Positions 1 to 46,111 of a stretch of 46,111 nucleotides of DNA are shown here, piece by piece. The notes beneath the pieces were generated by a model, which was not told the DNA's origin, searched no databases, and saw only the letters and a program-made list of their open reading frames with translations. Source of the stretch: Isotricha intestinalis (taxonomy: Eukaryota > Ciliophora > Litostomatea > Vestibuliferida > Isotrichidae); the NCBI GenBank assembly GCA_023807065.1, contig JAJJLU010003608.1, positions 1 through 46,111 of the forward strand, in the 5' to 3' direction. The position numbers and the translations under genes are program-made. Each line of letters opens with the position of its first letter. Position 1 is the first letter of the stretch.

Positions 1-68
1 TATCATGAATTTCAAGCTTGATTTTATTCTGGTAAAATGGAAATAATTTCTTCAATAATTTTTGTATT

Positions 69-1442
69 TTAATCATCAAATTCATGTAATGAACCAACTA
101 CAAAATGTGTATAATTCAATAATCTAAATAAAGAAATTTCAATTCCTTGATAATCATTATAAGATAATAATGGTAAAGAAGAAAAATTAATTATATGAAA
201 TGCTCTTAATAATTCTGTTTGGAAACCTTCATTTCTTTCAAAGGGAATAAAATTTATATTATTTTCCCAAAAATAATCAAAAAATTTTCTATTTTTTAAT
301 ATATTAACATCACTTATATAATCAGTATATTTATCAATATATTCATCCATTGCTTTAGATGAAACAATTTCAAATATTATTATTTTTAAATCTTCAATAT
401 CATTTGAATAATAATTAAATTTATTCATATATTCAATTTTAACACATTTTAAAAGTATAATATCATTATACATTTCATTAATTTTATTAAAATAAAATTT
501 ATGAGTATTTATTGATAGATTCATTTGATAAAAAAGTGAAATTAAATGAAATAAATTAATATTAAGTATTTTCACTTTTTTTGTTGTATTATTATAATTT
601 ATTGTCCCAGTTAATGCATCAAATTCAATTTTTAAATTATTTTTTCTTTCTATTAATGATTCTTGAATAGATGAATTTTGAAACTTTAAAATACAGTTTT
701 CGATATTATTTCTTTCAGTTAAAGAAATTAAAATAAAAAGAATTAAATTTTGTTCTTTTTCACTTAATTTAGATATTGATTTTAAAAGTTCAATATTGTT
801 TTCTATAAATAGAATTTTCATTGTTAAATATTCATTATTATCCTTTCTTTCAATAAAACTATTTATAATAAAATCTCTTATTAGAAAATACATTAAATTT
901 TCATTTTTTTTAAAAGTTATTGGCATATTCACTTCTAATTCCTTATTTATTACTGAAAAATATTTTTTGTTCCCTTTATTTTTAGATTCTAAAATCTTTA
1001 TTAATGATTCAAAATTATCATGAGTATTATAAGAAGATATTAAATCAAGCTCTTCTATATAAATTTTTTTATGATTTATATAAGTGAAATCTGAAGTTAA
1101 ATTTAACTCATAATAATGCTTTTCACTTAATCTTATTATTAAATTTTTTAATTCATTTGAATTTAATTTTAAATTGAATTCTTTATAAAGTTTAATAAAA
1201 TAGAAAATATATTCTTCTTCAACATCATCCAGTTCTATTATTTTTTTAATAATATTAAATTGTTTTAATTTGTCTTTTTCTTTTTTAAATTTATTTTCAA
1301 ATATTTCTTTTGCTTTCTTTTCCCTATATGTATATATTATATCTTCTATCTTTTTTGAATAAAATTGGACTTTTTTATTATTCGATATTCTATTCTGAGA
1401 TTTATTAAACTTTCTTTTTTTTTCTAAATACACTTTTTCCAT
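69..1442 (-). CDS. Unrecognised 457-residue protein, possibly C-terminally truncated
   Basis: I do not recognise this protein. It starts MEKVYLEKKRK with a strongly basic, probably coiled N-terminal 60 residues (many Lys/Glu). The rest looks like a helical, Ile/Leu/Asn-rich globular domain with no signal peptide or membrane segment. It ends GSLHEFDD at a TAA. Beyond that stop the same frame still reads like coding sequence for about 14 codons (NTKIIEEIISILPE) before another TAA, so the present C-terminus may be a recent nonsense truncation, or the gene may be starting to decay. The next gene upstream is a membrane protein on the same strand, 369 bp away. The ORF is long for DNA this AT-rich, so it is a real gene; its function is unknown. 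Confidence 0.75.
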   Translation of the reverse strand: MEKVYLEKKRKFNKSQNRISNNKKVQFYSKKIEDIIYTYREKKAKEIFENKFKKEKDKLKQFNIIKKIIELDDVEEEYIFYFIKLYKEFNLKLNSNELKNLIIRLSEKHYYELNLTSDFTYINHKKIYIEELDLISSYNTHDNFESLIKILESKNKGNKKYFSVINKELEVNMPITFKKNENLMYFLIRDFIINSFIERKDNNEYLTMKILFIENNIELLKSISKLSEKEQNLILFILISLTERNNIENCILKFQNSSIQESLIERKNNLKIEFDALTGTINYNNTTKKVKILNINLFHLISLFYQMNLSINTHKFYFNKINEMYNDIILLKCVKIEYMNKFNYYSNDIEDLKIIIFEIVSSKAMDEYIDKYTDYISDVNILKNRKFFDYFWENNINFIPFERNEGFQTELLRAFHIINFSSLPLLSYNDYQGIEISLFRLLNYTHFVVGSLHEFDD

Positions 1443-1811
1443 TTTTATTAAAGTATTAAATTAATAAACCAAATATAAGAATATTAATTAATAATATAAT
1501 TATTTTTGTTAATATAGAAATCAAACATATTTTCTAAAATTTAATTATATAAAATATCCTTTTTAACTTGTTTTATGTTGAATATTAATTTTATTTGAAT
1601 ATTTAGATGGAAAAATACTTTACTTTATATTCTTTAATTATTTCTACTTTCAACCCAAAAAAACATCTTTTTTAATTATTAATCTTTTGAATCAAAAATT
1701 TGTTTTTCTATATTATCAATATATGAAAAAATATAATAATATAGTGTTTAATAAAGTATAATGCAATTTATTTATATTACTTGATAAAATTAAAATTAAT
1801 TTATTAAATAT
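1443..1811. other. Intergenic spacer
   Basis: AT-rich spacer between two minus-strand genes. I see no ORF, RNA gene or repeat. It should hold the promoter of the downstream orphan gene and the 3' end of the membrane-protein gene. Confidence 0.5.
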
Positions 1812-3455
1812 TTATATATTATTAGGAGGTTTTTCATCGAAATTAATATTATTAGAAGGAATCACTCCATTTATATCTTCATTTTCATTAATGTATTTTT
1901 CTTCAATTTTTTCTTGAACTTCTTTATTAACATCTTTAATTCTTTCAAATCCATTCATATTATTTTCATTGTTAATTTGATTAGCAACAATTTCAACATT
2001 AGCACTACTATTATTTTTATTTATACCATTATTTTGATTGAAATTTCCACTTAAATTTTTATTAAAAAATTTTAAACAAATTTTTGCGAATTTTTCACTT
2101 AAAAGGAAAAAAGGATTATAAAAAACTAAGAAAATTGACCCTAATAAAATATAAAGATCTAAAGATGAAAAAATAGTAATATAATTATAAATTTTTTTTA
2201 AACCATAACTTGAAATTGGGCTCATATAATAAATTAAATAATAAAGTTTTGTATTATAATCATAAAGAAAATAACTATCATAAATCATAATAAATAAAGC
2301 TAATTCAATAAATATTCTTGATATAACATCATTAATAAACATTTTCTTATTATTTCCTCTTTTATTATTATCTTTAATTGAAAAAGAAATTAAACAACCG
2401 ATAATTAAAAAAATAAATAATCTTAAACAATTATTAATAACAATATTATATTTCAAATGAGCGAAAAATTCTAAATGATAAGAATAAAATTTAACTTTTT
2501 TTGTTAAACCAATATAACTTCTAGTAAATAATTGTTGATTATTATTATTAAATTGATAAAAAGGTAATTTATTGACAATATCACTAATTCCATTTTCATT
2601 ATATAAAGTACTTTTATTTTCATAATCAATTTCAAAATATCTATAATCTTCAATTCCATCTTCACATTTAAATTTTTCAATTTTATATAAAAAAGATTCC
2701 ATTTCATATCTGTTATCATTTAATATATTTCCACAAGGAATTAATTCAGAAATTTTTAATTGAACTAATATTTTACCATTAGATTTTTCATTTGTATAAT
2801 GAAGATAATAGTTATCATTTAATTTAATATTCTTATAAAAATATGTACTTGCAATATTAGGATTTTTATCAATAAAAATATGATTAATTGGACATAAAAT
2901 ATTTTGAGGTAAACATAATTTTAATTCATAATTAGAATCTAAATAACCACAATCTTTTAAATTTCCTTCACATGATTCATCAGAATATTGTAATAAATAA
3001 CTTAAATAATCTAAATTATTTTTTGATATTATTGGATTTAATTTTTTTCCTTTCCAAGCAGTATAGCTTTTAGGTGGAATTTTATTTATATTTTTACAAT
3101 TATATTTTAACATTGTTTTACTACATTTTTTTCTAAAAAAATGTTGAGAATATTTCTCATTTTGACTTAAGTTACAATCACATGATTTTATTATTCCTTC
3201 CCATTGACCAAGTCCTAATTGCTCGTTAATAAAATATGTTGTTGAATTTGTTTCTGATATTTCTTCAGGATTAAAATCTATTATTGGTCTCATTCTCCAA
3301 TTTGATATTAAATCTTTTGAGTAACCATTTGATAATTCTCTTGGTATTAAATAAAATATTATTACTAATGTTAATATCAATGATATTGATAAGGTTGTAT
3401 AATCATGAACCAAATAAATTTTTCTTATTTGATTTAGATTATTTGTATTTTCCAT
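1812..3455 (-). CDS. Cys-rich multi-pass membrane protein, ciliate-like
   Basis: The 547-residue protein has one hydrophobic segment near residues 20-40. A long Cys-rich region follows (about 60-340) that probably lies outside the cytosol. It contains SDESCEGNLKDCGY and, further on, LCLPQNILCPINHIFI; I remember similar CG...LCxP...CPIN patterns from uncharacterised ciliate membrane proteins. About four hydrophobic segments follow between residues 345 and 460 (LRLFIFLIIGCLISF, IFIELALFIMIYDSYF, LYYLIYYMSPISS, YILLGSIFLVFYNPFFLL). The tail is cytosolic, Asn/Glu-rich and hydrophilic. The Cys residues suggest a disulfide-bonded surface or luminal domain. The biochemical role is unknown; a receptor or sensor is possible but unsupported. 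The start is the first Met of the frame, just upstream of the first membrane segment. Confidence 0.8.
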   Translation of the reverse strand: MENTNNLNQIRKIYLVHDYTTLSISLILTLVIIFYLIPRELSNGYSKDLISNWRMRPIIDFNPEEISETNSTTYFINEQLGLGQWEGIIKSCDCNLSQNEKYSQHFFRKKCSKTMLKYNCKNINKIPPKSYTAWKGKKLNPIISKNNLDYLSYLLQYSDESCEGNLKDCGYLDSNYELKLCLPQNILCPINHIFIDKNPNIASTYFYKNIKLNDNYYLHYTNEKSNGKILVQLKISELIPCGNILNDNRYEMESFLYKIEKFKCEDGIEDYRYFEIDYENKSTLYNENGISDIVNKLPFYQFNNNNQQLFTRSYIGLTKKVKFYSYHLEFFAHLKYNIVINNCLRLFIFLIIGCLISFSIKDNNKRGNNKKMFINDVISRIFIELALFIMIYDSYFLYDYNTKLYYLIYYMSPISSYGLKKIYNYITIFSSLDLYILLGSIFLVFYNPFFLLSEKFAKICLKFFNKNLSGNFNQNNGINKNNSSANVEIVANQINNENNMNGFERIKDVNKEVQEKIEEKYINENEDINGVIPSNNINFDEKPPNNI

Positions 3456-4527
3456 TTTTTTTATTATTTAATTATATTTTATTTTGGTCATATAATATTT
3501 TTTGATTTTTTAAAATGAATAATAAAAAAGAAAATAATTATTTTATAATAATCAATATTAATTGATTTCTTTAATAAATAATTGCTTTATTTGCCATAAA
3601 AATTTTTAATATAATTAAATAGATTAATAATAATCATAAAATCATTTCATTAAAATTTCATATATTCTTTTTAATAATGGTAATCATGCCATATTTCATG
3701 ATGTTAAATTAATAATTTTAATCTCCAATAAACATCATATAAATAATTATGATTTTGAATTCTATTTTTTCCATTATTAAATTGAATCGAAAAAATCCCT
3801 ATTTTTATTGTTAATATCCAAGTTTAAAAATTATTAATAAAATTATTATTGTTATTATTATTATTATTCAAATAAATATTCCTTTTATTATTACTTTGAT
3901 TATAAATATTATGATTTATATTATAATTATAATTTCTGTCTTTATTATCAATATAAATAATTTTGTTGATTTATAAATTTATAATTTTTAATAATCAATA
4001 GGTTGAGGATAATAATTAGGTTCATATCAAGGGAAAATTTATTTAGTTCTATTTTCTAAAATCAATAAAAATATGATATGTAGGAAGATAATATTTTAAA
4101 AGGAATTATTTATGAAAGGAATCTAAAAAAATTTTATTTAAATATATTTGTTAAGATGTTTAATAAGTTTCTTTTGAAGATGGAGAATATTTTGTAAAAA
4201 TTTATTTATGCTAGAATTTTATCATATTTATTTTGAGGAATTATTTTTAAGGGTGTTATAAAATTTTCTCAACAAATTTTACTATAAATATAATTATCCA
4301 TTTTCTTTTTTATATAATGATAAATATTATCATTAGGTTTCATTTTTTTCTTTTTTTTTAGTTTGATTAATTAAAAAAAATTATATTTAAATAAAAAAGT
4401 TTTTTATTTGATGATTTAAGAATAAAAATTCTTATATCAATTATAAAAGGAATAATTTAAAAATAATATTTTAAAATCAAAGAAAAAATAACTAAAAAAT
4501 CCCTTTTAAACAATTAAAATATTATTT
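3456..4527. other. Spacer with a possible decayed coding fragment
   Basis: This 1.07 kb spacer has no intact gene. Short stretches on the plus strand around 4000-4330 translate into protein-like runs (for example FEDGEYFVKIYLC) broken every 10-25 codons by stops, as in a very old remnant. I cannot assign a family. A short ATT/TTA-type microsatellite lies at about 3836-3870. Confidence 0.35.
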
Positions 4528-5604
4528 TTAAAAATGATCATCATCTTCATCAAACTCTCCTTCTAAATCTTCAGGTTCTTCTCCTCTATTATTATAATCA
4601 TCAGGTTCTTGAATAACCATAACTTCATTTTGATCATGAATATTAATTTGTTCAATAGCTTTATTTTGTTCAATTAATCCTTTTAAATTCTTTTTAGAAA
4701 ATTCTTCTAATTTTTGGTATTTTTCTAATTTACTTTGTAAATAATCATGATTCCTAATTTTTTCAACATAAATTTTATAAATATTACTCAATTCATTTTC
4801 ATATTGATATAATTCACTTTGATGAGAAGGAGAAGCATGTTGAATGGATTCTAATCTTTTTTCACTTCTATTTAATTCTTCTTTTTTTATTTGTAATTCT
4901 TGACTAATTTCATTTTGAACTTTTTTTAATTCATTAACATGAGAATCTAATTGTTCTAAAGCTTTTTCTTGTCCAGTTAATATACTCATTATTTTTTTTT
5001 CTACTTCTTCATCTTTTGAATTATCATAATTTGAAGTTATTTTATCTAAATATTCATTTGCTTGATCTCTTGATTGTTTTAATCCTTTTTCTTTATCTAA
5101 TAAATCCAAAAGCTATTATATTATTATATATATTTATTTATTTTTAATTTTTATTCTTACATTTAATCCTAAATCTACTATTTCTTGAGATAATATTTTC
5201 ATTGTATTTAAATCATTCTTTTTACTTGTTATATCTAATTCTTGTCCTGTTTCATAATCATTTTGAAAAGTAACTGATTTTTTAGCATTATATAATATTA
5301 TTAATATTTTATTTAATTCTTGAACTGCGTGACCATCAGCAGCATATAATTTTTTTAAATTTAATTGTATTTTTAAATTATTATAAAAAAATGCACATGC
5401 TGATTTTATAAATTCTACTCTTGCTTTTTCATCTTCTATATTATCTGGAATATCTGCTTTTTTATCTAAACGAGTTGCTAACCAAAATATTATTTCTGCT
5501 ACTAATTTAAAGTTTGGAATACGGAAATTCTCCATTGATATTGTTCGAGGATATCCTAAACTACGCATCATTTCACAAAAATTTTGAAGCTCTCTATATG
5601 ACAT
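4528..5604 (-). CDS. CLUAP1: Clusterin-associated protein 1 / IFT38, two exons
   Basis: This is the IFT-B subunit IFT38 (CLUAP1, qilin, DYF-3), a component of the anterograde intraflagellar transport train needed for cilium assembly. Exon 1 (5604-5161, 148 residues) carries the N-terminal calponin-homology-like domain, beginning MSYRELQNFCEMMRSLGYPR with LVAEIIFWLATRLD, which is characteristic of the family. Exon 2 (5112-4528, 194 residues) is a Glu/Lys-rich coiled coil with an acidic tail, EFDEDDDHF. The two ORFs are joined by a 48-nt GT-AG intron in phase 0, giving 342 residues, somewhat shorter than animal CLUAP1 (about 410). Without splicing, exon 1 runs only 8 further codons to a stop. 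The gene is the clearest evidence that the organism makes cilia or flagella. Confidence 0.9.
5113..5160 (-). other. Spliceosomal intron (48 nt) in CLUAP1
   Basis: On the minus strand it begins GTAAGAATAAAA and ends AATATAATAG. Removing it joins ...DLGLN to LLDLLDKEKG in phase 0, which continues the CLUAP1 homology. It is A-rich on the coding strand, like the two introns of the casein kinase gene. Confidence 0.9.
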
Positions 5605-6555
5605 TTTTTTTTAATATATATTTATCTGTTTTGTAAAGGTTTTTCAATTTCGGTTTTTTTTAAATTTTTTTTTAATATTAATTTTAGAATTTAATTTTAT
5701 TTTTTATTTTCAAAAGATTTAATTTATAATATAATATATATGAATTTATCTTTCTTTATTTTCATTATTATCTAGAATAATATTTTATTTTTCTTCATAT
5801 TATCATTATTATTCTTCTTCTCATTATCCATATAATTATTATTAAATATTTTATTTTTTGTTTTTTTGATTCATTATAAATTAAAATATTTTGCGTATTA
5901 AATATAATTTGTTGTAAAAGGATTGTAATTTAATAATTAATTTTTTGGTTTATCATTTAAGTATTCATTTGATATCTCATTGGTATTCCCTTTGGATATA
6001 TTCCATTATTTGAATTTTATATTATTGTTAAGTATACTAATTTAAACAATTGTTTATTTCCTTTTGAATTATTAAATTCATTATTTTTTATTATTTTATT
6101 CATATTTTTATTCTTATTATTTTTATTATTGTATTTATTATTATATTGGTTTTTTCTAATTTATTGTAATAATAATTTATTAATTAATATTGTTTTTATT
6201 CTTATTGTTATTATTATCATATTTGTTATTAATTTTAATTTGGTTTCATTTTGTTTTTTCTTTAATTTCCTTTTTTTTAATTTTTCACTCAAATCTTCAT
6301 TATTTTTTTCAACACTTTCATTTTTCTTTTTTTACTTAATTTTTTTACAATATAATTCCTTATAATTATTATTAATCCTTATTATTATTAATTTTATTTT
6401 TATTTTCAACATGAATTTAAATAATTTCAATATCAGGAATATTTTGAAGTTGTGAAAATCCTTCTTTGATTCATTCTTTTTTGTTTTTTCATTCTATTCT
6501 CTTTCTATTAATTTTTATTAATTATAATTTTATTTGAGAGAAATAGTTAAATTTA
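5605..6555. other. T-rich divergent spacer
   Basis: This spacer lies between the divergently transcribed CLUAP1 and Rab-like genes and should contain both promoters. It is dominated by T-rich and ATT-type low-complexity sequence, with a hydrophobic chance ORF at 6129-6365. I see no supported gene. Confidence 0.5.
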
Positions 6556-7107
6556 ATGAGAGAATATGATATTTTTTTTTTAGGTGATGAAGACAGTGGA
6601 AAATCAAGTGTTTTTAATTATTATTCTAATGATAAAAATGATGATAATTTGATTGTAATTCGTAAGACTTCAAAAAAAAAAAAGATAGGAAAGCATAGTG
6701 AAACACAATTCAATTTTTATGATATATCACCTCAAGAGTGTAATAAAAAAATAGTAAAAGATCTATATCAAGATGTAGATGTATTTATCATATTTTTTAA
6801 TTCAGAAAAAACTTTTAAATCAATTGATTATTATATTGATATTATTTCAAAATATAAAAAAGGAATAATATTTATACTAAGGGTAATTAATAATGATAAT
6901 TATAATAATGAAATAAATTATGAAGAAAAAATTCAAGAAAAATATCAATATGCTCATTATTATGAATGTGTCACTAAAAATTTTGATAAAATTTTTGAGC
7001 AATTTATTACAGATTTAATGGATAAGAGAAATAATTCGATTTCTCTTATTCCTGAAAAACATAAAAAATCAAAAGAACCTAAAAATTCAAAAAAATCTTG
7101 TTGTTGA
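6556..7107 (+). CDS. Degenerate Rab/Ras-like small GTPase with Cys-Cys end
   Basis: This 183-residue protein keeps a clear P-loop, G10-DEDS-GKS17, after the first strand (YDIFFLG), and ends KKSCC, a dual-Cys geranylgeranylation signal typical of Rab proteins. The rest has diverged. The switch II motif DTAGQ is replaced by DISPQ (residues 56-60), losing the Gly and catalytic Gln. The guanine-specificity motif NKxD is not visible where it should be (ILRVINNDN, about 107-115). Nucleotide binding may survive through the P-loop, but normal GTP hydrolysis and guanine recognition are doubtful. It should be a peripheral membrane protein. The stop is TGA directly after the two Cys codons, which helps show that TGA is a true stop here. 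Confidence 0.8.
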   Translation: MREYDIFFLGDEDSGKSSVFNYYSNDKNDDNLIVIRKTSKKKKIGKHSETQFNFYDISPQECNKKIVKDLYQDVDVFIIFFNSEKTFKSIDYYIDIISKYKKGIIFILRVINNDNYNNEINYEEKIQEKYQYAHYYECVTKNFDKIFEQFITDLMDKRNNSISLIPEKHKKSKEPKNSKKSCC

Positions 7108-7225
7108 TTTTTATTTATTTTTTATTGTTTTTATTGATAATCAATATTAAATTAATAAAAAATTTAAAAAAGAATAAAATAATATTTTATTTTAAAAAAA
7201 ATTCATAATATTTTTTGTTAATAAA

Positions 7226-9047
7226 TTAATTCAAAGAATTTAAAATAGATTGAATAATAGAACATTTTCTAGTATCGTTCTTATTTTGGAAAAAAGAATA
7301 TGAAAGTTTAAATTGTTCACAAGCTTTTTGTTTTTCATTTAAATTAACAAAGCAAACACCAAGATTAAATCTTATTAAACCATTATCTTTATAATGTGGA
7401 ATAATATTTAAATAAATTTAAGAAGCATCATTAAATTGATTTAATTTAAAATAAGAATCTCCTCAAATTTTAAAAATATCTAAATAACTTTTTTGATTTG
7501 CATTAATATTTAATTCAAATTGGATTTTAATTAAATCATTATAATAATTAAATTCTTTAATTCCTTCTTCATAACTTCCTTCAGCATAAAATGAATAAAT
7601 ATAAGAAAAATAAATTCTATTATATATATCTTTAAAATATGTTAATACAAACATATCTTTTAAATTTCATTTGAAGTAACTGAATTATTCGTAAAATCAA
7701 TTATTTTTTGGATAATATTTTTAATTGTTTAATATTATTTTTAGAATTTGATTTAATAATATTATTTATTAATATTGATAATCTATTATATAAATATAAA
7801 TAACAAGTTCAAATAGAATCACTTTTTAAATTTTGATTATTAGAAATAATGTTATCATATTTATTTTCTTTGTTTTTATATAAACTATTTAGAGGAGAAT
7901 CATTTCCTTTTGTTAATATAAATAAATTATAATTTACATTATCCATTTCATTAATATTATCTCCTAAAAGTCTTTTATAATTTTAAAAATGTTGACTTTG
8001 ATCTTTAGATAAATTATCAAAGAACCACACATTTTTTTTAATAAAAGATTAAGAAATTCAAATTGAGGTAAATTTTTAATAGAATTTTTATTATTTGGCA
8101 TTAGAGAAAATTCTCTAAGAAAAGAAATATTTTTATCAATTTTATTACTAAATCTTTTAACTTGATCAAATTTTTCAATAAGAGAATTATAATAAACTAA
8201 TAAAGCACTAATATAAATAAATTGATTAATAATATTAGAATGACTTCTTCAATATAACATTTCTTTATGTAAAATAGTAATTAATTCTTCTAAAGTTTTA
8301 ATATAATTAGAACATTCATATCCAGTATTTTGATATTCATTTAATTTTATTCCTAAATTTATTGCTATATCTTTTTTTCACCTTTACATAATACAAATAA
8401 ACATTTAATATTTGAAATAATTTCTTTTTTATTCCCTTTAGAATCTGAATCTTCATAAGTTTTAATTAATAAAAGAAAATTTCTTATTTGAATATATTTA
8501 ATTAAATCACTTTGTTGTATTTTATTTTTTTTATTTGTTCATGAATATCTAAGTTAATTGAAGTTGAATAAGCAAAAGAAGAATCATAATCTTTTAATAA
8601 ATATAGTAAAACTCCAAAATAATAATTCATAAGTAAATATTCTTCTATATTTTTTTCAAGAGCACTTAAACTATTTAAAGATTGAAAGAAAACTTTTAAT
8701 TCTTGATTACTTTTAGTTCTATTTTTATTTTCAAATTCAATTAAATTAAAAAGATAATTTAAATACTTTTTGAGAAGCTCCAGAAACTTTTTCATAAATA
8801 TTATCTTTGAAATTTAAATGATAATAATTAGCTGCATTTTTATTATATTCTGCGTCAAAATAACATATTGTTAAAATCATATTATTTCTTGATTGAGGTG
8901 AAAATCTCGATAAATGTCCACTTTCTGCAAATACTGAAACAATCTATCAAAATCTTCTTTTTCTAATTTTTGACCTTTATAAAATTCCTTTGCTTTGTAA
9001 TTTATTATTAATGCGTTTTCTCCAAATTGTCTTATTGCACTATTCAC
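7226..9047 (-). pseudogene. Decayed TPR-like gene with frameshifts and stops
   Basis: Long protein-like stretches follow each other on the minus strand in changing frames. In order they read INYKAKEFYKGQKLEKEDFD, then AESGHLSRFSPQSRNNM, then LLMNYYFGVLLYLLKDYDSS, down to FNLGVCFVNLNEKQKACEQF near the end at 7226. The helical-pair pattern, especially the last part, looks like tetratricopeptide repeats. At least five one-base shifts are needed, some in A-runs (around 8520 and 8370), and in-frame stops lie at 7463-7465, 7809-7811 and 8249-8251 (TGA) and 7983-7985 (TAA). No start Met is found at the 5' end. I read it as a pseudogene; homopolymer sequencing errors could explain some of the shifts but not the stops. 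Confidence 0.7.
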
Positions 9048-9855
9048 AAAAATAATTTATTTATATATTTATTATTAAAAACTATTTTGTTATATTTTTA
9101 TTTTTGTTTTGATTTTATTTTTTTGTTTTTCTCTCAATTTTTTTGCTCATTTGGTGTTTTGTTTTCTTTGTTATTCTTTTAAAGTTGAATTATATATATA
9201 TTAGATTATCTTGTTATCTTTAATCAATATATTATTAAGTGGTATTATTAAAAATATTTGAAAAAAAAATTTATTTCATATTATTTAATTAACTAATTTT
9301 GAGTAAGGAAAAAAAATATTACTTCTTTAAATAATATTATAATTAAAAATTAATAATTAATAGAAATAAAAAATAATTAGAATTAGCCTCTTCATTATAA
9401 AAGAAATACACCTAACTTCCTCTTTAATATTATTAATATTTTTATCTAAATTAATTAATTGCTTTTATAAATCTATCATAATTATTTTTCAATTTTTTAA
9501 TTTTAATATTATTAACTTTCTTTATTTTTCCTATTTTACAATTATTTCTTTTTTTGTATATTTATCTTATGATTTCTTTTTTTTGTTTATAATTGTTTTT
9601 ATTTTTTATACTTTTAATTTATTCCTTTTCAAATAATCTGATTATTAAGTTTATACTACTTTTTAAATGACATAATAATTGATAAAAAAAATAATATATT
9701 ATATAATATCTCTTTATATTTCCTTTTTTTTTAATATCTTTTTTTAATATTAATTAAATCTGTTTTCATTTTTTTAATTTTTTTATTTATCATCATTATT
9801 TAAAAATTTTGAAAAAAAATATTATTAAAAGAAAAAAAACAATCAACTTTTAAAT
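9048..9855. other. Spacer upstream of the casein kinase gene
   Basis: This is 0.8 kb of low-complexity AT-rich sequence. I see no ORF or RNA gene. It should contain the promoter of the plus-strand kinase gene. Confidence 0.5.
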
Positions 9856-11158
9856 ATGGAGAATCATCACCATCATCATCATCAAAGTATTAATGATACA
9901 ATTACAAAAAGAACATTTTTCAATAAATATAAACCAATAAAAAAATTAGGAGAAGGTTCCTTTGGCAAAATATATTCTTCAATAAATATAAACACAAACG
10001 AAAAATTTGCATTAAAAATGGTAAAAAAAATAAAATAAAAACATATAAAACAATAAAAATAGGAAAACAAAGAATCAAATCAAAATCTCTTAGAAGCAGA
10101 AGCATATTTATTATGTTATTTAAAAGGATGTAAAATAATAAATATATAATAAAAAAATTTTAACAGTTGGTGTTCCATCAGTAAAAAGTTATGGTTATTC
10201 AGGAGAATATAATATTTTAGTAATGGAATTATTAGGTAAATCCTTAGAAGATTTATTCCAAGAACAAAATAAAAAATTTTCAATAAAAACAGTATCAATG
10301 ATAGGAATACAAATGTTAGAAAGAATAGAATATATTCACAATAAATATATAATTCACCGTGATATAAAGCCAGATAATTTTGTAATGGGTATAGATAAGA
10401 AAAGTCACATAGTATATATATTAGATTTTGGTTTGAGTAAAAAATATAGATCATCAAGAACAAAACAACATATTAAATTTACTTCAAATAAAAAATTAAC
10501 TGGAACAGCACGTTACGCATCAATAAATGCTTTAAAAGGATGTGAACAAAGTAGAAGAGATGATTTAGAAGCAATTGGATATGTTTTAATGTATTTTTTA
10601 AAAGGAAATTTACCTTGGCAAGGATTGAAAGTCAATAAAGGAGAAGATAGATATAAGAAAATATATATTAAAAAAAAAAATACTACTCCTGAATCCTTAT
10701 GTGAAGGATTTCCTAATGAATTTAAAGATTATATTCAATATACTAGAAATTTAGGATTTGAAGATGATCCTGATTATTCTTATTTAAAAAATTTATTTGT
10801 TAAAGTTTTAGAAAAAGAAAATTGTTATTATGATTTTTGGTTTGATTGGATGAAAGAAAAACCTGATGTTTCTAATAATTTATGTAATAAATATATGAAT
10901 GTATGTGATGATCATAATATTAATTATGATTATGAGAATAAAGATAATAATAATTATATTAATGGAAATTTCTTACAAACTGGAAATAGTGATTTTGAGG
11001 TCAGAGCTCAGGAAATTAATGTTAGGAATTTAAAAAAAAATAATGTTGATGACAATTATGAAGAAGATAATAAAAATAATAATGAGAAGGAAAATAAAGA
11101 AAAGGAAGAAAATAATAATAATAATATTAAAAATGAAGAGGCATGTTTTATTTTTTAA
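9856..11158 (+). CDS. Casein kinase 1 with natural His6 and CaaX end, three exons
   Basis: Ser/Thr kinase of the CK1 family, 407 residues after splicing (exons 9856-10020, 10063-10129, 10167-11158). Catalytic features are complete: Gly loop GEGSFG (32-37), ALK lysine K54, HRDIKPDN (141-148), DFG (164-166), and the CK1 signature after it (GTARYASINALKGCEQSRRD), followed by PWQGL. Exon 2 supplies the helix-C Glu (LLEAEAYLL), and exon 3 restores LKGFGVPSVKSYGYSGEY, so both introns are needed for a whole kinase lobe. The N-terminus is MEN followed by six His. The tail is low-complexity Asn/Glu/Lys and ends EEACFIF; CFIF fits a CaaX prenylation box, suggesting membrane anchoring, which other CK1 forms achieve by palmitoylation. 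It is likely active. Confidence 0.92.
10021..10062 (+). other. Spliceosomal intron 1 (42 nt) in casein kinase
   Basis: Starts GTAAAAAAAATAAAA and ends AATAAAAATAG, phase 0 after ...FALKM. It contains in-frame stops. Removal joins ALKM to ENKESNQNLLEAEAY, restoring the kinase helix C. Confidence 0.88.
10130..10166 (+). other. Spliceosomal intron 2 (37 nt) in casein kinase
   Basis: Starts GTAAAATAATAAAT and ends TTTTAACAG, phase 1. Removal gives YLKGFGVPSVKSYG, matching the CK1 N-lobe. The intron resembles the short introns of the micro-exon array at 42.8-45.1 kb in its start (GTAAAATAATAAAT). Confidence 0.88.
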
Positions 11159-11620
11159 TATTTTTTTGAATTAATATTATTTTTTAAAATTTTCATTTTT
11201 TATTATATTAAATTTTAAAATAATTGAATTGTTAATTAAAAAGTATTTTTTTCTTTTGATTTAAAATAATTTATTTCTTTTATTTGAATGAATGATTAGA
11301 TTACATTAAATCCATATATTTTTGTTCAAACGTTCAAATTTATCTCTTTTTATATAGATTTAAATAATTGAATTTAGGAAAAATTAATTAATTTTTAATT
11401 TTTTCATATATTCAAACAAATAATTAAATCAATTAACATAATAATAGTTTTTTTATTTAAGACAAAAAAATATTTATAAAAATTTTTCATCATACTCTAA
11501 TATATTAGAGGAAAAATACAATTAAACTTTATATCAAAATATTACTTATAAAATTTTTTCATTTAAAAATCATAAAGATATCTTAATTACATAATAGAAA
11601 AATTGGTAATCTTTGTTAAA
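11159..11620. other. Convergent spacer
   Basis: This 0.46 kb lies between the 3' ends of the casein kinase (+) and the giant PAS protein (-). No gene or structured repeat was seen. Confidence 0.5.
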
Positions 11621-14600
11621 CTAAAACATAATTGTATTATATATACAAGGTTCCACTTTATTTATTGTAGAATTATCTCTTAAAGTCTTAAAAGGAAAAA
11701 AAATCAAATATGCAATAAAAATAATAATAATAAAAATCATAATTAATGCAGAAATAAAATAATTTAAATTGTCAAATTCATTTTCTTTATTCTTTAAATC
11801 TTTATTCCAACAAATAATTAAATTTATAATAATTTTATCATAAATTAAATCAATTTCTAACCACATCCCAACAAATTTTTCATTAGTAATTCTATTCATT
11901 AAATTTTCTTCTTTATTGTTATCATTTTTAAATTCAGAATATAAAACAATAATAGAATTAAGTAAATTTTGAGAAGAAGAAGTAACTCCTTGTTTATTAA
12001 TACCAAAACTAATATTATTACATTGTTGAATTAATTCAGAAGGTTCATAATCAAAAGCATTTAAAAAGGAAAAATCATAATAATTTTTATTTTCATAATA
12101 AAAATTAGTATAAAATTCACATCCTCCTGGAGAATCTACTTGAAATAAATAAGAAGTTAATGATTTTAATAAATTTATTTTTTCACTAAAAATAGGAAAA
12201 ACTTTTATTAGTGACAATTCATATTTTGCAATTTGTTCTTCCATAATATTATGTTCTTCTAAATCATTTATATAATCTAATTCTTTAAATGCATTTAAAT
12301 AACCATGTGATGTATAATTAAATGTTATTACTTCTCCTTTTAATAATGATATTGCATATATGTTAAATAATTCTTGACCAGTAATTACTGTTTCTATTAA
12401 ACTTTTTATTATAAAAGTAAAAAAAATTCTTGTGTCTAAAGTTTTTTTTATTATTAAATCATTTAATAAAAAAAGAATTGATAAGAATATTATTGAAATT
12501 GAAAAAAATATTGAATATAACGTTAACTGTTTTGTTGCTTGTAAATCTTTTTTTGATTGAAATTGATTAAACTCTGTTAATAATTCTAAAGGATTTTTAG
12601 ATTGATTAAGTAAATTATTATTTGTTGATGTATTATTATTCCACCCATTTGAATTTCTTTTTGATATTTTTTTTGATTTTTTGTTTATTTGTTTTTTATT
12701 TCTTCCAGAACCATTTATATCTTCTGTAGGAACTTTTGAAAATTTACTCATATTTTTTTTTGCATAAGTCATAAAATTTATATTATTTTTATTTATATCA
12801 GTTGTAAAAGAAATAGAATCATTTTTATTTCTAGGTGTCATGTATATTGTATTTGTTCTACTTATTCCTAATTTGAAATTATCTTGTAAAATGAAATCTT
12901 TTATTTTATAAGATTTTATTAATAATGGCATTTTATTATTTAATCTTATATAATTACTTTTAAAAAAATGATCATCTTCTATTTTATCTTGGAATGGAAT
13001 TTTATTTTGACTAAATTTATATAATCTTTCTATATCAGTATTACTTATAAAATCTTTAATAGAATTTCCTTTTTTTAATAATAAAGTATTAAAAAATTGA
13101 AGATAATTATAATTAATATAATATTTAGCATAAATGTGATTATTAAATTTAACATAAAAAAAAGATTGAAAGACAAAAAATCCACAAACTAAAATTCCAC
13201 TAAAAATACTAATTAAATAAATCATAATAAGCATTTTATTGGTATTTTGTTCAATATGGAAATAAATTAAATTATCAACTTCATCCCAAGCATATTTTCC
13301 ATTACAAAAATAATTATCAAAAACAAATTGAAAAAAAGCAGATTCACCTAATAAATTTCTATTTTCAATATTATAATAAGATATATTAAATATAAAAGGT
13401 TCAATTTCACTTTCAATAACTTGATAAGCATGTAAATGTGACATTGCCAAAATAGAACTTAAAGAATGTTTAATTGTCAAATTTTCACGTTTTGCACTTA
13501 CATAATCTAATTCTTGAAAAATTATATTTATTACATCAATTTGACCATAATCAATTAAATATTTTTCTTGTCTTTCAAAAAGTTTAAAATAATATAAAAA
13601 ATCTCTTAATCTATCATATATTTTTTTTTTATGAAATGAAATTGTATTAGTAAATCCATTATCAATAATTTCACCTTGTAATCCATTTGCTATATATTGC
13701 ATATTTATTAAATTATTTATAAAAGAATAAATTATATTTCTCGTCATTAAAGAGTTTATTAATATATCAGTTAATATTGAAACTTTTTTAGATTGTTTGT
13801 TTGTCATATATATTGTAATAATTTGTAATATAATAAAAAGAATTGTTAATAAAAGCCAAATAAAAATTAGAATATAAACTTTAATTTTAAGACAATAACT
13901 ATAATTTATTTTCTTAGATAAAACATAAGGTTCTTCAATTGCTCTATTTCTAAAGAATTTATCGATATTATCAATTGATTCAATAGAATTAAGTGAATTT
14001 CTTTTTGATTTTAAACTAACTGTTGAAGATACACTATTTGTAATTAATCTACTTGTTTCTTTTTCTACTATATTATTATAATTATTAAATTCTTGTTCTT
14101 CTTTTAAAGTTAAATCTAATATATCATGTATTGGAATATTAAAATTTAACATTAATTTTTTAATTGATAATATTTGTATTTGACGAATTTTAATTAAAAC
14201 TTCATTTTGATTTTGATTTAATTGAAATTTTTTTGAGAATATTTTTTTATTTTTTTTATTTAAACCATTTACAAAATCACCTACTTTAGTTTTTGAAGGG
14301 AAAATAAAATATTTGTGAATTGCATTTGAATATCCTAAAAAATATTCAAAAGTTACATAATCACCTTTTGATTCTATACCAAAAAAAATAAAGTAATATT
14401 TCTTTATGTCTTTATTATTTTTTGGAATTACTTTTTTATGAATAAAACAAATTAATTTTGCATTTAAATTCTTAACTAAATTTTTTTGATAATCTTTTAT
14501 TTTTTTAGAAGACTCTGAAAAATCTTCATTTGAAGAATTTTGAGTCAAATTAAATTTTATTGAATAAATATTTTCATAAACTTGATTTAAACTAATTTTT

Positions 14601-17074
14601 ATTATATCACGATTTTCAATATTTTCAATTTTTAAAATATCTTTAAAGAAATTTAACTTATATTTTTTAATTGAATATAAATCTAAGCAAAAATATTTTT
14701 CAAATAATTTACTAATTGCATAAATTTTACCTTTTTTATTAATAATAGTAAATATTTCTTCCATTTCATAATTTTTGTCCTTTTTTTTTGAATGAATATT
14801 TTTAATCCCAGAAGTGTCTTGAAAATTATAAGGATAAACTTTAAAAAATAATTTTAATTTATCTCCATCAAAAACAATAATTCCAATTGAATTAAATAAC
14901 ATAGCTTGATTTTTTTTATTTAAAAAAATAAGTTCTTTAAAGATTAATTGAACATTTCCTCTTCTTATTTTTTCTAAAGTACAATAATCATAACAACTAT
15001 GAAAATTTTCAGGAGTAAATAATTTAATTTCTTTATTTTTCATTTCATTTAATGTATATCCTAATTTAGAACAAAAATTATCTGAAACATATTCAATAGG
15101 GAATTTCCATGAATTTTTATTTATTATTGTAGATACTATAATTGTTGAATAATTTTCATATTGACATGTTATTTCAAATATATTTTTAAAACATTTATTT
15201 ATATTTTTAGGTAATTCTAAATAAAAAAATGAATAAAAGATTGTTAATTTAGCACATAAATGATATGATGTTACTATATTTGACATAAATAAACTTATTA
15301 ATGTTTTATTCATTTTATGAATTAATTTTTTAAATTTTTTCATTATTTTAGCAAATTCATCAAACGTACAATCTTTATTTTTACATATTTCCAAAGCTTC
15401 AATATAAAAATCTAAAACTTTTGAAAGTAGATTTTCTATTATTATTATTTCAGATATTTTTGAAAAAATTTTATATATATCTAAAAAAGAATTTTTCTTA
15501 TTAACCACACTTGATTTTAAAGGAGTGTAAATTAAATGATTTTGATAATCTTCGAAAATAATAAGTTTAATTAACTTAATTTGTAATCTGATTAATTTAT
15601 TAGTTTTGAATAATTTTGTCATTGAAAATTCTTCAAGATAAAATAAACTTTTATTATAATTTTTATCAAACATAGAATAAAAATAAGAAAGAATTAATAA
15701 ATAACTTTCATTTTCAGAATTTCCTTTATTTTTAATTAATTGAATTTTTAAAAAATTTTTTATATATTTATACATAATTGGAAAATCATTTTTTAATATT
15801 TTATGATTACATTTATATCCAATTCTAATATTATTAACTGCTTCTAAAAAAAGTTCAGATTGTTTTACAAAATCATTATAAGAATATTTACTACAAAAAC
15901 ATTTTATTCCAGGATAATTTATACATTTCTTTTCACTTTTATGAATTTTAAATATCATATCAAAATGTTCTACTATTTCATATAATAAATCATTTCCAAA
16001 TTTTTTTTCAGGATGATAAAAAATATAAAATATTTTATTCAATAATTCATATGAATAATTACTTGAAAATTCACCATTAAAAACTTGAAGAGTAAGTTTC
16101 TTTTCTTTCTCACAAAATATTTGAATAACTACAAAAGATAAAGCTCCTTCTGTTAATAATTTAAATATTATTATTGTTAAATTTTTTTGTAAAGCTTCTA
16201 AATTATTATTCCAATCATATAAAAAAATATATTCAATAATACAAGAAAAAAAACACATTGAATCTATAAAAATTATACTTAATCTAAATAAATTATTGGT
16301 ATAAAAATTTTTTGTTTCTCTAGTCATAAACTTTATATAATACCACATATATAAACCTCTTATTGAACATTTTATTAAAACACAAATTTTTAAAGGAAGA
16401 TAATAATCAATAACTAAAATACTTTGAAATAATGGAAAAAAAACTAATTTATATTTTATTTCGTTTAATTTAGTTATTATAAAAGATGAAGTAAAACAAC
16501 AAGGTTTTGCTGTTATACAAGTAAAAATAATATTTAAAATAAAAAGATAAATAAATAATATACTTTGAATTATCATTATAACTATATTTTGAGGATTTAT
16601 ACAATCTTTTTTAACATTTTTAATTAATTTATAACTTACATTTTCATCATATATTGGATCACAAAAATAATTTTCAACACAAAACATAAAATTATATGGT
16701 GCAAATATAAAGTTTATTATGTATATAATTTGAATACCATATTTGAAAAATTTACGATGTGAAACTTTATTGTAGTCTTTGATTTGTTTAAAAAATTTTA
16801 AAAAAATGAAAATGTTAAATATTGAATAAATAAATAAAGTTAGTATAATTCCTAAAGAAATATTTTTTACATTTTTTTTATGAATTATGGGCAATGTTGT
16901 ATAATATGAAATATAATAAGTTATACTATTTTTATAATGAATATTCCAATCATGAGTTATTAAAAACAAAGGAATTACTCTTAAAAACATCAATAACCCA
17001 TTTAATACATTGTTTTTTGGTATGTTTTTAACTATGTGTACAAATACTTTTTCAAAACCAGATAATTGAGACAT
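11621..17074 (-). CDS. Giant TmcB-like multi-pass membrane protein with PAS domain
   Basis: This single 1817-residue ORF is the largest gene in the window, with no introns. The N-terminal third has many hydrophobic segments (first about 45-65, then repeatedly to residue 330). A helical cytosolic region follows at about 340-640. A PAS-like sensor domain lies at roughly 655-750 (FPIEYVSDNFCSKLGYTLNE, then TPENFHSCYDYC). Then come a linker, a membrane segment near 1055-1088, a probably extracytosolic stretch, and further segments near 1275-1305, 1515-1558 and 1772-1798. This layout matches the TmcB (tiny macrocysts protein B) family, which is greatly expanded in ciliates and some other protists; its biochemical role is poorly known. 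No nucleotide-cyclase domain is visible. It ends with TAG, showing that TAG is also a stop codon here. Confidence 0.8.
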   Translation of the reverse strand: MSQLSGFEKVFVHIVKNIPKNNVLNGLLMFLRVIPLFLITHDWNIHYKNSITYYISYYTTLPIIHKKNVKNISLGIILTLFIYSIFNIFIFLKFFKQIKDYNKVSHRKFFKYGIQIIYIINFIFAPYNFMFCVENYFCDPIYDENVSYKLIKNVKKDCINPQNIVIMIIQSILFIYLFILNIIFTCITAKPCCFTSSFIITKLNEIKYKLVFFPLFQSILVIDYYLPLKICVLIKCSIRGLYMWYYIKFMTRETKNFYTNNLFRLSIIFIDSMCFFSCIIEYIFLYDWNNNLEALQKNLTIIIFKLLTEGALSFVVIQIFCEKEKKLTLQVFNGEFSSNYSYELLNKIFYIFYHPEKKFGNDLLYEIVEHFDMIFKIHKSEKKCINYPGIKCFCSKYSYNDFVKQSELFLEAVNNIRIGYKCNHKILKNDFPIMYKYIKNFLKIQLIKNKGNSENESYLLILSYFYSMFDKNYNKSLFYLEEFSMTKLFKTNKLIRLQIKLIKLIIFEDYQNHLIYTPLKSSVVNKKNSFLDIYKIFSKISEIIIIENLLSKVLDFYIEALEICKNKDCTFDEFAKIMKKFKKLIHKMNKTLISLFMSNIVTSYHLCAKLTIFYSFFYLELPKNINKCFKNIFEITCQYENYSTIIVSTIINKNSWKFPIEYVSDNFCSKLGYTLNEMKNKEIKLFTPENFHSCYDYCTLEKIRRGNVQLIFKELIFLNKKNQAMLFNSIGIIVFDGDKLKLFFKVYPYNFQDTSGIKNIHSKKKDKNYEMEEIFTIINKKGKIYAISKLFEKYFCLDLYSIKKYKLNFFKDILKIENIENRDIIKISLNQVYENIYSIKFNLTQNSSNEDFSESSKKIKDYQKNLVKNLNAKLICFIHKKVIPKNNKDIKKYYFIFFGIESKGDYVTFEYFLGYSNAIHKYFIFPSKTKVGDFVNGLNKKNKKIFSKKFQLNQNQNEVLIKIRQIQILSIKKLMLNFNIPIHDILDLTLKEEQEFNNYNNIVEKETSRLITNSVSSTVSLKSKRNSLNSIESIDNIDKFFRNRAIEEPYVLSKKINYSYCLKIKVYILIFIWLLLTILFIILQIITIYMTNKQSKKVSILTDILINSLMTRNIIYSFINNLINMQYIANGLQGEIIDNGFTNTISFHKKKIYDRLRDFLYYFKLFERQEKYLIDYGQIDVINIIFQELDYVSAKRENLTIKHSLSSILAMSHLHAYQVIESEIEPFIFNISYYNIENRNLLGESAFFQFVFDNYFCNGKYAWDEVDNLIYFHIEQNTNKMLIMIYLISIFSGILVCGFFVFQSFFYVKFNNHIYAKYYINYNYLQFFNTLLLKKGNSIKDFISNTDIERLYKFSQNKIPFQDKIEDDHFFKSNYIRLNNKMPLLIKSYKIKDFILQDNFKLGISRTNTIYMTPRNKNDSISFTTDINKNNINFMTYAKKNMSKFSKVPTEDINGSGRNKKQINKKSKKISKRNSNGWNNNTSTNNNLLNQSKNPLELLTEFNQFQSKKDLQATKQLTLYSIFFSISIIFLSILFLLNDLIIKKTLDTRIFFTFIIKSLIETVITGQELFNIYAISLLKGEVITFNYTSHGYLNAFKELDYINDLEEHNIMEEQIAKYELSLIKVFPIFSEKINLLKSLTSYLFQVDSPGGCEFYTNFYYENKNYYDFSFLNAFDYEPSELIQQCNNISFGINKQGVTSSSQNLLNSIIVLYSEFKNDNNKEENLMNRITNEKFVGMWLEIDLIYDKIIINLIICWNKDLKNKENEFDNLNYFISALIMIFIIIIFIAYLIFFPFKTLRDNSTINKVEPCIYNTIMF

Positions 17075-17949
17075 TTATTAATTATTTTATTTGATGCGTA
17101 AATATTATTTCATATTTTGAAGAAAATAATAAATAATAATAATTAATTCCATAAAATTTAACTTTAAAATAAAATGAATATATATATTCTCTGTAAATAT
17201 TAAAATAAAAAGATTGTAAAAATGTCAAAATATTCATTTTTTAGAAGGCAAATTGACTTTATAAAAAATATTCAAATTAAAAATAATTTAATAATATATT
17301 AATAATAATAAATATTCATCATAAAAAATACATTTTCATCTATAAATTCCTATTTTCTAATATATCATCTGAAAGTCGTTTATTTTTTATTCATTAAATT
17401 AACATTTTTCCTTCTTTAAATTTTATTTTATTTTTTTATTTTTTTCTTTTATCATTATTTAATAATCTTTTTATTTTACGATTATTCTTTCCTGTTTTAT
17501 AAAAGTAAAATATTTAATGCCTTGCTAAATCATACACTTGGAATTAATTTATTATTTTTTTGAATTTTACAGAATTTAAAATGAAAATTTTCTATTTTTA
17601 ATTAAACAGAAAAATAAAGGAAAATTATTGTTTTATTATTATCATTTTTATTTTTGTCTTTTTTAGAATCAGAATTAATTTTTATCATTTTCTTCATTTT
17701 TCTTAATCTAAATTTTAATTATTTTAAGAAGAATTATTGAGATTAATAATTGGACTTTTAACTATTTCTTCTTTTTTATGCATTTATTTATGAACTATAA
17801 AGAATGTGAACATATTTTATTTATTTTTTTTCAATTTACTTTGAATAATTTTTTATGAGAAATTTAAAAATAAAAAATTATTTTATTTAATTAAAGAAAT
17901 AATAAAACATATATTTTCATATAGAAATAATTCATTTATTACATTCTAC
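17075..17949. other. Spacer upstream of the TmcB-like gene
   Basis: AT-rich and low-complexity. No ORF, RNA gene or repeat array was recognised. It should hold the promoter of the minus-strand TmcB-like gene. Confidence 0.45.
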
Positions 17950-18834
17950 TTAAAATACAAAACTTAAAAAAATTACCTGATTCTCCTTTCAACAAAGGAA
18001 AACTCAGATAATAAATCTCCAAAACCCTTAATATAATAAATCTTTATTCTCAAAAAATGAAAAGAAAAACAATTTTTTCAAATAAATAAATGAATATAAA
18101 GGAAATTCAAATAATACAACTTATAATAAATATAAACATGATTTACCAAAATATTTTTTCAAAACTGAAAAAAAACTCCCTTTAAATATTTGAAGTTCAA
18201 TAAATATTACAATAATAAAAATATATGTTCCCATTTTAAATTCAGATTATTCTTTTTCAGATAGATATAATTTTCATTGTAAATTGCTTTATTGAGAAAT
18301 GACTTTTATTTTATAGATATAATGAAAATGGAAGAAAAAACAGAAAAAAACAGGAAAAAACATATTTTCTTAATGAAGTTTTTGTAAATAAATTTCAAAT
18401 GTAATCAAGAGTTAATGATTAATTAAAACAAATGATAATGTATATTTTATATTAAAAATAGAATTTCCATGATTTAAAAATTCTGTTGAAAAATATAAAA
18501 TAATGAATAGATTTTAACAAATGACGATATTAATTCATTATTAATATTAGCAGTAAAAAGTAATTATTTTCAAATAGTAAAATTATTTATGAAATAAAAG
18601 ATGATAAATAATTTTAAAAACAAAAATAATTACACAAGTTTACATTTTGCTTTAACATTAAGAAATTTTAAATTAGAGAGACTCATTAAACAATTAGCTA
18701 ATGAACAAATAAGAAATAAATTAGGAATATTACCTCATCAATGTTTAGACAACGGATTATCTATTAGTGAATTATTTGTTTTATTTAAAAATTTATATTT
18801 TTATATTATTTTATGTTTTATTTTTAGAAAATGA
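17950..18834 (+). pseudogene. Decayed ankyrin-repeat-like gene
   Basis: The plus strand holds protein-like segments interrupted by stops. The best is the 3' part. INSLLILAVKSNYFQIVKLF (about 18530-18590) is followed by a TAA at 18595-18597, and the same frame then reads NNYTSLHFALTLRNFKLERL. These are ankyrin-type patterns (TSLHFAL..RNFK..RLI). Farther 5' (about 18130-18300), PKYFFKTEKKLPLNI and PILNSDYSFSDRYNFHCK may be earlier parts of the same gene. I call it a remnant because of the in-frame stop and the lack of a coherent start. Confidence 0.5.
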
Positions 18835-18925
18835 AATTAATAAAATCATTTTTTCCTTTATTAAATTTATTGAATAATCAAAATTAATATTTAATTATTA
18901 TATAAATGAATAAAAAATATTATTT

Positions 18926-19687
18926 TTATTTAGCAATTAAATATATAATAATAATCAATATAATAATAACAACAACTCCAACAATAATTTTATTTCTTAA
19001 TTTTTTAAATTTAATATGTCTTTCAAAATTATAAGAATCTTTTTGAAATTTCATACTTTGTTCCTTTATTTTAGAAGATTTATTTTCTAATTCTTGCATT
19101 TCTCCAACATTATTAATAATATTTTTAACACTTGATTTTACATCTTTTTTAATATCATTTATTTGACTATTTACCATTGATATTTTATTTAATTGATCAT
19201 CACTTTGATTTAATATTATATCAAATAAACTATTCTTTGTTGTTAATTTTGATAAATTTGATTCTTGATATTTTTCAATTGAAAATTTTAAATTTTGTTT
19301 TCCTACATTAGTTAATTCTCCATTTTTATCTACTAATTTTTTAATCCCTTGATGATCAATATCTTCCATTAATTCAAATATTAAATTTTCTTTTTTACAA
19401 TATTGAGAATTTTTTCTTACTGCTGCTAAATAAAAAAAATCGGATGTTGTTATCATATAATAAATTATATGATTTTCTAAAGATAATTTTTTTTTTTTTC
19501 CTTTTATTGAGGAATTATCTGAATGTAAAATTTCTCTTGATTTTAATACTATATTATTAAAATCATTTATATTATTATTAATATCTGAATTGTCTAAAAA
19601 ATTTCCTATTTCTTTTTGAGTTGCTTGATTTGCAATTAAAAAATAATAAATTGATGTATTTAAATCATCTTTATAATGACTAGACAT
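18926..19687 (-). CDS. Longin-type R-SNARE (VAMP7/Sec22-like)
   Basis: A 253-residue tail-anchored SNARE for vesicle fusion. Residues about 1-135 form a longin-like N-terminal domain (IYYFLIANQATQKEI; IIYYMITTSDFFYLAAVR; LIFELMEDI). A SNARE coiled coil spans about 165-225 (LNKISMVNSQINDIKKDVK through KIKEQSMKFQKDSYNF). A basic linker (KFKKLRNK) leads to one C-terminal membrane helix (IIVGVVVIIILIIIIYLIAK). Aligned by eye with VAMPs on GE...K(S/T)...QS, the zero-layer Arg position appears to hold Asn or Val, so it may be an unusual member. It is complete, with no introns. VAMP7 and Sec22 types cannot be separated by eye. Confidence 0.8.
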   Translation of the reverse strand: MSSHYKDDLNTSIYYFLIANQATQKEIGNFLDNSDINNNINDFNNIVLKSREILHSDNSSIKGKKKKLSLENHIIYYMITTSDFFYLAAVRKNSQYCKKENLIFELMEDIDHQGIKKLVDKNGELTNVGKQNLKFSIEKYQESNLSKLTTKNSLFDIILNQSDDQLNKISMVNSQINDIKKDVKSSVKNIINNVGEMQELENKSSKIKEQSMKFQKDSYNFERHIKFKKLRNKIIVGVVVIIILIIIIYLIAK

Positions 19688-20016
19688 TAAAATATTTCAA
19701 AATATAATAATAAGTTAATATTTTTTTTTTTCTCTTTTTAAGAAATTAAAAAAATAAATTTTTATTATAACAATATATATTTTGAAAATACATAAAAAAT
19801 ATATTAAATTATTGGAATAGATTCCTCAAAGAAAATAGTGTTATTAATTGTGAACCATTATTAACTAAATATTCTTATCTTTTAATATATATTTTCAATA
19901 AAAGAAATCATAATAATAATGATTAAATCAAATAAAAAAATACAAAATTTAGAATCATGGTAATATCAATTAAATGATTTTTAATTTTTTATAATTAACA
20001 ATAAAAATATTAATAA
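19688..20016. other. Spacer
   Basis: AT-rich spacer between the SNARE gene and a gene remnant, both on the minus strand. Nothing recognised. Confidence 0.45.
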
Positions 20017-21447
20017 TTAATCTGGAACTTTACTAAAAACTAATTCAATATCTTTAACTCTATCAAAAAAATCATTTATAATATATTATTTTGATAATCT
20101 TCTATTGTTTAACTATATATTTGAGCAATTAATTCATAGCATAAAATTGTTCCTTTTAAACAACAATCATTATTTCTTTATAAAAAATTTTGATAATTTA
20201 GAGCTTGAACAAAAATATTCAGTATCAATATTTGAATTAGTCATTTTTAAATTAATTTGATTTGAAATATATTTAATTTTTATAACATTTTGAAAATCAG
20301 AAGATGAAGTAATTAAAGGAATTTGTTTTTCATAATTTTTAATGTTATTTGAGAATGAGAATTAAAATAAACAATAAAATTATTAAAAGAATTAATTAAT
20401 AGTTCAGATAATTTATTATAAGTAATAGTATTATTTATATGAAGATAAAAAAAATAAAAGAAGAAATTGTAACAACAATACCAGAATATAATAAATTGTT
20501 GTTTTATATTATTTCTATATTCATTAAAACAATCAACTTCAAACATCTTTTAAAATATTATTAGAAGAACCTTCCTTCAAAGCTAAATTAGTAAAATAAA
20601 TAGCATAATATAATACTTTAAATATCTGACTATAAGTCACATTTTCAAAGTTTTAACTCAGTTCTATTTATTTGATAAACAACATTAAATATAGATAAAC
20701 AACAACAAATAATCTTTAAATAATAGAAGATAATTCTACTTTTCTAATCGAAGATTTATTTTTAAAATTTTTAATATTGGATTTTTATATTGATTAGATT
20801 TATTATCAAATTGAGGTGCTTGATTAACGAGATATTTTTTATTATATTATCAAAACTAGAAATAGAACTTTGACTAGTGAAATAATAGTAATATTTATAA
20901 ATGTTTTTTTATGAATAGTTCAAAATCCACCAAAATTATTATTTCCAATAGTTAAATTTCGGAAAGTAAGATTATTATCATTCGTTTTATTTGTTTTTTT
21001 TTCAATAATATTATTAATTTCTTTATTATCTCTGAATGTAATTCTTCTTTATTATCTCATATATTTCTAAATCTTAATATATATATTGGAATATCATATA
21101 TTTTTTTAATAACTCCTTTAAATCATATTTTTTACATTTTTTGTTTCTTTTTCTTTTTCAATATTTTCAATATCAAATATGCATTTTGTAATTTTGAACT
21201 TTTTTCAATCATTAATCCTGCAATTTGAATGTCCCCATTATTTTCATTTAGATTAACATCATTTTTTACTTTTAATAATAATTGTAATAAATATTTCTTA
21301 ATTAGTTAATTAATTTAAGGCTTTTATTATATTTTGAATTAAAATTAATTTATTTCTTACAAATTCTATTATTTCCATTTTCTTATTAAATAATACATTT
21401 ATATCATATAAACTTAATTCAGAATTAACTTTTTTATTTGATAACAT
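20017..21447 (-). pseudogene. Decayed gene of unknown family
   Basis: This minus-strand remnant starts MLSNKKVNSELSLYDINVLF. Protein-like pieces follow in shifting frames: KMEIIEFVRNKLILIQNIIK, DIQIAGLMIEKSSKLQNA, NRNLTIGNNNFGGF (then TGA at 20920-20922, then TIHKKTF), LINQAPQFDNKSNQYKNP, CCLKGTILCYELIAQIYS, and the end FFDRVKDIELVFSKVPD at a terminal TAA. There are many stops and shifts, several TGA codons falling where Trp would fit. I do not recognise the family. An ORF at 20313-20546 is one frame of this remnant, not a separate gene. Confidence 0.55.
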
Positions 21448-22321
21448 TTTTTTACTAAATCTAATTCATTATATTAATATATAAATGAAATTAATTGTTA
21501 GAATATTGGAATGTTATAAATTTAAAGAATTTTCAAAATTTGTATCTATTAAATTTTCAAATGGGTTACAATATTGAATTATATTTCTGTTCTGTTCATT
21601 CAAATATATTCTTAAATTTTATTAAGGAAGTTGAATATTTGAATTTCACTTTGACTATTTTCTTGTTAAAATGAAAAAAAAAAAGAGATTATTTATTGAA
21701 AATCTAAAAAAATAGTATTATGTAAAAGATGGAATATTATTTTTTCTTAAGCTTAAATATTTTTGTTTTGTGTATTCATTTATTTTTAATTATGATAAAG
21801 ATCATTTCCTTTTTCATTATTATATTTATTTAGTAAATCTTTAAATTCTTCATGATATATTATATACTTTTTTATTTGTTGAGATTAAAACATTTTATCA
21901 TTTATAAAGACAATAACAAAAACAAATTTCTGTAAAATAAACAATAATAAGGAATATAAAAATTATTTTTTTGATTATTAATATTATTTATAATACCATT
22001 TTCATCATTTAAATTATTATTATTATTATTAGTTATATTTGAATAAACATTTATTGTATTATTTTCTTTGTTATATTTTTTATCCGAAATTTGATTCATT
22101 TTTACTTATTCATTTCTCTATTTTAAATTATTTCTTATTATAATCAAAGAATTAATGATGAATTTCACTTTATAAAAATTCCTTTATTAATTTTAAACTT
22201 TTATAAAAAAATATAATCAGATAAAAATATAATTGATAAAATAATAATAAATTATACTTCATTATTAATATTATTCTAATATAAAGATATCAATTTCTAA
22301 AAAATTATACATTGAAAATAA
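21448..22321. other. Spacer with a decayed minus-strand fragment
   Basis: From 22099 downward the minus strand reads MNQISDKKYNKENN followed by an Asn-rich stretch, then shifts frame and shows YIIYHEEFKDLLNKYNNEKG (about 21850-21800) before stops. It looks like a broken gene of unknown family. The remainder, 22114-22321, should be the promoter region of the Pumilio gene. Confidence 0.35.
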
Positions 22322-23368
22322 ATGACAGAAAAAATTTCATCATGGGAAAATTTTTTCTTAGGTTCTCTCATAGAAGATATAGAAGAAGAAAATACCCAAA
22401 TAAAAGAATCAAAAGAAATAAAAGAAAATATTTTTGAAAATAATTTTATGGAAAAAATAAAAGAAGAAGAAAATTTAAAAATTTCTTTAAATTACATAAA
22501 AAAAGAAGAAATTTTTATATATTTATCAAATCAAAAGACAGGAATTCAACTTCAAAATTTAATAAAAGAAATGAACGAAGAAGAAATATCATTTATAATA
22601 AAAGAATTAAAAGGATTTTTTTCAAAAATAATGAAAGATAAAAATGGAAATTACTTTTTAAAAGATTTATTTAAATTATGTAATAAAGAACAAAGATTAA
22701 TAATATTTAAAGAAATTTTACCACATTTTTTTTCTTTTTCTATTCATCAATATGCAACGCATCCTATTCAAAAACTTATTGAATTAATTAATTCAGATGA
22801 AGAATATAATTTAATTTCTTCAATTTTAAATTTAGAAAATTTTATCAATTTATCTATTAATTCAAATGGTACTTTTGTTATTCAAAAAATTATTTCTATT
22901 TTCCCTGAAAAAAAAAGGAAAATTATCAATAATTTATTTATTAAAGTTTTTAAAATATTAGTCTTTGATATGTATGGTGTTTGTTTATTAAAACAATTTA
23001 TTTCTTTAACAAAAAATGAAAAAATTCACCGTAAAATTATTTTTTCTTTTCTTCAAGATTTTGAAAAAATATGTGAAAATCAATTTGGAAATTATTTTGC
23101 TCAATTTATGTTAGAATTATGGTGGGATAAAAAAGAAATGTTAATTGTTAAAAATAATATTTTATTAAAATTTCCTCAATTTTCAAAAAATAAATATGCT
23201 TCTCATGTATGTGAAATTTTTTTAAAATTAAGTACTCTTCAAGAAAAACAATTAATTTTTGATTTTTTAATTCAAAATGGATTATATTATACTTTATTAA
23301 ATGATAAATATGGAATTTTTGTTTTAGGCAAATTTAATTGTTTAAAACATTATTCTAATTTATATTAA
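22322..23368 (+). CDS. Pumilio/PUF-family RNA-binding protein
   Basis: This 348-residue protein is made mostly of Puf repeats, the eight-helical-repeat fold that binds single-stranded mRNA 3' UTR elements. Repeat cores visible in order include KNGNYFLKDLF, HQYATHPIQKLIE, NSNGTFVIQKIIS, DMYGVCLLKQFIS, NQFGNYFAQFMLE, NKYASHVCEIFLK and DKYGIFVLGKF. Each has the aromatic/small plus Q/K positions that read bases. The N-terminal 75 residues are Glu/Lys-rich and probably disordered. The protein is short for the family, with little outside the RNA-binding domain. A role in mRNA repression or decay in the cytoplasm is likely from the family. A small inverted repeat lies just after the stop. Confidence 0.9.
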   Translation: MTEKISSWENFFLGSLIEDIEEENTQIKESKEIKENIFENNFMEKIKEEENLKISLNYIKKEEIFIYLSNQKTGIQLQNLIKEMNEEEISFIIKELKGFFSKIMKDKNGNYFLKDLFKLCNKEQRLIIFKEILPHFFSFSIHQYATHPIQKLIELINSDEEYNLISSILNLENFINLSINSNGTFVIQKIISIFPEKKRKIINNLFIKVFKILVFDMYGVCLLKQFISLTKNEKIHRKIIFSFLQDFEKICENQFGNYFAQFMLELWWDKKEMLIVKNNILLKFPQFSKNKYASHVCEIFLKLSTLQEKQLIFDFLIQNGLYYTLLNDKYGIFVLGKFNCLKHYSNLY

Positions 23369-24185
23369 ATAAAATAAAAGAGTAGATCTTTAAGGTCTAC
23401 AATTACATTTGAAGTATTCTTTTATTTTTGATTAAATTTGTTTATAAGATGAAAATATATTTATTAGTAATCATTATTTGTTTGTGATAATATTGTTATT
23501 TTTCTTAGGTTAAAAGAATTTAACTTCTTGTAAATATTATTGAGTTTTTTTAAAAAAGATTTTGTGGAAATATTAATTTTATTAAAGGTTATTATATATT
23601 TAAAATATTTCAAACATTATTAAATTTTTTTGACTAATTTTGATAAATTCTATTTATTCAATAAAATAATAGTTTTAATTAATAAATTTTTTCATAGGAA
23701 TAAAATAAATTAATTTATATTTTTAAAAAAATGTTAAAAAAACTTTGATTTAAAATAATTCAAAGATAATTATTCTTGTAATATTTATGAAATAAATCAT
23801 TACTTCACACATAATAATCATTTTAACTTTTTTTACAAATATAAAAATGAAAAATATAATTTAAAGAAAACTATTTAATTCTTATTGATAAGAATTTAAT
23901 TTAGATAATTTTCTTTTTTTTTGAATCAAATAATTTAATAAAAATAAAGGTAAATTAAAGAATAAACCTTTTTTTACTTTTAAAATTGAATTATTTTTTG
24001 ATTGAATAAAAAACATAAATAAAAAATAAAAAAAGCTCTTCTACTTTAATTAATATCTATAAAAAGGAAAAAGAAAAAAATATAAATTTTTTTGTTTTTT
24101 ATTTAAACCAAATATTATCATTATTTTATATTTAATAAAAAAGTATTCTTTTCATTTCTAATTTTCATTTAATAATATTATAAAT
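23369..24185. other. Convergent spacer with a small hairpin
   Basis: AT-rich spacer between the Pumilio (+) and orphan (-) 3' ends. Apart from the inverted repeat at 23382-23400 I see nothing in it. Confidence 0.5.
23382..23400 (+). repeat. Inverted repeat after the Pumilio stop
   Basis: The sequence gtagatctttaaggtctac can fold into a 7-bp stem (with one G-T/G-U pair) and a 5-nt TTTAA loop, starting 14 nt after the TAA stop. Its GC content is high for this DNA. It could be a 3' UTR structure or chance. Confidence 0.5.
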
Positions 24186-25532
24186 TCAATTATTATCTAT
24201 ACTACAAAATAAATTTATAATTTGATTTTGAGATTTATTCATTTTAATATTTATATCATTGTCCATTTTTATTTTTTTCAATTGTTCTTTAGAAAATTCT
24301 TCAGTATTCTCATGACTAAATTTATTAATGAATTGAAAGTTTTTTTTTAAATTATTTTTTAATATTTTATTTTTCGATTTTTTAAACTGATTTAAAATAC
24401 TTTGAACAGAAATATCATTATTACATTTAATTCCTCTATTTTTTAAATAAGATTTAATTTTTTCATTATATTTTAAAGGTTTAATTTCTTTAGAAACTTC
24501 ATTATATAATTTTTCAATTGGATGATGAAATAATAAATTTAATTTATTCCTTGTTGCTTTATTTAAATTTCCTTTAATTAAATTTGAAGGAAATAATTTA
24601 ATAAATTTTTTAACTTTATTACAATCATTTTCATTTAATTTATCTTTTCTTATTGTTTCAATTTGAGATTTTTTTAAAATTTTTTTTCTTAATTCAATTT
24701 TATGAATTAAATTAATTTTATTTTTATTAATTTTAGGTGTTAACTCTTGTGAAAGATTTTTTTTACTATAATTATTAACTGAACTAAGAGGTTTATTATT
24801 ATCAAAAAAATTATCTAAATCTAATATATGTTCAAAGGTTTGTTTAATATTTGAAATTTCTTTTTGATTCTTTTCAATTTCTTTTAAAGACTTATTAATG
24901 TCTTTTATTTTCATACAAGGAACACTATTAACTTTTTTAATATATAAATTTATTATATTTGATGAATGAGATAAATTTGATTCTTTTAATTTAAGTAATT
25001 CAATTTGATTTTGGATTTTTGTTAAAAACTTAATTGTTTTTTTCTGATGATTTTTATTACTTAAACCATATTTTATAGAATTATCTATATTTGATTTATT
25101 TAAAAATAAAATATTCTTTTTAAATAAATTTTCTTTTGGTAATTTTGGGAAAAAAAAATTTTTTTTCTCATATTCTATCTTTAAATCTGAATAATCAAAA
25201 GAATTTTTTTTTATATATTCTTTATAATTTTTTTCAAATAAAAAGTTTTCTCTTTTTAATTTTTTTATATCATTCAATGATTTTTTTTTAATATTTGAGA
25301 AATCATAAAATATATTTCTAAAAGAATTTAAGCTTTCAACGAATTTTTTTTTTTTTTCATTCTTTATATTTCTTGTTGAAATTGATTTTGGCTTTAAAAA
25401 ATTTAATAATTCAAATTTAATAGTTTTATTCTTTTGAAAAGCAATCGTAATTTCAGGATGTGCTTTTAATTCTTTTGTAGGAATTCTTCTTAAACTATTT
25501 TCTTCACTTTTATTTTTCTTTTGAAGCTCCAT
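24186..25532 (-). CDS. Unrecognised Lys/Asn-rich basic protein
   Basis: A 448-residue protein starting MELQKKNKSEENSLRRIPTK with no recognisable domain. It is very rich in Lys, Asn and Ile, largely hydrophilic, with several probable helical or coiled segments (around 200-235) and no membrane segment. It ends CSIDNN at TGA. It may be cytoskeletal or nucleic-acid-associated, but that rests on charge alone. The uninterrupted length makes it a real gene. Confidence 0.7.
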   Translation of the reverse strand: MELQKKNKSEENSLRRIPTKELKAHPEITIAFQKNKTIKFELLNFLKPKSISTRNIKNEKKKKFVESLNSFRNIFYDFSNIKKKSLNDIKKLKRENFLFEKNYKEYIKKNSFDYSDLKIEYEKKNFFFPKLPKENLFKKNILFLNKSNIDNSIKYGLSNKNHQKKTIKFLTKIQNQIELLKLKESNLSHSSNIINLYIKKVNSVPCMKIKDINKSLKEIEKNQKEISNIKQTFEHILDLDNFFDNNKPLSSVNNYSKKNLSQELTPKINKNKINLIHKIELRKKILKKSQIETIRKDKLNENDCNKVKKFIKLFPSNLIKGNLNKATRNKLNLLFHHPIEKLYNEVSKEIKPLKYNEKIKSYLKNRGIKCNNDISVQSILNQFKKSKNKILKNNLKKNFQFINKFSHENTEEFSKEQLKKIKMDNDINIKMNKSQNQIINLFCSIDNN

Positions 25533-26546
25533 TTTTCTTATAAAAATTTTATACTTTATTTTTTTCTTTTGAAGATAATTTTATACTTCTTTTTTTTTTG
25601 AAAGATTTTAATCAAATCAGATGTAAATTAATTATAATAAAAATAATTAAAAAAAAGAAATTTTTTTTTTTTGATTTTTTTTCCATGAAATGGTTTATTT
25701 TTTGTCGGTTGTTTTTTTTCATTTTCAAAAAATGATATTTTTTTAAAAATATTTAAACATAATTTATTGAAATAATATATATTATTCTTCTTTTTTTCTT
25801 TCTATTTTTTTAATTTATTATTATTCATTAAGCACTCTTTCTTTTTAATTTTAATATTATTTTTTATTAATATTATATATATTAATTGAATTTGAAGTGA
25901 AAACATTTTTTTTATAATATAAAGAACTACATCTATGAGAAATAATTGAATTATTTTTTAATTATCATTATTATTTAAAGGATTAATTCTTTCATAAATA
26001 CTAATTCATTTTTTTTTGACAAATTAATAACTTTATTTATATTATAAGATGTAAAAATAGATATCTTTCATTAATATATAGTTCATTTTTACCATGATAA
26101 GGATATTTTTTAAATAACATAAAATATTGTTTACATTTTTTTTTTAATTTTATATATATTAATATTACTTGAACTTTTTATAATATTTCTATCTTTCTAT
26201 TTATTGTTTTCATAATATTCATTTATTAATTAGAGTAGTTTGATTTTTTTATTTTTTATTAATTTATTTTTTATTAATAGTTCTTTAATCTTAATTGTCC
26301 TAAGATTAATTAATCTTTTTTCAGAAAAATTATTATCATTTATTTTATTTTTATTTTTCTCCATAAAAGTTTTATTTAAATGTCAGAATTTAAATGAATA
26401 TTTTTTTTATTATTTGAATAATAATTATAATTAAAAAAAGAATTAATATAATATTTAATTTCTAAATAAAATCAATTTTCATTCATATGTAGAAAAAAAA
26501 AAGAATTAAATATAATAATGATTTATTTTTTTCTTTAAATTATATT
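25533..26546. other. Spacer
   Basis: This 1 kb T-rich spacer lies between two minus-strand genes. A hydrophobic ORF at 26240-26434 (+) is low-complexity and I do not count it. No repeats or RNA genes were recognised. Confidence 0.45.
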
Positions 26547-28718
26547 TTAATTTGATTTTTGATTTTTGATTTTTTGTAAAAGAAATTCTCTTCTTTTAAT
26601 ATATTCAATTTCTCTCGTAATATCATTAATCATTTCTTGATTAAGTTCATTAGGTTGTTTAATACAATGATCAGTTAAAGAAATTTCATAATTTGAAATT
26701 TTAGATTTAGAATAATAATTAGCAATTTTTGGTCTTTCTCTTCTTAAATTTAATTCATTCTCAATTTCTTTATTTCTTTTTTTTTCATTTTCTTCCATTA
26801 TTTTCTTTAATAAAGTAGAATGATAAAATTCTTCAGCATCTAATTTAACTTTTCTTTCATTAAAAACATCTTGAATTTTTTCTTTTTCTTCTGTTTTACA
26901 TCTTAACATTGCTTTTTGAAATTTTAATTCTTTATCATATTGTTCTTCTAAAAAAGCTTTTTTTCTACAATATTTTTTATTAAATAACTTTGAATCATTT
27001 TTATATCTTGGAATTTCTGTCTTATTTTTTTTATATAAATTATGTAAAGGTTTTTTTTCCTTTTCATAATTTTCATTTTTCATTAAATCTATTTTAGACT
27101 TTTTAATTATACTATTGGTTTTACTTTTACTATTTAAATGTCTAACTGAATTTGGAATTGATGGTAAACTAATATTTTCATTAAAATCTAAATTAACAGT
27201 ATTATTTCTATTATTCTTCCTAATATTTGAATTTAAAATATTATCTTTTGGAGTAAAAAAATTATTATATATATTATTAAAACTTGATTTACTTTTATTT
27301 TCACTTTGAAATAAATGGGCATTTTCTTCTTTTTCTTTTTTTAATATTTCTAACTTCATTCTTTCATTATTTTTTATATTTCTTATATTTTTTTGGATTT
27401 TCATTTTTGTTTCTGGATTTAATTTATTTATTTCTATTTTATTCATTCCATTAATAACATTATGAAATTCATCACTCATTAAATAATTTAAAACATGAAT
27501 TTGTTTTGTAACAATACCTACTTTTTTTCCATAAGGTTTACTATTAACTTTATTTAATAAATCAGGTTCATCATCATCAACTTCATCCAATTGTAAAGTA
27601 TTAATAAATTTTTCAATTCTTTCAAATTTTTTTCTTTTTTCTTCTTCTCTAAAAGGTAATTTTACAGTTTTAATTTTAATTTCTTCTTTAACAATAACAT
27701 CTTTATTTTCTTCTTCGAAAAATTTAATTATATCACATCTTAATTTTTGTCTTCCAACTAATTCAAATAATGTATTTATAAATTCAACTCCTTTTTTATA
27801 AGGTAATGTTTTACCAAAAAATTTAGCTTGTTGATATAATTGTAAAGCTTTATAAATATCATATTGATTTTCATAACAAACTCCTAATTGAAAACAAGCA
27901 ATTGACATATAAAAAAAATCTTTACTTAATTTATCTTTTTTATACATTGGATAATTACTTATATTATAAACATAACTAACTATAGTGTTTTTATCAGTTT
28001 CTTCATTTAATCTTATTTCTAAATCTTTATATAATAATTTTAAACATGTGGCAAGATAATTTTTAGCAGTATCATAATCTTTATTTCCAATAAATAAACT
28101 TCCTAAAACAATATATATAAGAGCTGAATAAAATAATGTATTTGGAGATAGGAAAAAATCAGAAGTTGATTTTATTAATTTTTCTCCAATTGCTAAAAAC
28201 TTTATTGCTTGAATTACATCAAATTCATGAAGACAAAATCTTGCATAATTATAACATTGTTTTAAAGAAAATGTAATTATAATTTCAATTTTTTCTTTTA
28301 TATATTTTTCATCTTCTGAATTGTTATAAGTTAATATTATAAAACTATTTAATTCATTATCTAATTCTTTTAACCAATGAATTATTCCTTTTATTTTAGT
28401 TTCAGAAGCATAATTAATAAATTTACGACAAATAATTTTATGAATTGCTTCTAATCTAATATATTTAATATACCAATTATCATTGAATTCTTCTTTTATT
28501 GTATTTAATAATTTTTTATACTGTTTTTTCAAATATAAATCAGTTAGAGTTGAATAATATATATTAAATTTTCTTCTTTTATATTCCTCTTTTTCAGATT
28601 CATTTTTTGAAGTATCTTGAAATTCTTCATCAAATGAATCTTCTGGAATTATCATTGGTTTTATTTTTGGTTTATTTTCTTTTGGAGCACCTAAATGAAT
28701 TATTGGTTGCTCATCCAT
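26547..28718 (-). CDS. TPR-repeat protein with long basic C-terminal coiled coil
   Basis: A 723-residue protein. Residues about 45-330 are helical repeats of TPR type, for example QCYNYARFCLHEFDVIQAIK, GNKDYDTAKNYLATCLKLLY and FYMSIACFQLGVCYENQYDI. A conserved-looking linker follows (HVLNYLMSDEFHNVINGMNK, about 415-435). The C-terminal 280 residues are Lys/Glu/Asn-rich and probably coiled coil or disordered, ending RREFLLQKIKNQKSN. I recall similar TPR proteins with an LxSDEF motif from ciliates, where many TPR proteins are axonemal, but a ciliary role is only inference. Met1 is the natural start, and there is no sign of introns. Confidence 0.75.
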   Translation of the reverse strand: MDEQPIIHLGAPKENKPKIKPMIIPEDSFDEEFQDTSKNESEKEEYKRRKFNIYYSTLTDLYLKKQYKKLLNTIKEEFNDNWYIKYIRLEAIHKIICRKFINYASETKIKGIIHWLKELDNELNSFIILTYNNSEDEKYIKEKIEIIITFSLKQCYNYARFCLHEFDVIQAIKFLAIGEKLIKSTSDFFLSPNTLFYSALIYIVLGSLFIGNKDYDTAKNYLATCLKLLYKDLEIRLNEETDKNTIVSYVYNISNYPMYKKDKLSKDFFYMSIACFQLGVCYENQYDIYKALQLYQQAKFFGKTLPYKKGVEFINTLFELVGRQKLRCDIIKFFEEENKDVIVKEEIKIKTVKLPFREEEKRKKFERIEKFINTLQLDEVDDDEPDLLNKVNSKPYGKKVGIVTKQIHVLNYLMSDEFHNVINGMNKIEINKLNPETKMKIQKNIRNIKNNERMKLEILKKEKEENAHLFQSENKSKSSFNNIYNNFFTPKDNILNSNIRKNNRNNTVNLDFNENISLPSIPNSVRHLNSKSKTNSIIKKSKIDLMKNENYEKEKKPLHNLYKKNKTEIPRYKNDSKLFNKKYCRKKAFLEEQYDKELKFQKAMLRCKTEEKEKIQDVFNERKVKLDAEEFYHSTLLKKIMEENEKKRNKEIENELNLRRERPKIANYYSKSKISNYEISLTDHCIKQPNELNQEMINDITREIEYIKRREFLLQKIKNQKSN

Positions 28719-29251
28719 TGTTTTATTTTAAAAAAAGAAATAATTTTTTTTTAATTTTTAAAAACTTTTTACTAATCAAAGTTATAATTAACAAAAATTT
28801 AAATATTTAAATATAATAATGTAAAACTTTTGTTTTAATGAAATAAATATAGGAGATTGGTCCCAATCCCCATATCTTTAGAAATTAGGAATAAAAACAT
28901 TTTGAAAATTTAAAATTATTTTAAATATTTTATTTTATACATCAAAAAATTTATATAGTTTATTTATTATTAAATTTATAGTATTGATATATTAAAAATT
29001 AAATTTACGATTTAACTCTTCATTTAACATCAATAAAATATTTTATAATTATTCCATTATTATTAATATTAAATGTTTTTCAAAAGTATTTTATATTAAA
29101 TATTCCTCAATTATAAATATTGATTATGATATTTGATGTTTAATGAATTATGATGACTTAAATGATTATTTGAAAAAAAATAACTTGATGATTCTAAGAA
29201 AAATAATTTGATTATTTTAAATTAGAAAAATTAGTAATTTAGTATTTTTTA
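28719..29251. other. Spacer with a GC-richer inverted repeat
   Basis: AT-rich except for 28853-28876. GATTGG-TC-CCAATC at 28857-28870 is a perfect 6-bp inverted repeat, followed by a short CCCC stretch. Nothing else was recognised. Confidence 0.5.
28857..28870. repeat. Short perfect inverted repeat
   Basis: The sequence gattggtcccaatc has arms GATTGG/CCAATC. It stands out for GC content and sits upstream (on the plus map) of the codon-usage outlier gene at 29252-29509. The last bases of the window (46102-46111, tggggattgg) match the reverse complement of this repeat plus its flank. Confidence 0.55.
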
Positions 29252-29509
29252 TTATTCAATATTTATTTGTTTTCCTGTTATCATACGAACTACTTTTTTA
29301 ATAAAATCTATAATTTGTTTTCTATATATCCATGTTAGTATAGTCCCTATAACAAGTCCTGCGCAAATTAGTCCACCTACAATAGGATTTAAAGTTATAT
29401 CCAGAATAGGAATAGTCAATGACTTTCCAAGAGGAATCCCCTGTAATGTAAAGGTTTTACTCAAAAAATCATATGATAAACTTAAAGGTATTGATCCCAA
29501 TACTACCAT
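29252..29509 (-). CDS. Small single-pass membrane protein with foreign-looking codon use
   Basis: An 85-residue ORF starting MVVLGSIPLSLSYDFLSKTF with one membrane helix (about residues 44-62, GGLICAGLVIGTILTWIY), followed by a short basic tail (RKQIIDFIKKVVRMITGK). Its composition differs from every neighbour: it is rich in Gly, Pro, Leu and Thr, poor in Asn and Lys, and uses codons such as CAG, GGG, CTG, CTT, CTA, AAG, TGC and CGA that are rare elsewhere in the window. That suggests recent transfer or a viral or mobile-element origin, although no partner genes remain nearby. Function unknown. It could also be a highly expressed native gene with selected codons. Confidence 0.65.
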   Translation of the reverse strand: MVVLGSIPLSLSYDFLSKTFTLQGIPLGKSLTIPILDITLNPIVGGLICAGLVIGTILTWIYRKQIIDFIKKVVRMITGKQINIE

Positions 29510-29700
29510 TTTAGTTTTTATTAAATTGTTCTTACCACTATAAATAATAAAATTATGCTATTAAAGATTGCAATTTTTTTAAAAATAATTTAACTATTTT
29601 TTATTTATTGTTTAATAAATAATAATTATTTTTAATAAATTTATCTTTTAGTCTGATTTGCCGTATATGATCTAGAGAAAACGTATCATTAGTTTATTCA
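29510..29700. other. Spacer, partly less AT-rich
   Basis: Flanks the outlier small gene. Around 29650-29715 the sequence (for example ctgatttgccgtatatgat) is less AT-rich than its surroundings and may belong to the same inserted segment. No ORF. Confidence 0.35.
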
Positions 29701-29759
29701 TCTGAGGGTTTTATATTAATTACTTAAAAATCAAATATTGGTTAAACTATTATTTTTAA

Positions 29760-30730
29760 AATTTAATGTGGATATAACTAATATTATTTCAAATACTATT
29801 ATTGTTTCTGATATTAATAACATTATAAAATCTGTTGTGAAATATATTTTTTGAATAAAACAATTAAAGAGCTTTTTTTTTAAATTTTTACATTTAATAA
29901 AATTTTCAAGGCAAATTTTTTATTAAATGAAGAAAAAGAATTATTTAAAAAAGTAAATAATCAAAATCAATTAAAAATAATTATTAAAAAAAATTCAAAA
30001 AGATTTAGATGAAAAAAAGGTAATTTATTTTAAAAACAAAAATTATGATAAATGTTTTAATAAGATAAAACAAAAAATAATTTTATAAAAAATTTGATAA
30101 AGCATAAAATTCACCCAATTTACAATTAAAAAAAAATTCATTCATTATATTAAAACATTATAACAATTTAAAAAAAAAATTACAAGAAATATATGTTTCA
30201 ATTATAAATTACAGCAATTATTAAAAAAAATATAACATAAAAATATCTTATTAAACTTTCTTTATTCTTAAAAAATAATAAAATAATAAGTGATAATTTA
30301 AAAAAAAAAGAATATAAAAATGTTATTAAAAAAATAAAAATAAAAGATAAAAAAGCTTGTAATTTAATTAGAAGTAATTTAAAAAAAGTTTATATAAAAA
30401 AATTTGAATTGCTTCTCTTGAGAAAATTAAATTTAATAAACTTTTACAATTTTTTAGTTTAAAGGTTAAAAAATCAAAAATATATGAGAATTTAATAAAA
30501 CCAATTTTAAATGAATATAAAATTAATAATGATTTAAAAAATAAAATTTGTTGTTTTAATTTAACATAAATTCTCTTTTGTTTATTTAATAATCTTGAAT
30601 TAAATAAAAGTTTAAATAATTCAAAAAAAATATTTTATTTTAAAAACTTTAAATAAATGTTTATTTGATAAAATAAAAAACAAAAATGATTTAAATAAGA
30701 AAATTATATTAAAGATAAAGTTATTTTTTC
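29760..30730 (+). pseudogene. Probable decayed Lys-rich coding region
   Basis: The plus strand shows protein-like runs in changing frames: VDITNIISNTIIVSDINNII (29770-29840), IQKDLDEKKVIYFKNKNYDK (about 29990-30055), KIKIKDKKACNLIRSNLKKV (about 30325-30395) and LIKPILNEYKINNDLKNKIC (about 30495-30555). Stops and shifts separate them. No family was recognised. Lys/Asn/Ile runs arise easily in A-rich DNA, so confidence is limited; the T- and D-containing first run is the best evidence. Confidence 0.35.
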
Positions 30731-30748
30731 CAGATTGAAAAATTTATA

Positions 30749-31429
30749 TTATATTTTAATATATCTTGAATTATTTTCTATTTTTCTTAAATTTCTTTGT
30801 GAAGAAGGTGAAAAAAATCTTTTTTTCTTATCATGAATAATTTGTTTCATTTCATAAATATTTTTTAATAACATTTCAACTTTTTCATTAATATCAGGAT
30901 CACTTTTTAAATTTTCAGGAATATTATTAAATAAATTTTTTATTTCTTTATTTACTTTTACATTATCAAAATTATTTAAATTAATATAATTGGATATTTT
31001 ATTTTCTTCTTTTTTATTTACTTTCGGAAAAAAATGAGGAGTTTCTTTAAAAATATCTTCTTCAAAATTATCATCTTTATTTTTTAAATCTTTTGAAATA
31101 AAATTATTACTTTCTATATTTTTTGTATTTTTAAAATTTGATGAATTATCTATTTTACAAGATATTTTAAATATAATATTTTCTTTATTTAAAGGATTTA
31201 TTTTTGAAAATATTTCATCACATTTATTTTCATTTATATTCTCTGAATTTATTTTTTTTAATGATAATTCACTTTGTTCATTTGGGTTTTCAAAAAAATC
31301 TTTTGGGAAAAGATTTTTTAAATTAGTATTAGGATTTATAGGAGAATATATTTTACGTGATGGTTTTAAATTTGATATTCTTATCTTTTTCGATATTGGT
31401 TTTTCCCCTATATTTAAATGTGAATTCAT
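30749..31429 (-). CDS. Unrecognised hydrophilic protein with SP-type phosphosite motifs
   Basis: A 226-residue protein with no known domain, rich in Asn, Lys, Glu and Ile, starting MNSHLNIGEKPISKKIRISN. Short motifs such as KIYSPINP (about 27-34) and FFSPSS near the C-terminus are Ser-Pro sites that proline-directed kinases could phosphorylate. A helical segment lies at about 160-205 (INEKVEMLLKNIYEMKQI). Probably disordered with one helical interaction region. Function unknown. Confidence 0.65.
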   Translation of the reverse strand: MNSHLNIGEKPISKKIRISNLKPSRKIYSPINPNTNLKNLFPKDFFENPNEQSELSLKKINSENINENKCDEIFSKINPLNKENIIFKISCKIDNSSNFKNTKNIESNNFISKDLKNKDDNFEEDIFKETPHFFPKVNKKEENKISNYINLNNFDNVKVNKEIKNLFNNIPENLKSDPDINEKVEMLLKNIYEMKQIIHDKKKRFFSPSSQRNLRKIENNSRYIKI

Positions 31430-32186
31430 TTTAATAGTTAATTTATTTATAATTTTGTTCTAATATATCTTAATATTTAAATTTGTTTTTTTTATTTTAA
31501 ATTTTTAAATTAAAGAGAATTAACTGAATTAGAAAGATTTATTCTTAAAAAATATTATTGTTGAAATATTTAAAAAAAATATTATCTTAATCTATTACTT
31601 ATTAACATATTAGTATTAAATGGAATTATTTTCTTTTTAATAAAATTTTTATTCAAATTTTTTCAACATTAATCAAAATAAATTTAAATGAAAAATAATT
31701 ATCAAAAGTTTAAAATTTAATTTGTAAATGATTAAAAAAATAATAAATAAAGAATATATAAAAGCAGAAAGATTAATAAAAAAATAAAAGGAAAAAGATA
31801 ACAAAATTAAATTTTTCCATCAAATAAAGGAAGGAATATTTTAAAGTTAATCCATCCCAAAATATAATAATAATAATATTAATAATAAATATATTTTTTC
31901 TTCTCTTTGTTTTTTTTATTTTCACTATATTGAAGAAGAGAATTATTGAATTAATTTGTATTAAAAGTTTCTTTTTCTTTTAAATCATTATTATCTTCTT
32001 TTATTTCAAATATATTTGTTTCTTTTTCTATTAATTAATATAAATTATTTTCTTCATTTTCTTTTTTCAATTCAAAAAATCTTTTCTAATTAATTGCTTT
32101 AAATTTATTAAAAGTTCCTAATTGATGTTAATAATTAAAAAATATTTAATTGTTTCAATAAATACAAAAAAATATATTTTTTAATG
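31430..32186. other. Spacer with a decayed minus-strand fragment
   Basis: Between about 32130 and 31880 one minus-strand frame reads GTFNKFKAIN-stop-KRFFELKKENEENNLY-stop-LIEKETNIFEIKEDNNDLK and onward, with TAG, TAA and TAA at places where Gln would fit. It looks like the remnant of a charged coiled-coil protein. The rest of the spacer is unremarkable. Confidence 0.4.
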
Positions 32187-34235
32187 TTAAAATTTCTTTT
32201 TATTTAAATCTAAATAAGTTTTACTATAAGCATGATTTTTATTTTGTTTTGATTTTCCAATTTTATTTATTAAAGCTTCTTTAAAAATAATTCTTTCTGT
32301 ATTTGAATTGTTTCTTGAAATTGAATTTTTTTGAAAATGTTTAAATCCTTTTATTTGTATTCCCTTAATATTTTTATTTGAAAAAACAGTATTAAATTTA
32401 TTTTTATTTTTTTCATTATTAAAATTATTATAACTTTTAAAAAGATTATTATCAGGACTAATAGACAAAGTATTTAAATTTATATTTCTTTTACATATAT
32501 TAGAATTAATATTTTGATGATTTGTATTATTATATAATACTTCTCTATTAAAAATATTTTTAATATTTTTAATTCCATTAATATTACTTTTTTCTTTATT
32601 TTCTTTTTTATTATTATTAGAAGAAATTAATACTTTTTTTTTATCAGAAGGAAGTGACATAGAAGATTTTTTACTTGAATAATTATTTTTATGTTTATTT
32701 TTTTTTAAGTTTAATTCACTTTGATGATATTTTCTAAAAAAATCTCTTTCACTCATTGGAATTGAAATTTCTTTTAATTTATTTTTTTTTTGACTAATAG
32801 TATTTTTTTCTTTACTATTACTATGAGAAATAGTAGATTTATGCATTTTATCTAAAATTTTTCCAATTTTTGGATTTGAATTTGTTTTCTTATTATTATA
32901 AGATGATATTTGATTATTAATTGATGATGATGGAGATAAATGTTTATTATTATTTTTTTTATTTATATTTGTTATTTTATTTTTTGATGATAATGATTGA
33001 TTAATGGGAGAAAAAGATTTTATATTTCTTTTAATTGATTTTTTTCTATCTGAAGAATTTAAATTTGTTTTTTTTTTTTCTTTAAAAAATTGAAATATAT
33101 AATCTTTATTATTATTAGTAAATAAACTTTGAATAATTTTTGTTTTTTTATCATGATAATTAGAAATTAAATTATTTTTATTTTTTATTTTCCTTGAAGG
33201 TATATTTAATGAAGTATTATAATTTTGATTATTAATATTCTTTAAATCAATATCAATTGTTGTTGAAGATACTTTTGTATTTTTCATTCCATTTGAAGTA
33301 GTATTATTTACATTAAATAAAGTATTTTTTCTTTGATTTATATTATTACTAGAACTATAATTATATCCTCCATTTAAATATCTATTATAATTTCTTCCTT
33401 TTATTTTAGAATTTATAATATTGAAATTTAAATTAATTCCTATTTTTTTTACATTAATATCTTTCATTTTTTTTAAAGTAGTATTTGTAGATTTTCTTTC
33501 ATTAATTAATTTATGATTATTTTCAGCATTAATAATTTTATTAATAATATTTTCTAAACTAATATTGTTAGAATCATTATCTTTTCCTTTAACACCAAAA
33601 AATTTTTGAATTCCACTAGTATCAGTTTGTTCTAAAATAGAATCTAAAGCTTGTCCATTGAAAAACCTTTCATTATATAATTTTTCTTTTATTAAACCTT
33701 TTTTAATTTTTTCTTTTTTATCTTCTAAATCTTGTTGATTATCAATAACTCTTTGTTTTCTTTGTATATTCTTATAAATATATTTTGATTCAGGTAAAGC
33801 AACATAATTAGGAAAAATCACAGAACAGCTATCATAATATTCAAAAATTTTAGGAAGAAAATTTTTACATTCTGATGTTATATATGATCTTTGTAAAAAT
33901 TCTGAATAATCTCCTTTTATTAAATAATCTTTAAATTCTGCTACTATATGAGTATTTTCATTACATATTATTTCATTTATTATTTTTATATTGTAATAAT
34001 TGTTATCTTTTGAATATTTTTTATGAAATTTTTTAAATATTAATTTTTCTAAAGTTATTATTGAAGATACTTTTTTATGAATTAAATTTTGAATTTTTTT
34101 TAACATTTTTAAATTTTTAGTGTTTTGATTATTTGAATTTGAATATTCAAATTTATTTGATTCTTTTGAATTGTCATAACTTGTTTGAATTGATTGAATG
34201 CGTTCATATGAAAAAGATAATGATTTACTTTCCAT
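32187..34235 (-). CDS. Conserved protist protein with Ser/Asn/Lys-rich disordered tail
   Basis: A 682-residue protein. Residues about 85-190 form a compact, conserved-looking domain (NENTHIVAEFKDYLIKGDYS, then FLQRSYITSECKNFLPKIFE, then FPNYVALPESKYIYKNIQRK). I remember this pattern, an HIVA.FKDYL box followed by a FPNY..LPE.KY..KNIQ box, from uncharacterised ciliate and other protist proteins. The remaining 450 residues are Ser/Asn/Lys-rich, low-complexity and probably disordered, with many potential phosphosites. No membrane segment or catalytic motif is visible. A structural or regulatory role is possible but unproven. The gene is intact and intronless. Confidence 0.75.
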   Translation of the reverse strand: MESKSLSFSYERIQSIQTSYDNSKESNKFEYSNSNNQNTKNLKMLKKIQNLIHKKVSSIITLEKLIFKKFHKKYSKDNNYYNIKIINEIICNENTHIVAEFKDYLIKGDYSEFLQRSYITSECKNFLPKIFEYYDSCSVIFPNYVALPESKYIYKNIQRKQRVIDNQQDLEDKKEKIKKGLIKEKLYNERFFNGQALDSILEQTDTSGIQKFFGVKGKDNDSNNISLENIINKIINAENNHKLINERKSTNTTLKKMKDINVKKIGINLNFNIINSKIKGRNYNRYLNGGYNYSSSNNINQRKNTLFNVNNTTSNGMKNTKVSSTTIDIDLKNINNQNYNTSLNIPSRKIKNKNNLISNYHDKKTKIIQSLFTNNNKDYIFQFFKEKKKTNLNSSDRKKSIKRNIKSFSPINQSLSSKNKITNINKKNNNKHLSPSSSINNQISSYNNKKTNSNPKIGKILDKMHKSTISHSNSKEKNTISQKKNKLKEISIPMSERDFFRKYHQSELNLKKNKHKNNYSSKKSSMSLPSDKKKVLISSNNNKKENKEKSNINGIKNIKNIFNREVLYNNTNHQNINSNICKRNINLNTLSISPDNNLFKSYNNFNNEKNKNKFNTVFSNKNIKGIQIKGFKHFQKNSISRNNSNTERIIFKEALINKIGKSKQNKNHAYSKTYLDLNKKKF

Positions 34236-34592
34236 TATTATTAAATTTATTTAATTAATTATTTTTTTAATTCTCATAAAAAAATAATTATTTATTCTAT
34301 AACAAAAAACATTAAATCAATTAATCTAATTCATTTAATTTTATTCTTTTTTTTATAGAATTTGGAAATAGCTAATATTAACAATTCTTGAAAATAAGAT
34401 AAATAATGAGAATTATATTTTAACAAAGAAAAAACAAACTATACTCTCATAAGAATAAGAATATATTTATCACTTTTTATTTTTATTTCTATCGAGTTTG
34501 TTCAATTAAAAATTGAATGAATTGTAAGTAATTTATATAAATAGAAATTAAAATTTACAGACATTTTTTAAATAATAATATTTAATTATTGT
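34236..34592. other. Spacer
   Basis: AT-rich, between two minus-strand genes. Nothing recognised. Confidence 0.45.
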
Positions 34593-35864
34593 TTAAATAT
34601 CTTTTATACCTAATATTTCTTGATTTGCAGGTACATAATCATAAACTTCATCAATTTCATTAGCTCTAGTTTTTCTTCTTTTTAATTTCATAATATGATT
34701 TACTATAACAATTAATCCAATAATGATAATAATAAAAATAATTAAAATAGTAAAAGACATATTAAAAGATTTCCCTTTATAATCATTATAAAATCCAATT
34801 AACTTATTTTCAGGGTCAAAAATCATTTCATATTTTTTCATAAATATTCTTCCTAAAGTCCATTCATTTAATCTATGATTTTTATTAAAACTCATTAAAA
34901 GATAATATTTTCCATTTTTTTCAATAAATAAATCTTCATAAGTTAAATTAAAAGTAAAATTTAATTCTCGATGATAAAAAGAAATAATAGGAAGTAATTT
35001 AATATCAGTATTTTTATTACAATAATAATAAACTAATGAAAATTCTCTTTTTAATTCAAAACAATTATTTGTTTTATTTAATTTTTGTAAAAATAAAATT
35101 TCATATTCACTTGGTCCTTTTATTAACCCGTTTTCAATAACAAAAATTCCAAATTTACTAATTGAACTACTTTGAATATCATTATCAAATTTAATTTCAT
35201 CAAATTGAATTTTCCAATCTTTATTATAATTTATTTCTACTTTTGTAAATTTTAAAAAATTTTCATCATAATTATTATTATATTTATGAGGATAATCTCC
35301 TATAATTAATTCACCTTCATTATCATTTAAATATTTAATAGTCCAAATAGATGATGCAATTACTTTTTTTTCTAATAAAACTTTAACAAAATTTAAATCT
35401 TCATCATTTCTTTCTTTTAATAAATTTAAACCTAATAAACCTGAAGTTTCATCATCATAATCATTTATTAAGAAAGGAATATTAATATAGGATTTTTTCT
35501 TATCTTTTTCATTATAAAACATAAAATTATCCTGAGCTAAAAATCCACCTTTGTAATTATTATAATAATATATTTTTTTTTCAGTTGAAATCAAAGAACT
35601 TGTTGATGAAGAAATATTTGAATAAATTTCATCTATTTTTTCTTTTGAATTTGCTATTATAAAATGATAATATGATGTTGCTATTATTAATCTTATTTTT
35701 TGAGAAGGTTCTCCTATAAAAATTTCTCCCATTTCATAATTTCTTACTCTTGAATCTACATATGTTAAACCTTGTTTTATAGGATTTTCCTTTGTTTTAA
35801 AAGGAATTTTAATTATTGAAAAAATAAAGGAAAATAATAATGTTGATATTAATAATTTTAACAT
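34593..35864 (-). CDS. Pepsin-fold (A1) membrane protein lacking both catalytic Asp
   Basis: A 423-residue type I membrane protein of the eukaryotic aspartyl protease fold. It has a signal peptide (1-18, LLISTLLFSFIFSI), an N-terminal lobe with MGEIFIGEPSQKIRLIIATS where proteases have the DTG loop, and a C-terminal lobe with IFVIENGLIKGPSEYE where proteases have DSGT. The usual lobe closure EWTLGRIFMKKYEMIFDPEN (335-353) is present. The catalytic triads DTG/DSG are ATS (62-64) and ENG (244-246), so neither aspartate remains. A membrane helix (369-389) and a short basic cytosolic tail follow. It should be a proteolytically dead surface or endomembrane protein, perhaps a binding protein. The fold assignment is firm; the loss of activity is read directly from the motifs. 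Confidence 0.85.
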   Translation of the reverse strand: MLKLLISTLLFSFIFSIIKIPFKTKENPIKQGLTYVDSRVRNYEMGEIFIGEPSQKIRLIIATSYYHFIIANSKEKIDEIYSNISSSTSSLISTEKKIYYYNNYKGGFLAQDNFMFYNEKDKKKSYINIPFLINDYDDETSGLLGLNLLKERNDEDLNFVKVLLEKKVIASSIWTIKYLNDNEGELIIGDYPHKYNNNYDENFLKFTKVEINYNKDWKIQFDEIKFDNDIQSSSISKFGIFVIENGLIKGPSEYEILFLQKLNKTNNCFELKREFSLVYYYCNKNTDIKLLPIISFYHRELNFTFNLTYEDLFIEKNGKYYLLMSFNKNHRLNEWTLGRIFMKKYEMIFDPENKLIGFYNDYKGKSFNMSFTILIIFIIIIIGLIVIVNHIMKLKRRKTRANEIDEVYDYVPANQEILGIKDI

Positions 35865-35976
35865 TTTTTAAATTAATACTTTTTATTTTTATGAAATAAT
35901 TATAATTTTTTTTAATAAAATAATTAAATGATTTTTTAAATTTTTGATGAAAATGAAAAAAATTTGGAGTGAATAA

Positions 35977-38502
35977 TTATATTTTCTTTAAAGAATTTTT
36001 TTCTTCATTTATTTTTTTTAAAGATGCAATTTTCATTAAAGCTTCATCAGGAGAAATTAATCCTTCATTAAATTTTTTTTCAATTTTTTCTAAAGGTATT
36101 TTATAATCTATTAATTCTTCTTTAAAAGTATTAATTTGAAATAAAACTTCATCTTTTTTACTTAAATTCTTTTTTTCTTCAATAATTTTTTTCCAATTTT
36201 TTTTATATTCTTCGAAAAGAATTTTATTTTCAAATTCTATATTATTTATTTCTTCAATTAAATTATCAAAAAATTTTTCATCAGGATTTTTTTCACATAA
36301 TTTATCAAATTCAAATTCATTTTCACTTTGATTACTGGCTATACTTAATTGTTTTTGTAAAGGATTTTTATTTTTTTCATCATTATTATTTTTATTATCA
36401 TCAATAACTTTACTTCCTTTTTTACTTATTGGATTACTATTTCCTAATGATTCTTTATATTCATTAAAAATCCTACTTTCTTTTAATATTTCTTTATTTT
36501 CTTCTATTTTTTTATTATAATTATCTCTTGCCATTTTTATTTGTTCTATTAATTTTTGTTTTTCTGCATTAAACTTTTCTTCTTCTTTATTTACACCATT
36601 AGTTTTTTTCATTATTTCTTTTTCTATTTTTTCTATTTCTTGGATTTTTATTTTTAAATTATTTTCTTTATCTAATTTTCTAATTTTAGAATTATAATCT
36701 TTTGCTTCTTTTTCACTTAAAATTTTACTATTTTGACATTTAAATAAATATTGAACTAATGAATTTTTTTTATTTACATATATGTAATATTGTTGATCAA
36801 AAACATCATGATTTAATATTGTTTTTGAAATTTCTTCTTTTATTTTATTCAATTTATTATTTATCATTCCTTTTTCATCTAATTCAAATCCATTTGAATA
36901 TTTACATTCAATTTCTTTATTTGAAATAATCATAAATAATTTTAATTTAATTTCAAATCCTTCAGAATATAATCTTATTCTTAAAAAGGACATTTTCATT
37001 AAATCTTTGTTTTCTTCTTTTAATTTCTTTATATTAATTTTATATAAGTAAATATAATGATATTTCTCTGGAAAATATTGTTTATTTTTTTCATATCTTA
37101 AACCAATTTTTAAATCAGTAAATTTTAAAAAATCTTTTTGTTCAATTTTAAAATTATGGAATAAATTATTTTGATATATATTTTCTTTATAGATTTCTTT
37201 ATTTTGTTCTAAAATAGTAAAACAAATAGTATCTTTTAAATTCAAAACATTTTTAACAAATTTATTAGGAAATTGTTTATTTATATAATAATTATATAAA
37301 CCAGCTCCAATACTATAACATTCATCAATTAAAATAGTTTTAAAAACTGGAATTTTTTTTGAAAAACATTCTTCAATTATTTCTTGAAGAATTGGAATTC
37401 TCATTAATTCACCTGCAATTTCAATTATAATTTTACTTTTTATTGTTGCTGGAATAGAACTAATAAAATCAGAAAATTCTTTTTTAATAAAAACAGTATA
37501 ATCAAAAATTAATTTTTGAAAATTTTCTCTTGAAATAGTATATTTTAAATCTTCTTCTTTATAAAAAGATTCAATTGAAATTGTAGTTACATCATTAACA
37601 GTAAGTACTCTTCTTCCTTTTTGAACTGCATCCATTAATAATTTTTTATGGGATTTAACATATGATTCAAATTCTTTATCATCATTTTTAATTGAATTTT
37701 GAATTTTAAAATTTTCTATAATTTTATTAATAAGAACCTTATCAAAATTTCTTCCTCCAATTGAAGATAATGTTTTAACATTTATAACTTCGAAATTATC
37801 ATAGGAAAAAATAGAATAAATAAAACTTGTTTTTGAATGACCAATATCTACAAAAATAACATGTTTAGGTTCTTGATTTAATTCAACATTATTAAACAAA
37901 TCTCTATATTTATTATATCCATAATATATTGTAATCGCTGTTGATTCATTTATTATATTTATATTTTTCATATTTATTGCTTCTGCTATTAGCTTTAATA
38001 TATTCTTTTGGTAAAAAGTAAAAAAATCAGGAACACTAAAAGTAACTGTATCATATTTTAATTCGTGTTCTTCGAAAAAATATTTATTAATTAAAGATAA
38101 ATAATCAGCTAATAATATATATGAATCACAAGTTTCATTATTATATATACATATTTTTTTTTCTTTTTTTTGATATGAATTCTCATTTAAATATTCAAAT
38201 TCTTTTTCATCAATAGGATTAATATCATTATTATCAAAGAAAACATAAAATAATCTTGATAAATTTAGAAAAGATGTTTTGTAAAATTGTTTCATTGATG
38301 AATTTGAAGTTTCTCCATACAATCTATTATAATTTGTATAACATATTTGAGAAGGAATAGTTCTTGATGCTACATCACTTAATAAAACTTCAGTCGTAAA
38401 TTTATCATTTATTTTAAGACATCTTGAATATACTGTATTCATCGCTCCTATATTTATCCCTAAACTTATTAAATCTTTATTGACTTCAACACTAGATGTC
38501 AT
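35977..38502 (-). CDS. HSP110/SSE-type Hsp70 family chaperone
   Basis: An 841-residue protein with an Hsp70-type ATPase domain and a long helical C-terminal extension, matching HSP110 proteins in length. Visible ATPase motifs are LGINIGAMNTVYSR (phosphate 1), IFVDIGHSKTSF (phosphate 2, with the HSP110-type DxGHS), SIGGRNFDKVLINK, and EIAGELMRIPILQEII (the adenosine-motif region). The first loop lacks the usual DLGTTNS and the adenosine motif lacks GG, so ATP handling may be unusual. HSP110 proteins act in the cytosol as nucleotide exchange factors for Hsp70 and as holdases. The C-terminal 250 residues are Lys/Glu-rich coiled coil. Intronless. It could be a divergent Hsp70-like protein rather than a true HSP110. 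Confidence 0.82.
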   Translation of the reverse strand: MTSSVEVNKDLISLGINIGAMNTVYSRCLKINDKFTTEVLLSDVASRTIPSQICYTNYNRLYGETSNSSMKQFYKTSFLNLSRLFYVFFDNNDINPIDEKEFEYLNENSYQKKEKKICIYNNETCDSYILLADYLSLINKYFFEEHELKYDTVTFSVPDFFTFYQKNILKLIAEAINMKNINIINESTAITIYYGYNKYRDLFNNVELNQEPKHVIFVDIGHSKTSFIYSIFSYDNFEVINVKTLSSIGGRNFDKVLINKIIENFKIQNSIKNDDKEFESYVKSHKKLLMDAVQKGRRVLTVNDVTTISIESFYKEEDLKYTISRENFQKLIFDYTVFIKKEFSDFISSIPATIKSKIIIEIAGELMRIPILQEIIEECFSKKIPVFKTILIDECYSIGAGLYNYYINKQFPNKFVKNVLNLKDTICFTILEQNKEIYKENIYQNNLFHNFKIEQKDFLKFTDLKIGLRYEKNKQYFPEKYHYIYLYKINIKKLKEENKDLMKMSFLRIRLYSEGFEIKLKLFMIISNKEIECKYSNGFELDEKGMINNKLNKIKEEISKTILNHDVFDQQYYIYVNKKNSLVQYLFKCQNSKILSEKEAKDYNSKIRKLDKENNLKIKIQEIEKIEKEIMKKTNGVNKEEEKFNAEKQKLIEQIKMARDNYNKKIEENKEILKESRIFNEYKESLGNSNPISKKGSKVIDDNKNNNDEKNKNPLQKQLSIASNQSENEFEFDKLCEKNPDEKFFDNLIEEINNIEFENKILFEEYKKNWKKIIEEKKNLSKKDEVLFQINTFKEELIDYKIPLEKIEKKFNEGLISPDEALMKIASLKKINEEKNSLKKI

Positions 38503-38657
38503 TTAGTAAAAAAATTTTTAATTATTTTTTAATGGTTTTTATCAATGTAAAAATAGGATTTATTTTATTTTTTTAAATTAATTTATATGATATTTAAATT
38601 AATTTAATTTTAATCATTATTTATAAATTTATTGAGCAATTATTTTTAAAAAAATGA

Positions 38658-41222
38658 TTAAGAAGTTAAAACTTTTTCAATCATTTGTTGTGTATAATTA
38701 ATAAGCTTTTCAATATTTTCATCTGTATTATAATAAATAGGTTTTTTTAAATCATTAATAATATTTTTAATAACATTAGTATTAATTAAACTTTTAATAT
38801 TTTTTCCATAAGCTCTACAAAAATCACCAATTAAACCTAAAGAACTTTTTAAAATCTCAACAGAAATACATTTTTGATCTAAACAAATAGTATTAATAAA
38901 GGTTAAAATAGGAGGAACATAAATATTAAATTCATCATATTTATTAATATCAGTAATAGAATTAAAAATACAAGTTAAAGTTTCAAGAATATGTTCTCTT
39001 AAATCTTGGAAATATTCTATATTTTCAGAATCTTCAAAATTTTGAATATTCATTGCAGCTTGTAAAGCAGAACCTAATAAATTCATAATAGAATTATAAA
39101 AAGGGAAAACATCATTAGGACAACAATAAAATAAATCACTAATAATATTAAAAGCATGTGGTTTAAGTGATTTATCAATATCTGGATTAGCTAATATTTG
39201 AAGTATTCCTGGGAAAAAGTAAGTAATATATTTTGAAAATAAATTATTTAAACTTCTTATAATATCACTCATACAATGAATACTTGCTCTACATAAACTT
39301 ACATCTTGCGTTGAATTTAATCCTATTGATAAGTATTGAGAAAAATCTTGCATTAAATTATCAAATTTTTGTTCTAATGATAATGCAATTGAACCAATTA
39401 AAGTCATTGCTTCATCAAAAATATTATTTTTTTGTTTAAATGCTATTATTATATTATTATATAATTGAATTAAATCTGAATCTTCTATTCCACCATATAA
39501 TACAAAAGATGATAAAGTTGTTATAATATATATTTGATAATCATTTCTCATATTTTGATTAGAGAAAATATTAGGATTTAAAGTTTTTTGATACATTTCA
39601 AATAATATTTTAAAATTATTTTTTATTATATTTGAAACATCTTTTGCTGAATGTTCAGCAATTGTTCCAATAGTAAAAAAACAACCTAAAGAAACATTAT
39701 TTTCAATATTATAACTTCCACTTTGAGTTGCTAATTCTATTAAACTATTCATTAATCTTTGACAATAAGGACTTAATTCATTTGTATTTGAATAATTATT
39801 TACTAATTTAATTAATGAATTTAATCCATTACATAAATGAATACAAACTTTTCTTTTCATTTTCGGTAAAAGAGATAGAATTAATTCAATTAATTTTCCA
39901 TAAGTATCTTTTTTATCAATCAATATATCATTACCATAAGAATCACATATTTTTTCTATTGTCCAAGCTGAAACTTCTTTTAAATGATCTGGAGTTTTAT
40001 CATCACATAAAAAATTTGTTATCATTTCTAAAGATTGATTAACTGTAATAAATAATTGAGAATGATGTTGAGTTTCTAAAATTGAAGCAAAAGCAAATAT
40101 AGACATATTAGTCAAATCAGCATTATTTTGATTTATATTCTCTCCTATAAATTTTAAAACACTTTCAATAAATTGATATTGACAACATTGAGAAAATAAA
40201 CTTAATAAACTTCCAGAAGCTTTTCTTAAAGTCCATTCATCAGAATTATAATCAGTTGTTTTTAAATGATTAAATAATATTGGAAGTAATTCTTGATAAG
40301 CTTTTTCACAAAAATTTAAATTATTTAAACTTCCTTTTTTTATTCTAGAACTTTCAATATCTCCAATTGAACACCAAATTTCATATGCTAAAATTTTATT
40401 GTTATCATTATTATCTTTTATCATTATTGTTTTTGTAACTTCTAATAATTCAATAAAGTAATTATTAAAAGAATCATAATATATTCTTATTAAATCAAGA
40501 AAAATTAACAAAGCATCATTCCTAATTATTTCATTTGAATTTAATAAAGAAGCTTTAATCAAATCAAAAAAAACAATTTTTTGAGAATCATTAGTAACAA
40601 AAGGAGAAATAAAAGGTATAAAATTTAAAATAGCTTTTAAAGTATTATCACATAATTCAAAAGATAAATTATCTTTTTTTAAAATAGTATAAAAACAATT
40701 TAAAATTTTAGCAATAGTATCTTGTGGAATATCATTAAATGAAATTTCAGTAAAAATAAATCCTAAAGTAGTAATAGAAGATAATTGAATATATAAATTT
40801 TCATTTTGAGATGTATTAACTAAAGTATCAAATATATCTAACCATTGTTTATTAGGAATTTCAATTTTACATATTGAAGCAATTGCATTTCCCGCTGCTT
40901 TTCTTATATCATTATCTTGACTTGCTAAAGATGATAAAACATGATTTTTAATTTGAGTTTTTTCTTTTTCATCTAAATTTAAATATTTTTGAGTATATTC
41001 ATTTTTTGATATTATATTCTTTATTAATGTTGATGATATTTGACGTACTTTTTTTTCTTCTTGTTCATTTGATATTTTTGATGAAATTTTTATTAGAAAT
41101 TCACTTAAATTCTCTGATGCAAGTCTTGTTATTTGAGATTCTGCTTCTTTACGTAATGAATCATTTCCGCTTAAGGCATTTCGAAGAATTTGAGATAAAG
41201 GGTCTTGTTCTTGTAGATTCAT
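38658..41222 (-). CDS. Importin subunit beta-1 (karyopherin beta, HEAT repeats)
   Basis: An 854-residue HEAT-repeat solenoid, the usual length for importin beta 1 (860-880), which carries importin alpha and its cargo through nuclear pores and releases them on RanGTP binding. The N-terminus (LSQILRNALSGNDSLRKEAE) is typical of importin-beta N-terminal repeats. Family landmarks follow: VSAWTIEKICDSYGND, DEWTLRKASGSLLSLFSQCC, ASIHCMSDIIRSLNNLF and the C-terminal SSLGLIGDFCRAYGKNI. Acidic spacing within repeats fits a Ran/importin-alpha binding surface. The gene is intact and intronless. The start is the Met directly after a short TTTTTTGAA-type repeat in the 5' flank. Confidence 0.93.
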   Translation of the reverse strand: MNLQEQDPLSQILRNALSGNDSLRKEAESQITRLASENLSEFLIKISSKISNEQEEKKVRQISSTLIKNIISKNEYTQKYLNLDEKEKTQIKNHVLSSLASQDNDIRKAAGNAIASICKIEIPNKQWLDIFDTLVNTSQNENLYIQLSSITTLGFIFTEISFNDIPQDTIAKILNCFYTILKKDNLSFELCDNTLKAILNFIPFISPFVTNDSQKIVFFDLIKASLLNSNEIIRNDALLIFLDLIRIYYDSFNNYFIELLEVTKTIMIKDNNDNNKILAYEIWCSIGDIESSRIKKGSLNNLNFCEKAYQELLPILFNHLKTTDYNSDEWTLRKASGSLLSLFSQCCQYQFIESVLKFIGENINQNNADLTNMSIFAFASILETQHHSQLFITVNQSLEMITNFLCDDKTPDHLKEVSAWTIEKICDSYGNDILIDKKDTYGKLIELILSLLPKMKRKVCIHLCNGLNSLIKLVNNYSNTNELSPYCQRLMNSLIELATQSGSYNIENNVSLGCFFTIGTIAEHSAKDVSNIIKNNFKILFEMYQKTLNPNIFSNQNMRNDYQIYIITTLSSFVLYGGIEDSDLIQLYNNIIIAFKQKNNIFDEAMTLIGSIALSLEQKFDNLMQDFSQYLSIGLNSTQDVSLCRASIHCMSDIIRSLNNLFSKYITYFFPGILQILANPDIDKSLKPHAFNIISDLFYCCPNDVFPFYNSIMNLLGSALQAAMNIQNFEDSENIEYFQDLREHILETLTCIFNSITDINKYDEFNIYVPPILTFINTICLDQKCISVEILKSSLGLIGDFCRAYGKNIKSLINTNVIKNIINDLKKPIYYNTDENIEKLINYTQQMIEKVLTS

Positions 41223-41799
41223 TTTTTTTTGAATTTTTTTGAATTTTTTGAATTTTTTTAAATATATTTATTATTTATTTACTTTATTTATTTCTTTTTA
41301 ATTTAAAAAATTCTTTAGAATTTAATTTATGAAAAAATTGTTATTATTTTTATTATTTTTTTAAATTTATTTTTTATTTAAATATTTTTTAAATTATTAA
41401 TTAATGATAAATTCATTAAACTATTTATTAATATATATTTATCTTAATAATAGCTGTTCTATATTATTCATATAATTATTTTGTTTTTAAATAATCTAAA
41501 ATAATTTAATTTTAAGTATAAATATAAACAAATATTTTTGAGAAAATAAGTAAATTGTTATTTTGTTAAAATTTTCATTTGATAAAGAGATAAAGAAAAA
41601 AAAATATTTTAAGGTTTTTTATGAATTTAATTTATATTTATTTATTGTTCTTTTAAAATATCTTTGATTTTTGATTGTTTTTTTTCAAATATTTCATTTA
41701 AGATTATTGAAATAAATTCTCTTATTCGATTGAGAAGTTTTTTGGCTTTAAAATAAAAAATTTAATAATGATTTAAAGTAAATATTTTTTTTTTATAAT
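41223..41799. other. Spacer with a short tandem repeat
   Basis: At 41223-41262 the unit TTTTTTGAA recurs about four times with slippage, immediately upstream of the importin start codon. The remainder is AT-rich with no gene. Confidence 0.5.
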
Positions 41800-42075
41800 T
41801 TATAAATTTATCATAAAGATAAGGTTCCTTCTAATCCTCTAACTGTTCAATATTATTAATAATTTCTTCTTTGTTTATTTCTAATTGATATTGTAAAATG
41901 AAATTTTCAGTTGAATTAATTATTCATAAAAACTATCATATAAATCTTTTATTGACATTATAATCTAATTTTCATGAGAATGATCTTTTAGGCATTTTAT
42001 ACATAATTGCCATTCACCGAAACAAATAAATAAAGAAGGTTTCCAAATGTGAATTGAACATTTTTACTTATTCAT
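41800..42075 (-). pseudogene. Decayed B-box zinc-finger gene
   Basis: From 42075 the minus strand reads MNK-stop-KCSIHIWKPSLFICF and continues to WQLCIKCLKDHSHEN. The spacing C-x2-H-x8-C-x6-C-x2-C-x3-H-x-H fits a B-box zinc finger. After it come IIMSIKDLYDSFYE, a frameshift, and QLEINKEEIINNIEQLED then KEPYLYDKF. In-frame TAA and TAG codons interrupt it. The zinc ligands are intact although the frame is broken. It is a remnant of a TRIM-like or B-box plus coiled-coil protein. Confidence 0.6.
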
Positions 42076-42784
42076 ATTTTTTAGTTTTGTTTTGTTGATT
42101 TTTATTTTTTTTCAATTTTTTAAATTTATATAATTAGTTTTTTATTGAGTTATTATTTATTTTTTTTACTTTAAATTATTTTATAATTTTTAAATACAAA
42201 TTATTATTTTTTTATTTTCTGTAATTTTTTATTTAATAAGAAATCCCAATTTTTTATTATTTTCCATACAATCATAAAAAATATTTTCTTTTAAATTCAA
42301 TAAAATTTTTTTTAATATTTTTAAAAATTTAAACACTATATGATCTCATTAATATTTATTATCACATTCAAATGAAGAAATTGGAATTCTTCATATTTTT
42401 AAGAAAATAATTAAAAACCAAATGTTTATAAGTTAAAAAAATTACAAATTTTTTCTAAATAATATATATTCTTTTATAATGAAGATTTTTTAATAAGATA
42501 TTTTTTATTTCAATTATTACATATATATCCTAAAAATTATATAAATATTTGAAATGAAAAGAAAAAGAAAATATATTTATCTGTTAATCTTTTAATACAA
42601 TATAAAATATTATTATTGTGAACAAATAATTTAATAATAAAAAGGTTTTATAATTATGTGAAAAATGTAAAATTTTTTTAAATTTCTTTTAAAAAAAAAT
42701 CTTTTATTTATATTCATATTCATTACATTTATTTTAATGTTTGTTTTTTTGAATGAAAGATTAATAAATTGGAAGATAAATCAA
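42076..42784. other. Spacer
   Basis: AT-rich spacer between the 3' end of the micro-exon gene and the B-box remnant. No gene recognised. Confidence 0.45.
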
Positions 42785-42811
42785 TTAAAAGATTGAACAT
42801 TGATTCTTTTC
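42785..42811 (-). other. Terminal exon encoding a CaaX box
   Basis: After the acceptor AAATAG the sequence GAA AAG AAT CAA TGT TCA reads on to ATC TTT TAA, encoding EKNQCSIF and stop in the same frame as the micro-exon codons. CSIF is a plausible CaaX signal; with a Phe end, geranylgeranylation is more likely by known specificity. This meaningful end, in exactly the frame predicted by the one-codon exons, is strong support for the model. Confidence 0.8.
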
Positions 42812-45800
42812 CTATTTAAATAAAAAAACAAAAGTACAAACTATAAAATATATAATAATTTAAGATACATTCTTTCATTCAATTAATATTTTATTTTACT
42901 TTCTTTTTTTTATTTTATCTTTTTACATTCTTTTATATAATTTTTGTATTTACAATCTTTTGTTTAATTACAATATTTTACTTCCTTTAATTTAATTATA
43001 ATATTATTTTACTGCCTTTTAATTTAAAGATATTTCGTATACATTCTATATAAATAAATTTTTTTGTTTACTTTCTTTTATTTAATTATTAATATCATTA
43101 CTATCTTTAATTTCAATATTTAAATATTTTACTGTCTTTTACTTAAATTTTTTTTGTTTTACTTCCTTTTAATTATTATTATTTTATTTTACAATCTTTA
43201 TATAATAATTTCATATTTTACTCTCTTTTGTTATTTTATGTTTTTTACTTTCTATTTATATTTAATTTTAATAATTATAATACTGCCTTTTATTTATTAA
43301 TATATTATTATTTACTTTCTTTTTTTAATTTAATATATTTTCTACTTTCTTTTATTTTCTAAATTTTTATTTTACTAACTTTTATTTATTAATTTTTTAA
43401 TATACAATCTTTTAAATAATTCCAATTTAAATACCTCCTTTTATTTCTTTATATATTTTTTACTTCCTTTTTATTTTTATTTCTTTTTTACTTCCTTTTT
43501 TAATTATTATATTATTTCACTAACTTCAATTTATTATTTATATTATTTACTGTCTTTTATTTAATTTAATTTATTTTTGTTTACCAACTTGATGCAGTTA
43601 TTATTTTTATTTACTTTCTTTTATTTTATAATTTTTTATTTAACTTTCTTAATTTGAGTATTTTATTATTTTACCATCTTTATTTAAAACATATTATTTA
43701 CTTTCTTATATTAATTTTTGATTTTTACCAACTTTTATTAGAGTATATTATTTCACTTTCTTTTATTAAATTATTATATTATTTGCTTCCTTTTAATTAA
43801 TTATTTTATTATTTTACTTTCTTTTTTTTTAAAATCTTATCTTACATCCTTTTTTCAAATTATTACATGTTTACTTCCTTATATTTATTTACTTGATTAT
43901 ATACTTGCTTAAATTATTATTTAATAAAACTTCCTTTTATTAATCATTTATTTTTACTTTCTAAAATTTCATTACATATTTAATTTTACTTCCTTTATTT
44001 CATTAATATTATTTTACTCTCTTCATTTTAATTAATTTTATTATACAATCTTTTATTTTTTATTTTAAAATTAACTTCCTTTTTTTAATTTCTTTTTATA
44101 CTTCCTTTTATCTTTATAAAATCTTTTACTTCCTTCTTTTATTTATTATTTTACTAACTTGTTTAATTAGAATTTTTTATACTCTCTTTTTTTTATCATA
44201 TATTATTTACTTCCTTTTATTGATTATTTATTTTTATTTTACCCTCTGTATACATTATTATTTTATTTACTTCCTTTTATTTTTTTATTTATTATTTTAT
44301 TATACTCTCTTATATTAATTCTCTTTTATATACTTCCTTTTATTTTTAGAAAATGGTTTTACTTTCTTTTAATCATTTATAATATAATTTACTTCCTTTC
44401 ATTTATTATTTATTATTTTACATACTTTTATTTAAAAATTATCTCATTATACATACTATTTTAATTATTATAAATATGCTTTCTTTTTATTATTAATATT
44501 TTTTACTTCCTTTGATTTAACGTTATTTTATTTTACAATCTTTTATTAAATTATCACTTTATTTACTTCCTTCCATTATTATTATTTAATTTACTTCCTT
44601 TTTTATTTATTTATAATATAATAATACTTCCTTTTATTTAAGATTTTAAATTTTACTTCCTTTTATTAACTGTTATAATGATTTACTTCCTTTCATTTAA
44701 TTATCTTTTATTTTACAAACTAACAATTATTTATCATTTGACTCTCTTTTTTGAATTTTTATATTATTTTACTTTCTTTTATTTCGTGAGTATTTATTTT
44801 ACTTTCTTTTATTTTATTAATTTAATATACTAACTTTTATTAAATTAATTTTATTTTTACTTCCTTTTATTTTATTACTTTATTTTACTTTCTTTTATTT
44901 CAATATATTTAAATTTTTACATACTTTTGTTTATTATTAGATATCATACATACTTTTATTAAAATTTTGTCATACATACTTTAATTTAATTTTATATAAT
45001 TTTACTTTCTATTTCTTTTTAAATATTTATTACTTTCTTTTATTCCATTATTACATTATTTACAATCTTTTATTTAATCATTATTATTTTACTTTCTTAT
45101 TTATTTCTAATTTATTATCTTACTCTAATTTTATTTTTAATTACTCTCTTATATTTTCATTTATATCATCCTTAATATTTTGAATAAAAACTCCTAAATT
45201 CATTTTTAATTCATTTGAAAATTCCAAATGAATTCCAATAACACTACAATTTTTTAATAAAATAATAGGTGAGCCAGAAGAACCAATATATGTAGTACCT
45301 AAATATTTTATTTTTTCTCCTTCTATTTTATTTAAATAACCTGTTTTAATTTCAAGATTTCCTCCTTGAGGATATTGACATATAGCAATTTCTTCATTAT
45401 TACTTTTTTCTATAGTCGAACAATTGTAAATATTAAAATAATCTTTTATTTTATCTTCATCAAATATTTTAATACAAGTAAAATCTAAATCTACATTTGA
45501 ATAATAAAATCTTCTTTCCATTTTTAATTCTTTTATTTCATCTGTTTTATATTTTATTGTAATAATTTTATCTCTTTCAATTATTTCTTTATTTAAAACT
45601 TTATTTGAAGTAAATAACACTTTGATCAATTTATTTTCATATGGAAATTTACAAAAAAAACCTGTTCCACTTTTTGATTCATTATTTGAATTTTTTGTTA
45701 AAATTTGGCAAGTTGAAAGTATTGATTTTTTTCTTAATGATTCTTCAATTGTTTTATCAAGTTCAAATGATTCATCAAATTTTGATTTTAATTCATTTTC

Positions 45801-45812
45801 ATTTTCTTTCAT
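42785..45812 (-). CDS. Trypsin-fold protein whose C-terminal tail is encoded by 78 one-codon exons
   Basis: My gene model is: exon 1, 45812-45145 (668 nt); a 1-nt exon at 45124; 78 exons of 3 nt between 45095 and 42838; and a terminal exon, 42811-42785 (27 nt). The total is 930 nt, exactly 310 codons (309 residues plus TAA). Residues 1-223 form a trypsin-like domain: SGTGFFCKF, then D110 in VDLDFTCIKI, and Ser179 in GSSGSP; the catalytic His position is Lys71 (FTSNKVL), so it is probably inactive. The next 78 residues are Glu/Lys/Arg-rich and coiled-coil-like, and the end EKNQCSIF is a CaaX prenylation box, suggesting membrane anchoring. If the array is not spliced, exon 1 simply stops at TAA 45143-45141. 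The splice model rests on motif regularity and frame; no transcript evidence is available to me. Confidence 0.85.
42838..43378 (-). other. Micro-exons 60-78
   Basis: Codon and first base on the minus strand: TTA 43378, AAA 43348, AAA 43318, GCA 43286, AAA 43251, AGA 43224, ATT 43195, GAA 43165, ACA 43135, ATA 43104, AAA 43074, AAT 43045, GCA 43015, GAA 42984, ATT 42956, AAT 42929, AAA 42902, AAT 42871, TTT 42840. Residues: LKKAKRIETIKNAEINKNF. The last intron (42837-42812) starts GTACTTTTG and ends TTTAAATAG. Confidence 0.82.
43406..43933 (-). other. Micro-exons 41-59
   Basis: Codon and first base on the minus strand: GAA 43933, CAA 43907, GAA 43877, GAT 43848, AAA 43820, GAA 43789 (followed by a GC donor), AAA 43759, TTG 43731, AAA 43704, ATG 43677, AAA 43647, AAA 43617, TTG 43587, ACA 43553, TTA 43523, GAA 43494, GAA 43466, GAG 43437, ATT 43408. 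Residues: EQEDKEKLKMKKLTLEEEI. The spacing of Leu, Met and Ile among charged residues is compatible with a coiled coil. Confidence 0.82.
43958..44509 (-). other. Micro-exons 21-40
   Basis: Codon and first base on the minus strand: GAA 44509, AAA 44482 (followed by a GC donor), TAT 44455, TAT 44424, GAA 44395, AAA 44365, GAA 44336, AGA 44308, GAA 44273, AGG 44245, GAA 44213, AGA 44185, TTA 44157, GAA 44132, GAA 44104, GAA 44078, ATT 44049, AGA 44020, GAA 43992, AAA 43960. Residues: EKYYEKERERERLEEEIREK. Highly charged with alternating acidic and basic residues, as in a single alpha helix or coiled coil. Confidence 0.82.
44537..45145 (-). other. Exon junction, 1-nt exon and micro-exons 1-20
   Basis: Exon 1 ends ATA AGA GA at 45145. 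A 20-nt intron (45144-45125) leads to a single A at 45124 flanked by AG and GTAAG, completing GAA (Glu). Micro-exons (codon and first base on the minus strand; each covers that base and the two below): AAA 45095, ATT 45066, AAA 45036, AAA 45008, TAT 44978, TAT 44952, TAT 44923, AAA 44891, GAA 44863, TTA 44833, AAA 44805, AAA 44775, AGA 44745, TTT 44719, GAA 44689, GAA 44659, GAA 44630, GAA 44597, GAA 44569, ATT 44539. Residues: KIKKYYYKELKKRFEEEEEI. Confidence 0.82.
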
Positions 45813-46111
45813 TTTTTATTATTAATATTACTCATATTTAATTTCATTTTTAAATTAAAATTATTTTTATTAATAATATTTCTTAAATTTTAAGTTATCA
45901 TTATTTTTTCTTCTATTTATTTTTTTTGTTCTTCATTTTTCACTTATTTTCTTTCAACCTCAACATTAAGAAAGTTAAATTGAATGATTTATTTAATTAT
46001 GTGTAATATTAATAATAAATAAATATGTAAAATAAATGGATGATTAAATGATTAATTATATATTTAATAATTTTCTGTGTTAAAAAAATGTGATGTTTTA
46101 TTGGGGATTGG
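45813..46111. other. Upstream flank of the micro-exon gene and window end
   Basis: AT-rich, should hold the promoter of the micro-exon gene. The last ten bases (tggggattgg) are unusually G-rich and match part of the inverted-repeat region at 28857-28876 in reverse complement. No telomere-like tandem repeat is visible. Confidence 0.45.

What the first reader, a model, noticed from the sequence alone, without database searches (positions are those of the whole stretch)
42785..45812. A gene tail split into 78 consecutive exons of exactly one codon
Seen directly: on the minus strand, 78 successive AG-NNN-GT units occur with gaps of 22-32 nt, without a single unit of another exon size. All 78 trinucleotides are sense codons (22 GAA, 1 GAG, 19 AAA, 7 ATT/ATA, 6 AGA/AGG, 5 TAT, 6 TTA/TTG, 3 AAT, 2 each of TTT, ACA and GCA, 1 each of CAA, GAT and ATG). 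By my rough estimate at this base composition about one trinucleotide in ten would be a stop, so around eight stops would be expected by chance, and TAA is very common in the gaps. The joined product is a coherent charged helix closed by a CaaX box. Known micro-exons are usually isolated or few; a run of dozens of 3-nt exons is, as far as I know, undescribed. Exon definition is impossible at this size, so splicing must be intron-defined and very accurate. The origin could be repeated insertion of short introns between codons, or duplication of an intron plus codon unit that lets the tail grow one residue at a time.
Basis: partly seen in the sequence, partly recalled or inferred. Interest (0 to 1): 0.98.

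Follow-up and report, generated by a model that had tools for sequence, protein, structure and literature searches.

The report
Gene tails built from one-codon exons
One gene, from what is likely a gut-dwelling ciliate, ends in 78 consecutive three-letter blocks, each flanked by splice signals and set 22-32 letters apart, and the same three-letter layout recurs on dozens of other pieces of this genome, so the cell is predicted to splice these protein tails together one amino acid at a time.

Summary
On the minus strand, 42785-45812 reads as exon 1 (668 nt), a 1-nt exon, 78 three-nt exons and a 27-nt last exon, with 80 introns of 20-32 nt (78 GT-AG, 2 GC-AG): 309 residues. Other exon sizes (0-9 tested) chain at most 2 units; 200 shuffles reach 3; no unit is a stop where 7.5 are expected.

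It is not one freak gene. In the window's 57-Mb genome, 38 of 45 contigs examined carry size-3 chains: 1,354 units, against none for sizes 0-2 and 4-12. Genome-wide a three-unit pattern occurs 496 times for size 3, 0 for size 4, and 2 (simple repeats) for size 2. Joined codons give a shared Cys motif (WELRCxxC..QFWKG...CPxCG); with anchor units left out, exons of 15 arrays are 70% identical (32% shuffled), introns 64% (62% shuffled). Four arrays with stops in register 0 are open in register 1.

Splicing is inferred: no RNA was available. CCCCAAT telomeres point to a trichostome ciliate. One array (C570) shows duplication of intron-plus-codon units. Closest known: micro-exon genes; runs of only 3-nt exons were not found in the papers searched.

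The parts
45145..45812 (-). Exon 1 (668 nt): trypsin-like domain, 222 codons plus 2 nt (GA)
   Evidence: ORF; exon end from the strict decoder; Trypsin_2 PF13365 E 2.1e-5, 25.7 bits, under the 27.6 cut-off; Lys (TSNK) at the position where 11 of the 11 relatives displayed besides P0001 have His (by eye)
45125..45144 (-). Predicted intron 1, 20 nt; holds the in-frame TAA (45141-45143) that ends the unspliced ORF
45124..45124 (-). Predicted single-nucleotide exon (A) that completes codon GAA
   Evidence: a like 1-nt exon precedes the array in other array genes
45096..45123 (-). Predicted intron 2, 28 nt
42838..45095 (-). Array of 78 predicted exons of exactly 3 nt, phase 0, separated by 77 introns of 22-32 nt; tail residues K I K K Y Y Y ... 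N K N F
44480..44482 (-). Unit AAA followed by a GC donor
   Evidence: position worked out from the intron lengths
43787..43789 (-). Unit GAA followed by a GC donor
   Evidence: position worked out from the intron lengths
42812..42837 (-). Predicted last intron, 26 nt
42785..42811 (-). Terminal exon (27 nt), EKNQCSIF plus stop; possible CaaX box
   Evidence: the CaaX reading is recalled knowledge
46100..46111 (-). Telomere-like CCAATCCCCAAT at the contig end, about 290 bp upstream of the start codon
   Evidence: repeat (CCCCAAT)n printed for Entodinium, Muniziella and Balantidium

Best explanation
The tail of this gene, from what is likely a gut ciliate, is an array of 78 predicted three-nucleotide exons separated by predicted introns of 22-32 nt, and the spliceosome would remove all 80 introns of the gene so that the tail is joined and translated one codon at a time. 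Shown directly: the array, its exclusive unit size of 3, the open frame, the same layout on dozens of contigs of this genome, conservation of the 3-nt units against diverged gaps, and one duplication of a block of units. Inferred: removal by ordinary U2-type splicing recognised across each tiny intron, probably in 5' to 3' order, so that each exon becomes attached to the growing upstream exon before the next intron goes. Also inferred is why the size is locked at 3: arrays grow and shrink by whole intron-plus-exon units, and a 3-nt exon gained, lost or skipped never shifts the frame whatever the intron phase. The tail can thus change one residue at a time, in evolution and possibly by exon skipping within a cell. 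Retention of intron 1 would instead give a short protein ending at the TAA at 45141-45143.
For: Unit size: in 45 loci (171,545 bases), chains of 5 or more hold 1,354 units of size 3 and none of sizes 0-2 or 4-12. Most of those loci were chosen by size-3 patterns, so the genome-wide controls matter: with ATAG anchors 496 hits for size 3 (backward control 2), 0 for size 4 (control 1), 2 simple-repeat hits for size 2 (control 36); with AAAG anchors 60 (control 10) against 0 for size 4 (control 3). Coding: Phe-Trp-x chain 17 hits, control 0; Cys-Pro-x 9 hits, control 0. Frame: L041, L052, L054 and L104 have stops in register 0 and none in register 1 in every chain of 8 or more units; L052 then reads as hydrophobic, membrane-like sequence. 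Selection: 15 arrays, 105 pairs, anchor units 1 and 4 left out: exon base identity 0.70 (shuffled 0.32), intron 0.64 (shuffled 0.62); for the 9 arrays not first found by the Phe-Trp pattern, 0.67 (0.34) against 0.63 (0.62), 36 pairs. A 1-nt exon precedes the first Cys unit in 15 of 19 loci tried; A in 14, G in L113, which keeps Arg. Machinery: U1 snRNA at 72.6 bits (cut-off 69.5) with 5' ACTTACCT. Growth: C570 repeats the block TTA-TTT-GAA with its introns.
Against: No transcript, peptide or second genome was available: splicing is inferred throughout. Size-3 chains alone can come from satellites: 13 of 20 bacterial loci show them. Some arrays are imperfect: among units missed once in a chain, 12 have donors other than GT/GC (5 of them ATAAGA; L040, L041, L046, L050, L052, L060, L105, L112, L113) and 2 lack an AG; C453 has several more in a row; one copy (L110, C1677) has lost splice sites. 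Several loci did not decode cleanly (among them L034, L035, L039, L043, L050, L051, L053, L056, L060, L069, L070), some because their first exon is shorter than that decoder allows. L046 lacks the first Cys unit and has one 6-nt exon, by eye. The strict decoder rewards 3-nt exons; the unbiased evidence is. Exon identity exceeds intron identity in only 67 of 105 pairs with anchors left out, because AT-rich introns align at about 0.62 by letter content alone. The window's own tail is charged, low in complexity and lacks the Cys motif, so the conservation evidence comes from other arrays. I know of no cell in which 78 sequential microexon joins have been shown (recall).
Confidence: 0.9

Rival explanations
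1. Non-coding satellite: the gene ends at 45141 and the array is a repeat with a fixed AG-N3-GT core in the 3' region.
For: The unspliced frame stops within intron 1, 4 nt past the donor; P0001, a 96% identical protein of another assembly, ends at the same place; bacterial tandem repeats that chain at size 3 do exist (13 of 20 loci).
Against: The four bacterial repeats inspected use 3-5 trinucleotide types with identity 0.61-0.82 over all unit pairs, against 0.26-0.54 in the ciliate arrays; the window's introns are barely more alike than shuffled letters (0.65-0.69 against 0.63-0.64). Zero stops against 7.5 expected; shared protein motif and open shifted frames.
Confidence: 0.03
2. DNA-level excision: the gaps are removed from DNA during macronuclear development, as ciliate internal eliminated sequences are, and the contig shows the germline form.
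For: Ciliates do this, and gaps of 22-32 nt overlap the shortest Paramecium eliminated sequences (both recalled).
Against: 80 of 80 gaps in the window gene begin GT/GC and end AG. Array contigs C1044, C589 and C1946 carry telomere repeats at an end, as macronuclear chromosomes do. No contiguous, already excised form was found: the joined WELRC junction had 1 hit (backward control 2), in an unrelated ORF; the joined tail as protein had none in the genome (a composite query without positive control) or among about 5.8 billion proteins (only proteins of similar length sharing 5-residue words are seen).
Confidence: 0.03
3. The exons are real, but splicing of the array is partial or regulated: many units are skipped or retained, and the useful output is a mixture of tails or mainly the short form.
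For: A 3-nt exon can be skipped without frameshift in any phase; 62 of 78 introns after the 1-nt exon's own pair carry an in-frame stop if retained; non-canonical donors in some arrays; flatworm micro-exon genes vary by exon skipping (passage of PMC7653826).
Against: Every splice site of the window's 78 units is intact, and residues set by single 3-nt units are conserved across arrays, which argues for accurate use.
Confidence: 0.25

Closest known systems
Micro-exon genes (MEGs) of schistosomes and tapeworms
   Same: Runs of consecutive exons whose lengths are multiples of three; skipping is frame-safe (passages of PMC7653826). Start of the abstract of PMC10526429: exons of 3-81 bp.
   Different: There exon sizes vary and introns reach 5 kb (same abstract start); here every array unit of the window is 3 nt, introns average 26 nt, the run is 78, and the host is inferred to be a ciliate.
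Single-nucleotide exon of Arabidopsis APC11 and of Fusarium CYP621A
   Same: A 1-nt exon flanked by two introns, as at 45124 (abstract of PMC4674806; start of the abstract of PMC12940212).
   Different: One gene family each there; here a predicted 1-nt exon recurs before the arrays of many genes and is followed by 3-nt exons.
Isolated 3-nt exons (human RPS24, Drosophila homothorax)
   Same: Exon of one codon (search listing and starts of abstracts of PMC12686416, PMC11162997, PMC7392893).
   Different: One or a few per gene.
Bicycle genes of gall aphids
   Same: Fast-evolving family found by its gene structure (start of the abstract of PMC9168663; many microexons is recalled).
   Different: Insect effector genes; no size-locked 3-nt exons as far as I recall.
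Introner-like elements
   Same: Near-identical introns in many places: in the main chains of seven arrays here introns are 0.77-0.93 identical while codons differ.
   Different: Marks of a mobile element were not sought; the copies lie at a fixed 3-nt step inside arrays, and at least one array grew by unit duplication.

Membership tests
Micro-exon gene (operational definition in a passage of PMC7653826) | At least seven exons | tested here: met
   81 predicted exons
Micro-exon gene (operational definition in a passage of PMC7653826) | At least half of exons under 70 nt and divisible by three, with four or more in a row | tested here: met
   79 of 81 predicted exons; run of 78 exons of 3 nt
Micro-exon gene (operational definition in a passage of PMC7653826) | Spliced in RNA, with variants by exon skipping | not testable with these tools
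   no RNA data
U2-type spliceosomal introns | GT/GC...AG ends and a U1 that can pair with the donor | tested here: met
   80 of 80 introns of the window gene; U1 with canonical 5' end in the genome
U2-type spliceosomal introns | Removed from RNA | not testable with these tools
   no RNA data
Non-coding satellite | Copies alike along the whole unit, core trinucleotide free to be a stop | tested here: not met
   window introns 0.65-0.69 identical against 0.63-0.64 for shuffled letters; 0 stops against 7.5 expected
Introner-like elements | Near-identical introns at unrelated loci with marks of insertion | tested here: inconclusive
   near-identical introns within arrays, and similar ones, by eye, in C453, C538, C515, C1460, C826 and C1364; insertion marks not tested
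Trypsin_2 peptidase (PF13365), exon 1 | Profile match over the curated cut-off | tested here: not met
   25.7 bits against 27.6, E 2.1e-5
Trypsin_2 peptidase (PF13365), exon 1 | His-Asp-Ser triad | tested here: not met
   Lys at the His position, by eye against 11 displayed relatives
Zinc ribbon (tail of other arrays) | Two CxxC knuckles and a profile match | tested here: inconclusive
   two Cys pairs in several arrays; Pfam matches weak: Zn_ribbon_4 in 3 of 8 typed tails, best E 0.004 (some of those tails are composites)
Trichostome ciliate (host) | (CCCCAAT)n telomeres and standard code | tested here: met
   repeats at an end of the window contig, C589, C831 and C1946; long ORFs under table 1; literature
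Trichostome ciliate (host) | rRNA placement | not tested
   the rRNA search did not complete

The most novel reading that the evidence does not exclude
A categorically new gene architecture: a codon minisatellite. The unit of tail growth is one tiny intron plus exactly three exonic bases, in any phase; units are duplicated in blocks, and intron sequences are homogenised or copied along the array independently of the codons between them. Proteins in this ciliate lineage would thus be lengthened, shortened and diversified one residue at a time without frameshift, on many different N-terminal domains.
Probability: 0.5. Interest if true: 0.97.

Novelty: new variant of a known kind. Interest (0 to 1): 0.94.

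Why it matters
It would set the lower limit of what a spliceosome can do: dozens of exons of three bases in a row, each too small for factors to sit on both sides at once. How intron-defined splicing reaches such accuracy, how introns multiply, and why exon size can be locked at three would become testable in gut ciliates, at least one of which (Entodinium caudatum) is grown in culture. It also means that gene finders miss these tails: two searches with joined tails found nothing among about 5.8 billion predicted proteins.

Tried and rejected
Contiguous copies of the tail: two database searches (8 candidates, none at E 1 or below; 38 candidates, none) and one in the own genome (none, no positive control). 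The joined WELRC junction gave one hit (backward control 2), C979, in an unrelated ORF. Other collections: two viral-contig scans gave 6 and 2 loci, none with a chain of 5 or more; one genome-contig scan gave 20 loci, 13 with size-3 chains of 5-26 units; the four inspected are GT-rich tandem repeats of 3-5 trinucleotide types, one (L097) with stops among them. The exon-1 junction WELR|GTA gave 18 hits (control 3), 11 on contigs already known and 7 new: C1460, C826, C912 and C1364 are arrays, C870 is cut off by the contig end after 3 units, C1677 is decayed, C1262 is chance. In L114 (C1364) the chain scan starts with a TAA unit; the 1-nt-exon reading puts it inside an intron. Decoders without an exon-size preference read AT-rich introns as exons in places, so the main counts rest on chains alone. 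The first paralogue test (14 of 15 arrays, exon identity 0.75) required Cys at units 1 and 4 and a Phe near unit 8, which inflates it; it was replaced. The chain on C545 (L043), counted among the 38, was not borne out by a decoder. Enrichment near telomeres was considered but is not claimed: repeat-rich arrays may also break contigs. No structure was predicted. Literature: in the listings no title or abstract start describes runs of one-codon exons; most subscription papers are not held.
Full report
What is there. The minus strand from 45812 to 42785 reads as exon 1 (45145-45812), a 20-nt intron, a single base A (45124), a 28-nt intron, 78 exons of three bases with 22-32-nt introns, a 26-nt intron and a 27-nt last exon. 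The joined frame is 309 codons and a stop. The 80 introns are 20-32 nt (mean 26.2), 78 GT-AG and 2 GC-AG. Unspliced, the frame stops at 45141-45143, and 62 of the 78 introns after the first two carry an in-frame stop. Other genes of the window decode mostly as single exons, with seven predicted introns between exons of 40 nt or more, some doubtful.

More than chance. Exon size 3 chains 78 units; sizes 0-2 and 4-9 chain at most 2; 200 dinucleotide shuffles reach 3. Permuting letters within the three codon columns gives 7.5 stops on average, never zero in 20,000 permutations.

The genome. The window is contig C1044 of a 57.3-Mb assembly. A three-unit pattern finds 60 places (backward control 10), 33 of them in the window array. 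With other acceptor anchors it finds 496 (control 2, which lists only the first places). The same patterns with a 4-nt unit find 0 (controls 3 and 1); with a 2-nt unit 2 places, both simple repeats (control 36). Sizes 5 and above were not tested genome-wide. In 45 loci, one per contig and 171,545 bases, most chosen because a size-3 pattern hit, 38 have a chain of at least 7 units of size 3; chains of 5 or more hold 1,354 units of size 3 and none of sizes 0-2 or 4-12. Chains alone are not proof: 13 of 20 bacterial loci drawn by one pattern also chain at size 3, but the four inspected are repeats of few trinucleotide types.

The joined codons are protein. In many arrays the units read Cys-x-x-Cys-x-Tyr/His-Gln-Phe-Trp-Lys-Gly and later Cys-Pro-x-Cys-Gly. 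A pattern for Phe-Trp-x finds 17 places and one for Cys-Pro-x finds 9, both with control 0. For 15 arrays compared unit by unit over 11 units, with the two anchoring Cys units left out, 105 pairs give exon base identity 0.70 against 0.32 for shuffled codons, residue identity 0.50, and intron identity 0.64 against 0.62 for shuffled letters; exon identity beats its own shuffle in 105 of 105 pairs and beats intron identity in 67 of 105. The nine arrays not first found by the Phe-Trp pattern give 0.67 (0.34) against 0.63 (0.62) in 36 pairs; leaving out units 8 and 9 as well, all 15 give 0.66 (0.43). So selection appears to act on three-base units while the introns have diverged to background.

Phase. 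In L041, L052, L054 and L104 the units themselves include stop trinucleotides, but register 1 is open in every chain of 8 or more units listed for them. L052 then reads, in part, IGVFGLVALLIILGCEIVVVFVG. One chain of L034 also has a stop in register 0 and none in register 1; every other chain listed is open in register 0. So the 3-nt size is not tied to codon borders.

A single-nucleotide exon. In 15 of 19 loci tried by one regular expression, exon 1 ends in the first two bases of an Arg or Lys codon, followed by an intron, a 1-nt exon, an intron and the first Cys codon; L040, L046, L060 and L070 did not match. The single base is A in 14 and G in L113, which keeps Arg. The window gene, read apart, has the same 1-nt exon A.

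What the proteins are. N-terminal exons differ: trypsin-like (window and L052, both under the Pfam cut-off), protein kinase with B-box (L042, L046), B-box (L035, just under the cut-off), ADP-ribosyltransferase-like (L032, under the cut-off), and no match (L041, L047). The window's tail is a charged, probably helical stretch ending in CSIF. Pfam and PDB matches of the Cys-motif tails are weak; the Pfam ones are largely zinc ribbons.

How arrays grow. C570 repeats a three-unit block with its introns, adding Tyr-Leu-Asn each time in register 1. In the main chains of L044, L052, L054, L074, L104, L105 and L106 intron identity over all pairs is 0.77-0.93 while codon identity per base is 0.34-0.53; one end chain of L052 and one of L074 have introns at 0.65 and 0.63. 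In L044 near-identical 27-nt introns lie between many different hydrophobic codons. Plain unit duplication would make codons as alike as introns, so either introns were homogenised or copied in separately, or codons diverged under strong selection. In the window the introns are barely more alike than shuffled letters, so its intact splice sites suggest long maintenance.

Host. CCCCAAT repeats lie at an end of the window contig, C589 and C831, and GGGGATT ends C1946. The same telomere is printed for Entodinium caudatum (whole text), Muniziella cunhai and Balantidium ctenopharyngodoni (passages); Muniziella uses the standard code. I infer a trichostome ciliate; rRNA could not be obtained. U1 RNA is present with a canonical 5' end.

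Against. There is no RNA. Several arrays contain donors other than GT or GC, one copy is decayed (L110), and some loci did not decode cleanly. These fit a fast-evolving family with some broken members, but also leave room for partial splicing.

Comparison. By the operational definition quoted in PMC7653826 the gene, if spliced as predicted, is a micro-exon gene. It differs in that all array exons are 3 nt, introns are about 26 nt, and the run is long. I rate it a new variant of a known kind; the bolder reading, a codon minisatellite, stands as the novel case.

Noticed in passing
window 10223-11158 (+): A kinase-like ORF also ends in a possible CaaX box (ACFIF), as do the array gene of the window (CSIF) and the one of L046 (CYLF).
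   Followed up: no
L104 (C570:17150-17850): Three-unit block TTA-TTT-GAA with its introns repeated in tandem: array growth caught in the act.
   Followed up: yes
C453 (L053/L069), L112, L113, L114, L105: Units in homogenised arrays followed by ATAAGA or CTAAGA instead of GTAAGA; broken sites or tolerated non-GT introns.
   Followed up: partly
L110 (C1677:15400-16170): Array copy with several lost splice sites, probably a decaying pseudogene.
   Followed up: partly
L103 (C831): U1 snRNA gene about 200 bp from a CCCCAAT telomere.
   Followed up: no
L041, L040, L042, L046: N-terminal domains look partly inactive: Asp at the trypsin His position in L041; altered HRD or DFG motifs in some kinase-like exons (by eye).
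   Followed up: no
L085, L087-L090, L095, L096, L099, L101 (termite-gut MAG Nt197P3bin80): Tandem repeats that chain at size 3, on many contigs of one MAG; those inspected (L089, L090, L095) are GT-rich.
   Followed up: partly
L044 (C1616:1-1334): Phase-0 array coding a Trp/Phe-rich hydrophobic stretch with no Val codon, perhaps because GTN next to AG would mimic a donor.
   Followed up: no
P0001: A 96% identical relative of exon 1 in another (NCBI-sourced) assembly ends at the same intron-borne stop, so a sister genome may have the same gene.
   Followed up: no
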